From contig CM037871.1 of NCBI GenBank assembly GCA_021292105.1, positions 13,848,696-13,912,695 of the forward strand: a stretch of DNA of 64,000 nt. Reading direction: 5' to 3'. The notes below the pieces were generated by a model, which worked only from the letters and a program-made list of their open reading frames with translations, ran no database searches and had not been told where the DNA came from. This document shows positions 1-64,000 of the stretch, piece after piece; position 1 is the stretch's first letter, and every line of letters starts with the position of its first letter. The stretch is from Anadara kagoshimensis (Eukaryota > Mollusca > Bivalvia > Arcoida > Arcidae). Position numbers and translations under genes: made by a program.

Positions 1-1789
1 CCACATTCTGCCTAGCTCGTAGCGACTTCTTCTTTTCCCAAAATTGAAAAATGATACCCGATGGCGTCATTTCAGGTCTGACCAAGAAGTCATGAAGACA
101 GTTGAGGAGTGTGTCAATGGATATATAACCCTGTCTTTTTCAGATCTGGGTGATGGATGAGTGCATCACACTAGAGGGCACTGAATTACATTAAAAAGAA
201 GAGGTGGATCTAATCCGGAAAAAAGGTTAAGCTGGTTTCTTATTGATTGGCCCTCGTAAATAAAAATTCAAAATAAACATATGACACTATGAACTATGTT
301 TAACATGTTAAAAATGAAAAAATGTGTTATATTGTTAAAACTTTTTATTTTTATAAATCAGTTTCAAGACGTTTGATTTTACTCTCGTCTCATTTGTGGA
401 TCTGTTTTACACCAGATACCTCCTTTCGACGACTGTCTCATCTTGACCTTTGATATAAATAAGTCATATTTTAGCTGGTCGATTCAATCTAATGACATTA
501 GGTTAAATATTTTAAAAAATTTCTCAAATTGTAATCTTCATTTTCCTGCTCAGTTCCAAACTACAAAGTTTTTTTTCTTTACTTTCACTAGTTGCATTTG
601 CTATGTCACTGTCAAACTTTAACAATTTAAGAACTGATTATATTTTGACATTACACATGGGCCTTTGTTATGGTTCAATAAACACTTGGATCTCTCTCAA
701 TCTATATATATCGGGGAAATATGTGTTAAATATGTGGTCTATGTATGTTTCATCTTCATCTCGTCTATAATGCATTATTAATAATTACAGATGTTGAAGA
801 TTTTCACTAAATAAATAATTGTTTCGTTTGTCATTGAAAAAGAAGTATAAATTCTATATAAATTCATTAAAACATGAAAATCGCACAGCTGGCAAGATAT
901 TTGAATCCTCAATTCCCAGTACACCTACTTGCTCCTTAATTGCCAATACCCAGTACACCTTTTTGCAATTCCCAGTACACCGCATGTTATCCTCCAACGT
1001 CTCCTGCTCCTTTATATCTCAATACATTGAGCTGAAATTTGGTCGACATGTAGTTCTTAACATCCTAGAGGAATTGTACGCTTCAGAATTTTTATTTATC
1101 AGGTGAAATTTGAAATATTGGAAAGAAACTCCCGGCGACGGCAAAATCACAGGTGAGCACTTGCGCTTTATCAATTTGTTTTAAAGTTTTAACAGTGTAT
1201 CAGATGCAGTTAACTATTTCAATGGAATCATTTATGTGTCCGATTGATGCCCCAATACACCATCACACGTTAAAATGAACAGATAAGTCAAAAATCGGCT
1301 TTCAAATCCCGCTGGTGTTGTTTACACTAGCTGTTTTGCTCATTTTATGCTTTAATATCCCGTGTACGCTGTACCACAGTGGAACTGATGCTTTAAAAAA
1401 AGGTATAGTTTTTTAAATGTACTGTACATTTAATGCTATGCTATTTATATGTTTTTAACTATAGTGTGAAACTATTTATCCCGGTTTTATTCTTTTGTCT
1501 GATGAAGATGTACATACAGTGTCTCATAAGTCTTTTGGGCTGGATATCATAATATGTTTTAGAATGTTTATCTATGTATAGATATGTTTTATGAAATGTG
1601 ACACTTAAATAAACTATTTATTATCTTAGTTATTACTATAGCATAATTAATTGTTTTATTATGTATTAAAAAATGAAAGTGTCTCATAAGTCAGTAATGG
1701 CTGGGCAGTAATACTTTTAGTAAGAAAAAAACTTTATGTCTAGTGCAAATACATATATGGATACATTAACAAGAAAACTAGATTAAGTG
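1..1789. other. AT-rich interval without a recognisable gene
   Basis: I see no coding region here that I can support. Open frames exist but have no recognisable motif. Two small direct-repeat sets are visible: CCCAGTACACC occurs three times between about 914 and 982, and GTGTCTCATAAGTC occurs at 1519-1532 and 1679-1692. They look like local slippage or old repeat debris. The right end lies just upstream of the LINE ORF1, so part of it may be a LINE 5' untranslated region, but no boundary can be seen. Confidence 0.6.
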
Positions 1790-1807
1790 TTTAACAAGTA
1801 AGACAAA

Positions 1808-2662
1808 TTGGACATAATTGCTGAGAAATTAACAAAATTTGAAACAAAGTTGTTGAATGTAACGCGCGACGTAGATGTAGTGTGTAAAGATGTTGCTGAA
1901 ATTAAAACCAAAATTCAAAGCATGGATGAAGGTATGAATTTTATATATGAAAAGTTTGAAAAAAATCTATCGTTGACCGAGGACCTCGAAAACAAAATAG
2001 AAGTTATTCAGCACCAAATTGTAAAGTGTGATGATTTTGCCAATGACATCTCAAAAATAAATAAAGAAATGGAAAAGCTGAAATTTAGACACATTGATCT
2101 ACAGGCGCGATCAATGCGAGATAATCTAGTCTTCACTGGAATTGATGAGACAGAACCCGAGGATACAGAGGATGTCTTACTTAAGTTCATACAGGAGAAA
2201 ATGAATATACAAAAAGATATCAATTTCTAGAGAGTTCACCGTATAGGACCAAAAATTTAAGGAAGGACACGACCGATCATTGCGATATTCCAGGACTTTA
2301 AGGACCGAGAAATGATACGCAGATCGGCCCCGGAAAATCTAAAAGGACAAGAAAATAAACAATTTGGCATTAATGAACGATTTCCAAAAGAAATAAACGA
2401 TAAGCGAAAAAAACTATATCCGTTCTATAAATCGGCCAAACGAAATGGTAAACGCGCGAACATGAAATATGATAAACTGTATATAGAAGGTGAACTGTTT
2501 GAATTGCCGGACGAAAACATGGACTTTGTTTTCAGTTTTCAGTCGCGAAAACATAACCGCGGGGAATACAGACATCGCGAAACCACTGGGACAAAAACCT
2601 GGAAAAACAAAAGCAAGAAGGATGGAACACAGAGAGAACACCAACAAACAACACATAAATAG
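1808..2662 (+). pseudogene. LINE (L1-like) ORF1 protein, decayed
   Basis: This is the RNA-binding chaperone (ORF1p) of an L1-like non-LTR retrotransposon, which coats element RNA before target-primed reverse transcription. The first open stretch (140 codons from 1808) is rich in heptad-spaced hydrophobic residues, typical of the ORF1 coiled coil. It then enters an RRM-like domain (SMRDNLVFTGI, then VHRIGPK, then PIIAIFQDFKDRE, then FGINERFPKEINDKRKKLYP). An in-frame stop near 2228 and a second stop around 2260 interrupt it, and a frame running to 2662 carries the C-terminal domain. The translation resumes in the same family sense, so this is one gene broken by a few lesions. ORF2 follows at 2.7 kb and is then interrupted by a DNA element. 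Family assignment rests on the recognised motifs and was not searched. Confidence 0.8.
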
Positions 2663-2782
2663 GACAACCAAGGGGGACAATCGGTTAGTGAACATAAAGA
2701 CAATTATGACAATTATAACAGTGACTTAGCTCTTAGTGTATGTTCTGGTAAAAAATCAAAACAAAAAAAACTTAAAAATCTT
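2663..2782 (+). pseudogene. LINE ORF2 N-terminal stub left of the insertion
   Basis: This short stretch encodes the lead-in to LINE ORF2 (SVCSGKKSKQKKLKN), which reads toward the endonuclease start. The final codons before 2783 continue across the inserted element into LSLNLCGLKRR at 8621 if the element and one CTT are removed. An A-rich run (2763-2770) has probably gained or lost one base, because the two sides are one frame apart. This is a remnant and not a gene. Confidence 0.6.
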
Positions 2783-2796
2783 GGGCGCGTTTCACG
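2783..2796 (+). repeat. Left TIR of element A
   Basis: GGGCGCGTTTCACG matches perfectly, in inverted orientation, the right end at 8604-8617. Beyond 14 bp the two ends diverge, although both continue with sequence rich in CCTAAGT/ACTTAGG words. Confidence 0.85.
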
Positions 2797-3454
2797 AAGC
2801 ATACTAAAGAAAAAGTTCTTTCCTAAGTATGACTTGGGAACAAAAATCGTCCTAAATATAGGAATGTTTCTAACTCTTTCGTAAACTTAGGACAGGTAGA
2901 TAGTTGACTTAGGACACAACTTGACATGGCGACTGCCCATATTTATATGTTATGACGACGACATGTTCGTTGAAAGCGTGATTTTTGGGACAAAAGCAAC
3001 TTACTTAATAATTTTGTTGCCGTAATAAACACAAATGTAAGGCGCCAGTAAATACTCACTCAAACGAAATACACGTATGTCAGTAAGGCACGCTTTGTTC
3101 GTAATCACGGGTTATATAAATACGCATTTTAGATGGGGTTACATCACAACAATTTATTCTCCATTATAAAAATTCAGATTTGGAAAGAGACCGAGAATTC
3201 ATTTTAAATATTATTTTAGATGCAGTTGTTCACCTGCCTATTATTGTAAACACTGAAATATTCCTACAATTGTAATTTTAACTAATTCATTGCAATAACA
3301 ATACATTATAAAAATTACATTACCAAGCGTGTTAAATTAAGTTCAGTATGAATCTATTTGTCAACAAATTGACATAGTAACCTCAACGGAGGAAGTATTT
3401 TTAGCAAACGTCTTTTGGACACAAAGCAGGAAAATGAAATTAAATGGCAGACAA

Positions 3455-3456
<2 letters not shown>

Positions 3457-3490
<34 letters not shown>
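3457..3490. repeat. (TC)n microsatellite
   Basis: Uninterrupted TC dinucleotide repeat of about 17 units. It creates a long Leu-Ser open frame that is not a gene. Confidence 0.95.
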
Positions 3491-3493
<3 letters not shown>

Positions 3494-4515
3494 AGGCTAC
3501 ACTTGTGAACATGAAAATTTGTTTTTTTAATGTATTATTTCATAAAAATTCAAAAGTACCACATGACATAAGTATCATTCTTTTACTGTGTTATATGTTT
3601 TTAATTTCAATATTTAACTATTAACAATTACACAATATACAGTTTATTCGACGAAATTAAGCGAATTATGTTAGCTATACCCTTGGTTCAGCATGTACAC
3701 GAATGAAATATTCCTTTGTACACCCGTATACATCTCCCCAGTGGATAAGCATGCTTTATAATACAGTGTAAAACATATGTGTAGACGACATGGGGTGAGT
3801 CTATACTTCGTTCAATTATTCATGCAAGTACGCAAATACTGGTATATGAAATAATTAGAAAATAAAAAGTTTAAATTAATCATTCACAATTACAATAAAT
3901 GTAACTATGTATGGGTTATAATATTCATTTCATCAGTAAATATAAATGTTTGAATATACAGTATTACTTGATTTAAAAAAATTATAATGTAAGTTATATA
4001 CCCATGGGGATATGTATATAAATACACGAGGTGTTCCGGTAATTTTATTCCTAAGTTTTTTTTCTATTCTAGGAAAGGCATAAGACACGTTCGTGAAACG
4101 CAAGAGTATGAACTTGCGCATTTCCTAACAGTAGAAACACCAAAGCCGCTGGCGTAGGGATTCATTAAAATTTGTGAACTTGCAAAAATGAGATAAAATT
4201 GGGCAAAAAATGGCGAACCTTTGAACGAGGCAAAATCGGGAATTGTGTTCAATATATATCATCGGATGTTATGAACAGGGCTATAACATAAAAAAAATCA
4301 GTATATATGAAACTCGTCTGTAGCTATTTTTTACAATTCCGGTTACATTTAAATATCTTAATTCAGTGATAAAAACAAGTCACTGACTAAAATTTAAAAA
4401 TTTGTTCTTCACAAGATTCCTTCCCATTTATTGCAACGCGCGTGCACCAGAATGATTTTTATATCAAAAGAAAGGTCTTTTTGCAATGCATAATTTGATA
4501 TATAATTCATCAAAT

Positions 4516-4546
4516 AATTTTCTTTACACAAAAAGTGTCCAAGTTT
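4516..4546. repeat. 31 bp segment also present at 8194-8224
   Basis: The segment begins AATTTTCTTTACACAAAAAG and is repeated in the same orientation at 8194-8224. On the minus strand both copies can read the peptide KLGHFLCKENY, and the surrounding translated sequence stays weakly similar for some 30 residues. This suggests two diverged copies of one coding segment inside element A, but the protein is not recognised. Confidence 0.6.
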
Positions 4547-6699
4547 TAAAGGTGAAAAAAATCGCCGTCAGTCCAGGTTTTTGGGTACGGGTCGGGTCCA
4601 TTTTTTCGTCTTATTTGACCTATAAATTTTGTAAGTACTGCTTCCTAGCTGTGTTCTATATTTAGTTTGGACACACATAAGACGCAGAATGGCATTTACG
4701 ATTGAAATAAAGTAAATTTAGGTTAAAATCATTGTCTTTTTCGTCAGACTTCTCATAGAATTTGCCGGATTTTAGGGCCTACTTTCAGTCTCCATGTTAA
4801 AACTCGGCAATATGGCGCTTCGACAGTTCATTACACAAACTAAAAATCCATACGACAACCACATGCGCAAAATCTATGTTGATTGACTACGTACGGTGTA
4901 TTAGAAGTGTTAGTTGAATTGTGGAATTAATGGCAATGGATAAATCCTTTTATTTAGGATATGCGATTTGGGCCCCAGAGGCTTTCAGAAGGCCCTTCCC
5001 TTCTCAACTGTGGCAACCTTTGTCTTGTGAATTTCAGTCATTACAAGCTGATATTAACCACCTGATCACTAAATCAGTAAAGTTGAGAGTAAATTATTTT
5101 TCCATATTAAGCTGCCAAAGACAGAGAGTGTATTTTACTTTGAAAACATACCCTGTACAAACACTAGCCTAACAAGCACATGGTTTAAACTTTGGCTTGG
5201 CCACTGTCACGGACCTATACTTTTTTACTCTTGATTGACCCCAACCCATGTTAAATTTCCTGCAGGTAAATGCAATAATATGATTAAACAAAGACTTTAA
5301 TATAACAATTAAGGTTTTGCTTAAACTATTAATGCTGGATAAGCTTTTGTCAAGTAAACCAGCACTTGAAAGTGAAGATATATATTATATTCCAAAATTT
5401 AAATGTCTGGAAAATTTATACTGTCCCTGATTTAGTCAATTTGATTAAAATTTAAATTCTGATTTGCCAAAAAACTATTTATGTTTAAATATAACAAAAA
5501 ATTATAAATTTGTTAAATAATTTAGCAAGAATATTTAATATTATTTGTGAATTTTGGTGTAGTCTAGTGTTTATATTTCAGATAGACTGAAATAATGTGC
5601 CTTTCATGGCTTAATAAAGATTTCCCTCTAGCTAAAATATTAAATCTCAGTTCCAGGAGAAATTCCTGTGGTTTTTGAAGACAGTTACAGAACTCATATA
5701 CAATACTGAGATATTGGCTAAAACTTCAAGGAACATAGCCATTTGAGTCATGCAAGTTGATTTAAATACATGTTCATTCACATGTGTTTACTTAAGCTTT
5801 CAAATATGCAGCTGAAAAGCTTACACTTGCAACATTCAAGTTCAATCAACCAGCAACAAACCATAAAAACCACTGACAAGTGAAAAACAAGAGACAATGT
5901 CACTTAAATTGCCAGTTTGAGACCACTGATTATAAAATTACCAAAAGCCATGTAAGATTAGAAGGTAAGTGATTGCACTCCTAATAAACTAAGAAGTCAA
6001 CAAACACCTATTCAACTTGTCACATTTCACAATACCCAATTCCCTTTGTTTTAAGTTTGCAGATAAAAGTAGAATTCAAACTAACAAATGAGGAAAATAA
6101 TTTCTAAACCCAAAACTGAAACAGTATGTGACTGGCTAGTTAAATCTCAAATTTAAAATGCAACCAATAATAAATTAAATTTGTTTACTAAAATGCTACT
6201 TATGGATATATAGCCAGTTTTCAAAACCCATATGTTCAATTGGCATAGACTGCATACTCTATCATTGCTTCAAGATTGAAAGGGAGAGACATCATATGCT
6301 TACCACATATCATAAAACAATTAAACTTCCAATTGAATAGATGAACCATAAAAACACCAAAAAAGTTGAAGGTAAAACAATCTTCTTTTTCTCCTCAAGT
6401 ATTGTTCTTGAAAATTTTGCAAAGGGGTGGTGACACTGGTGTTGACTTTTGCAACAGCTCCATACATGTGCAATGTGTGTATATAATATATTTTTACTGA
6501 ATAAATGGTCACACACCCAATATACACACATGGGCAGCTAATGCAATAAGACAACAGATGTACTTGTTTCAATTTTTCTATAGCTAGGTCTGTTTATGCC
6601 CATTTCTGCCTGCACATTTTAAAATATGTTAATACTTGATTTTGGTTATGGTAGGCAAAAACAACATCATGTCATCCATCAAACCTGAAATCTGGTATA

Positions 6700-7515
6700 C
6701 AGTATAACCTTTGTATAAAAACCACCCAGGGGACTGAGCAAAAGTGGTAGACTTCATATAGAGGGTCACCTTAAACATGTATTGTTGATACTGGTATACA
6801 AATGAGTGAAAATAATACCTCTAAAATACCTTTTTATGAATTTTGTTAAATTTATTTTATTATTATTTTTTAAAAATAATTATTTAGAAATAATTATAGA
6901 AAAAACTTGAAAAGTGCATTATAATCTTAATGGACGGTACATCTGATTATATGGTTAGAGTTGATCTTGACTAATGTCCTTGTTTCTTAAGAAGCAGGGT
7001 GTCACTAATTAAAACAAAAGGTATAGTAAACATACTACCACTAAATAACAAAGACAAGTTACTAGTAATCCAATATTCTAAATAGGCTACAAGCATGTAA
7101 TTTGCTTTATGCTAATGTAGTTATTATTATAATAACCCTTCTAATCTAATGACTTCAGTCATTGACATGACAATAAGGACTTCACTTTATTCCTCGATAT
7201 TTACTTATTATATACATTTTCAACAAAAATCTATATATTAATTATATATTTCTAATCTTAATGCATTAAGAATAGATGAATTACAATGTACTTGGTTAAT
7301 TTTGTTGCTAAAATTATTAAAAAAATTAAAATAAGGTTGATTAAAAAAGGACTTTATACACAAGTTGAGTAGTCATTTGGGACTGTAAAAGAGGTCTTTA
7401 TTCACATTAGACAGGTGGAATATAATATATATGGAAGGTCATTATATAGCAAAATCCATTGGGGATACTTCATACTGGTTGCTATAGACAGGTGGTCTTT
7501 ATAGCAGGTTATACT
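6700..7515. mobile_element. Small non-autonomous inverted-repeat element (MITE-like)
   Basis: The left end reads AGTATAACCTTTGTATAAAAACCACC. The right end (about 7492-7515) is its near-complement, ending GGTTATACT, so the inverted repeat is about 25 bp with a few mismatches. Subterminal words (AAGTGGTAGACTTCATATAG; GACAGGTGGTCTTTATAG) recur in both orientations. No coding region and no clear target duplication are visible. CAGT-type ends would suit a Tc1/mariner-derived MITE, but this is not established. It is nested within element A. Confidence 0.6.
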
Positions 7516-7752
7516 ATTTTGCAAAATTTATTTTAAAACTCATTTGTTATTTACTCTGAATTAGGATAGTAGTTATTTATTACAATATGTATGTGAATAT
7601 TCAGTTGACATATGTAAGTTATTTAAAGATTCAGTCTGTATGGTAGTAATATGACCATTATGATATATGACTCCTTGGAGAATATACTGGTTGCATTGAT
7701 TGTGAAGGTAATCTTATGACTTATGGTGTTTCAAATTATGCTCTACTGAACA

Positions 7753-7774
7753 TCTCTCTCTCTCTCTCTCTCTC
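7753..7774. repeat. (TC)n microsatellite
   Basis: About 11 TC units, followed by short AC and GAGA tracts. Confidence 0.9.
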
Positions 7775-7990
7775 ATATACACACATACACAGAGGGAGAG
7801 AGAGTGCGAAAATGCAACAAAAGAGAGACAACTATTGATAGCGTATGCATACAAGGTTTGGCATGTAGGTAACCGATTAGTGTTTAGATTATATTACTTT
7901 GTCTAAGGATTTTTATTGAAAACTTGCGAAACATGGTGATTTGAACATTTTACTTAATGATTCTCCAAACCGGTATCGCGTGAATATAAT

Positions 7991-8278
7991 TTAAACACGT
8001 TGCATTGTCATTTCCAACTTGATATTGGTACACCGATCATCGCGGGGGCAGCCATATTTGTTTACATTGACAACCGAATGTACCATCCGGATTTTCTCTG
8101 GTTTAAGATATTTACACCTGATGCACCAGAAAGATTTTAGGTTGAGTTTAAATTTGGATGTGTTATTGTATGTTTTACAAAATATCGAGTGATAATTTTC
8201 TTTACACAAAAAGTGTCCAAGTTTAAAAGATTGACAAAAAATTCCTAGGGTTTCTGTTGCGACATCAGTTGGCGTCAA
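7991..8278 (-). other. Open frame of unknown function inside element A
   Basis: This is a 95-codon minus-strand frame rich in Cys and Lys (KLGHFLCKENY, then FWCIRCKYLK, then YGCPRDDRC). Scattered C-x2-C spacings hint at a zinc-binding segment, but no family is recognised. Part of it is repeated at 4.4-4.55 kb, which favours a real coding ancestry such as an exon of a transposon gene. It could equally be chance in AT-rich DNA. It sits close to the right end of element A and reads inward. Confidence 0.25.
8194..8224. repeat. Second copy of the 31 bp segment in element A
   Basis: Direct repeat of 4516-4546. It lies in the middle of a minus-strand open frame (7991-8278). Confidence 0.6.
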
Positions 8279-8603
8279 GAAATCGAATATTTTGTGTGAA
8301 TATTAATGTTTTATATCAAATTTAAACCAAAATTATAAAATATTGGTTATTCTGGCATATAATCCACTGATGCACGGTGCTGAACTTTATTTTATAATGT
8401 TTTATCGTTAGTTTAAACACGGGGGACTTTTTCGGCCATCAGACACTTGTCAAAAAGTAATCCCAATTTTCAAAACGGCGGAAGGATAAAAAATTGTAAA
8501 ACCGAAACACAATTCTCGGAAAAAGCCGGGTTGGCGTTCCTACTGTAACTCTTTCTTAAGTTCAAACATAGGGATGAACTTAGAAACGAACTTTGGAAAG
8601 GTA

Positions 8604-8617
8604 CGTGAAACGCGCCC
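8604..8617 (-). repeat. Right TIR of element A
   Basis: CGTGAAACGCGCCC is the exact reverse complement of the left end, followed by the CTT target copy and the LINE endonuclease codons. Confidence 0.85.
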
Positions 8618-8816
8618 CTTATCGCTAAATTTGTGTGGTCTAAAGCGAAGATTAGAATATCCTGAATTTAGAAATTTTGTAAAAAATTACGATATTATGT
8701 GTTTTACAGAGACTAGAACAGATGACACAGACACTTTTTCACTTGATGGTTATGGATTTACTATGTTTAATAGACAAACATTTTTTAATTTTAAATCTGG
8801 TGGAATTGTTCTCGGT
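8618..8816 (+). pseudogene. LINE ORF2, start of the APE-type endonuclease
   Basis: This is the N-terminal part of the apurinic-type endonuclease of the LINE whose ORF1 lies at 1.8-2.7 kb. Visible motifs are LSLNLCGLKRRLEYPEF, DIMCFTETRTDD with the catalytic-type glutamate, and FKSGGIVLG. The open frame appears to start at 8574, but that ATG lies inside the terminal repeat of the inserted element, so it is not the true start. The frame is lost at 8817, where a family B repeat begins, and no reverse-transcriptase domain follows in this part of the window. The copy is therefore both split and 3'-truncated. Confidence 0.8.
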
Positions 8817-9423
8817 AAAGAATGGAACAATCTAGAGGATTAGTGACGAATTCATTCGGAACATCCTCTGGATGTGAAATGATAAAGGCGACAACTTTCC
8901 CCTTTTTAGCAGCATATATTTGCACATTTGGGAAAGTTAAGAAAAAATTATAGATTTTGCTCAAACTTTCTGAGTTTATGGAGTCTAATGCGATCTAACT
9001 ATCTAACTTGATTAGAATGTTGGGAAAACTTCGGATCATACTTAATTTTGGGGTGAAACATGCAAAAAAATGGATTTTTCATAAAACAATTACGTTTAAC
9101 GCACTCCTGTTCAATAACCGTTCATTGTACGAATAAGTCGTCCATTGACCGAAAAAAGTTTAAGATCTGACGGAAGAGACGGTATTTTTATATTTTTTCT
9201 ATCTTGCACATAAAATCCACAATAACTGTTTAAAGTCGACCCTATCATCTAAAATAAATTTAACGTACCATTTTGAATTTGTACCCATAATAAAGTAACC
9301 AATTCTTTACCAAATTATTGGTAGGTTTTGCACTTATCCGTTAGGTCTGTGTTTAACTTTTGAGTGGCAAGTTCTGTGGATGAGCTCCACTAATAGAAAT
9401 CCTCTAGATTGTTCCATTCTTTT
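8817..9423. mobile_element. Family B, short deletion derivative
   Basis: A 25 bp perfect inverted pair bounds this 607 bp copy: AAAGAATGGAACAATCTAGA and five more bases at 8817-8841, and the complement at 9399-9423. Its first 440 bp match the left end of the long B copy (9457 onward), and its last 165 bp match the right end of that copy near 14.83-14.9 kb. It is thus an internally deleted member. The left boundary abuts LINE sequence without the extra end bases present in other copies, so this junction may come from recombination and not from clean insertion. No coding sequence is seen. Confidence 0.7.
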
Positions 9424-9481
9424 CCGCGAAACCCCTAAAGGTATCGCCACACTAGTAAAGAATGGAACAATCTAGAGAATT
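9399..9481. repeat. Back-to-back family B ends forming a hairpin
   Basis: The right end of one B copy (9399-9423) and the left end of the next (9457-9481) are inverted 25 bp arms separated by 33 bp. The spacer contains CCCCTAAAGG, a degraded version of the ACACCTTAAGGTGT seen at the same place at 17.49 kb. The arrangement looks like two elements abutting at a shared TTAA-type site. Confidence 0.65.
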
Positions 9482-10319
9482 AGTGACGAATTCATTCGGA
9501 ACATCCTCTGGATGTGAAATGATAAAGGCGACAACTTTCCCCTTTTTTGCCGCATATATAAATAATGGAACAATCTAGAGAATTAGTGACGAATTCATTC
9601 GGAACATCCTCTGGATGTGAAATGATAAAGGCGACAACTTTCCCTTTTTTGCCGCATATATCAGCACTTTTTAGAAAGTTGAGTAATAAATTAAGGATTT
9701 TGCTCAAACTTTCTGAGTTTATGGAGTCTAATGCGATCTAGCTATCTAACTTGATTTGAATTTTGGGAAAACTTCGGATCATACTTAATTTTGGGGTGAA
9801 ACATGCAAAAAATGGACTTTTCATAAAAAATTCTGTTTTCCAGCTGTTCAAACCACCCCCGTTCAATAACCGCTCATTGTACGAAAAAGTCGTCAATTGA
9901 TCAAAAAAAGTTTAAGATCTTACGGAAAAAACGGTATTTTTATATTTTTTCTATCTTGAACACAAAATCTACAATAAGTGTTTAAAGTCGACCCTATCAT
10001 CCAAAATAAAAAAATCCGCGAACTGGCACGTGCAGCTGTCTTACAATACACAATGAGCGCCAATCTGCACGTGACACTTCTGCATATCATTATAATCATT
10101 TCAATATCAAATTCAGTCCTGCATTTAACAGCTTTTTCTCAAACGCCACTTAAGTTATCAACTTGAAAGTCGGCTGAAATATATTTTAAAGTATTAAGAA
10201 ATTAACGGTGTTTTTCTATTTTTTCTATTTTATGTACAAACTTTAAAGTAGACTAGGCACATTTTCAGAAAAGACGTCGTTTTAAAGAGGAAGAGGCATT
10301 TTTTAGTAAAAGCAAACCA

Positions 10320-10430
10320 TGTATCTTTCTAACCTAATTTGGGTGTGCTGAGTTCGAAAATGGTGGATACCAAGCTGAAAAATTGCTCTAAGTAGGTAAA
10401 AATTTAAATAAAAAATGGCCGCCAAAATCA
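10320..10430 (-). repeat. Inverted single monomer of the 170 bp minisatellite
   Basis: On the minus strand this stretch contains CTTGGTATCCACCATTTT followed by a CAGCACAC-like word and a GGTTAGAAAGATACATGG segment. It matches in order the monomers at 13.33-14.15 kb. It places an opposite-facing monomer near the other side of the long B copy. Confidence 0.55.
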
Positions 10431-12189
10431 AAATGCATTTTTGCATGTAAGTTGATATAGAAGTTGTTTTGGTAGCAACAAACAACTATTAATCAAAGAT
10501 TGTAACATTCCAAGGCTTACTTGGATGTTAATGAACAGAAAATTTAAACAAAATGCCTATGGGCCTTACTGCTCACCTGAAAACATTTAAAAGATACTGA
10601 AATTTTAGGGGCAACAACACCTTCGTTGATTATCATACACAAAATTTGCTACTTGGTATGTTGATTATTTTTGCAACTTGGTGTTGTTATCTATTTATAA
10701 TACTTTTAAAAAATAGGGTCAAAACACAAATTCGAAAAAAAATATTCCAAGGGTAACAACTCCTCTATGGATGATCGTATTCTTACAAACATTGCTACTT
10801 AGTTTGTCATTTTCATTATTTTTCAATGTATTGCTTTTATATAACACTAATAGTTTCCTAGTAAATAGCAACAAAACCAGCACAATTTGCAAAACAATTA
10901 ATTATTTTTCAGGGGCAATAACTCTGAAAAAAGGGGTTTGATATTTATGAAATCAAAGGACCTGGTATATGCCGGTCATCTTTCGTCTCAGGTAGCCTAG
11001 CGGCAAAGGTCATTATGAAAAAATGTATATATATTTTTCAATTTTAAAAGTTTTTGCTTTCTTTTTTGGGTTGTTACTTTAACATAGGACTGTATGTTTC
11101 TGTTTAATTCAATGAATTAAATATGACACATAACATGCTGAAACACTGATTTATGTAGTCTAGAGTGTGAATGGAATAGATTACAAAATTGAAACCTGTG
11201 TTCTCACCAAATGCTTAAGATTTTTCTTTTTTGCAGTGGAAGAGCAAAGTAAATGTAACTACACTAGCCTTCCAAACCTATTTAGAGGTGCTGAGTCATT
11301 ACCGAGCAACTCTAAGCTGACTTTTTGCTAAAAAAGGTGAAATTGCACTACAAAATGTTGATGTAAAGTTTGATATTCAACCATAGCAAAAGTAATACTA
11401 CATTTGGTTTTATTAAAACTGGTAAGAAGTACGAGGGTTGAATGATAAACTGTGAGTCTTCTGTTAAAGGAGATTAGCGCCCATGTCCCTTTTTAACCCT
11501 TCTATCCGCCGACTATTTATATACATGTATCTGAAGACCAGTGTAAATTTGTAAGTTAATATCAACAAGGTATTACTCTAAAATAAATAGGACTAGTGAC
11601 TTGGCAAATGTAAAAAATGGTGAAAGAGCTGGATCCAATATTTGCACAAAATAAATCAGGCACCTAAGGCTATCCATACTGATATGATAGCAACACTAGG
11701 GAAATATGCCCCTTAATAGACAAGAGTAAAAAAGTTGGCGGCGGATTATGAACAGGACAAGCAGAACGTTAATGACGACCCCAGTCATGGAAAGTATGCC
11801 ATTCTTGCAACCCCAGAAATGGTCAATAGACCATTCATGGTAGCCGAAAACACCATTAGCTGCTCCTTTTTGAGAAATCCTTTTTTCAAAAAGAAAAAAA
11901 TGCAAATCTGTAAAAACAAAAATACCCTAAACATTTTCACAAATTTTGAATGTTTGGCCACTAATCATTTTAAAAATGTGGAAATATATATAAAAACCAT
12001 GGTATTGTTATGACTGACAAGTGAGTTACACAAAATATAAGGGCAGTGAGTTGGCATTTCACAGAGAAGAGTACATTACATTCTGTCATCCTACAATAAG
12101 AAAGCCTGTTGGGCTCCTGGCAATCAAAAACACACAAGATGCACTTTGTCGTGTGTTAATCTAAAGATTTTAGTGATAGATCCTGCTAG

Positions 12190-12760
12190 CTCTCATAAGA
12201 GCATTGTTTCTATGGAGGAAAAGTGGGCCCATTATTTCATCCCAGAGTCCAAACCACAGTCTATACAATAAAAACACCCTGGTTCACCTCCGACAAAGAA
12301 GACAGAGAAAGACTGTTCCATCATATGGAAAGGTTATGACCATGGTTAATTTAGATACTGATGGTATTCTGATGGTACATGTAGATTATTTCCAAAAGGG
12401 ACAAAAAATAAATGGCACATAATTTGTATTACTTTTGAGGCTGTTTCGAAAAAAATGTTCAAATCAAGTGTTGTGGAAAACTCAGTAAAGGTGTCTTGGT
12501 CCACTGACAAAATTCTACCATTGCCTTGACTGCAATTAACGATTGTGGTTTTAAATTTTAAATTGAGTGGCCAACGTTTTGCTTAAGCTTGCACGTCAGT
12601 CTTGCCATTTAAATTACTCATTTTTAAAGTTAGATGATGTGTTATATATTCATTGGTGGACTTTCTGAATTTTCAAGAAAATGAATTATTTAAAAGTTGC
12701 ATTGAGCTCCTTACACATCGCTGGCAAAACTGTATAGAGACCTATACTATGTTGTAAAAT
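12190..12760 (+). pseudogene. Decayed mariner-type transposase (C-terminal two thirds)
   Basis: Mariner transposases cut and paste DNA at TA sites with a DDD/E catalytic core. Three-frame reading gives the ordered mariner landmarks EEKWAHYFIPESKPQS (12210 on), KHPGSPPTKK, GKVMTMVNLDTDGILMVHVDY with QKGQKINGT (to 12422), GKLSKGVLVH (about 12477-12515), and near the C-terminus SCIELLTHRWQNCIE (about 12697-12742). Several frameshifts and stops separate these, for example between KHPGSPPTKK and GKVMT, so the gene is dead. The expected LVHxDNAP acidic motif is lost. The N-terminal helix-turn-helix and the TIRs were not found. It lies inside the long family B copy and is therefore a passenger there. 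Confidence 0.75.
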
Positions 12761-13329
12761 AATGCAATATTACCGTCAAAATTCAAACTACTACATATGA
12801 GGTTCACAACGTATTAATCAATATATGTTTTTAAGTAATGGTTGTGATTCTGCCTATTAAAGCAATATCATTCTAAAAGTTTGACGCATGATGACACGCA
12901 TAGTAATTTGGTATTTTGACATTGGCAACCATGGGTTCTACATACAATTTTGCAAGAACATGTGGCAAACTCTGTATAAAAGATTGTTCTGGAATGGGCT
13001 CTTTTTTGCATTTCAAGCACAAGTTTCGATTTTGACTGTTAATTCCACACCATGATCTGAATGAAGCAGTATTTCAGTATGGTTTTGGTTATGAACTCAA
13101 TTCATTAGTCATGTAGATTTATCAGTGTAGTATGCAAAAGGCACACATAATGAGCAAACACTTAACTGTAGCCACCACTTTATTTTTAGAAATTGTTTTA
13201 AGTTTGGTTCAAACATTTATAATTTAGTTAAGCCTTTTTCATTTTAATTTAACAACCTCAAGTCTGCAAGTTATGCTGAACAAAGTACCATCTTTTGCTA
13301 AAAGATGCAACTTAAATAACACTGAGAAA

Positions 13330-14150
13330 TTATATAACAATAAATTGAAACAGTCGCCATTTTATTATTGAATTATGGGTTCAAAAGCTCAAACTTTTAC
13401 TTGGCATCCGTCATTTTTGAAATTCAGCAAACTTGAAGTATGTCAAATTAAGCATGTTGCCAACTGTTACTAAAATTTGAAACCCCAAGTAACATTTTTT
13501 TGCATTGGTGCACTATAAATTTAAGTCGTTATTTTGTTTTTGGAATTATGGGTTCAAAAACTCAATATTAAACTGGTATCTGCCATTCGTGAATTTAGGA
13601 TCCTCAAATTATTTTAAATAAATCATGTTACCAACTTACTAAAATTTGAAACCCCTAGTAACATTTTTGCATTGGTACACCATTTATTTTAGCCGCCATT
13701 TTGTTTTTAGAATTATGGGTTCAAAAATTCAAAACTGACCTTGGTATCCACCATTTATGGATTCGGCATCCTTAAATTGTGTTAAGTAAATCATGTTACT
13801 AACTTTCACTCAAATTTGTCAACCCAAGTAACATTGTTTGCATTGTAACCATTAATTTTAGCCGCCATTTTGTTTTTGGAATTATGGGTTCAAAAACTCA
13901 AAATTGAGCTTGGTATCCACCATTTTTAAATTCAGCACACTCGAATTATGTTAAATAAATCATGTTACCAACTTTTACTAAAATTTGTCAACCCAAGTAA
14001 CATTTTTTGCATTGGTACACCATTAATTTTAGCCGCCATTTTGTTTTTGGAATTATGGGTTTAAAAACTCAAAATTGAGCTTGGTATCCGCCATTTTTGA
14101 ATTCAGCACCCTCGATTTTGTTAGAAAAGCATGTTACCAACTTTTACTAA
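13330..14150. repeat. ~170 bp minisatellite, five units
   Basis: The anchor ATTATGGGTTCAAAA recurs at 13372, 13545, 13712, 13881 and 14052, a period of 167-173 bp. Each unit carries GCCGCCATTTTGTTTTTGG, CTTGGTATCCACCATTTTT and CCAAGTAACATTTTTTGCAT. Units are diverged by substitution and small indels. No open frame is conserved through them. An inverted monomer occurs at 10.32-10.43 kb. Confidence 0.85.
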
Positions 14151-14905
14151 AAAATGCCGCTTCAAGTCACATTTTCTGAATTTGTTCCTAGTCTAAAGTA
14201 AATGTTTAAACTCAACCCTGTCTTCCAATCGCATACAACCGCCAAATTGCACGTAATGTTCAGTTGTACGATTTCACTGAGGTCAAATTAAAGTTCAATG
14301 CATCACTTTTCCAATCAGTGATCGGCTACCAAAGAAGCCATTTTGTTCATTGATCAAACATGACGCCCATTCAAGTGTCCAGTTAGATTTACGGATACAC
14401 GAACATAATATAGTCTGTAAAGGTGCGCTTAGAATAGCCACGTAAGTTCTCCTGTCTATAGGCGGAATATACAGTGAAACTTGTGGTACCGCCAATATGA
14501 AAACGGAGGACATTGGAGACATAAGACGATGATTTTGAGCGCTGCAGGACATTCAACACGATGATAATGTCAGGTAGGGACGGTTAGACCATGTATTTTG
14601 TTTATGTGTAAACTTTGTGAAACCAGACAAAGTGATTACTCGAAGTAATTCCGAGATTAGCGTGTATACAAGTCCAACTATGTTAACAGAATTATATTCT
14701 ATATCTGAATTGCATATGATCCGCACAAGTTGACGGTTGTCCTCTGATCTTCACACGTTTATTTTCACACAACTTATCCATTTTAAACTTCACAATATCA
14801 ATGACGGCACCTCAGTTTAAAAACTTGTGTGGTAGGATTTAACGTACCGCTTTGAATTCGTACCCATAATAAAGTAACCATTTCTTTACCAAATTATTTT
14901 TTTAG

Positions 14906-15720
14906 TAAATACAAATAAAATAAAAGCTACTATGCACAGGCATGTCGAAAGTTAAACACTGAGCTGCCTAACTCTGGACCCCTCGGCAACAGTTGTCCCT
15001 TGGACAACTCGGCAATTCATTTGGTCCTTCGGTACTTTGACTTATCCACAATGAGGCAGCTCATTCGATAATGACACGGCTTTAAGTTTAAGTTCAAGCT
15101 ATTTTTTAGATAAATAAATAATAAAAATAAATGACAAAAATGTAAATAAAATTAATCGCCAGGACGGTGGAGTACCTGATTATTTTCAGAATTTCCTGAA
15201 TCTTTTATTCCATTAATGGCATTAACATGGATCCAAAAAAAAATGGCCAACTGCCATCACAGTTCTTTTGATTAAATCACATCAGGTGTCAATACACAAC
15301 TTTTAACGCCTTTTGGTGCTCGAGAGTGTTGCTATAATCAGTAGCCCAACATGTGTTTCCCCCTTATTTTTCAGTCTTACTTTTAGTGTATTCTTGATGG
15401 ACCTTGCTATTTCCAAGAACATTCTATCAGTTACTGAGCTATGTCCATCTCCCACTCAGAAGTGAGACTCTAATCTAGGTATTGAGAGGCACTGATCTGT
15501 AACAGTAAGCTTGTGTTTTATCTATTTAGACAACTTAATCATCAAGGACCTTGGCTTCACAGTATAAAAATTACATTGTTAGCTCAACAAGTTTTTTTCA
15601 GGTACTCTGATTTCCTCAACCCTCTCAGAATTAAAACCTTCAGAATTTACCTCTTTTTTTATACCATAAGAATCTTGAGTGGGGTATTATGCAGTGTTAC
15701 TCAACTCATTCAGAAACCAC
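14906..15720. other. Interval without a recognisable gene
   Basis: AT-rich sequence beyond the truncated end of family B. The only structured item I see is a short perfect hairpin, GTTGTCC-CTT-GGACAAC, at 14992-15008. A minor open frame at 15513-15728 has no recognised motif. Confidence 0.5.
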
Positions 15721-15721
15721 T

Positions 15722-16010
15722 GCAGTAGCTCAATCATTGGACTGCTTGCTCCATATGTAGGAGGTTGTGGGTTCCAATCCCAGCCACCAGAAAATAGGTA
15801 CTGGCTGTTATTTTACTAAGAAATCAACGTTAAGAAATGAAGAGACCTTAAAAATTTATGTCCCGTGCCACGACAGGTGTGGTACATAAAAAAAGCTCAC
15901 CGCACCTGGCCCTGAGAACATCAAATTTATCTGCCACTTCACCAATAGCTGGTGATGTCTCAATATAAAAGACATGTAAAAACATTTCAATCAATCACTC
16001 AATTGATCCA
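15722..16010 (+). mobile_element. tRNA-derived SINE
   Basis: A tRNA-like head carries RNA polymerase III promoter boxes: an A-box-like TAGCTCAATCATTGG at 15726-15740 and a B box GGTTCCAATCC at 15770-15780, about 30 bp apart as in tRNA genes. The body follows (CCCGTGCCACGACAGG, CACCGCACCTGGCCC, TGGTGATGTCTCAATATAAA), ending in a CAATCAATCACTCAATTG-type short-repeat tail typical of SINEs mobilised by a LINE with a repetitive 3' end. No anticodon stem and no clear target duplication are visible. Transcription, if any, would be by Pol III from the + strand. Confidence 0.75.
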
Positions 16011-16176
16011 CTGATTCACAAAATATACAACTATTTTAAATCTGTCTGCATGGGTTTCATTTATTCATCTATTTGATCATGTTGATCACTGGTGAGTTTT
16101 TTAAATTTTTATGTACTTATTTATATAATTTAATCAGAATTTTTATTTCTTAAAATCTACTTCTATCCTGGAATAG

Positions 16177-16585
16177 AATGCGTTGCTTTGTGGTCCGTTT
16201 TAATTTTCTGTTGCAGCATTGATGGTTCATAGACTAAATCCACCTATCAATATACAGCTGGGTTGGATGTCAGCAATTTGACAGCCTGAAACAGGATCTT
16301 GAAGAATCTTGACTGGGAAGTAATTAAATATAAAACACCATTACTCCACCCCATCAAGATAAGTGATAGAATCTTAACGGGTATGAAGCATCAATACTCA
16401 ACTTCACCAACTCTTGGTACAAGTGAAAAAATCTTGTCTGGGAAGTAAAACATCATTTCTAGACTCCCATCATCTCAGAAATGACCATCTCAATATAAGT
16501 GAAAGAATCTTGACTTGGGTGTAAAACTGTTTTAATCTATTCCACCATTCCTGATTGTCTAGATACATGCCAGTATAATATAACT
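16177..16585 (+). repeat. Dispersed ~410 bp repeat, + copy
   Basis: The sequence from GCGTTGCTTTGTGGTCCG to GATACATGCCAGTATAATAT has a highly similar inverted copy at 63034-63450. Internally it contains several diverged ~65-80 bp subunits marked by AATCTTGACT/AATCTTGTCT and CAAGTGAAAAAATC words. The right end abuts a T15 run. No coding potential is conserved between the two copies. Confidence 0.75.
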
Positions 16586-16985
16586 GTTTTTTTTTTTTTT
16601 TTCTAAAGTCAAGAGTATTTTCACTTATATCAAGGCAGTTATATCGTAAATGGTGGAGGAAACTGGAGTGCCAAGAGAAAACCAAAGACCTTTGGAAAGC
16701 AAACCAACAACCTTTCTCACACTAAGATCTATTAAACCAACATGGCCTTAATCATTTAATGGGGTAATGGTTTCTTAGTAGTTAATACCTATGAAACGGA
16801 ACTTTGAATCTGGGACCTTCCCATACTAACAGAATGCTTTGGATTTGAGCTACCTGGTCCACTGTTAAGCACAATCCCCCACACCTTAATTTATTGATTG
16901 AATGAGTTTTCCTAGTACAGAATATTTCACTTATATCAAGACATCACCAGGTCTGTTTTAAACACTTGTCATTTTAACAGGCGAG
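16586..16985. other. Repeat debris, no gene
   Basis: Begins with a T run and TCACTTATATCAAGGCAG, followed by GGTGGAGGAAACTGGAGTGCC, a phrase widespread in animal repeats and seen again near 63.8 kb (GTGGAGGAAACCAGAGTACC). No gene is visible. Confidence 0.5.
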
Positions 16986-16989
16986 TACC

Positions 16990-17456
16990 AACCTAACCTG
17001 GACACCCCATGTACACAATATGTCATTTTGATATGTAAATGAAGGTCATGAGTTCAAAGGTCAAGGTCATAGATACAACAGAAAACCAAAATGGTTAACT
17101 ATCTGGAATTATCATTTTTTATACATACATATATATATTTGTATATAGGCATGTATATTGGATATTTGTAGGTATTTGTACAACATTCATTTTGAGATGT
17201 AAATGAAGGTCATGCGTTCATAGGCCATTATGGCATAGGTACAAAAAATATGTAAACTGTTAATTATCTGGAAAACTTTAAACTTTTTATAAAGGCATGT
17301 ATATTGGAATATTGTAGGTATTGATACAACGGTCATTTTGCTGTAAAGATGAAGGTCATTGATTTAAAGGTCAAGGTCACAGATGCAAAAGTATACTGAA
17401 ATGGTTAATTGTCTGGAAAACTTTTTGTACAGGCATGTGTATTGGAATACAGTAGG
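16990..17456 (+). repeat. Family E tandem repeat, about three units
   Basis: Units of roughly 150-170 bp share GGCATGTATATTGGAATATT, GTAGGTATTGATACAA, TTCATTTTGA.ATGTAAATGAAGGTCATG and TTCAAAGGTCAAGGTCA. The array is cut at 17456 by family B. The same family appears inverted at 28.56-28.88 and 33.82-33.90 kb and in + orientation at 47.04-47.52 kb. These units resemble core repeats of bivalve Helitron-like elements. Confidence 0.75.
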
Positions 17457-17539
17457 AATCCTCTAGATTGTTCCATTCTTTCCCGCGAAACACCTTAAGG
17501 TGTCGCCATACTAGTAAAGAATGGAACAATCTAGAAGAT
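17457..17539. repeat. Family B end junction with central TTAA
   Basis: The right-end arm (17457-17481) and the left-end arm (17515-17539) are inverted. Between them lies CGCGAAACACC-TTAA-GGTGTCGCC with TTAA at 17495-17498. This is what two elements integrated on either side of one TTAA would leave. The left arm belongs to a copy of which only the terminal ~38 bp remain. Confidence 0.7.
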
Positions 17540-18610
17540 TAGTGACGAATTCATTCGGAACATCCTCTGGATGTGAAATGATAAAGGCGACAACTTTTCC
17601 CTTTTTAGCAGCATATATTTGCACTTTTGGGAAAGTTGAGAAAAAAATTATAGATTTTGCTAAAAATTTCTGAGTTTATGGAGTCTAATGCGATATAGCT
17701 TTCTAAATAGATTAAAATTTTGGAAAAACTTAGGATCATACCGAATTTTAGGATCAAACATGCAAAAAATGGATTTTTCCAAAATAAAATCTGTTTGACA
17801 TTTGTTTAACCGACTCCCGCTCAATAACCGTTCATTTTACAAAAAAGTCGTCCTTTGACCGAAAAAAGTTTAAGATCTTATGGAAAAAACGGTATTTTTA
17901 TATTTTTTCTATGTTGTACACAAAATCCACAATAAGTGTTCAAAGTTGACCCTATCGCTTAAAATAAAAAATTCCGCATCTAAGCACGTGCACTCTGGAG
18001 GAAATTTTCGACACTGCATTCAGCCTCTTGAAACAGCTTGTGTGAAAACGCCACTTCAGGTATCAACTTGACAGTCGGTAAAAATATATTTTAAAGTATT
18101 AAGAAAATAACGGTATTTTTATATTTTTTCTATTTTATGTACAAAATTTATAGTAAATGTTTAAACTCAACCCTATCTTCCAATACACAAAAGTCCGCCA
18201 AATTGCACGTAACACAATCGTACGATTTCATTGTCTGACAAGGTCAAAGTTCAATGCATCATTTTTCCAATCAGCGAGCGGCATCACGAGATACCTGCCA
18301 AAGAAGCCATTTTGTTAATAGATCAAACATGACACCTATTAAACGTTTTCGATTAGATTTACGGGATACACTGAGATATAGTCTGTAAAGGTGCGCTTAG
18401 AATAGCCACATTAGTTCTCCGAGTCAACGGTGGAATATACGGTGATCACCCCGCAATAATTTGGAAACAGAATGACCACATGGGCTTCATCAGACAAGAA
18501 TTTTGAGCGCTGAGGACATTCACCATGATGATAATGTCAGGTTAGGATTGTTTTTGTTTATGTGCAAACTTTGTGAAACCAGACAAAATGATTACGCGAA
18601 GTAATTACAT
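17499..18610. mobile_element. Family B, third copy (3'-truncated)
   Basis: Starts GGTGTCGCCATACTAGT and continues with the same order of blocks as the long copy. These are TGACGAATTCATTCGGAACA, GGTATTTTTATATTTTTTCT (twice), CGCCAAATTGCACGTAA, GTCTGTAAAGGTGCGCTTAG and TTTGTGAAACCAGACAAA. Homology stops near 18610 after GAAGTAATTACATGATTAG. It lacks the minisatellite and the mariner passenger, which shows that these are secondary insertions or expansions in the long copy. No gene is recognised. Confidence 0.65.
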
Positions 18611-18654
18611 GATTAGAGTCCGAGATCGACAGCAAAACAAAGCTACTTTTCGGA

Positions 18655-19057
18655 CAATGGGCTATTCCATTTAATAAGTGCGCCCCCCTAAGGAAGGCAT
18701 CATGTAGGGGGAGGGGGTAAATAATTCTTATGGAGGGGAGGGGGTTGAAATGTCTATGTAGGGTGGGTTAGAAATTCTGAAAAACGCATGTGGTGGACAG
18801 ACGTGTACTATGCAGAGGGGTAAGGAAGGCACCTGTTATGGAGGGGGTTGAAATAGGGAAAATTTCTATGTAGGGGGTATAAATTCTCAAAAAAACTATA
18901 TGTAGGGGGGGGGTATGGATGACAGATGTGTACTATGCGAAGGGGGGTAAGGAAGGCACCTGTTATGGAGGGGGGGGGTTGAAATGGGAAAAATTTCAAT
19001 GTATGGGGGGTATAAATTCTCCAAAACTTTATGTAGGGGGGTAATGGATGATAGATG
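18655..19057 (+). repeat. G-rich ~130 bp satellite, first block
   Basis: Repeats of the pattern ATGTAGGGGGGGTAT..GGATGACAGATG, AAGGAAGGCACCTGTTATGGAGGGGG and TTGAAATGGGAAAAATT, with G runs of 5-9. The same family forms 44.66-46.2 kb. Here the array is split by the LTR element, and the next bases of the unit (CGATGTATAGAGGTAAGG) resume at 28537. Confidence 0.85.
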
Positions 19058-19061
19058 GATA

Positions 19062-19918
19062 TATGGCCAGGCCAACTGTGGGAATTAGCTAAGCCCGGCC
19101 ACAGACACGAATGTGCATGCCATTCCTAGGGAATGGTGCACTGGATTGCATCCATTTTAAAAGATGCAATGTATAACTATAATAATAATCACTAAGCCTC
19201 CTTTACATTTTCTGCTATCTCTTTATTCATGCAAGAGCTTGGTGTTTATGGACCTCACTGGTCCTCTCTGGACCTACCTGGTCCTATCTAATTTACATTC
19301 CAATATACATTTCTTATATATCCTGTATGTTGACAACCAGAAAACATGAAAAATGGTTCCAATAACAAACATTATCCTTTGATGTTCTTTTCAATGCGTA
19401 ATATTTTTGACACTTTCAAAGGGATAAATAAATAAGTAAATAAAACATAAATAATTCAGATTAATGTGATAATGCCTAAGGGCCATTACAATGCATGTTG
19501 ACACAATAGCTTCTACTCCTAAAATGCCCATTTATCATAAAATTACATAAGTTTATATTTGATTATTTTAAGGAAAACATACTTTGTTCTGACATGAGAT
19601 TTTACTAATTTCCTGCTTAATTGAGATTTACAAAATCAGACTAAAAGGATAACTAGACAGGTGTTTATAAATCTTAATTATGACCAAATAGAGACAGGCT
19701 AATTGACTCAAGTTCATACCTGACAGACTTATACCAATGAGTTGTTTTCATTGCTGATTAACGGAAATAAAACATTTAATTAAAAATAAATATCTGACAA
19801 TCTATATATCTAAAGTTTATATTAAAAATACTTATAATTTCTGACTTAAAATATTTTTTTATTCAAAATGTTGAAATATATTTTCATATTCAAAAATGTT
19901 GAAATTTAGTCTGTGATA
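19062..19918 (-). repeat. 3' LTR of the Gypsy element (left side)
   Basis: 857 bp, with about three differences from the right LTR. Immediately inside it lies the polypurine tract. The 8 bp stem ATTGCATC/GATGCAAT is at about 19144-19170. Confidence 0.95.
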
Positions 19919-19921
19919 TAT

Positions 19922-19934
19922 GCCCCTCCTCTCA
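19922..19934 (-). other. Polypurine tract of the Gypsy element
   Basis: On the minus strand GAGAGGAGGGGC lies three bases upstream of the 3' LTR start. It is a purine run that would prime plus-strand DNA synthesis. A perfect hairpin (19936-19954) lies just upstream of it. Confidence 0.8.
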
Positions 19935-19935
19935 A

Positions 19936-19954
19936 AAATTTCGTCCCGAAATTT
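19936..19954. other. Perfect hairpin beside the polypurine tract
   Basis: AAATTTCG-TCC-CGAAATTT: an 8 bp stem with a three-base loop, two bases from the purine tract on the element's internal side. Confidence 0.7.
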
Positions 19955-20739
19955 AATAAAAGATTATTTGAGAATACTTCTCACACTCACACATGCTTGG
20001 GCCCAAGTCTGCATACACACACACATACTAATATGGGACATGACAAAACTGTTGAGAGCATGACAACATATTGATAATTTTATATGTTTAATCCATTAAG
20101 AATTACTTGAATACCACGAGACAGCATGAAAATTATATCTAAAAATAAAAATAACTATATACATCAGTAATGAATTTAGTATGGAAACTAATTCATTGGA
20201 ACATTATAAAATTTTGCTACCAATGAGCTAAAATTCATTAAGGATCAATACAGATCAAAACGATCATTGACTGCAGATAATGTTCTGCTTGAAAATATTA
20301 TACCGGTATTATTTCAAGTTGTGAAAACTTAACCATAAACAAATTATGTAGAATCTAAGATATGAAAAATGTAAAAACAAATTTTACTGTTAAAATCAGT
20401 GTATGATAAACATACTAAATGCATTTAGGTCAAGTAACAACCTGTTGTAAATGCTATAACGAAAAATAAATATAACACAAATTATCAACAGTGCTATGTG
20501 GATACACAATTGACTTTGTATTCCATTCTATAAAAAAAATTAATAATCAGTTGACAATAAAATCACATATGATGCTACACATATACATACACTTGCAATG
20601 AAATTGATAAACAGAATCTTGAAACTGGAAAATGAAACTTGCAAAGTATTTCTATCCAACACATGCCAGTGTCTTAGAAATATATGACATAATATATTAT
20701 AATTAATGAAAATAAAATGTCTGGTATGAATCTGGTTTT

Positions 20740-21173
20740 CTCATTCCAACACTACTTAGGAAAAGTCCGTGTTAATGAAAAAAATTATGTATATAAAACA
20801 ATAAACACTAAATGTTATGACGGCTTTCAGTCCAACACTACTGTTTTTTGCAGTCCGTGTTTATGAAATTGATCACGATATGACTAAAATTGATATGACT
20901 AAAATTATGTGTGTGTTTGAACACCGTGGATTTCACTCCAACACTACAAATGTCACTTTGTCCGTGTTTATGAAATGGAACATGACATAAAAATAAATAA
21001 ATAATGAGGTGAATGCTACACCTTTTGTATTTCACTCCAACACTACAAATGATACTTTGTCCATGTTTATGAAATAACCAAATATTGACTAAAATTGAAG
21101 ATACTATTATTATGTTCTGTCTTTCAGTCCAACACTCTTCTGTACATACTGTACGAATCCATGTTTATGAAAG
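20740..21173 (-). repeat. Five tandem stem-loop units with covarying stems
   Basis: Units lie at 20740-20781, 20825-20868, 20931-20975, 21030-21074 and 21121-21173, spaced 86-106 bp. Each has, on the + strand, TTTCA..TCCAACACT - variable stem - (G)TCCRTGTTTATGAAA. The outer arms TTTCA/TGAAA and AACAC/GTGTT pair. The inner stem differs in sequence yet always pairs: ACTT/AAGT, ACTG/CAGT, ACAAA/TTTGT, ACAAA/TTTGT, then TTC-GTAC/GTAC-GAA. The single-stranded joints (TCC, TA) are kept. The sense RNA of the element is the minus strand, where the mirror structure forms. Confidence 0.75.
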
Positions 21174-22336
21174 TTGTAAAGATTCCAATAAACTATTTTG
21201 GAAAGACTTGTGATTGTAAAACAGGGAATACATCATGAAAAAGATTTATCACACCCATGTTGACTGTGTGAGGAGTCCACCATCCATATTTAATTAGCAT
21301 CTGTGTGTCAATCCATTGGGGTCCAATTGCCTTCCAGTCTATAGAGTGCTATCCAGCTTCCTCCAATCCTTGAAATCTTCCTTGAATAAATTGAGATGTT
21401 CACAGACATATTTTTTTAAATATTCCTTGAAATTTTACTGAATATGTAAACACTATTAAAATTATAATAGAACACTTAATTTTCACTAAGCCGAACAATT
21501 TGATATTTACATTTATTTTAACTATTGAGTAAACACTGAATATTAAGCACACTTTCAAACAATATAACTTAAACTCCACTTTTAAAACACTATAATATTG
21601 CTTAAATTCCACTTTTGAATCAACATTTCACAAACTACTATGCATCACGAAATTTCATTAAAATTTCACTAAATTTCACTAAAATTTCACTAAATTTCAC
21701 TTTTTTTTTATCAAAACTTCTTTTGTGTAATCCGGACTGCTGGCTGCTGAGACAGTATTGTCCTAAATGCGTTGGTTGGTCCTTCAGTTGTACTTGAGAA
21801 GATTTCCACTCTGCTGAGTCCACCATTCATCTTCACAACCATGTATAAAGTAACACATCTGGAATATACAACTGAACAAACATGCGACCCCTAACCTTAA
21901 CAAAATTATAGACTTTATTTATCTTAGAACTTAAACAGCGAATTTAAACCTTGCATTGATAAAGAGGGGGAAATTATATGATTCTTTAGTGAAAACATTG
22001 AAAATATATAATAATTGAATGGACCAAGGGGAAATTTACCTTTCCCTTAATCTAGAAACAAGAAATCCTTATCAAAAGCCAGATTCACTGTGCTGTGTAC
22101 AGGATAACTCCTGTATTGACTCGCAAGCACTCTAGTGATTCTGGTTACTTATAACTACCTATTCTAAAAAAAAAAAGAATGAAAGGTAAATTTTAAATGC
22201 AAAAAAAAAAAGATGAAAAAAAGAAATTGACCAAGGGAGACAATTTTTTTGTCATGCTGAATAACTCAGAAAAAAAAACAACTTATTGATGAGGCGTCCC
22301 CCAACAAATGTTAGTTAAGCACTATGATACAGTTAT

Positions 22337-22723
22337 TCAGTATGAGAAATCATTTGCCTTAGTACATGTATTTTTGTTACTTTTTAAAAGCTTGCTTAGA
22401 TCGACGGACTTGCCCAAGGAAAAAAGAACGAGTAGATTTGGGTACTGAGAAGATTTCAGCCATTGCAATTCCCCGTTTTTCTTTATGAATACAGAGAACA
22501 AATGCTCTCCATTTTCATATTTATAGCCATTAATAAATGTTGAATGACCCTCCATGTTTGTCAGAAATGGGAGATAATTTTCATTTTTACAAATTGATAA
22601 AAGTTCATCAGGTGTTTTTGCATTAAATATGGACTTTTCTGTGTAAGTTAGATAAAATTGATCTGAACAAAATTGTTTTATATATTTCCAAATATTATTT
22701 GACCCTGGCACCCACCCATACAC
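22337..22723 (-). other. Open frame 3' of pol in the Gypsy element, unknown
   Basis: A 128-codon frame on the element's sense strand. It is rich in aromatic and Asn/Lys residues (YGWVPGSNNIWKYIKQF, EHLFSVFIKKNGELQW) with no transmembrane segment and no zinc knuckle. It could be a relic of an extra 3' gene, a displaced structural gene or chance. I do not recognise it. Confidence 0.3.
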
Positions 22724-22912
22724 TTTGGTTTGTCACTAAGTTGAAACTCAAATTTAAGTTGTTCCCTATGTCTAGGTGAGTACACCTGTTTAATTGCAAT
22801 TATTCTAGTGCTTTCTTTTCATTATCTGAACGAGTTTCATTCAGCACATCACTGCCTGTATGTTGAGCTCTACTCAACTCATGTAAACTTGGGTTTACAT
22901 CTGCTTTGTGCA

Positions 22913-23407
22913 TCACATTAACTTGATGTCCATGTAAAGGTGGACAATGACTGGCAGTACAGCATGTTTGATGCCCATAACTTTGACATTGAGATAAAGA
23001 TACTTGATGAGAATTATGATGCTAATATTACTACAATTTGTACATACTGAATGACTATTATTTTGGAAAATGCAATCTACCTGCTGCGCTGCAGGTTTTT
23101 CAAAGAATTTATGCTGGTTGCCTAAAGGCCTTTTTCTAGCTCTACCTTGCAGTGTTTGCTTTGAATGTATAAATTCAACCATTTCTTTTGGAACCTGGTG
23201 TCTAAGTACCCATGCAGTTTTACCATATGTCTTGACATTAGCTTTAATTTTGTACCACATTTTGCCACCACTGCGTTTAAATCTTAATATTTTTGCCACT
23301 AATTCAGGTGTTATATCTTTATCTTTTACAAAATCATTTTGATCTATTTGGCCCTGATTATTATTATTTTGTTGGGAGTGTTGGGTGACCACATTATTGT
23401 TGGGCAC
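22913..23407 (-). pseudogene. Region after integrase with chromodomain-like stretch
   Basis: A 164-codon frame lies downstream of integrase, after a Gln/Asn-rich linker. Residues about 32-80 (DITPELVAKILRFKRSGG, MWYKIKANVKTYGKTAWVLR) have the spacing of a chromodomain as found at the end of some Gypsy integrases: VEKIL..R...G...YLVKW.GY....W. The aromatic cage is imperfect, so the match is tentative. The remainder is not recognised. Confidence 0.5.
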
Positions 23408-23588
23408 TTGTTGTGTGTCTGGTAATGGCTGTGCATTTTGGGTTTGTTGAGTTTGATTTGCAGTTTGTTCTGCTGGTTGATGTTGCTGTTGTTGTTGAGG
23501 TATATTAGCGTCCCCTGTATCATCTATTTCTTCAGGGTCTTGATCATTCCTATCATCATCATTTATTTGTGGATGTTCAGGTCTTGTA

Positions 23589-24728
23589 TCAGGGCTTATA
23601 GGGTTTAAGCCTGTTGGAATGGATTAGGGATCGAACCAGCTTATTGTCAGACATACGCCTAAGTTTGTATGTGTAATTTGGCCCCGTTGCCACAATGTAA
23701 TATGGCCCTACCCATTTCTTTATATACTTTGGTGTCAAACCCTTAGGAGTTTTGGTGCAATATAACCACACCTGATCACCAGGAACCCACTCTGGTTCTT
23801 GCGTCTTTTTATCGTACTGCTCCGTATATTTTTGTTGTGCCCTAAGTACATTTTCTTTTGCTATTTCTCTTGCCATGTCAAGTTTTTGCAGTACATTTGC
23901 TAAATGAATTCTATTACTTTGTGGCAATGTCTGCTTTGGTATAAGTGTTATATCAATGGGTAAATTCATTTCCCTACCAAAAAGCAAAAAGAAAGGCGAG
24001 TGTTTAGTGGACTGAGTTGATGGTGTTGACCTGTATGCCATCATTATAGCTGGAAGTAGATCTGCCCAGTTATCTTGTTTGTCATTACAATAGGCCCTAA
24101 TTGATTGATGTAAGAAAGAATTTAATCTTTCACATGTTGCATTTGTCTGAGGATGCATACTAGACGTATAATAACGTGTGACATGAAAAAGTTCACACAA
24201 AGCTTTAATTAATTTAGACATAAAATTTTGTCCCCTATCTGAGACTAAAGTTCTTGGTGCACCATAACGTGTAAAGACATTATCAAACAAGACACTAGCA
24301 ACTTCCTCTGCAGATTGAGTTCTTAATGGTACTGCCTCACACCATTTTGAATAAGAATCAACAACTAATAAAATGTGTTGGAATCCCAACTTGGTTTTAG
24401 GCAGTGGACCTATTATATCCATATGCCACCTGTTAAATAAATCCTCTACTGGTAATGGATGAAGTGGGGCAGGTCGAGAGTGACTAAATCTCTTGATTTG
24501 CTGACAAATTTCGCAACTTTTGATATAATTTGTAACAGATTCATACATTTTTGGCCAATAAAATTTAGCCTTTAACATTTCAAAATTTCTCTCTTGTCCT
24601 TGGTGACTGCCACCTACTATACAGTCATGATAACTTTGTAACAGTTCTTCCCTTAAAACCCCAGGTACTGCTAATTGTCTAATAATATTTTCATTTTTAG
24701 GGACACCCCGTCTACGAATATAAAACAT
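23589..24728 (-). pseudogene. Gypsy integrase
   Basis: A 379-codon open stretch. The N-terminal zinc domain is H34-x7-H42...C72-x2-C75 (SYHDCIVGGSHQG; SCEICQQ). The DDE core is WHMDIIGPLP (Asp104), LVSDRGQNF (Asp164) and ATCERLNSF (Glu200). The C-terminal part has the GPY/F-type module (KKWVGPYYIVATGPNYTYKL) common to Ty3/Gypsy. The protein would insert element cDNA into host DNA with a 4 bp stagger, which agrees with the GATA duplication. Confidence 0.92.
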
Positions 24729-24775
24729 ATGAAAAAGTATGCCATCTAACAGTTCAAAAGTATCACTTTCAACTA

Positions 24776-26149
24776 CTATTTTCTAGCTATTTGGTCATCG
24801 TCTGGTAATACACCATCCCTCTTGTATCTGATCATGTTTCTGAAATCAGGACAATTTTCTTGAAGTTGCCGTATGTCAGGCCTATTAACTAATGTTATAT
24901 AATGTGCTTGCTGATTTTCATCAGCTTGCATTGCATTTACAGTAACCATATCTAAATCATATTCAAAATACACTGCAGTTAATTCTTCATTGATATCAGA
25001 ATGTTCAGTGTTACAGTTTTTGTTAGGAGAGTGATCTATAACAGAAACATGAACAGATTCAGTAGCATTGGGATAATCCCTACGTGATAATCCATCAGCA
25101 AATTTGTTCTGGGCACCTGCCTTATGCTGAATAGTAAAATTATATTCTTGTAACAATAGGGACCACCTTAAGAGACGCCCATTTTTATTTTTAATTTCCC
25201 TGAGCCACTTTAATGCTATGTTATCAGTATAGACAGTGAAATGGTTGTTTAATATATATGGTCTATACTCTTTAACAGCCTCTACTAGTGCTAGCCCTTC
25301 TTTTTCTGTGGAATGCCAACCTTTTTCTGAATTTCTTAATGCTCTGCCACCATATGCTATAGGATGGTCTGTACCATTGTCATCTTTCTGACTCAAAAAG
25401 TAGCCTATAGCTGTATCACTAGCATCAGTCGTTATGGAGAATGGTTTATTGAAATTTGGATATGCCAAAATAGGTGCATTTAACAAATGGGACTTAATAG
25501 TGTCAAAAGCTTGTTGACAACTTTCTGTCCAAATGTACTTTGCATTTTTGTATAACAATGCATTCAAAGGAGTACAAATTTTACTATAGCCAAATATATA
25601 TTTTCTATAATAATTAGCCATTCCCATAAACGATCTAAGCTTCTTTGGATTTTGTGGTGGTGGCAAAGTACTGATTGCACGTGTCTTATCTGGATCCACT
25701 TCAATACCAGACTTTGATAGAATGTGACCCAGATAAATGACACGTTTTGCTGCAAATTTACATTTAGCTGTTTGCAGCGTGAGGTTGGCTTCCCTCAGAC
25801 GTTGAAAAATGAGACTTAAGTGCTGCAGATGTGTTTGAAAATTTTCCGAAAAACAGAGTATGTCGTCAATATAAACTAGGCAAATACGCCAGTTAAGCCC
25901 TCTTAAAATTTTAGCCATCAGCATCTGAAAACTCATTGGTGCTGAAACCAAACCGAAAGGAAGCCTTTTGAAGCTAAATATACCTCTTTGAGTGATGAAA
26001 CCTGACTTATGTTTGGTTGTTGGATCTAGGGGGATCTGATGAAAACCACTAGCTAAGTCCAAAACTGAAAAATATTTGGGTTGAGCTTCAGAAACTGTGT
26101 CAACAACTTGTTGAAATGTAGGCATAGGAAATGCCATAGTTTCTACCAC
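24776..26149 (-). pseudogene. Gypsy pol, RT palm/thumb and RNase H
   Basis: A 457-codon open stretch. The RT palm shows FSVLDLASGFHQIPL (residues 27-41), FGLVSAPMSFQ (65-75) and the catalytic YIDD at 93-96. The thumb follows, with LGHILSKSGIEVDP. RNase H shows TTDASDTAIG (Asp242), TEKEGLALV (Glu284) and VYTDN (Asp309), ending with HKAGAQNKFADGLSR. The C-terminal ~80 residues form the linker toward integrase. All residues needed to recognise the family are visible, and the order RT-RNaseH-integrase is that of Ty3/Gypsy, not Copia. It is part of a broken pol. Confidence 0.92.
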
Positions 26150-26697
26150 TGCATTAAGTTTCGGAAGTCTAGAGCCATGCGGTAGCTACCATTTTTCTTT
26201 TTAACCATGACAACACCTGCATGCCATGGTGATGTTGATTCTTCAATAATATCATTTTGAAGAAGTTCATCAATTTGTTTATCCAGCTCTTTTTGTATGT
26301 GAGGTGGGTGACGGTAGGCTGGGGTGCTGACAGGTTTAGCATTACCAGTATTGATAGTATGATAGTACATATTAGTTTTGCCTATTTCAGAACTATCCTT
26401 GGCAAACACATCTCTATACTGGCCAATTAAATATAGCAATTGTTTTTGTTCATTTTGTTTTAAATCAGAGTTATCTAAACTTATTTTTAATTCTGAAGCA
26501 GCCTTTAAATATTCAGTCTCATTTTTCAAGTCTGTATAATTCTCTTTATCGTCGATTGAGAAAATATGCTCTTCAAAAATATCTTGAGCCTGTGCTAACA
26601 CAGTTTTCTGTTTAAGTGGGATTGGAGCTGCACTTGGGTTTAAAATCCTAAATAAACCAGTTTGATTTTGAACAGTTATTATACATTTGGCCCCCAC
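26143..26697 (-). pseudogene. Gypsy pol, RT N-terminal part
   Basis: This part carries the connector after protease and the first fingers motifs of a Ty3/Gypsy reverse transcriptase: AYRHPPHIQKELDKQIDELL, IIEESTSPWHAGVVMVKKKNG and YRMALDFRNL. These correspond to the P-x-R-R..V..EI..LL..GII..S.SP..SP.V.V.KKDG..R...DYR.LN pattern of the family. It belongs to the same fossil pol as the segments to its left. Confidence 0.85.
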
Positions 26698-26785
26698 TAA
26701 TTGCCTTTCAATTAAATTTGATGATGGTTCTAATATAACAGTTGAACCATCAGGATAATTACAAATGTCTACCTCAACAACAGTT

Positions 26786-27313
26786 TCAGAGTGAGGATGT
26801 AACAGTGTCTTTTTTCAAAGTGACTAAATTTGATTCATAATTATCCAGACTAGATACTTGCAATAAATCAGTGGCTGACATTCCACCGTGAATTTTGAAA
26901 ATGTTATCTTTAAAACAGATGTCAGCATTATTTTCTTTAAAAAAATCTATTCCCAAAATTAATTCTCTATGCAAACGTTTGAAAACAAGAAAAGTATGAC
27001 ATAAAGACAAGTTATTTATAGTAATTGTAATATCGACTTGTCCTAATGCACAATGCATTTCCCCACAAACTCCAAAAACATGAGAATAGCGTGTGGGGTG
27101 TAATTTTATATTTGGAAAGGCATGAAATAAAAAATCTTCCCTTATGCAGCTCGCAAAGGCCCCACTGTCTATAAGTGCATATACTTGACACTTGCCTACT
27201 TCAAGTAAAATACAATTACTTTTCATATGCACTTCTGTAAGGGCTGAAATATTTGGATATTCCTGATTTGGGGCATCGTTTGCACACAAAACTTTTGAAC
27301 ACGAGAATTCCAT
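26786..27313 (-). CDS. Gypsy aspartic protease region
   Basis: A 175-codon frame. The catalytic triad type motif LIDSGA is at residues 48-52 (Asp49), and the partner hydrophobic-glycine segment LILGIDFF is at about 118-125, as in retropepsins that cleave Gag-Pol polyproteins. The N-terminal 30 residues are not recognised and lack a zinc knuckle. The frame starts at an ATG that follows the leader directly, so the protease appears to be the first product encoded. It is part of the Gypsy fossil and is followed by the pol region on the same strand. Confidence 0.85.
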   Translation of the reverse strand: MEFSCSKVLCANDAPNQEYPNISALTEVHMKSNCILLEVGKCQVYALIDSGAFASCIREDFLFHAFPNIKLHPTRYSHVFGVCGEMHCALGQVDITITINNLSLCHTFLVFKRLHRELILGIDFFKENNADICFKDNIFKIHGGMSATDLLQVSSLDNYESNLVTLKKDTVTSSL

Positions 27314-27652
27314 TATGAATCAGTATTTGGGAGAAAAATTAAAGAAATATATATGATATTTATATGTACAAATTATACACATTCCTATACAGACATTAGA
27401 GGGTAATGTAAACGAGTAAACCTACCCTTAACATAACAGGTGTAAAAGGATACACCATTTAAAACAATATAAAGTTCAAAACAAACTAAAGCTTAAGCAT
27501 AATGAAAAATAAATTTATATACATTGAAAAGATACAAAAGATGGCCGCATGTACGAACAGTGTATATACAGAAAACATGGTTGACTCACCGTCCTGTAGG
27601 GCTGTTCTTGTCCGTTATCTGGTGCTGATGCCATCTGTCTGGGATCTTCACA
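27314..27652 (-). other. Gypsy leader without recognisable gag
   Basis: About 340 bp separate the primer-binding site from the protease frame. In most Ty3/Gypsy elements gag (capsid, nucleocapsid with CCHC knuckle) would lie here or upstream of protease. I see no CCHC motif and no long frame on the minus strand. Confidence 0.5.
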
Positions 27653-27670
27653 AACCGGATTCTGCCACCA
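27653..27670 (-). other. Primer-binding site of the Gypsy element
   Basis: Five bases inside the 5' LTR the minus strand reads TGGTGGCAGAATCCGG. This is complementary to a tRNA 3' end of the form ...CTGCCACCA, which is typical of tRNA-Leu. The tRNA identity is an inference from the last eight or nine bases only. Confidence 0.6.
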
Positions 27671-27675
27671 AAATC

Positions 27676-28532
27676 TATGGCCAGGCCAACTGTGGGGAAT
27701 TAGCTAAGCCCGGCCACAGACACGAATGTGCATGCCATTCCTAGGGAATGGTGCACTGGATTGCATCCATTTTAAAAGATGCAATGTATAACTATAATAA
27801 TAATCACTAAGCCTCCTTTACATTTTCTGCTATCTCTTTATTCATGCAAGAGCTTGGTGTTTATGGACCTCACTGGTCCTCTCTGGACCTACCTGGTCCT
27901 ATCTAATTTACATTCCAATATACATTTCTTATATATCCTGTATGTTGACAACCAGCAAACATGAAAAATGGTTCCAATAAAAACATTATCCTTTGATGTT
28001 CTTTTCAATGCGTAATATTTTTGACACTTTCAAAGGGATAAATAAATAAGTAAATAAAACATAAATAATTCAGATTAATGTGATAATGCCTAAGGGCCAT
28101 TACAATGCATGTTGACACAATAGCTTCTACTCCTAAAATGCCCATTTATCATAAAATTACATAAGTTTATATTTGATTATTTTAAGGAAAACATACTTTG
28201 TTCTGACATGAGATTTTACTAATTTCCTGCTTAATTGAGATTTACAAAATCAGACTAAAAGGATAACTAGACAGGTGTTTATAAATCTTAATTATGACCA
28301 AATAGAGACAGGCTAATTGACTCAAGTTCATACCTGACAGACTTATACCAATGAGTTGTTTTCATTGCTGATTAACGGAAATAAAACATTTAATTAAAAA
28401 TAAATATCTGACAATCTATATATCTAAAGTTTATATTAAAAATACTTATAATTTCTGACTTAAAATATTTTTTTATTCAAAATGTTGAAATATATTTTCA
28501 TATTCAAAAATGTTGAAATTTAGTCTGTGATA
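27676..28532 (-). repeat. 5' LTR of the Gypsy element (right side)
   Basis: 857 bp, beginning (minus strand) TATCACAGACTAAATTTC and ending CTGGCCATA. It would hold the Pol II promoter of the element. It is nearly identical to the left LTR. It contains an 8 bp stem ATTGCATC...GATGCAAT, also present in the other LTR. Confidence 0.95.
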
Positions 28533-28559
28533 GATACGATGTATAGAGGTAAGGTTATG

Positions 28560-28875
28560 CCATTCCCTACAATATTCTAATATGCATGCCAATACAAAAA
28601 GTTAATACTTTTGCAGATTATTAACTTTTTGGTATAGTTGTGCATGTGTGACCTTGACCTTTGAACCTATGACCTTCATTCATATATCAAAATGATGGTT
28701 AGGCCAATACCTACAATATTCTAATACATATATATACATGCCTATACAAAAAGTTAATAGCTTTACAGATAATTAACTATTTTGAATGGTTGTGCATCTG
28801 TGACCTTGACCTTTGAACCTATACCTTGATCTATGTATCAAAATGATCGTCATGTCAATACCTACAGTTAACTGA
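28560..28875 (-). repeat. Family E tandem repeat, inverted, about two units
   Basis: Minus-strand units with GGCATG..ATTAGAATATTGTAGG and TTCAAAGGTCAAGGTCAC, matching 16.99-17.46 kb. It follows directly after the remnant of the G-rich satellite unit (28537-28556). Confidence 0.75.
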
Positions 28876-29214
28876 AAATCCCATGCCATTGTTACCCGAA
28901 ATATTTAAAAAATAGCTTTTTTTAACAAAGGTCAAAAACTGGGACATGACCTTGACTTTGACATCTATTGGAAGAAAATAGCAACACAAGATCAACAGTG
29001 AAAACGCCATACAATTATCTTCAGCTGTTATTGAGTTAAAGCATTAAATGTTAAAAATTACGTAATTTTACACAAAAAACGTGTAACGTATTTTTCATCC
29101 AATTTTCATGAAAAACACAATTTCAATCATCCCAGGTATCCTCAACCCAAATATCATATCAAAGTTTGCCTGCATCTTTTGTTTCAGAGATTTTTTTGTC
29201 TTTTGGCTATTTTT
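28876..29214. other. Interval without a recognisable gene
   Basis: AT-rich repeat-like sequence between the family E units and the Helitron-like element head. Phrases such as GACCTTGACTTTGACATC suggest a decayed flank of the same repeat class. Nothing coding is seen. Confidence 0.5.
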
Positions 29215-29316
29215 AGCTCACCTGAGCACAAAGTGCTCAAGTGAGCTATTGTGATCAGTCTTTGTCCGTCGTGCGCCGTGCGACGTGCGTCGTGCGTCGT
29301 GCGTCAACTTTTCACT

Positions 29317-31794
29317 GTTAACACTCTAGAGGCCACAGTTTTTGTTATATCTTCATCAAACTTGTCCAGAACATTGTTCAGGTCAAAAGCTAAGTCAAGT
29401 TCATATATGGAATGTGTTGGATCAATAAGTAGGTCACTAGGTCAAATCAAAGAAAAACCTTGTTAACACTCTAGAGTCCATATTTTTTGTCCAATCTTCA
29501 TATAATTTGTCCACAACAACGTTCATGAACAAAGCAAGGTCAACTTCGTATATGGGTCATGGTGGATCAATAAGTAGGTCACTAGGCCAAATCATAAAAA
29601 AACCTTGTTAACACTCTAGAGTCCACATTTTTTGTCCAATCTTCATATAATTTGTCCAGAACGATGTTCATGACCAAAGCTAGGACAAGTTCGTATATGG
29701 GTTATGTTGGGTCAATAAGTAGGTCATTAGGTCAAATCATAGAAAAACCTTGTTAACGCTATAGAGTCCATATTTTTTGTCCAATCTTCATATAATTTGT
29801 CCAGAACGATGTTCATGACCGAAGCAAGGTCAAGTTCGTTTATGGCTTATGTTGGGTCAATAAGTAGGTCACTAGGTCAAATCATAGAAAAACCTTGTTA
29901 ACGCTATAGAGTCCACATTTTTTGTCCAATCTTCATATAATTTGTCCAGAACAATGTCCATGAACAAAGCTAGGTCAAGTTTATATATCGTTAATTTTGG
30001 GTCAATAAGTAGGTCACTAGGTCAAATCAAAGAAAAACCTTGTTAACACTATAGAGTCCATAGTTTTTGTCCAATCTTCATATAATTTGTCCAGAACGAT
30101 GTTCATGACCAAGGCAAGGTCAAGTTCGTATATGGGTCATGTTGGGTCAATAAGTAGGTCACTAGACCAAATCATAGAAAAACCTTGATAACACTATAGA
30201 GTCCATAGTTTTTGTCCAATCTTCATATAATTTGTCCAGAACGATGTTCATGACCAAAGCAAGGTCAAGTTCGTATATGGGTCATGTTGGGTCAATAAGT
30301 AGGTCACTAGGCCAAATCATAGAAAAACATTGTTAACACTATAGAGTCCATAGTTTTTGTCCAATCTTCATATAATTTGTCCAGAACAATGTTCATGACC
30401 AAAGCAAGGTCAAGTTCGTATATCGGTCATGTTGGGTCAATAAGTAGGTCACTAGACCAAATCATAGAAAAACCTTGTTAACACTATAGAGTCCATAGTT
30501 TTTGTCCAATCTTCATATAATTTGTCCAGAATGATGTTCATGACCAAACAAAAGTCAATTTCTTATATGGGTCATGTTGGATCCATAAGTAGGTCACTAG
30601 GCCAAATCATAAAAAAACCTTGTTAACACTCTAGAGTCCATATTTTTTGTCCAATCTTCATATAATTTGTTTAAAACGATGTTCATGACCAAAGCAAGGT
30701 CAAGTTCGTATATGGGTTATGTTGGGTCAATAAGTAGGTCACTAGGTCAAATCATAGAAAAACCTTGTTAACGCTATAGAGTCCATATTTTTTGTCCAAT
30801 CTTCATATAATTTGTCCAGAACGATGTTCATGACCAAAGCAAGGTCAAGTTCGTTTATGGCTTATGTTGGGTCAATAAGTAGGTCACTAGGTCAAATCAT
30901 AGAAAAACCTTGTTAACGCTATAGAGTCCATAGTTTTTGTCCAATCTTCATATAATTTGTCCAGAACAATGTCCATGGCCAAAGCAAGGTCAAGTTCATA
31001 TATCGTTAATTTTGGGTCAATAAGTAGGTCACTAGGTCAAATCAAAGAAAAACCTTGTTAACACTCTAGAGTCCATATTTTTTGTCCAATCTTCATATAA
31101 TTTGTCCAAAACGATGTTCATGACCAAAGCAAGGTCAAGTTCGTATATGGGTTATGTTGGGTCAATAAGTAGGTCACTAGGTCAAATCATAGAAAAACCT
31201 TGTTAACGCTATAGAGTCCATATTTTTTGTCCAATCTTCATATAATTTGTCCAGAACGATGTTCATGACCAAAGCAAAGTCAACTTCGTTTATGGCTTAT
31301 GTTGGGTCAATAAGTAGGTCACTAGGTCAAATCATAGAAAAACCTTGTTAACGCTATAGAGTCCACATTTTTTGTCCAATCTTCATATAATTTGTCCAGA
31401 ACAATGTTCATGGCCAAAGCAAGGTCAAGTTCATATATCGTTAATTTTGGGTCAATAAGTAGGTCACTAGGTCAAATCAAAGAAAAACCTTGTTAACACT
31501 ATAGAGTCCATAGTTTTTGTCCAATCTTCATATAATTTGTCCAGAACGATGTTCATGACCAAAGGAAGGTCAAGTTCGTATATGTGTCATGTTGGGTCAA
31601 TAAGTAGGTCACTAGACCAAATCATAGAAAAACCTTGATAACACTATAGAGTCCATAGTTTTTGTCCAATCTTCATATAATTTGTCCAGAACGATGTTCA
31701 TGGCCAAAGCAAGGTCAAGTTCGTTTATGGGTCATGTTGGGTCAATAAGTAGGTCACTAGACCAAATCATAGAAAAACCTTGTTAACACTATAG
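29317..31794 (+). repeat. 145 bp core repeat array, left block (17 units)
   Basis: Each unit runs from GTTAACACTCTAGAGTCCAT through TTTTTGTCCAATCTTCATAT and GGTCAATAAGTAGGTCACTA. GTTAAC starts at 29317, 29462, 29607, 29752, 29897 and so on to 31782, exactly 17 x 145 bp. The spacing is therefore without net indels. Short open frames on both strands follow from the repeat and are not genes. Confidence 0.95.
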
Positions 31795-31850
31795 CACGGT
31801 ATGTAAACTCCGGTGTACGTCTTCCGGAAGCTGGGATCGTCGAAGCGAAG
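31795..31850 (+). repeat. Left TIR of element C
   Basis: Starts CACGGTATGTAAACTCCGG and runs to GTCGAAGCG. It matches the right end over about 53 bp with three substitutions. Confidence 0.9.
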
Positions 31851-32232
31851 AAAAAGCCAACAGTAATGGTTCCACTGTCGCCCGGTGACAGTAAATTGGC
31901 TGCTAGTAAGTTTTCTTGTATACTTTCACAGCAACAATTACACTCAGACTGATCGCGGATAACAGCGGAGTTGGTTTTGAATACAGTCGGTAACATTTAT
32001 TGTTTCAGTTTGAGGAAAATGATTGTTAATCATTCAACTTTTCAATGATATTTTCAAAGAAGTCAAATAAATTATATTTCCCGAGCATAAAGATATGATA
32101 AATACCACATTTAATGCATTTGATTTAAGAAACCAAGTGTTAAGATCAAAGGTGCTGTTTCCCGTTATCCCAATACGTGACAGTTTAGAAGAAATTCTGA
32201 TTTAATTTCACGCTGGTGATTCCAGATAGCGT

Positions 32233-32299
32233 ACGCCTAGCTGATGAAAACATGAACGCCTAGCTGGGATTTTAGTGGAAAAATATGTACGCCTAGCTG
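32233..32299 (+). promoter_or_regulatory. Subterminal iterons of element C, left
   Basis: ACGCCTAGCTG occurs at 32233-32243, 32256-32266 and 32289-32299, that is 438-504 bp from the left end. Inverted equivalents lie a similar distance from the right end. Such symmetric short repeats are often transposase-binding sites, which is an inference here. Confidence 0.6.
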
Positions 32300-32539
32300 T
32301 ACAGAAAATTGTACAATTTATTGCTATTTTTCACATTTTTCTTAGATAATCGGTTGAGAAAACCCTCTCACAACTTTATGCTTATCTCAAGGATATGGTG
32401 CCATTTTATATTCATTTTATTTATGAATAGATTGATTGATTGGATGCGGTTTTACGCAAAAGTTAATAATATTTCACTTATATGGAGACGTCGCCAGCTA
32501 TATGTGAAACCATCAAAAATTTGACCTTTGCAGTGCGCT

Positions 32540-32757
32540 AAGGACAATGTGTAGGTAGAGTTTTTTACAGTGCCACGCCTGCTACGAGACGAAGGAACGG
32601 ATTTCAAGGTCTTTTTCGAAGGAATCAGCGACTTTCATTTCTACATGCCGAGTACATGGAGTATTTACTACCTATTTTTAAGACTTGGTCAAACCCAGGC
32701 CGGATTCCGAACCCACGACCTCCTACACCAAGCGCATTACCAACTGAACTATCGTAT
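32540..32757 (-). mobile_element. tRNA-derived SINE, minus strand, inside element C
   Basis: On the minus strand the head reads TAGTTCAGTTGGTAATGCG (A box, 32733-32751), then GGTCGTGGGTTCGGAATCC (B box GGTTCGGAATCC, 32702-32713). Both are close to tRNA consensus. The body contains CATGTACTCGGCATGTAG, CCTTCGTCTCGTAGCAGG and GGCACTGTAAAAAACTC. It differs in body from the SINE at 15.7 kb, so two SINE families are present. The 3' boundary is approximate, and no target duplication was identified. Confidence 0.75.
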
Positions 32758-32759
32758 AT

Positions 32760-33814
32760 ATTGAAAAGAGCCCGTTGTTGGTAGTAGCAGAACCTATAAA
32801 TCATTCTTTTCTTTTTAAATCAATCGACAAAAATAAAATAACCGATTATAGATGAATAAACAGGGGACCAAAGACCTTAACGCTCACCTCAGGATGTAGA
32901 AAGTCAATGGGCAATCACATAAATTAAGGGGACTGTTTTAATTTTCAAGAGATAGGACCTAATGTAAGGACATTTCCAAATTTATTATTACTTATCCTAA
33001 AATGCTACCGTATACTTCTAAATATTTAAGGTCTAGCTACAATAAATGTATGGACAGCTAGTAAAAAGTACAAAGGCAAAATTAAGCCCTTTCAGTATTC
33101 TTACACATCTATGACCAATGAACTTCATCATTGTAGATAACGCCAATGCCATACTTATACAAAAAGTTTAGAGTTCAGATATTTTGTGACGTCGTAGCAG
33201 ACGTTAATCGCGAAGGCCCTGATTATCTGTAATGAAACTTATCCCCCCTTTTTTAAATGACGTCAATTACGGTGTAACAAGAAAATGCTCCCTAAACAAA
33301 GAAAATACCACGAAATTTTAAAGGGAAATTTTTTATTATTATAATTTTAAAAATAAGTTCAAGCCCCCTTTGTGGAATTTACTGAAAATACGAGATTTTC
33401 AAATTATCTGGGAACCAAGCATATAAATGTTCAGAAACAAATACTCCATATCTTGAACGGTTGTAAATCATTGAATCGAATGTACCCTCAGCACTTTTGG
33501 TTTTCCGATTGTGTATTTAGAATGGCGAGATTAAAACTTATGGACTTTTTGGCTTAGTAAGAGAAAATATAGAGGACAACCACACTTTACGCTTCGAAAT
33601 TTAAACATGCCGGGGAACCTGTATTTTGATATGAAACTAACAAATAATCATTACGGGTATCATGTATGTGTGTAGTGAAAGTTCGGGGTTATCAACTTTT
33701 TTAAAAAGAACTTGTTTTCTTTCGCTTTTATTTCCCTTCATGTAAGACATTATTCATATCGGACTGTCATGGCGGATATGCAAATGAGATCATTGCCGTT
33801 CATTTTCCAATATG
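32760..33814. other. Interior of element C, no recognised gene
   Basis: AT-rich sequence with short frames only (longest about 60 codons at 33372-33557, no motif). If element C ever encoded a transposase it is not visible here. Confidence 0.5.
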
Positions 33815-34180
33815 TATCAATATGACCTTAAGGCTAATACCTACAATATTCTAATATGCATGCTTATACAAAAAGTTGATAGATTTCCAGATCATGCACT
33901 GACAAATATAGTAGTTTAGCAATTTCCCCTTCAAGAACCCTGCCATTTTCCCATTTTGAGCCCTACAGCTACGATTACTACATGTCCTAAGTGCTACACA
34001 TGGATCTCTTGTATCTTTAGAGGAAAAGATTTTTATTATTTCCCTTATAGGACCCAAAGGGGACATAACTCCCTCATTTGTGCAAACCAGAAAGCACTTC
34101 ACGAAGGCATTATTGTCATTAAGTTTCATCAAATTTGGCCTGGTAGTTTTGGAGGAGATGACTTAAATACAATGAAAGGT
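33815..34180 (-). repeat. Family E monomer and flanking bivalve-type repeat
   Basis: On the minus strand 33815-33900 matches a family E unit (GCATGCATATTAGAATATTG, GTAGGTATTAGCC). The following TTATAGGACCCAAAGGGGAC and CATTAAGTTTCATCAAATTT with GTAGTTTTGGAGGAGATG resembles 44.5-44.6 kb (CTAGTTTCATGAAATTTGG...GTAGTTTTGGAGGAGAAG). It is therefore a second decayed Helitron-like fragment. Confidence 0.6.
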
Positions 34181-34378
34181 TTATTCACTAAATAGTTGAT
34201 TCACAAGATTTTGACTCCGATAATGTACACGATAATCGACTGATATCCATAAGATGGCCGGGTTGTTGAATTATTGTGAATCTACAGATGGTGGATTTGT
34301 ATTTTGAAGTAAATTTGCATATTTCGCAAGAAAAATACTGAGATTCCTAAAAATAACTTTCATTTTGTCTTTCAAGTT

Positions 34379-36548
34379 TTTTTTTTTTTAATCTTTTTTT
34401 ATTGCTTTTCAAATATAGAAACAAATACACCTTTCACTCACTCATTCATACTGGATCAGAAATTTTCTCTCACAGCTAGTTTATTTACAAATAAATGCCT
34501 CAGTTGTTTGAAGCTTGAAAAAAGATTAAACTGAATAAATAAGTCATAATCAAAGACGATTTAACTATATAATATTTCACATAAATTTCTTGAACATTTT
34601 GAAATATGTGTCTCATTAAGTCATCAAGCTTCAAACAATTGAACCATAGGCAAATATCTACATATACAACAGCTCTATGTCAAGTCTTGTTACAAAAACT
34701 ATATACATGTATATATACAATTTAAATCAATAAATAAATAAAAATAAATAAATAAATAAATAGAAAAAAGGTTATCAAAGAGGCTCATCATGAAATAGAA
34801 CTTAAATTAAAAAAAAGAATATTATTTTTGTTTTCATATCAGATATTTTATACATGACAGCATTAAATACAACTTCATAGAACTGTAGTAAATAAAGCCT
34901 TTATTTAGATGTTTAATGACATAAAGGCAATGACACTAAAACACTACTGACAGGTAAGCTATACAAAAGGTCTCACTTATTGGTAATTGTAAATTAATTG
35001 TGTAAACTTCACACAATAAATATAAAATAACATTATCAAATATGTGATAAGTGTTTAACAATTGTGGTGTTTTTTGCTATATATTATTTTATCTTTTGGT
35101 TTGGTTTATATGGAGGGGGGGGGGGGTAAATAAAAGGTTGATATACTTGAGCCATTTAATTTTAATGATTATAAAGTATTGTTCTAAAACAAAACATTAT
35201 ACCTAATCAAATAATCTGTTAAAGTTTGACCATCTTTCTTGAAATTTGTTGTAATCACAATTTTTATAGTATATATATTTTTCTTGTCTGTATTATATTT
35301 CTATTTCTTTTTGTACAACACTAATAATGGGCCTACAATTCTTCAATCTTTGATTGTAAATATGAAATTTGCAAAGGCATAAAATTAAATTAAACACTGA
35401 ATATTTCTTCCCTTTCTTACCAAAGACAACAGTTTCAGAATCAATATTCAAGTTTATATTTAATTTTTCCTTGACCCAATGAAAAATATCATTCCAGTAT
35501 TTTTGGATAATGTAACATCCCCAATACATATGCAAAATGGTTTCTTGTTGATGCTTACAGAAAGTACAGGTCTGACTTGTTGTAATCCCAATTTTGAATA
35601 GGAATTTATTGGTACTAATAATTCTATGGTTAATGCGAAATTGAAACCATCTAAGTTTTATGTCATTTGAAAATTTCATGGAATAAATGTATGTGTTTTT
35701 CCACCAGTTATTTGATTTTTTTATTCCCAAATCTGTTTCCCATTTCGGTTCTGCCTTGCTTTTAATGTTCAGTTTCTTAATAAATGAATCATAAATATTT
35801 CTGTTGCCTTTTTCATTTGATCTGATTAAATATATATATTCAGGGCAATAGGAACGAATACAAGTGTTTTGTTGTTTCAGAACATTCCATTTTTCAATTA
35901 TAGACATTTTTAAACCTTGAAATATAGTTATGGGTGGTCGAATATTATACTTCAATGAGAAAGATTCATAATCCATAAACCATCCTGTATCATCAAACAG
36001 ATCACATATAAGATGTATACCCTTTTCATACCATGTATTATACATCACCGGTTTATTTCCTACAAGTATGTCACTATTATACCATAAAGGTTGATATAAA
36101 ATATGTTTTTGACTTATATGTATTGTATGAATGACGTCGTGTAAGTTAAGAAATACCTCTTTCCAAAATAAATTTTTACATTCTCTACTCAGTTTGTTAA
36201 AAAATTTATCCCCAAATTGAAACATTTTACATTCATCAGTTGAGAGAGTTTGGAAGAGTATATTTTTCAATGACACTTCTTGCTGTGTTTCATTAAGAAT
36301 TTTTCTAACCCATGTTAATTTCAAAGATTTAATAAATGACCCTATATGTATCATTCTGCATCCCCATGTCCATAATCCTGTATCATTTTCTGTCTAGCTA
36401 TTTTGTCCCCTTTATTTCCCCATATATACTGAAATATTAATTGTTCTAATTTCTTCAAGATTGAAACATCTGGTGAAGGGAGGCTTTGAAAGAGATGGGT
36501 TAATTTAGGAACCAGGACTGACTTAACAACAGTTACTTTACCTAAAGT
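34379..36548 (-). mobile_element. 5'-truncated L1-like LINE with 12 bp target duplication
   Basis: GTCTTTCAAGTT is duplicated at 34367-34378 and 36549-36560. In minus orientation the copy starts inside ORF2 (TLGKVTVVKS) and ends in a poly(A) tail next to the left duplication. This is a textbook target-primed insertion with 5' truncation. Microsatellite-like AAAT runs and a G13 tract lie in the 3' untranslated part. It is nested in element C, which is nested in the 145 bp satellite, so it is younger than both. Confidence 0.9.
35293..36548 (-). pseudogene. LINE ORF2 C-terminal region (post-RT and zinc domain)
   Basis: Two adjoining open stretches, broken near 36354. The first holds the end of the RT/thumb-like region (LGKVTVVKSVLVPKLTHLF, FQYIWGNKGDKIARQKMIQD). 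The second, 353 codons, holds the long L1-type C-terminal region (SLKLTWVRKILNE, LYQPLWYNSDI, WFQFRINHRIISTNKFLFK). It ends with the Cys/His cluster CTFCKHQQETILHMYWGC of L1/Tx1-type ORF2 proteins. The apparent ATG at 36575 lies in flanking sequence outside the LINE. The RT catalytic core is absent because of 5' truncation. Confidence 0.85.
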
Positions 36549-36730
36549 GTCTTTCAAGTTGAAAACCCTGTCCATGTCTGCAACGAAAGATCAATTCTTT
36601 AAACAAGTTAACACGAAGCAACGTTTTGTCAGAGAACAAAATTAATTTTACAATGTTTTACAACAAACCAAACACAAATATATGTATGAAGAGATGTTCA
36701 CATAAGTGCAGCTAAAGTACACTAAAATCC

Positions 36731-36775
36731 CAGCTAGGCGGTTGTTATGATTTTGCAAAAGTTGCAGCTAAGCGT
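36731..36775 (-). promoter_or_regulatory. Subterminal iterons of element C, right
   Basis: CAGCTAGGCGG (36731-36741) and CAGCTAAGCGT (36765-36775) are inverted forms of the left iterons, 416-460 bp from the right end. The adjoining CTAAAATCCC (36722-36731) also matches, inverted, GGGATTTTAG at 32265-32274. Confidence 0.6.
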
Positions 36776-37137
36776 ACAACGGGTAAAAAATAATACTTGT
36801 TGTAGTTAAATATTTAAACGTATGTCTTGCATATGCAAATTGTATTCAAACTCTTTGATGTTTCTTTGTTCCAATTACCTTATAAAACGGTAAGATCGGC
36901 TTTAAATTAAGGTAAAATTCAATCTTACGCCAAGGAGGTTGGTGATTTTTCTCTGGCTGTCGATGATCAATTGTGTTTTTTGACATTGTATGGTGATATT
37001 TACTGGCAAATTGTAATGTCTAAGTGTTACTGACTTCAGCAAACAAACTTATAAGTGGTATCCAAGACTTGACAATTTGATTTTGAGCGTTTACATACCT
37101 CTAAACTTCAGTCATTGAGACTATAAACATCACACGG

Positions 37138-37191
37138 TCGCTTCGACGTTCCCAGCTTCCGGAAGACGTACAACGGAGTTTACATACTGTG
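37138..37191 (-). repeat. Right TIR of element C
   Basis: Read inward from 37191 it begins CACAGTATGTAAACTCCGTT. The first seven bases, CACAGTA, differ at one position from the RAG recombination heptamer CACAGTG. Confidence 0.9.
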
Positions 37192-40100
37192 TATAGAGTC
37201 CATATTTTTTGTCCAATCTTCATATAATTTGTCCAGAACAATGTTCATGACCAAAGCAAGGTCAAGTTCGTATGTGGGTCATGTTGGGTCAATAAGTAGG
37301 TCACTAGGCCAAATCATAGAAAAACCTTGTTAACACTATAGAGTCCATAGTTTTTGTCCAATCTTCATATAATTTGTCCAGAACAATGTTCATGACCAAA
37401 GCAAGGTCAAGTTCGTATATGGGTCATGTTGGGTCAATAAGTAGGTCACTAGACCAAATCATAGAAAAACCTTGTTAACACTATAGAGTCCATAGTTTTT
37501 GTCCAATCTTCATATAATTTGTCCAGAACGATGTTCATGACCAAAGCAAGGTCAAGTTCGTATATGGGTCATGTTGGGTCAATAAGTAGGTCACTAGACC
37601 AAATCATAGAAAAACCTTCTTAACACTATAGAGTCCATAATTTTTGTCCAATCTTCATATAATTTATCCAGAATGATGTTCATGACCAAACAAAGGTTAA
37701 TTTCTTACATGGGTCATGTTGGATCCATAAGTAGGTCACTAGGCCAAATCATAAAAAAACATTGTTAACACTCTAGAGTCCATATTTTTCGTTTAATCTT
37801 CATATAATTTGTCCAGAACAATGTTCATGACAAAAGCAAGGTCAAGTTCGTATATGGGTCATGTTGGGTCAATAATTAGGTCACTAGGCCAAATCATAGA
37901 AAAACTTTGTTAACTCTATAGAGTCCATATTTTTTGTCCAATCTTCATATAATTTGTCCAGAACAATGTTCATGAACAAAGCAAGGTCAAGTTCGTATAT
38001 GGGTTATGTTGGGTCAATGAGTAGGTCACTAGGTCAAATCATAGAAAAACCTTGTAAACGTTATAGAGTCCATATTTTTTGTCCAATCTTCATATAATTT
38101 GTCCAGAACGATGTTCATGACCAAAGCAAGGTTACGTTCGTATATCGTTAATGTTAGGTCAATAAATAGGTCACTAGGTCAAATCAAAGAAAAACCTTGT
38201 TAATTCTGTAGAGTCCATATTTTTTGTCCAATCTTTATAAAATTTGTCTAGAACGATGATCATGACTCTAGCAAAGTCAAGGACATATACCGATCATGTT
38301 GGGTCAATAAATAGGTCACTAGGTCAAATCAAAGAAAAACCTTGTTAACACTCTAGAGTCCACATTTTTTGTCCAATCTTTATATAATTTGTCCAGAACA
38401 ATGTTCATGACGAAAGCAAGGACAAGTTCATATATCGTTAATTTTGGGTCAATAAGTAGGTCACTAGGTCAAATCAAAGAAAAATATTGTTAACACTCTA
38501 GAGTCCATATTTTTTGTCCAATCTTCATATAATTTGTCCAGAACAATGTACATGACCAAAGAAAGGTCAAGTTCATATATGGGTCATGTTGGGTCAATAA
38601 GTAGGTCACTAGACCAAATCATAGAAAAACCTTGATAACACTATAGAGTCCATAGTTTTTGTTCAATCTTCATATAATTTGTCCAGAACGATGTTCATGA
38701 CCAAAGCAAGGTCAAGTTCGTATATGGGTCATGTTGGGTCAATAAGTAGGTTACTAGACCAAATCATAGAAAAACCTTGTTAACACTATAGAGTCCATAG
38801 TTTTTGTCCAATCTTCATATAATTTGTCCAGAATGATGTTCATGACCAAAGCAAGGTCAAGTTCGCATATGGGTCATGTTGGGTCAATAAGTAGGTCACT
38901 AGACCAAATCATAGAAAAACCTTGTTAACACTATAGAGTCCATAGTTTTTGTCCAATCTTCATATAATTTGTCCAGAACGATGTTCATGACCAAAGCAAG
39001 GTCAAGTTCGTATATGGGTTATGTTGGGTCAATAAGTAGGTCACTAGGTCAAATCATAGAAAAACCTCGTTAACACTCTAGAGTCCATATTTTTTGTCCA
39101 ATCTTTATATAATTTGTCTAAAACGATGATCATGACCATAGCAAAGTCAAGGACATATACCAATCATGTTGGGTCAATAAGTAGGTCACTAGGTCAAATA
39201 ATAGATAAACCTTGTAAACACTCTAGAGTCCATATTTTTTGTCCAATCTTCATATAATTTGTCCAGAACAATGTTCATAACCAAAGCAAGGTCAAGTTCA
39301 TATATCGTTAATTTTGGGTCAATAAGTCGGTCACTAGGTCAAATCAAAGAAAAACATTGTTAACACTCTAGAGTCCACAGTTTTTGTCCAATCTTCATAT
39401 AATTTGTCCAGAATGATGTTCATGACCAAAGCAAAGTAACGGTCATATATCGATAATGGTGGGTCAATAAGTAGGTCATTAGGTCAAATTAAACAAAAAC
39501 CTTGTTAACACTCTAGAGTCCATATTTTTCGTTTAATCTTAATATAATTTGTCCAGAAAAATGTTCATGACAAAAGCAAGGTCAAGTTCGTATATGGGTC
39601 ATGTTGGGTCAATAATTAGGTCACTAGGCCAAATCATAGAAAAACCTTGTTAACGCTATAGAGTCCATATTTTTTGTCCAATCTTCATATAATTTGTCCA
39701 GAACGATGTTCATGACCAAAGCAAGGTCAAGTTCGTATATGGGTCATGTTGGGTCAATGAGTAGGTCACTAGGTCAAATCATAGAAAAACCTTGTTAACG
39801 TTATAGAGTCCATATTTTTTGTCCAATCTTCATATAATTTGTCCAGAACGATGTTCATGACCAAAGCAAGGTTAAGTTCGTATATCGTTAATGTTAGGTC
39901 AATAAATAGGTCACTAGGTCAAATCAAAGAAAAACCTTGTTAACACTCTAGAGTCCATATTTTTTGTCCAATCTTTATATAATTTGTCTAGAACGATGAT
40001 CATGACTATAGCAAAGTCAAGGACATATACCGATCATGTTGGGTCAATAAATAGGTCACTAGGTCAAATCAAAGAAAAACCTTGTTAACACTCTAGAGTC

Positions 40101-43100
40101 CATATTTTTTGTCCAATCTTTATATAATTTGTCCAGAACAATGTTCATGACCAAAGCAAGGTCAAGGTCATATATCGTTAATTTTGGGTCAATAAGTAGG
40201 TCACTAGGTCAAATCAAAGAAAAATCTTGTTAACACTCTAGAGTCCATATTTTTTGTCCAATCTTCATATAATTTGTCCAGAACAATGTACATGACCAAA
40301 GCAAGGTCAAGTTCATATATGGGTCATGTTGGGTCAATAAGTAGGTCACTAGACCAAATCATAGAAAAACCTTGATAACACTATAGAGTCCATAGTTTTT
40401 GTCCAATCTTCATATAATTTGTCCAGAACGATGTTCATGACCAAAGCAAGGTCAAGTTCGTATATGGGTCATGTTGGGTCAATAAGTAGGTCACTAGACC
40501 AAATCATAGAAAAAACTTGTTAACACTATAGAGTCCATAATTTTTGTCCAATCTTCATATAATTTATCCAGAATGATGTTCATGACCAAACAAAGGTTAA
40601 TTTCTTATATGGGTCATGTTGGATCCATAAGTAGGTCACTAGGCCAAATCATAAAAAAACATTGTTAACACTCTAGAGTCCATATTTTTCGTTTAATCTT
40701 CATATAATTTGTCCAGAACAATGTTCATGACAAAAGCAAGGTCAAGTTCGTATATGGGTCATGTTGGGTCAATAATTAGGTCACTAGGCCAAATCATAGA
40801 AAAACTTTGTTAACTCTATAGAGTCCATAGTTTTTGTCCAATCTTCATATAATTTGTCCAGAACAATGTTCATGAACAAAGCAAGGTCAAGTTCGTATAT
40901 GGGTTATGTTGGGTCAATGAGTAGGTAACCTTGTTAACGTTATAGAGTCCATATTTTTTGTCCAATCTTCATATAATTTGTCCAGAACGATGTTCATGAC
41001 CAAAGCAAGGTTAAGTTCGTATATCGTTAATGTTAGGTCAATAAATAGGTCACTAGGTCAAATCAAAGAAAAACCTTGTTAACACTGTAGAGTCCATATT
41101 TTTTGTCCAATCTTTATAAAATTTGTCTAGAACGATGATCATGACTATAGCAAAGTCAAGGACATATACCGATCATGTTGGGTCAATAAATAGGTCACTA
41201 GGTCAAATCAAAGAAAAACCTTGTTAACACTCTAGAGTCCATATTTTTTGTCCAATCTTTATAATTTGTCCAGAACAATGTTCATGACGAAAGCAAGGAC
41301 AAGTTCATATATCGTTAATTTTGGGTCAATAAGTAGGTCACTAGGTCAAATCAAAGAAAAATCTTGTTAACACTCTAGAGTCCATATTTTTTGTCCAATC
41401 TTCATATAATTTGTCCAGAACAATGTACATGACCATAGAAAGGTCAAGTTCATATATGGGTTATGTTGGGTCAATAAGTAGGTCACTAGACCAAATCATA
41501 GAAAAACCTTGATAACACTATAGAGTCCATAGTTTTTGTTCAATCTTCATATAATTTGTCCAGAACGATGTTCATGACCAAAGCAAGGTCAAGTTCGTAT
41601 ATGGGTCATGTTGGGTCAATAAGTAGGTTACTAGAGCAAATCATAGAAAAACCTTGTTAACACTATAGAGTCCATAGTTTTTGTCCAATCTTCATATAAT
41701 TTGTCCAGAATGATGTTCATGACCAAAGCAAGGTCAAGTTCGTATATGGGTCATGTTGGGTCAATAAGTAGGTCACTAGACCAAATCATAGAAAAACCTT
41801 GTTAACACTATAGAGTCCATAGTTTTTGTCCAATCTTCATATAATTTGTCCAGAACGATGTTCATGACCAAAGCAAGGTCAAGTTCGTATATGGGTTATG
41901 TTGGGTCAATAAGTAGGTCACTAGGTCAAATCATAGAAAAACTTCGTTAACACTCTAGAGTCCATATTTTTTGTCCAATCTTTATATAATTTGTCTAGAA
42001 CGATGATCATGACCATAGCAAAGTCAAGGACATATACCAATCATGTTGGGTCAATAAGTAGGTCACTAGGTCAAATAATAGATAAACCTTGTAAACACTC
42101 TAGAGTCCATATTTTTTGTCCAATCTTCATATAATTTGTCCAGAACAATGTTCATAACCAAAGCAAGGTCAACTTCATATATCGTTAATTTTGGGTCAAT
42201 AAGTCGGTCACTAGGTCAAATCAAAGAAAAACATTGTTAACACTCTAGAGTCCACAGTTTTTGTCCAATCTTCATATAATTCGTCCAGAATGATGTTCAT
42301 GACCAAAGCAAAGTAACGGTCATATATCGATAATGGTGGGTCAATAAGTCGGTCACTAGGTCAAATCAAAGAAAAACATTGTTAACACTCTAGAGTCCAC
42401 AGTTTTTGTCCAATCTTCATATAATTTGTCCAGAACAATGTTCATGACAAAAGCAAGGTCAAGTTCGTATATGGGTCATGTTGGGTCAATAATTAGGTCA
42501 CTAGGCCAAATCATAGAAAAACCTTGTTAACGCTATAGAGTCCATATTTTTTGTCCAATCTTCATATAATTTGTCCAGAACGATGTTCATGACCAAAGCA
42601 AGGTCAAGTTCGTATATTGGTCATGTTGGGTCAATGAGTAGGTCACTAGGTCAAATCATAGAAAAACCTTGTTAACGTTATAGAGTCCATATTTTTTGTC
42701 CAATCTTCATATAATTTGTCCAGAACGATGTTCATGACCAAAGCAAGGTCAAGTTCGTATATCGTTAATGTTAGGTCAATAAATAGGTCACTAGGTCAAA
42801 TCAAAGAAAAACCTTGTTAACACTCTAGAGTCCATATTTTTTGTCCAATCTTTATATAATTTGTCTAGAACGATGATCATGACTATAGCAAAGTCAAGGA
42901 CATATACCGATCATGTTGGGTCAATAAATAGGTCACTAGGTCAAATCAAAGAAAAACTTTGTTAACACTCTAGAGTCCATATTTTTTGTCCAATCTTTAT
43001 ATAATTTGTCCAGAACAATGTTCATGAACAAAGCAAGGTCAAGGTCATATATCGTTAATTTTGGGTCAATAAGTAGGTCACTAGGTCAAATCAAAGAAAA

Positions 43101-44345
43101 ATCTTGTTAACACTCTAGAGTCCATATTTTTTGTCCAATCTTCATATAATTTGTCCAGAACAATGTACATGACCAAAGCAAGGTCAAGTTCATATATGGG
43201 TCATGTTGGGTCAATAAGTAGGTCACTAGACCAAATCATAGAAAAACCTTGATAACACTATAGAGTCCATAGTTTTTGTTCAATCTTCATATAATTCGTC
43301 CAGAACGATGTTCATGACCAAAGCAAGGTTAAGTTCGTATATGGGTCATGTTGGGTCAATAAGTAGGTCACTAGACCAAATCATAGAAAAACCTTGTTAA
43401 CACTATAGAGTCCATAGTTTTGTCCAATCTTCATATAATTTGTCCAGAATGATGTTCATGACCAAAGCAAGGTCAAGTTCGTATATGGGTCATGTTGGGT
43501 CAATAAGTAGGTCACTAGACCAAATCATAGAAAAACCTTGTTAACACTATAGAGTCCATAGTTTTTGTCCAATCTTCATATAATTTGTCCAGAACGATGT
43601 TCATGACCAAAGGAAGGTCAAGTTCGTATATGGGTTATGTTGGGTCAATAAGTAGGTCACTAGGTCAAATCATAGAAAAACTTCGTTAACACTCTAGAGT
43701 CCATATTTTTGTCCAATCTTTATATAATTTGTCTAGAACGATGATCATGACCATAGCAAAGTCAAGGACATATACCAATCATGTTGGGTCAATAAGTAGG
43801 TCACTAGGTCAAATAATAGATAAACCTTGTAAACACTCTAGAGTCCATATTTTTTGTCCAATCTTCATATAATTTGTCCAGAACAATGTTCATGACCAAA
43901 GCAAGGTCAAGTTCATATATCGTTAATTTTGGGTCAATAAGTCGGTCACTAGGTCAAATCAAAGAAAAACATTGTTAACACTCTAGAGTCCATAGTTTTT
44001 GTCCAATCTTCATATAATTTGACCAGAATGATGTTCATGACCAAAGCAAAGTAACGTTCATATATCGATAATGTTGGGTCAATAAGTAAGTCATTAGGTC
44101 AAATTAAACAAAAACCTTGTTAACACTCTAGAGTCCATATTTTTTGTCCAATCTTCATATAATTTGTCCAGAACGATGTTCATGACCAAAGCAAGGTCAA
44201 GTTCGTATATGGGTCATGTTGGATCAATAAGTAGGTCACTAGGTCAAATCATAGAAAACCTTGCTAACACGTTAGAGTCCATGTTTTCTGTCCAATCTTC
44301 GTATAATTTGTCAAGAACAATGTTCAGGACAAAAGCTAGGTCAAG
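37192..44345 (+). repeat. 145 bp core repeat array, right block (~48 units) with higher-order periodicity
   Basis: Same monomer as the left block. A marked variant (ACGATGATCATGAC..AGCAAAGTCAAGGACATATACC) recurs at 38253, 39123, 39993, 41132, 42000, 42870 and 43738. It alternates between ..CCGATC and ..CCAATC forms, giving a 6-unit (870 bp) and a 12-unit (1740 bp) higher-order repeat. A shortened monomer near 40927 accounts for one odd spacing. The last monomers before 44345 are the most diverged. Confidence 0.92.
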
Positions 44346-44456
44346 TTCATTATTTATAATGAATTCTGTTAATCCTCTATTCATGACATTATTGGAAAAA
44401 TGTGTATAATTCAACTTATTCTCAGGTGAGCGCCAGGGCCTCATGGCCCTCTTGTT

Positions 44457-44665
44457 AGTAACGGTGGCCATCTTGATGGGCGTGGCAAAACCCCAAACAC
44501 AATTTTTAAAACCTGTTACCCAGGCATAATAATCACCTAGTTTCATGAAATTTGGCTCTGTAGTTTTGGAGGAGAAGATTAAAATGTGAAGTTTACGCAC
44601 GACACACGACACACGACACACGACGCACAAAGGATGGTGCTAGATTGCAATAGCTCAACTGAGCT
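44457..44665 (-). mobile_element. Inverted Helitron-like fragment with head palindrome
   Basis: Read on the minus strand from 44665 it starts TTTTTAGCTCAGTTGAGCTATTGC, then a GTGCGTCGTGTGTCGTGTGTC run, then CTTCTCCTCCAAAACTACAG and CCAAATTTCATGAAACTAGG. This is the same head logic as 29215 (AGCTCA..GAGCTATTG, GTCGTGCG). It abuts the tail of the giant element tail to tail. No core array is present. Confidence 0.65.
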
Positions 44666-46215
44666 AAAAACGTTATGTAGGGGGGGAGGGCAGGGCGGTA
44701 TGGATGACAAATGGGTACGATGCGTAGAGGTAAGGAAGGTACCTGTTATGGAAGGGGATTAAAATGGGGAAAATTTTTATGTAAGGGGGGGGGGGGTATA
44801 AATTATCAAAAACTTTATGTAAGGGGGGTATGGATGACAGATGGCTACGATGCGTAGAGGAAAGGAAGGTACCTGTTATGGAGGGGGGTTTAAATGGGGA
44901 AAATTTTTATGTAAGGGGGGGGCTTATAAATTATCAAAAACTTTATGTAAGGGGGGGGTATGGATGACAGATGGGTACGATGCGTAGAAGTAAGGAAGGT
45001 ACCTGTTACGGAGGGGGGTTTAAATGGGGAACATTTCTATGTAGGGGAGGGGGGTATAAATTATTAAAAACGTAATGTAACGAGGGGTATGGATGACAGA
45101 TGGGTACGATGCGTAGAAGTAAGGAAGGTACCTGTTATGGAGAGGAGTTTAAATAGGAAAAATTTCTATGTAGGGAGGTATAAATTCTCAAAAACTTTTT
45201 TGTAGGGGGGGGGGTATGGATGGGTACGATGCGTAGAAGTAAGGAAGGTACCTGTTATAGAGAGGAGTTTAAATAGGAAAAAAATCTATGTAAGGGGGTA
45301 TAAATTCTCAAAAACTTTATGTAGGGGTGGGATGACAGATGGGTACATTGCTTAGAGGCAAGGAAGGTACCTGTTATGGAGGGGGTTTAAATGGGAAATT
45401 TTTATGTAGGAGGGTATAAATTCTCAAAAACGTTATGTAGGGGGGGGTATAAATTCTCAAAAACTTTATGTAGTGGGGAGGGGTATGGATGACAGATGGG
45501 TACTATGCATAGAAGTAAGGAAGGTACCTGTTATGGAGGGGGGGGGTTAAATAGAGAAAAATTTTATGTAGGGGGGTATAAATTCTCAAAAACGTTATGT
45601 AAGGGGGGGTTATGGATGACAGATGGGTACGATGTGTAGAGGTAAGGAAGGTACCTGTTATGGAGAGGGGTTGAAATGGGGAAAATTTTTATGTAGGGGG
45701 GTACAAATTCTCAAAAACTTCATGGGGGTGGTATGGAGGACAGATGAGTACCCTGCCGAGGGGCAAGAAAGGTACCTGTTATGGAGGGGGTAGGTTGAAA
45801 TCTGAAAAATTTCTATGTAGGGGGGAAAAAATCTGAAAAATTTTATGTGAGTATGGAGGGCAGACAGTTACTTTGCCCATTGGTAATTAAGTCACATATT
45901 ATGGAGAGGGTGTGTGTGGTGTTGTGTGGGTATAAATTCTCCAAAACTTTATGTATGTGTGTGTGTGTAGGGTGGTATGGATGACAAATGCGTACTATGC
46001 AGAGGGGTAAGGAAGGTACCTGTTATGGAGGGGGTTTAAATGGGGAATATTTTTATGTAGGGGGTAAAAATCTGAAACATTTTATGTAAGTATGGAGGAC
46101 AGACAGGTACTTTGTCGATTGGTAACTAAGTTGAAACGAGGAAAATATCTATGTAGGGGATAGAAATTCTGAAAAACTAAATGTAGGGGGGGTGAAGGAC
46201 AGATGGAGCTTAAGG
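44666..46215 (+). repeat. G-rich ~130 bp satellite, second block
   Basis: About ten to twelve units with GGATGACAGATGGGTACGATG, GTAGAGGTAAGGAAGGTACC, TGTTATGGAGGGG, TTTAAATGGGGAAAATTT and TATAAATTCTCAAAAACTTT. G runs reach 11. Units become shorter and more diverged toward 46.2 kb. The family is the same as at 18.66-19.06 kb. Stacked G runs on one strand could form G-quadruplexes. Confidence 0.9.
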
Positions 46216-46565
46216 AGAGATAATTAAGAATTTGTGAATTGGATTTTAAATAAATAATAAATCACAAATTATGAATGGTCAAATTAAACAAATAGATGAT
46301 CTTAAAAGGCACTTACCATTGTAAAGGATTGTGTATAATTTATTGGAATTTCTTCAACAAAATGACAAACACTTAAATTTTCAATAGAAAAATTACAATG
46401 TGTAAATGTTAAAATTTGAAAAATATATAAAAAAATAAATAATATATTATCTTGACTATTTCATTACCCGCAAGCACCTTTGAAATTCATATTTTAATTT
46501 GATTGCAAAGGTATGTATTAATTTCTTAATCAAATTAATACAAATATTCACCTACCACTTTTTAT
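46216..46565. other. Interval without a recognisable gene
   Basis: AT-rich; nothing identified. Confidence 0.5.
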
Positions 46566-46602
46566 ATTTCCCCCTTCTGTCATGTGAGCTTATGGCATAG
46601 CG

Positions 46603-46603
46603 C

Positions 46604-46647
<44 letters not shown>
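46603..46647. repeat. (GT)n microsatellite
   Basis: About 22 GT units. They create a Val-Cys open frame that is not a gene. Confidence 0.95.
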
Positions 46648-46648
<1 letters not shown>

Positions 46649-47039
46649 ACATTGTTTATACTATTTTCGACTTCTCCTCAGAAACTACCAGAAAGATTTC
46701 AATGAAACTTGGTCAGAAGTATATATGGACCAGTGCAATTCAGATTTGTATGTGGGGTTGCCATGGCTACCATAAATAGGTCAAGGTTTCTCTGAAACCT
46801 ACTACAGGAGAAAAAATATGTTAGCTTGTGATATTTGGCGCTATTAGGATCTTAAATCGTTTGTTTATTTTGTGAAATTCAAACAAAAAATAGTTTACAG
46901 GATTTTTGTGTTTAAGTTTAAAAACATCTTAAAAAGTCTTCAAACTTGACTATTTAATCAGATGATGACATGGGGTTTTCAGTCCTTCAAAATGGGTCAG
47001 GGTCAATGACCTAATTTTTTATCTTTCTGATTTTATTTA

Positions 47040-47520
47040 TTATCTGGAAAACTATAAATTTTTGTATAGACATTTATACTCGAATGTTGTTTGTATTGAT
47101 GTAATGATCAATTTGATATATAGAATAAGGTCATGGGTTAAAAGGTCAAGGTCACAGGTGGGAACTTGAAAACTATTAACTTTTTGTATGGGCATGTATA
47201 TTAGAATGTTGCAGGTATTGTTACAACATTCATTTTGATGTATACCGGTACTATACATGGCTGTTTACTATACTACAGTAAAAAGCCATTGGTTCAAAGG
47301 TCACAGATGCATAATACCGAAATTGTAAATTATCTCTTAAAACTATATAAATAAAACTTTTTGTATAGTCATGTACATTAGAATTTTGTTGATATTGACA
47401 CGAAGATCATTTTGATATATAGATGAAAGCAATGGGTTCAAAGCTGGTCAAGGTCACAGATGCAAAACCATACCGAAATGGTTAATTATCTGTAAACTCC
47501 TCAAATCTGTACTACATATA
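47040..47520 (+). repeat. Family E tandem repeat, about three units
   Basis: Units with TTTTTGTATRGRCATGTA, TTAGAATGTTGCAGGTATTG and GGTTCAAAGGTCAAGGTCAC, homologous to 16.99-17.46 kb. Confidence 0.75.
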
Positions 47521-47600
47521 TATTGATTTTTCAGTCTTCCTGTACATCTAGCCATTATTTATCAGGTGAGAGTATCAAGCACAATGGGCCTCTTTTTAAT

Positions 47601-48699
47601 TTTTATACAAAATCAGAATTTTAATAACAATAATTTATAGAATATTGTACATAAATTAAACTTCAGATATATATTAGATAATCAAATTTAATTTCAAAAC
47701 TTAAATTTTGTAACGTTCCCTTTGATTACAAATTTGCGACATCTTAAAAGTTGTATTTAACATTTGAGAAACATGAATCGTTGATAAAACTTAATTGAAG
47801 AAAGAGAAAGATCAGTTAACAGCTATTTAATACTAAAATTTGATAGGCTCTGAAAATTTGTCCTTTAAAACCTTTAAGATGGTTTTTAAAAATATGATTA
47901 AAGCATACTTGTGCATATATATCTGTTGAAAAAAACCATTTTAGGGGAAATTACAACAAGATTAAAATTTTGTTCTAAAAATTAATCTTCATATCTGATT
48001 CCAGATATTCATTGTATATCAAATGTCATCTTCAGTATTTGAAACTATTTTTTATTTTTAGAGGTTCTCGATGTATTAACAAACATATCTATCTTTTTGA
48101 AATTTAAAATTTTCAATTTTGATCTTTATTATTATACTATTTTTCTCTAAATTACTTCAACCAACATTCATTCATTCATTTATATGCCTTCCATTTGTAT
48201 CGACTTCATGTAAAAATATAAAAAAAAGTAGTGTCTACAAACATGTTTAAATCCAATATTCTTTCAATTTTAATATTTTTAGTAAACATTACAATGTCTG
48301 TAGATGGTACATAGGGAAGTACTGGTTATTATCTCTCTCTCTCTCTCTCATGGTCATTTTGATTATTAGTACCAGTAGGTGTAAATTATACATCTATGAC
48401 CATAGGTAATAAACAAATCACGGTTACTGGTAGGCAGTTACTAATCTAATAAATTATCATTGGCATCAACATCTTATGTAACTAACTGATAAAGAAAGCA
48501 AATTCAAGCTACCCAGTAATAGTATATTCTACATGAAAATATAACCTGTATGGTGTTAATCTTATTAATTGCCTAGATTTATTTGAAAGGAATCTTACCA
48601 ATGTAGTCTTCTTCCCAATAGTAGTAAATTATATAAAAGAATATTAAAAACTTTTTACTAATTATTCATCTGTGTGTATTCAAATAAATAAATAGATAA

Positions 48700-48732
<33 letters not shown>

Positions 48733-50140
48733 AAATATGTGTTGTTATAACCTTAATAAATATCTAAAATATGAGAGAGAGGAGGGCAAATAGGTAATGT
48801 TACAGAGCGAAGATATATGAATTATACTTATCATTTTTTAAATAGTCATGATTTAATATTTCTTATTTTATAACTTCGCAATTAAGAAATGTGTATTCAA
48901 ATAAATAAATGAATAAATATAAATAAATAAATAATAAATAGTGGTAGGTCTACAAAAACAGAGGAAAAAAACACCATAGAAAATTATCAAAATAAGGGTA
49001 TATTAATTTGCACGATCATAGCAAAACAAGTAGTTCACTTTGTTTTTCTTTTAAATCATTGTTTTATGGTCATATCCTTCTAAAAATTAGGAAAAAAATA
49101 AAGTTTAATGCAAAAAATTTTGGGCACCTCAGCAATCAGCATTATAGATAGTTCTCATGGGCCTCTTGCAGACAATTTTTTCAGTAGAGTGGTCGCCATT
49201 TTGTTAGGCAATCTATATCATTTATCTATCTATTTTAACCAAATTTGTTTATTTTTGAATTATTGTTTTTGAAAAAGTAATCAGGATATCAATAGTTTAT
49301 AAATTTATAAAATCGCCAATGGTTTTACTTTGATTTGATATATTTTATAAGATATTTGTCCCCGTAACAAAGATGTGACAATTTTATACACCCTATTTTA
49401 GAAAGAATTAGTAAGACTCAATTTCTAATGCCTACCAAAATGGCTGGTAATTTATACCTGGAAAGTGGACAGTGTGACGTCACATAGGAACTCTCTATAC
49501 GATTGAATACTTTGGTCATTCTTTATACAGTATAATGGCAGTTCAGTTTGAAAATGAAAAAAGATAGGCCTCATAAGCTGATTGGTTTAATTAATGCTTG
49601 CATTACTTTTTGCCTGTTTCCCACACAGCAGGTTTGAATCCCACTTGGGAAAATCCTAGTGTGGGAAAGTTTGCTCGTCAAAAATGTCTGTTTCCTCTGC
49701 ATACATGTATTTCTGTTTCTTCCACCATCCTAGAACTAACTGCCTCAACATAACTACAAAGTCTTGACCTCACTACTTATTGTTGCATCTTGCTCAGGGC
49801 AAAGCAAGTGTCAGAGTGTATTTTTTCTTTGATGCACTTCGATTATCGGTTTCTTCCACCATCACAGAACTTGCTGTCTCAACATATACAACAATTATTT
49901 TGTTAGTTACATAGTGAATCCCATGCAGTGTAAACCCTAATTACTTCACTCCCTCCTTCTCTTATAAAACATTTTAAAATTGAAATCTAAAACAATTATA
50001 TCAAGAGGTCTAGTGTTTTTCATTCATTTTTCACTTTCTATGTATATAAAGATAGATTAACAAAATATTATTAAAACTTGCCCCTACATCTTCATGTATA
50101 ATATTTAATTTTCTTTTGAAAATTATCTGTGTAGATCTAC
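47601..50140. other. AT-rich interval with microsatellites, no gene
   Basis: Contains a (TC)n tract at about 48331-48350 and (AAAT)n tracts at about 48683-48730 and 48900-48943. Two related stretches (TTTCTTCCACCAT..AGAACT..CTG.CTCAACATA) lie at about 49716 and 49851. A B-box-like GGTTTGAATCC at about 49632 lacks a partner A box. No coding region can be supported. Confidence 0.55.
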
Positions 50141-50142
50141 TA

Positions 50143-50369
50143 GTCAGGGGGCAGATCCCAAAAATGTGACACCCCCTAAACTTTTTTGTTAAAAGCAAGA
50201 AACATGGTCGATCTTATTGCCCTATATGTACTTAGTTAGGCTAGGTATGTTTCCACCTTGACTTTTTCCGTTTAATGAAAATATAGCTGCCAATCCAAGA
50301 TGGCCGCCAAAAAAGCTAATTTAAGTATAAAAATTCAATATCAAATTAACCACTAAACCATTTTAGTTG

Positions 50370-50371
<2 letters not shown>
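50143..50371 (+). repeat. Left inverted arm of element G, outer part
   Basis: Matches inverted 57195-57428, including AAACTTTTTTGTTAAAAGCA and CAATATCAAATTAACCACT. It is cut by the LINE at 50372 and continues at 53655. Confidence 0.8.
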
Positions 50372-50402
<31 letters not shown>

Positions 50403-50934
50403 GTATTAATAGTTTTTATTCCATCTTCCATATATTAAACATAATCATTTCATTAATATATAAATACACACTTTAACAGCGAAAAATATACAAATTATAA
50501 ATTCATCTATTTCTATCTAATAGTAAATTGATAATATTCCATGATTGTCTTATGTTGTTTGCTATTTTGGGACTTAACATATATAGAGAGAACAGTTCTA
50601 ATTTTCTATAATCTTTGATTGATTGTAAAGCAATTTTATAGTTTGGCCTGGTCTTTCTCAATTTACATAAGTATATGTGATTTTTGATGATCAGAAAACA
50701 GAGATTATATGTTTGTTTGAATGATTTGTCAAACCAAGAATAAAATGTCTTATGTTTTTGTCAATAAATAAACCACAACTATTGTAAAGGTCATCTAAAA
50801 GACCAAACCAAACCGATCGACTGTAACTACATTCATAAAATAAGTGAATCAATGTTTCTTTTGTTTCAAAACAAAAAGTACACAGTTCTGTTTCTGAAAG
50901 TTTACACTTAAATAATCGATCATATGAAAAAAAA

Positions 50935-51573
50935 TTATATTATGATTGATCTTGAACTGCAAAGACTGCAAATTTGAATCGCTGGTAATAATAAAAGGCG
51001 ATTTATATATCTGTTTCCAGTTTTTTTCGTGGATGTTAGTGTTAAGTTGTGTATGAAAAAAATCTTGTGTTTTAAAAGGGTCCTTTTTACAGATTTTAAG
51101 AACATGTTGTAAAATATTTTTGAAACTTTGTCTTTCCGTTTTAAATATTGTATATTAACATTTTTAATTTCTTTATTAAACAAATTATTTTTTAAGATAT
51201 TTTTCCAGTGTTTTGGTATAGCATTTACTAGACCCGCGTAACTCACATGATTTATTGAACAGCCATATTTTTCGCTGCACTCTCCGCAGTTCAAGAAAAA
51301 TCCTTGTTCGTCAATAATATCATTAATAAAATAAATGTCACAATCGACCATGTTCTTGAAAAATACCATTTTTTTTATTCTAATCTCGGGATTGTACCAT
51401 AGAGGTTGGGAAATAATGTCATTCGGGGATGCAGTGAGGGATTGGTTTAATTTTGCCCAATTTTGAAAAACATCTATCCAAAAAGAATTGAATCCTGCAC
51501 AACATTTTGATATGCCAATTTCCTGTAGGAAAAGTATTTTATCTCCTCCAATTTTTTCAAGCGTATCTAACAA
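50935..51573 (-). pseudogene. LINE ORF2 C-terminal region
   Basis: A 212-codon stretch homologous in layout to the C-terminal region of the LINE at 35.3 kb (ISQPLWYNPEIRIKKMVFF beside LYQPLWYNSDI there). It ends CSLCSSRSIII where the Cys cluster begins, and is then lost. It is one frame away from the RT stretch to its right, so a small indel lies near 51.59 kb. Confidence 0.8.
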
Positions 51574-51608
51574 AAGACATTTCCAGGATGAGTTATTCAG
51601 AGGGTCAA

Positions 51609-53108
51609 TTAGTTTTTAATCCATGTCATTTTAAGTGCTCGACAAAAAGATTGTATATGAGGCACCCGAAGTCCGCCATGTTCCAGGTCGTTATACATAA
51701 TATTTCGTTTAAGTTTATCTACTTTGCCATTCCAGATGAAGTTAAAAATGTGTGATTGTATTTCATCTGTTATTCTTTTAGGGGGATCTGGAAGTGCCAT
51801 GAAAGTTTGAATCAATATTGGTAATGCGATTGTTTTCACCACTGTGACTTTTCCCATTAAGGACAAATTTCTATAAGACCAGTTTTTGAGAACGTTTTTA
51901 AAAGAGGTAACCTTTTCAGTGTAATTCTCGAAATATATCGAGTCTGCTTGTAAATTATATTTTAGCCCTAGAAGTTTAAAAGATCCACTGTGATTCCATT
52001 TTAAACACTTTTTAGTTTGCAATTCTTCAATGCATCCCCTCCTGGCCCCAACCCACACAACCTCGGTTTTTTCAAAGTTTGCTCTCAAACCAGAACAGTC
52101 GCCAAAATCTTCAATTATTTTAATAGCAGAGTTAAGAGATTCAGAGTCATCGTCCAGCATAAGGCTGGTATCATCTGCATACTGTCCTATAATATATTCA
52201 GAATCATTTATTGTGATGCCTTTTATTTTAGGGTCTTGTTTAATTGTTGCACTTAATAACTCAGCGGATATGATGAAAAGATAAGGGGAAAGTGGATCAC
52301 CTTGTCTGACACCCCGTTGAATCTGGAAGAAACTAGAACAGTGACCGTTGTATTGAGTACAGCTTGTTATATCTGAATAAAAAGCAAGAAACTACTTGAT
52401 GATTGAGTTCCCAAAACCAAAGAATTTAAGTGAATTTTCAATAAAAGACCATTCAATGGAATCAAAGGCTTTTTCAAAATCAAGAAGAAGCAAAATACCT
52501 GGAATATTTTCTGTTTCTGTTTTTTCTAAAATGTCATATACCGACCTACTTGTCTCCCCAATAAACCTCCCTTTTATAAAGCCTGTTTGTGATTCACTTA
52601 TTATTGTATTAAGAACTGGTTTAATTCGGCTAGCAATTGCTGCTGATGCAATTTTATAATCTACATTCAGTAAGGAAATCGGCCTCCAATTTTGTAAGTA
52701 AAATTTTGACTTTCCCTCCTTAGGAATACATGTGATCACCCCCTGCCTTTGTGTAATAGAGAATTTACCATTATTATACCCATAATTTAATGATTTGACA
52801 ACAAATTCTCTAATATCATTCCAAAAAAATTTGTAAAATTCGATTGTAAATCCATCCATTCCTGGCGATTTTCCGTTTTTCATAAAATTCAAAGCCTTTG
52901 TACATTCGAGATCTGATAGTTCCCCTTCAAGTGCCACTGACTGTGTTTCATCAAGTTGATTTAAAAAGGCATTATTTTTATCAAAGAATGTGTGATTTTT
53001 ATCATTGCTCTGAAGGTTTTGGGATGTATATAAGGTTCTGTAAAAATCTCTTCGGGCATTTATTATATCAGACTGGCTATCCAATTCTGTACCATTATCA
53101 AGAATCAA
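51609..53108 (-). pseudogene. LINE ORF2 reverse transcriptase
   Basis: RT of an L1-like LINE. From 53108 the frame shows GKSPGMDGFTIEFYK, NWRPISLLNVDYKI, SQTGFIKGRFIGE and LLLDFEKAFDSIEW (first catalytic Asp). An in-frame TAG at 52389-52391 interrupts it, after which the same frame continues with FFQIQRGVRQGDPLSPYLF and the catalytic YADD at 52170-52181. Then come LRANFEKTEVVWVGARRG and LMGKVTVVKTIALPILIQTF, to a stop at 51609. It would synthesise cDNA at a nicked target. The enzyme core is complete in motif content but has this stop and further lesions downstream. Confidence 0.92.
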
Positions 53109-53539
53109 TTTTGGTATTGTTTTTTCCAGATATTGTCTTTTTTTCTAAATTGCAAAAATATTTACTGCTTTTATCCTCCTCTATTAACCATTTTGCTTTC
53201 GATCTCATTATTAATCCTCTTATTTTATCTTCCCTTAAAGTTTTTAATTCATGTTCTACATTTTCTATTTCGTCTCGAGATGATATGGCTTCATTTTCGT
53301 AAAGATTTTTAAGCTTGTTTTCTAATTTAAATTCCTTTTCAATATTAATTTTCTTTTTATATGATGAATATGAAATTTTTTTTTTCCTCGTAAATTTAAT
53401 TTAATCATTTCCCATAGTAGTTGGTCGTTTATTGAATATTCTGTTAGATTATTAACCGGGTTAATCAAATACTGGTTACATGTTTCTTTAATTGATTTTT
53501 TTGCAATATTTATATATTCTTGGTCATACAGTTAACCAT

Positions 53540-53654
53540 TATTAAATTTCCAAATACCCCTCCCTTTTTCATGTGCTGAAAATTTAAGTTCTATTGTAAC
53601 AGGTGAATGGTCGGACTTATAACAAGTGTCTATATCAGCATTTACCAAAAAAGC
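53540..53654 (-). pseudogene. LINE endonuclease C-terminus
   Basis: The minus strand reads VNADIDTCYKSDHSPVTIEL, with the conserved SDHSPV of APE-type endonucleases (catalytic Asp-His pair), then KFSAHEKGRGIWKFNN and a stop. This is the truncated 5' end of the LINE copy. The linker to RT (53.1-53.5 kb) is broken into short frames. Confidence 0.8.
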
Positions 53655-54145
53655 TTGAAATTTGGTATTTTATCAATTAAATATTTATACTAATTTTCCA
53701 TGAATAAATATTGGTTTTAAAATCCAATATGGCCGCCATTCTTAAGATGGCCCACTTATAATCATCGCGCTGCATTTTAAATAAAATACAACAAAGAATG
53801 TCATTATTTTATGACATAAAACCAATGTATTGTATTTAATATATATGTACTTAGTTAAGCTAGGTTTGTTTCCACCTTGACTTCTTTCTGTTTAATGAAA
53901 ATATGGCTGCCATATTCAAGATGGCTACCCAAAAAGATAATTTAAGTATAAAAATTCAAAAACAAAACCACTTAACTTTTATAGTTGAAATTTAGAATTT
54001 GATCAATTAAATAATTATACTAATTTTCTATGAATAAATATTGGTTGTAAAATTCAATATGGCCGACTTATAATCATCGCGCTGCATTTTAAATTAAATA
54101 CAACAAAGGAGATCATTATTTTATGACATAAAACTAATGTAGGTA
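53655..54145 (+). repeat. Left inverted arm of element G, inner part
   Basis: Resumes with TTGAAATTTGGTATTTTATC and contains a further ~325 bp subunit (TGTACTTAGTTAAGC near 53845, AATATGGCTGCCATATTCAAG). It pairs with ~56745-57195. Confidence 0.75.
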
Positions 54146-56744
54146 TGTTACATATTATGTGAAAATATTATCAAGTACTGCTGTTTAAACTTATTTTATG
54201 TAAATAAAAAAAATTAAAAAAAAAACGAAGACGAAACATTTTTCAAGTTTTCATTAAATATCATTTGAATTAATTTAATAGCTATGACTTTTAATGTGTG
54301 CAATAAAAAAAGTCTTCTCGCTTATTCAAACATTCAAAGAGGTCCAGCAGCAATATGATTAACATCCACAAGCACCTTGCAGTAATATATTCTATACGTA
54401 TATTCCTTATATTTATTATATAAGTATGATCAGAATATAACATATTTCCCCGGTTCAAAAACAGCTATAAATATAGGATTGAATAACATTCTTTTTTTTA
54501 CCAAAACATTAATTTTAAAACAAAAACCAAGACTATAACAAAAACATCTGCATGGCTACAAAGGATAAGCGTCTGACCATTATCTGTTTCTTTGGCTTCT
54601 TTGGCACAAAGAACAATTCTTATGTCTGCCTCTTTATGATTTGCTCAAAGACCTGATTTAGTAGTAGTATTCGCATCCAAAAAATTATAACCGAACCATT
54701 AACTGCTTGCCATATACCATTTTTGTTTATCTCATTTGATATAAAACTAAAAGAATCAGATGCATTCTTTATTCTCGTCCATATGTATATTGAATTATTC
54801 CATTTTTCAACTCTCCATTTCTATTCTGCAGTATGTGTACTATTCTTTAAATCGAATTATTCTCACCAGTTCTTACTGGTTTTAATGCTCTATGATTGTG
54901 ATTTGTAGATGGATTGTTGTGTTTTTGATTTATTTTTTTTTCTTGTCAGACCTTATAGAATGCTCAAAAAATCAAACAAAAAATCTACTCTATCACTATT
55001 CCTTAAATGACATTTTGTTACAAAGTTGTCAAAGGTTTGTGCATTGGCGTTTTCCGAATGCTGTTAACCAAAGTCATACACTCTATTATGGTACAAATCT
55101 GTATTCCTTTTTCTGGATATTTCTGGATGACATCATCAACCTGTGGCTACATCAGATGTTTGTCGATTGGTCGTAAACTACCTGATGATGTTACGTAGAC
55201 TACACTGACGTCTTTTTGTCCAGTATATCACCATCACCGTTACCTCTTCCTGCTTTCACTGGCACAATGATATTATTTAGCAATTGTTGTTTTGATTTTT
55301 GAAACTCCATAACGTTACCGAAAAATATAAAAACCTGTACGATAATATATGGTACGGCATTGGTTAACAGCATTGGAAAACCACAATTTGCACTTTGAAG
55401 ATTGTCTCGCAGCAACCACAAAGTATCGTTTTAGAAAATAGCGTTAGAGTAGTTTGTTTGCTTTTATAAAGGCTTGACCAGACGAAAATAATAAATTCAA
55501 AACAAACATTTCAATCCATGTCAAAATCACAATTATGAAGCAAAGTAAAATCTTGAAATTTTCAAATGAGGTTTAACACAGGAACATCTAACAGGGAAGT
55601 GAGAACAAGTGACATGGAAGGGTAATTGAGCAGCCCACACTTTTTAGAAAGAAAGAAACATGGAACTTTGGGACGCCACATATACATGGTATTTTCGGAT
55701 AGAGTCACATACTATATTGTGATGACAGCCATAAAACTTTATGAGAGCCTTTATAAGCCTAGGCTTGCGCTATCCCTGCATCAACAATTCATTTGTTAGC
55801 AGTTTGCACCGTTGTATAAACATATTTAAAGAATTCAGAAGAGACATGGAATTCCATGTTGCCTAAGAATTTGAACAATTTTATAAATATGGGAGAGAAT
55901 AAGGTTTAACTGACTAGTTTTATATCAAATGATTTGAGCAAGGTAGTACTTGGCAAGGAGCCAGTGGTTATCGGAGGGTTGCGGATCTAAATACTATATT
56001 CTCGAGTTCAGGACGAGATACATCAGGTCCTTGTGCAAACTATAAATACGCAGACTCAAGACTAGTTGCTTATTCAGAGTGAGATGGATAGAATAACGGA
56101 TAATGATCAGATGTTTGTATTCTCCTGTGTCACAACTAAACAGTAAGGTTTAAGTGAGTACTAGAACAAATAAGAAACAAGGAATCAATAAGAAATATCA
56201 GATCAAAAAACATTTATATCTGTTGGTATTTGATCAACAGACAGTGATTGAGCTTCCAGCATTGGGAGTGTTCAAACAAATTACAGAGCTTGAAAACTCT
56301 AAACTGAAAGCTTATGAATATACGATAAATTCGACAATGTTGTTATCAATTGTAGATTCCTTTGTTTGTAATCTATTTCAAACTACCAACCCTCAACAAA
56401 AACCTTCATGAGCTTCACTGTCAAATGTTCAAGATTTGTTCCGGTCATGCACATTAAACACATTAATTATCAGGAAATGGTTTGGAATCTGTGTTTATTT
56501 CCTAGTATAAACTACCATTAACTCTTGTGAGCAGTTGGGAAATTGACCTACAATATTTATGAATGTGGAATTGTTGAATCTTTGAGATGTGTGTGCAGTT
56601 TAATCATTATGAAAAACACATTTTACTGCACAGTTGTTTGTGGGTGTGAATCATGCTGGTGTTAAAGCTTTTGAAGGAGTCAGTTAACTAGTATATATAT
56701 ATTAATAAATTTAATATGTTGGTTTATTGTATTAAAACAATGCA
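54146..56744. other. Middle of element G, unknown content
   Basis: Several frames of 60-95 codons, none recognised. A ~80 bp segment at 55038-55120 recurs inverted at 55313-55395. On opposite strands the two encode related peptides (FRMLLTKVIHSIMVQI and FPMLLTNAVPYIIVQV). An 85-codon + frame at 56154-56411 has no motif. No DDE transposase signature is visible. Confidence 0.4.
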
Positions 56745-57428
56745 GCGCGGTGACTATTAATCGGCCATTTTAAGAAATGGCGGCCATATTTAATTTTACA
56801 ACGACAGTTTATTCACGAGAAATTAATATAAATACATGTATTTAATTGATCAAATATCAAATATAGACTCAAAAGGTTAAGCGGTTGATTTGTTATTGAT
56901 TTAATTTTAAATTTATCTTTTTTGGTGGCTATCTTGGATTTGGCAGCCATATTTTCATTAAACAGAAAAATTCAAGATGGAAACATACTTAGCCTAACTA
57001 AGTACATATATTAAATGCAATAAATTGGTTTTATGTCATAAAATAATGACATCCATTGTTGTATTTGATTTAAAATGCAGCACAATGATTATACGACGGC
57101 CATCTTAAAAATGGCGACCATATTGAAATATACAACCAATAATTAATTATGGAAAATAAGTATAAATATTTAATTGATAAAATACTAAATTTCAACTAAA
57201 ATGGTTAAGTGGTTAATTTGATATTGAATTTTTATACTTAAATTAGCTTTTTGGCGGCCATCTTGAATTGGCAGCCATATTTTTATTAAACGGAAAAAGT
57301 AAAGATGGAAACATACCTAGCCTAACTAAGTACATATAGGACAATAAGATCCACCATGTTTCCTGCTTTTAACAAAAAAGTTTAGGGGGGTCAATAAAGA
57401 GGCTACTTTTTGAGATCTGCCCCCTGAC
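56745..57428 (-). repeat. Right inverted arm of element G
   Basis: Uninterrupted arm. Read inward it repeats the left arm in order, with the subunit marker CCTAACTAAGTACATAT at about 56995 and 57322. ATGGCGGCC-type words recur. Confidence 0.8.
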
Positions 57429-57430
57429 TA

Positions 57431-58251
57431 TACCGATTAATCAAAAAAATTAATGTTTCAATAAAAAAGCTAAATTATAATGGTCATTTAATTTTTTTTA
57501 ATTTATAGTTTTAATCTCAAGGATCATAAATTTGAAGTTTATATTTTTAAAATTTATTGAATTACCTAACCACCAGAAGTGCCCCTCTATACCACAATAA
57601 GATTCTACAAATGCAAATGAATATCTATATTGATGATTGATGTTTATCATTGATGTTGGCAGGTCAGTTAAGTAAGTGTATTACAGCTGAGGTTTGACAT
57701 TCCTGCCTTCCTTTGATGTCTTGAGTCAGTTTACCCATAAATTATTCCTCAAGAAAGAAAGATTGACCAAACTTTATAAAAATAACGATTCATAAAAAAT
57801 GAAATATTTAAAAATAGAGTAAAATCACATATACATGTACTTATACTTTTTGAGCTAGTCACATGATCACATTTTCTAAGGATACTTATAAGTATAAATC
57901 AGTACTCAATAATTAGATCATCTTCTCTGTGGATATAAGGAATACAGAATCTGGAAATCCAAGGGTTTTGAGTCCCATCCCTATCAGGACAAATCAAGTG
58001 AATAAATATAATGTAAGTTGAATTGGTAATGTGTTGTTATTTATTTGTGTCAATTGTGATTTCAGGATTATTAAGAACTTAACAATTAAAATGAACATGA
58101 ATCTGAAAAATAATATCTGAATAAAAAAATTATTTGATAGAATTTTTAACATCATATCAATAGAATTTTTATTAACAAATAATAAATAAAACTGAAATTT
58201 GTTAACAAGTATATTTAATTGCAAACTAATCACATTTAACATCAAGATGGC
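57431..58251. other. AT-rich interval without a recognisable gene
   Basis: Nothing beyond simple AT-rich sequence and a T-arm-like GGGTTTTGAGTCCC at about 57962-57975 without a partner A box. Confidence 0.5.
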
Positions 58252-58521
58252 TTAAAGGGATACTGAAGTCTGGCGGATTATGACCAAAACCGATAGTTAT
58301 AAGTACAATATCAATAATAAAATTTAAAAAAATAAAAAAAGTATTTCATTAAGATATATATATTTCGCTATTTGAAAATTGCCGAAAATCATCGCTGCAG
58401 GTCTTTTGTGTTCGAGGTGAGAAGAACACCCTGTGACGTCATGTGTGAACAAACCTCGCCATGCTATCAATAGTGTGTTTACAGTGTACAGTGTGAAAGT
58501 TGTTAAATTTATTGTTTAATT

Positions 58522-58596
58522 ATGGTTTTGTGTGCGATCGTTGGTTGTAAAAAAAAATTAAAAAATTATAATAACTTAGAACTTGTCACTATTTAG
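58522..58596 (+). pseudogene. Possible THAP-domain start (short frame)
   Basis: An ATG frame of 24 codons reads MVLCAIVGCKKK, then Lys/Asn-rich residues and a stop. THAP zinc-finger proteins begin with a C-x(2-4)-C pair within the first dozen residues (M-x-x-C-x4-C here), and Kolobok and P-type transposases can carry THAP domains. Nothing of the downstream C2CH signature is visible. It may be a first exon remnant or chance. Confidence 0.35.
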
Positions 58597-60059
58597 ACTT
58601 ATTTTAAATTGAATAATGACCCAATATCGACAAAATAACACAGGGATCTATGCATCGACTGACCTAAAATAATATTTTTATTATTATTATTATTTTTCAC
58701 GATACGATTATATTTCAATTTATTAAGTAGAATTTACACCCCTTTCTCGCATACAGGTAATAAAGAGATTATCAGTAACCTACAGTACCTTTAGATCCTG
58801 TTTATTAGACATTCCATTACCGGTAATCAAGAGGTAGGTCTACCTTATAATATACAAATAGACCTGTAGATTGATAGGTGTTAATAAGTTAAGTGATCAA
58901 AAGTCTTCACGATATCCCATATCAAACGTAAGTGTCCTTTTTTGGAATTTTGGAAAGATGCGTTAAAGATCATTTAAATATTTCAAAATATTGATTTTCG
59001 AATGTATGAATTGATGGATTGACTGACTGGCGGTATAGAATTAAAATGATTTAAATTACCGGGAATGAAATATTTCTATTCGTAAATTCAATTTTAAACA
59101 TCAAGAAAAAAAAAATTAACAACAACCCCCCCCCCCCCCGCTTCTCATGTCACTGACGCGAAGAAAAAAAAGAAGAAGAAAAGAGTCAGTTACAGTATGA
59201 CCAAGTTCAGGACAATTTTGGATGCTGACAGAAAGAATCCGCCGAAACACGTCCTTTTAAAAAAATTGTATAAATTTACATCATTCCATCCCTATGATAA
59301 CGTTTCCAATTAGACTTGACTACAAATTTCATGAAAATCGCTTAAAAACTGAAATATAGTATAATATTCACAGTAAATGATAGTACACTTGTTAGTGTTC
59401 ACCGTATCATTTCATAATTTCTGCTACTTCTTGATATAAATGGAATTATCTTGACTGCGATTTTGTCTCACAAGTTATAAAATCTTGATATAATAATTAT
59501 AGCTAGTGTCATCTTGATAAAAATGAAATAATTTTGATGTGTATAATACAATCCAAGTAATAATTATTGGCATGACCGATGACATTTTGATATAAGTGAA
59601 ATTATTGTGAGATGTGAAAATGTTTGTAGCAATAACTTAAGTACATATAATTAATACATGTATAAACTAAAGATAATGTATTGTCAATTTTTCAATATTT
59701 TTAAAAATACAACTTATTTCCTTTCAAAAGTACATATATAGAAATAGAGAAAATTTATAATTAAGATTTAAAATTGCATATTATGCTTGTTTCTGCACAA
59801 TAATTTGTGATTACAAGTCTGGCTGTAATCCTTAAAACACAACATTATTCCCATCTTCTGGAAAGAAGCACGTCTTTTATTTTCCAAACAATACACAGGA
59901 TGGAATGGCTCTAGATCTTCTGTTTATTGTGTAACCAGTAGGTGATCTGACGACGAAACGCATTAAAATTAAAAATTAAAAAGTGAAATTATATTCTTGG
60001 CTGCATTTTTCCGTTTCCTGTAACATTTAGGGGATCATTCGACCCTGGGCATTGGCTGA

Positions 60060-60205
60060 CCGACAAGTTGGTCCCCGGGGTGGAACCTGGTGGTTTCGAT
60101 TCAAGGGAGATGAATAGAAAAAAGGATGGGAGGAATGTGGCGGACAGGATAGCTCCCGCTAGTATTAGGAAGCTACCGGGTTCGGGTCCCGGTTTAGCAG
60201 CTGCA
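60060..60205 (+). other. tRNA-like T-arm sequences (SINE or tRNA relic)
   Basis: CCGGG-TTCGGGT-CCCGG (60177-60193) is a perfect five-pair T-arm with a B-box-like core. It is preceded by ATAGCTCCCGCTAGTATTAGG, a weak A-box candidate. A second B-box-like GGTTTCGATTC lies at about 60092-60102. No acceptor stem pairs, so a functional tRNA gene is excluded. A decayed SINE is the simplest reading. Confidence 0.35.
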
Positions 60206-60984
60206 TTTACTCTTTCCTGTTAGTACATCAAAAGTAAATATCCCCTATTATTTTTTCATACAATTATTATTAATACATTTTAATTAACATCATTTTCTGG
60301 AAGGACCATTTATTTATTTATTTATTTTTTATAAATAAATATAAGTAACAGTCTGAAGCAATTCTTGTGAAAAATTATGTTTTTGATTATTCTCTAAAAA
60401 TGATAAATGTTTATAAATTACGAGACTATAAACATCTTAAAACAAGGTGTGTATAAAATACACAACCGCTGTTATAGGGTTGGTAAATACATGAAGTGTC
60501 AATATACATGTCTGGTTAGTTAATTAATAAGTGGGTTAGTATAACTAGTCAGTCAATTAAGGGCTTGATTACAGGTAACTCGTAAGTACAGGGTATATAA
60601 TGCGACACTTCCGTATATATAAGCAGTAGATATGTTTATTTGTTCACACATGACGTCACAACCTGTTTTCGTACCTCCCGATTGAAGAGTTCCAAAATGG
60701 CCCAAGGTTACGAATTTTGATTTTTTAAACTTCTATATCTTTTTTATTTCGGCGAATAAAATTGTGAAATTTTCAATATTATAATGATTTACTATAAATT
60801 ATCATATTTTGGTCAAATTGGTAGACTTCAGTATCCCTTTAAAGATGGTATAAAAAATTTGGACATTATGTATCCTTATGCATATGCATAAAGATTGCTT
60901 AAATATAGCATAATGACAGCATAAAGATAACTTTAAACTACCATTATGCAATCTTTACATCATTTTTATTCATGCATAAATTAT

Positions 60985-63030
60985 AATGGGTTTTCATTAA
61001 CTGGGGAGGGGGTGTGGTACAGTTCCATGGAGGGTTGAAATTCAATATATTCCTGTTATTGAAAGGAGTTCCAGTGCCATGGATGAGGGATGTAATTTCA
61101 ATATATGTACTAGTATTTGTTATGGGGTGTTTTGGTGTTATGGAAGGTGGTTTAAAATTTTCATATACCGGTACTTTTTTCCCAAATACCGGCCCTAATA
61201 TACATAAGAAAGTATGTTAAACTTCTTGTAGTTGTGTAAGGGTGTGCTGTAGGGCCATGGAATTCAATCTAATTCTGCTCATGAAGGGTTGTGTCAGTGC
61301 CATGGAGAGGGATAAAAATTGTTTCTGTTATGGAGGGGGTGTTTCGGAGCATTAGATGGTATGTGGTATGCCATTTCCTTATACTTATATAAGAAGTTAT
61401 ATCACACTTCTTGGGGTTATGTATCTTGGTATGGATGTGGCAGGGGAGTTGTTCAATTGAATTCTTTTTTCAGGGTTATTTTAGTGCCATAGATGGGGGT
61501 TAATTTTTTCTGTTTTTTCTGTAATGAAGGTGGTCTTTTGGTGCCATGGAAGGGGGTATTTATTTTATTTCATATCTGTTATGAAGGGTGTGTGTGTTGT
61601 GACGGTGCCATAAAAGGGGTATTTAATTAATTTCTGTTATGGAGGGGGTGTTTCGGTACCGTAGAGAGGGGTGGGTGTGTTTACTTTATTTCTTATGGAG
61701 GGGGGGGGGATGTTTCAGTGACATGGAGGGGGTATGAAATTTGTGACACATGCCTTTCTTACACTATTTAAAGAGGTAAATTAGGGGTGAAGCGGTGCTG
61801 TGGAGGAGGGGTATTAATTTTATTTCTTTTATAGGGGGGTAAAGAGGTAAAAGTTTCGAAAGGAGTCATGTAGGGGGTTGTAACATTACCATGGAAGGGG
61901 GTATTAAACTAACTAACTTCTATTATGGAGGGGGTGTTTCAGTGCCATGGAGGGGGTATAAATTTGTGACACATGAACACCATGGAGGAGGGGTATAAAT
62001 TTGTAACACATGCCTTCCTTACGCTATTAAAATTTCTTTGGAGTCATGTAGGGGGGTGTAACGGTGCCATGGAGGGGGGGGGGGTATTCATTTTATTTCT
62101 TTTATGAAGGGGATTATTTTAGTGCCATGGAGGGGGGTATAAAATTTGTGACATATGCCTTACTTACGCTATTTAAAGAGGTAAAGAGGTGTGTTGAAAT
62201 TTCTTTGAGTTATGTAGGGGGGTGTAACGGTGCCATGGAGGGGGTATTCATTTTATTTCTTTTATGGAGGGGGGTGTAACTGTGCCATAAAGGGGGTATT
62301 CATTTTATTTCTTTTATGGAGGGGGTGTAACAGTGCCATGGAGGGAGTATTTATTTTATCTTTTATGAAGGGGGTGTTTTAGTGCCTTGAGGGGGTATAA
62401 AATTTGTGACATTTGCCTCACTTACGCTATTTAAAGAGGTAAAGAGGTGTGTTGAAATTTCTTTGAGTCATGTAGGGGGTTGTAACTGTGCCATGGAGGG
62501 GGGTATTCTTTTGATTTCTTTTATGGAGGGGGTGTAACTGTGCCATGGAGGGGGTATTCATTTTATTTCTTTTATGAAAGGGGTGTAACAGTGCCATGGA
62601 GGGGGTATTCATTTTATTTCATTTATGGAGGGGGGTGTTTTAGTGCCATGGAGGGGGTATAAAATTTGTGACATACGCCTTCCTTACGCCATGTAAAGAG
62701 GTATGTTGAAATTTTTTTGGAGTCATGTAGGGGGGTTTAACGGTGCCATGGAGGGGGGTATTAATTTTATTTCTTTTATAGAGGGGGTGTTTTAGTGCCA
62801 TGGAGGGGGGTATAAAATTTGTGACACATGCCTTTCTTACGCTATGTAAAGAGGTATGTTGAAATTTCTTTGGAGTCATGTAGGGGGTGTAACCGTGCCA
62901 TGGAGGGGGGTATTCATTTTATTTCTTTTATGGAGGGGGGGTGTTTTAGTGCCATGGAGTGGGTATAAAATGTGTGACACATGCCTTCCTTACGCTTTGT
63001 TAAGAGATAAATATTTCTTGAAGGAGTCAT
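60985..63030 (+). repeat. G-rich satellite, third block (different unit)
   Basis: Units share GTGCCATGGAGGGGG, TATAAAATTTGTGACACATG, CCTTCCTTACGC, AAAGAGGTA, GAAATTTCTTTGGAGTCATG and TATTCATTTTATTTCTTTTA. AAATTTGTGACA-type anchors lie at about 62141, 62400, 62663, 62816 and 62970. This gives either ~260 bp or ~153 bp spacing, as if some units carry an extra TTTTATTTCTTTTATGGAGG module. G runs reach 10 on the + strand. The small frames on both strands follow from the repeat. Confidence 0.88.
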
Positions 63031-63033
63031 GTA

Positions 63034-63450
63034 TACATTATATTATACTGGCATGTATCTAGACAATCAGTTCGGGAATGGTGGTATGGATTAAAACAGT
63101 TTTACACCCAAGTCAAGATTTTTTCACTTATATTGAGATGATCAGTTCTGAGATGATGGGAGTCTAGAAATGATGTTTTACTTCCCAGACAAGATTTTTT
63201 TCACTTATACCAAGAGTTAGTGAAGTTGAGTATTGATGCTTTATTACCGTTAAGATTCCATCACTTATCTTGTTGGATTGGAGTAATGGTGTTTCATATT
63301 TCATTACCTCGAAGTCAAGATTCTTCAAGATCCTGTTTCAGGCTGTCAAATTGCTGACATTCAAACCAGCTGTTTATCGATAGGTGGATTGAGTTGATGA
63401 GCAATCAAAACTGCAACAGAAAATTAAAACGGACCACAAAGCAACACATT
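63034..63450 (-). repeat. Dispersed ~410 bp repeat, inverted copy
   Basis: Reverse-complement match to 16177-16585 throughout. Shared phrases include GACAGCCTGAAACAGGATCT, CATCATTTCTAGACTCCCAT and CATCTCAATATAAGTGAAA. Both ends match to within a few bases. Confidence 0.8.
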
Positions 63451-64000
63451 CTTTTGCACAATAAAAAGATTTAAATAAATAAAAAATTCATCACAGCGAA
63501 CAAAAGCATAGATACACGATTTCTAGGTTTCCACAAATTTAAAATAATTACTAGCCAAATTTCCAAAATTTGAGAAATTATAGTCCTTTTTAAAGTATTT
63601 TTCCACAAATTTGCTAAAATAGGTTACTTTTTAAAAGAATTTCTCAGAAAGTAGTAGCCAATGGCGATTTTGGCTACCAGGAATGGAAACATAGGATTTA
63701 CAGAAAAGTTTATAATAATTGTATTTCAAAATGAGTGGAGTAATGCTGTTTAATACTCCACTCAAGATTCCTTTTTTAAATGCAGTCAGTTATAGGGTTG
63801 TGGAGGAAACCAGAGTACCTGAAAAATCCTAGATTTCAGCTAGTGAGCTGATACTTCCGACTTTTTCTTGTTCAAGGATCCTTGACGATCAAGTTTTCTA
63901 AAGCACATGTTTACTCAGTTGGAAGTTCATGTGTCTAACCCGACTTGTCAGTTCCAAAGTTTTTACTTCGCTTCTGGATTTTTTATTTATTGAATAATTG
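63451..64000. other. Interval without a recognisable gene
   Basis: AT-rich. It includes GTTGTGGAGGAAACCAGAGTACC near 63793, similar to 16648-16670, which suggests decayed copies of the same dispersed repeat class continuing past the window edge. Confidence 0.45.

Follow-up and report, generated by a model that had tools for sequence, protein, structure and literature searches.

Why should a retroelement of the bivalve Anadara kagoshimensis carry a row of small hairpins whose inner arms change in sequence while remaining self-complementary? The question arises in the window, by which we mean the whole stretch of 64,000 nt that was analysed (assembly GCA_021292105.1, CM037871.1:13,848,696-13,912,695, forward strand). 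A first-pass annotation had described five tandem stem-loops there and attributed their compensatory changes to selection for structure in RNA or single-stranded DNA, a reading that the pairing and covariation reported below support. We consider it probable, at roughly 0.6, that the array is a cis-acting, multi-copy, protein-binding RNA element of the Gypsy element's own sense RNA.

The host of the array is a Ty3/Gypsy LTR element on the minus strand of the window, with the following features in sense order:

27675-28535, minus strand: 5' LTR, identical to the 3' LTR at 857 of 861 positions
22913-27319, minus strand: pol-like reading frames, from Pfam matches and frames, spread over several frames in the window copy
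26786-27319, minus strand: protease, by Pfam
24776-26149, minus strand: RT/RNase H, by Pfam
23589-24782, minus strand: integrase, by Pfam
22913-23623, minus strand: pol tail, with no Pfam match reaching its cut-off
22337-22732, minus strand: frame of 131 aa, with no Pfam match reaching its cut-off
19921-19933, minus strand: polypurine tract, sense GAGAGGAGGGGCA, adjoining the 3' LTR and assigned by position
19059-19918, minus strand: 3' LTR, identical to the 5' LTR at 857 of 861 positions

The LTR pair and the order of protease, RT/RNase H and integrase are those of Ty3/Gypsy, and the array does lie in the 3' region of a Gypsy element, as had been proposed. The 131-aa frame is probably the tail of pol and not a separate gene, because in two other copies of the family its match falls within a longer open frame whose length equals that of the integrase frame of the copy (C11, 803 aa; C8, 635 aa). 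A scan of frames of at least 60 aa between the 5' LTR and the protease (27319-27675, minus strand) gave no gag-like frame and no Pfam gag match, and no env-like frame was recognised in the element. Since the remaining Gypsy features are present, we take the window copy to be a defective or gag-less Gypsy member. The same short layout recurs in copies C11, C8 and C3, and with a further deletion in the 79% copy C13, so any loss of gag is old.

The array itself occupies the 3' non-coding region. Read in sense, it comes after pol and its probable tail, which runs to ~22.4 kb, and ahead of the polypurine tract:

21119-21175, minus strand: u5, hairpin unit, first in the sense RNA
21027-21077, minus strand: u4, hairpin unit
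20928-20978, minus strand: u3, hairpin unit
20822-20871, minus strand: u2, hairpin unit
20737-20783, minus strand: u1, hairpin unit
20646-20683, minus strand: u0, degenerate sixth unit, with neither inner stem nor 5' GGA

The five units of ~45 bp reported earlier were thus recovered at 20737-21175 with the motifs and inner arms that had been quoted, and successive starts from u1 to u5 are 85, 106, 99 and 92 apart. Two details of that description need correction: it missed the sixth unit at 20646-20683, and it put the array just before the polypurine tract, from which it is actually ~0.7-1.2 kb away. We built a covariance model, R1, from eight sequences, namely the five window units and three from C13, with u0 left out. 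R1 matches u0 at 23.5 bits (E 0.005), and matches the sixth unit in four other copies as well.

A typical unit of ~45 nt reads, in sense RNA, UUUCA-UA-AACAY-GGA-(inner stem and loop)-UA-GUGUU-GGA-N-UGAAA. Its three helices are the outer stem (UUUCA/UGAAA), the central helix of 5 bp, which hardly varies (AACAY/GUGUU), and the variable inner stem; internal loops of similar make-up, with UA or a variant of it opposite GGA, border the central helix at both ends. Most often the 5' strand is UA-AACAC-GGA and the 3' strand UA-GUGUU-GGA. GGA (TCC on the plus strand) is present on both sides in all eight units of the model; in the sibling alignment, A4, the 5' GGA is kept in 13 of 14 distinct rows and the 3' GGA in all 14, the exception being the degenerate sixth unit. 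The joints had been called conserved and likened to protein recognition sites, which holds for GGA, invariant in the five full units, and less so for UA: both loops are exactly UA/GGA in three of the five window units (u2, u3 and u4) and near-identical in the other two, where UU replaces UA in the outer loop of u1 and GA replaces it in the inner loop of u5. In u1 the extra pairs CAUU/AAUG take the place of the outer loop, and this is the CATT/AATG swap that the first-pass annotation had seen.

The inner segment pairs in spite of its variation. All four inner-stem pairs show changes on both sides with pairing kept, and 92.5% of 120 cells pair in the eight-unit alignment; sliding the partner by one to three columns lowers this to 35-43%. 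The covariation score for these units is 0.357 against 0.148 in shuffled alignments, a value reached by none of 500 shuffles, and 14 cells are changed on both sides where shuffles give 5.6. An alignment of sibling units, drawn from 25 matches in five of the 11 sibling stretches searched and reduced to 14 distinct rows, has 91.7% of cells paired after fitting to the structure, and again none of 500 shuffles reaches its score. Counting the pairs that are changed on both sides is less selective: 107 of 500 shuffles reach the count for the eight units and 20 of 500 that for the sibling alignment. Pair 22-35 is unpaired in four of the eight rows.

The earlier proposal of an R-scape test was followed with a similar, tree-based null that preserves the number of changes per branch, and the outcome was mixed. 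Inner pair 20-37 reaches E 0.013 in alignment A3 and E 0.008 in A4, its neighbour comes only near significance (E 0.13 and 0.057), and the remaining 13 pairs have E >0.1, mostly for want of variation; covariation is uninformative for the outer and central helices because these hardly vary. The summed stem score exceeds all 60 null replicates in both A3 and A4, and several of the top-ranking column pairs are non-stem pairs that score as high as stem pairs. Folding energies agree with pairing: on the sense strand the inner hairpins fold better than shuffled sequences in all five units (p 0.005-0.036; combined 7e-6, or 5e-5 when the near-duplicate u4 is dropped). A cruder run-length test gives p 0.001-0.04 for u1-u4; u5, with its offset and bulged stem, is at p 0.44. 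The fold of the whole 541-nt array is unexceptional (z -1.4 sense, -1.1 antisense).

The first-pass annotation had left the structure to RNA or single-stranded DNA and had advised folding each strand separately; by folding, the sense RNA comes out ahead of the antisense. Antisense inner hairpins reach p <0.05 in two of five units (combined 1e-3), and whole units have the lower folding energy on the sense strand in four of five. On the sense strand the mean z is -2.07 for windows over the units (n=7) and -0.22 for the rest of the 3' region (n=256); on the antisense strand the two means are -0.99 and -0.23. Mann-Whitney values for these are only a guide because the windows overlap. The strand call depends mainly on folding energy, because wobble counts balance. 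In u4 and u5 the last central pair is U.G on the sense strand and would be A.C on the antisense, and across all rows sense-only and antisense-only wobbles number 4 and 3 (eight rows) or 7 and 7 (14 rows); we therefore rejected G.U wobble as proof of strand, and by this measure the strand is unsettled.

The array was sought at the same place in sibling elements, as had been advised. A DNA search of the 1.115-Gb genome found it at a minimum of six loci: the window, C8, C3, two on C4 (C4a and C4b) and C13. Five other family copies thus carry it, three with all units, one truncated and one old (~20% diverged). C8, C3 and C4a have the full set of five plus the sixth, although u5 of C3 is damaged; C4b is truncated and retains u1-u3 and u0; C13 retains three recognisable units. 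A seventh copy, C11 (L071, C11:4267500-4273400), has 99% integrase identity and has lost the array stretch, its pol tail being joined to the middle of the 3' LTR. We rejected it as a sibling lacking the array by design: the deletion (window 19327-22126) runs on through the polypurine tract and into the 3' LTR, which makes C11 uninformative on the need for the array.

The possibility that the units are a generic genomic repeat, raised at the outset, finds no support in exact-pattern searches, whose matches concentrate in the six loci. Of the genome's mismatch-free occurrences of two half-site patterns (56 and 57), the six loci account for 24 and 20, respectively, and nowhere else in the whole genome do two exact half-site matches lie within 10 kb of each other. 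One further pattern has 24 of 28 matches in the six loci and four elsewhere (reversed-pattern control, nine), and a two-part pattern has 18 of 23 in the six loci and five elsewhere, three of them in a C1 tandem repeat (control, one). By exact patterns, then, no related hairpin cluster exists in the 1.1-Gb genome outside the six loci, and the array is confined to its Gypsy family; the search with one mismatch covers the matches listed, and diverged arrays could be missed.

Several outlying matches were rejected as relatives: the three on C1, part of an unrelated tandem repeat where R1 matches just the core (15.7-17.6 bits); those on C6 and C7, at 13.9 and 15.2 bits; that on C14, which R1 does not match; and 50 IMG/VR stretches with a single match each, no array and no integrase relative. 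R1 has no match at 28 integrase loci (L041-L070 minus L043 and L049), which end 1.5 kb past the integrase match, short of the expected place of the array, so their silence is uninformative. For sibling families given as loci, integrase identity is 44-59%. A scan for the symmetric motif in the window and sibling loci returned 12 distinct sequences, of which 11 are array units and one is a weak occurrence ~200 nt upstream of u5. Recurring 10-mers in sibling 3' flanks amount to one unrelated family, in L063.

What might such an array do? The first-pass annotation had offered packaging, RNA stability, export or translation control as candidate roles. We infer that the hairpins bind a protein and serve a step in the life of the RNA. 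The stems would be scaffolds and the two GGA joints of each hairpin the recognised surface, because the inner stem may change if it stays paired and the GGA joints may not. Five hairpins and the worn sixth would offer about ten binding surfaces to an RNA-binding protein, and the five copies suggest avidity. Because the Gypsy element acts via its full-length RNA, the step served most likely concerns how the full-length genomic RNA is handled; nuclear export has a slight edge over capture by Gag.

The export reading, which we hold tentatively, is that the hairpins recruit a host export factor for unspliced genomic RNA in the manner of the type-D retroviral constitutive transport element (CTE). 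The array would then work like a retroviral CTE, and the position 3' of pol and ahead of the 3' LTR is consistent with this. The CTE of MPMV and SRV-1, too, is a structured, non-coding RNA located towards the 3' genome end, and its internal loops are twofold-symmetric (PMC4330390 and PMC7551171, in part); the predicted pseudo-twofold loops of the Gypsy units may be comparable. However, the CTE is one long hairpin of ~130-175 nt according to parts of the same sources, whereas the array is five short tandem hairpins of ~45 nt plus a worn sixth, and the two are likened by description. Rfam 15 gave eight weak matches in 18900-28700 and none at the gathering score, a CTE model in Rfam not being a given; membership in SNORD44, which overlaps the array on the plus strand, was rejected at 20.7 bits against the 40 required. 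A donor-like GGTGAGT follows the 5' LTR in the window, C3 and C8, so unspliced RNA may need help in leaving the nucleus; splicing is putative, though, with GGCGAGT at this site in C13 and no recognised env-like frame. Gypsy elements do need some solution, and Cer1 required a special protein, CERV (PMC10309623, in part).

Other retroelement export elements offer parallels of description. Rous sarcoma virus and avian direct-repeat (DR) elements share with the array the use of repeated cis elements, theirs tied to transport of unspliced RNA (PMC3856414, in part); they are 115-nt direct repeats flanking src, whereas the array is a row of small hairpins. The avian retroviral 3' region also affects packaging, going by a title cited in PMC3856414. 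If the export reading holds, the array would join SERV-K/MER11 among the RNA export elements borne by retroelements (PMC11379458, in part), and RTE and MusD are RNA transport elements by titles referenced in PMC11379458.

Capture by Gag, in which the GGA joints would bind nucleocapsid zinc knuckles and a family with no recognised gag would be packaged by the Gag of another family, we regard as only slightly less likely than export. Nucleocapsid prefers unpaired G, which suits the joints, although their unpaired state is predicted by the fold model only and the donor Gag is hypothetical. With no recognised gag and a short layout common to C11, C8, C3 and C13, the family may depend on Gag supplied in trans. 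Packaging of yeast Ty3 has contributions from UTR and POL, but the major packaging signals known are at the 5' end (PMC4974528 and PMC11381356, in part).

It is improbable that the units are tandem quasi-palindrome duplicates without function, similar by recent descent and kept self-complementary by hairpin-templated mutation, a mechanism that operates during reverse transcription. Tandem repeats are common in the 3' UTRs of plant Ty3/gypsy Tat elements (PMC7004042, in part), and the family has few copies, mosaic in makeup, which speaks for active recombination. The mosaic is plain in bins of 250 bases: between the window and C8 or C3, pol differs at 0-3 positions per bin over 23750-27250 and at 0-1 from 22250 to 23250, the exception being the bin at 23250, with 13 and 11 differences. 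Divergence in the LTR, the leader and the 3' non-coding region is ~1-14% per bin, which points to probable recombination between subfamilies. Near-identical pol with diverged ends therefore gives an internal control for constraint on the units.

In the diverged part, the window and C8 differ at 1 of 293 unit positions, 14 of 228 spacer positions and 130 of 2113 flank positions (Fisher 7e-5 against spacers, 9e-7 against spacers plus flanks). The units are likewise conserved against spacers relative to C4b (0/199 in units, 13/180 in spacers), C4a (4/290 and 14/211) and C3 (7/289 and 17/216); these comparisons are not independent because all share the window branch. Unit-specific constraint is absent in some other pairs: C8 and C4a differ at 0 of 212 spacer and 3 of 292 unit positions, and C8 and C3 are equally variable in units (7/290) and flanks (49/2102). 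C8 and C13 differ at 43 of 234 unit positions against 52 of 148 in spacers and 287 of 1323 in flanks (units against flanks, p 0.30). The u1-u0 spacer has no substitutions over 20625-20774, with eight columns gapped in some copy, so the conserved block extends beyond the hairpins. The sample for constraint, as for covariation, is a few copies from one genome. Templated repair, moreover, would pair the joints too, yet GGA stays opposite UA or its variant in the full units.

Least probable is an enhancer or insulator array of DNA-level binding sites, each hairpin being an inverted-repeat site: the outer and central motifs hardly change in sequence, and the Drosophila gypsy insulator is an array of protein sites in a Gypsy element, but a double-stranded site needs no inner arms that change yet stay complementary, and sense RNA folds better than antisense.

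The protein-binding RNA element that we favour is of an already known kind, the structured RNAs that act in cis from the 3' region of retroelements, and we file the pattern of five hairpins as a variant of it. Among the literature matches listed, no title or opening of an abstract describes a Gypsy element with such a row of hairpins. The tandem 3'-UTR repeats of plant Tat/Ogre elements are hypervariable and seed satellites (PMC7004042, in part), and the Gypsy array is unlike them because its five to six structured units are conserved and, by exact patterns, confined, none being seen amplified elsewhere. A bolder view strikes us as doubtful, namely that the pseudo-twofold hairpin row is an undescribed class of retroelement RNA, a multivalent signal for export or capture with which a Gypsy lineage that has no recognised gag spreads via the particles of another family. 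How unspliced genomic RNA of Ty3/Gypsy elements leaves the nucleus and enters particles is poorly defined, and the packaging signals of Ty3 are described as lacking precise definition (PMC11381356, in part). A compact, repeated and conserved motif with invariant GGA joints is a concrete bait for its protein, and a family with no recognised gag that retains the array would make help in trans testable.

The window holds further features of note. Near ~27588 (minus strand), past the presumed primer site, a short frame opening with ATG leads into the donor-like GGTGAGT, and this frame diverges strongly between subfamilies, including a six-base difference. A G-rich imperfect tandem repeat, with 131 bp between two copies, adjoins the 3' LTR at 18680-19050; another tandem repeat, with a period of ~169 bp, lies at 13340-14185, and a tandem satellite with a 145-bp period (16 register copies of the 300-nt reference) at 29316-31790. 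Further fragments related to reverse transcriptase (RVT_1; zf-RVT) occur at 52392-53108 and 35293-36354 (minus strand).
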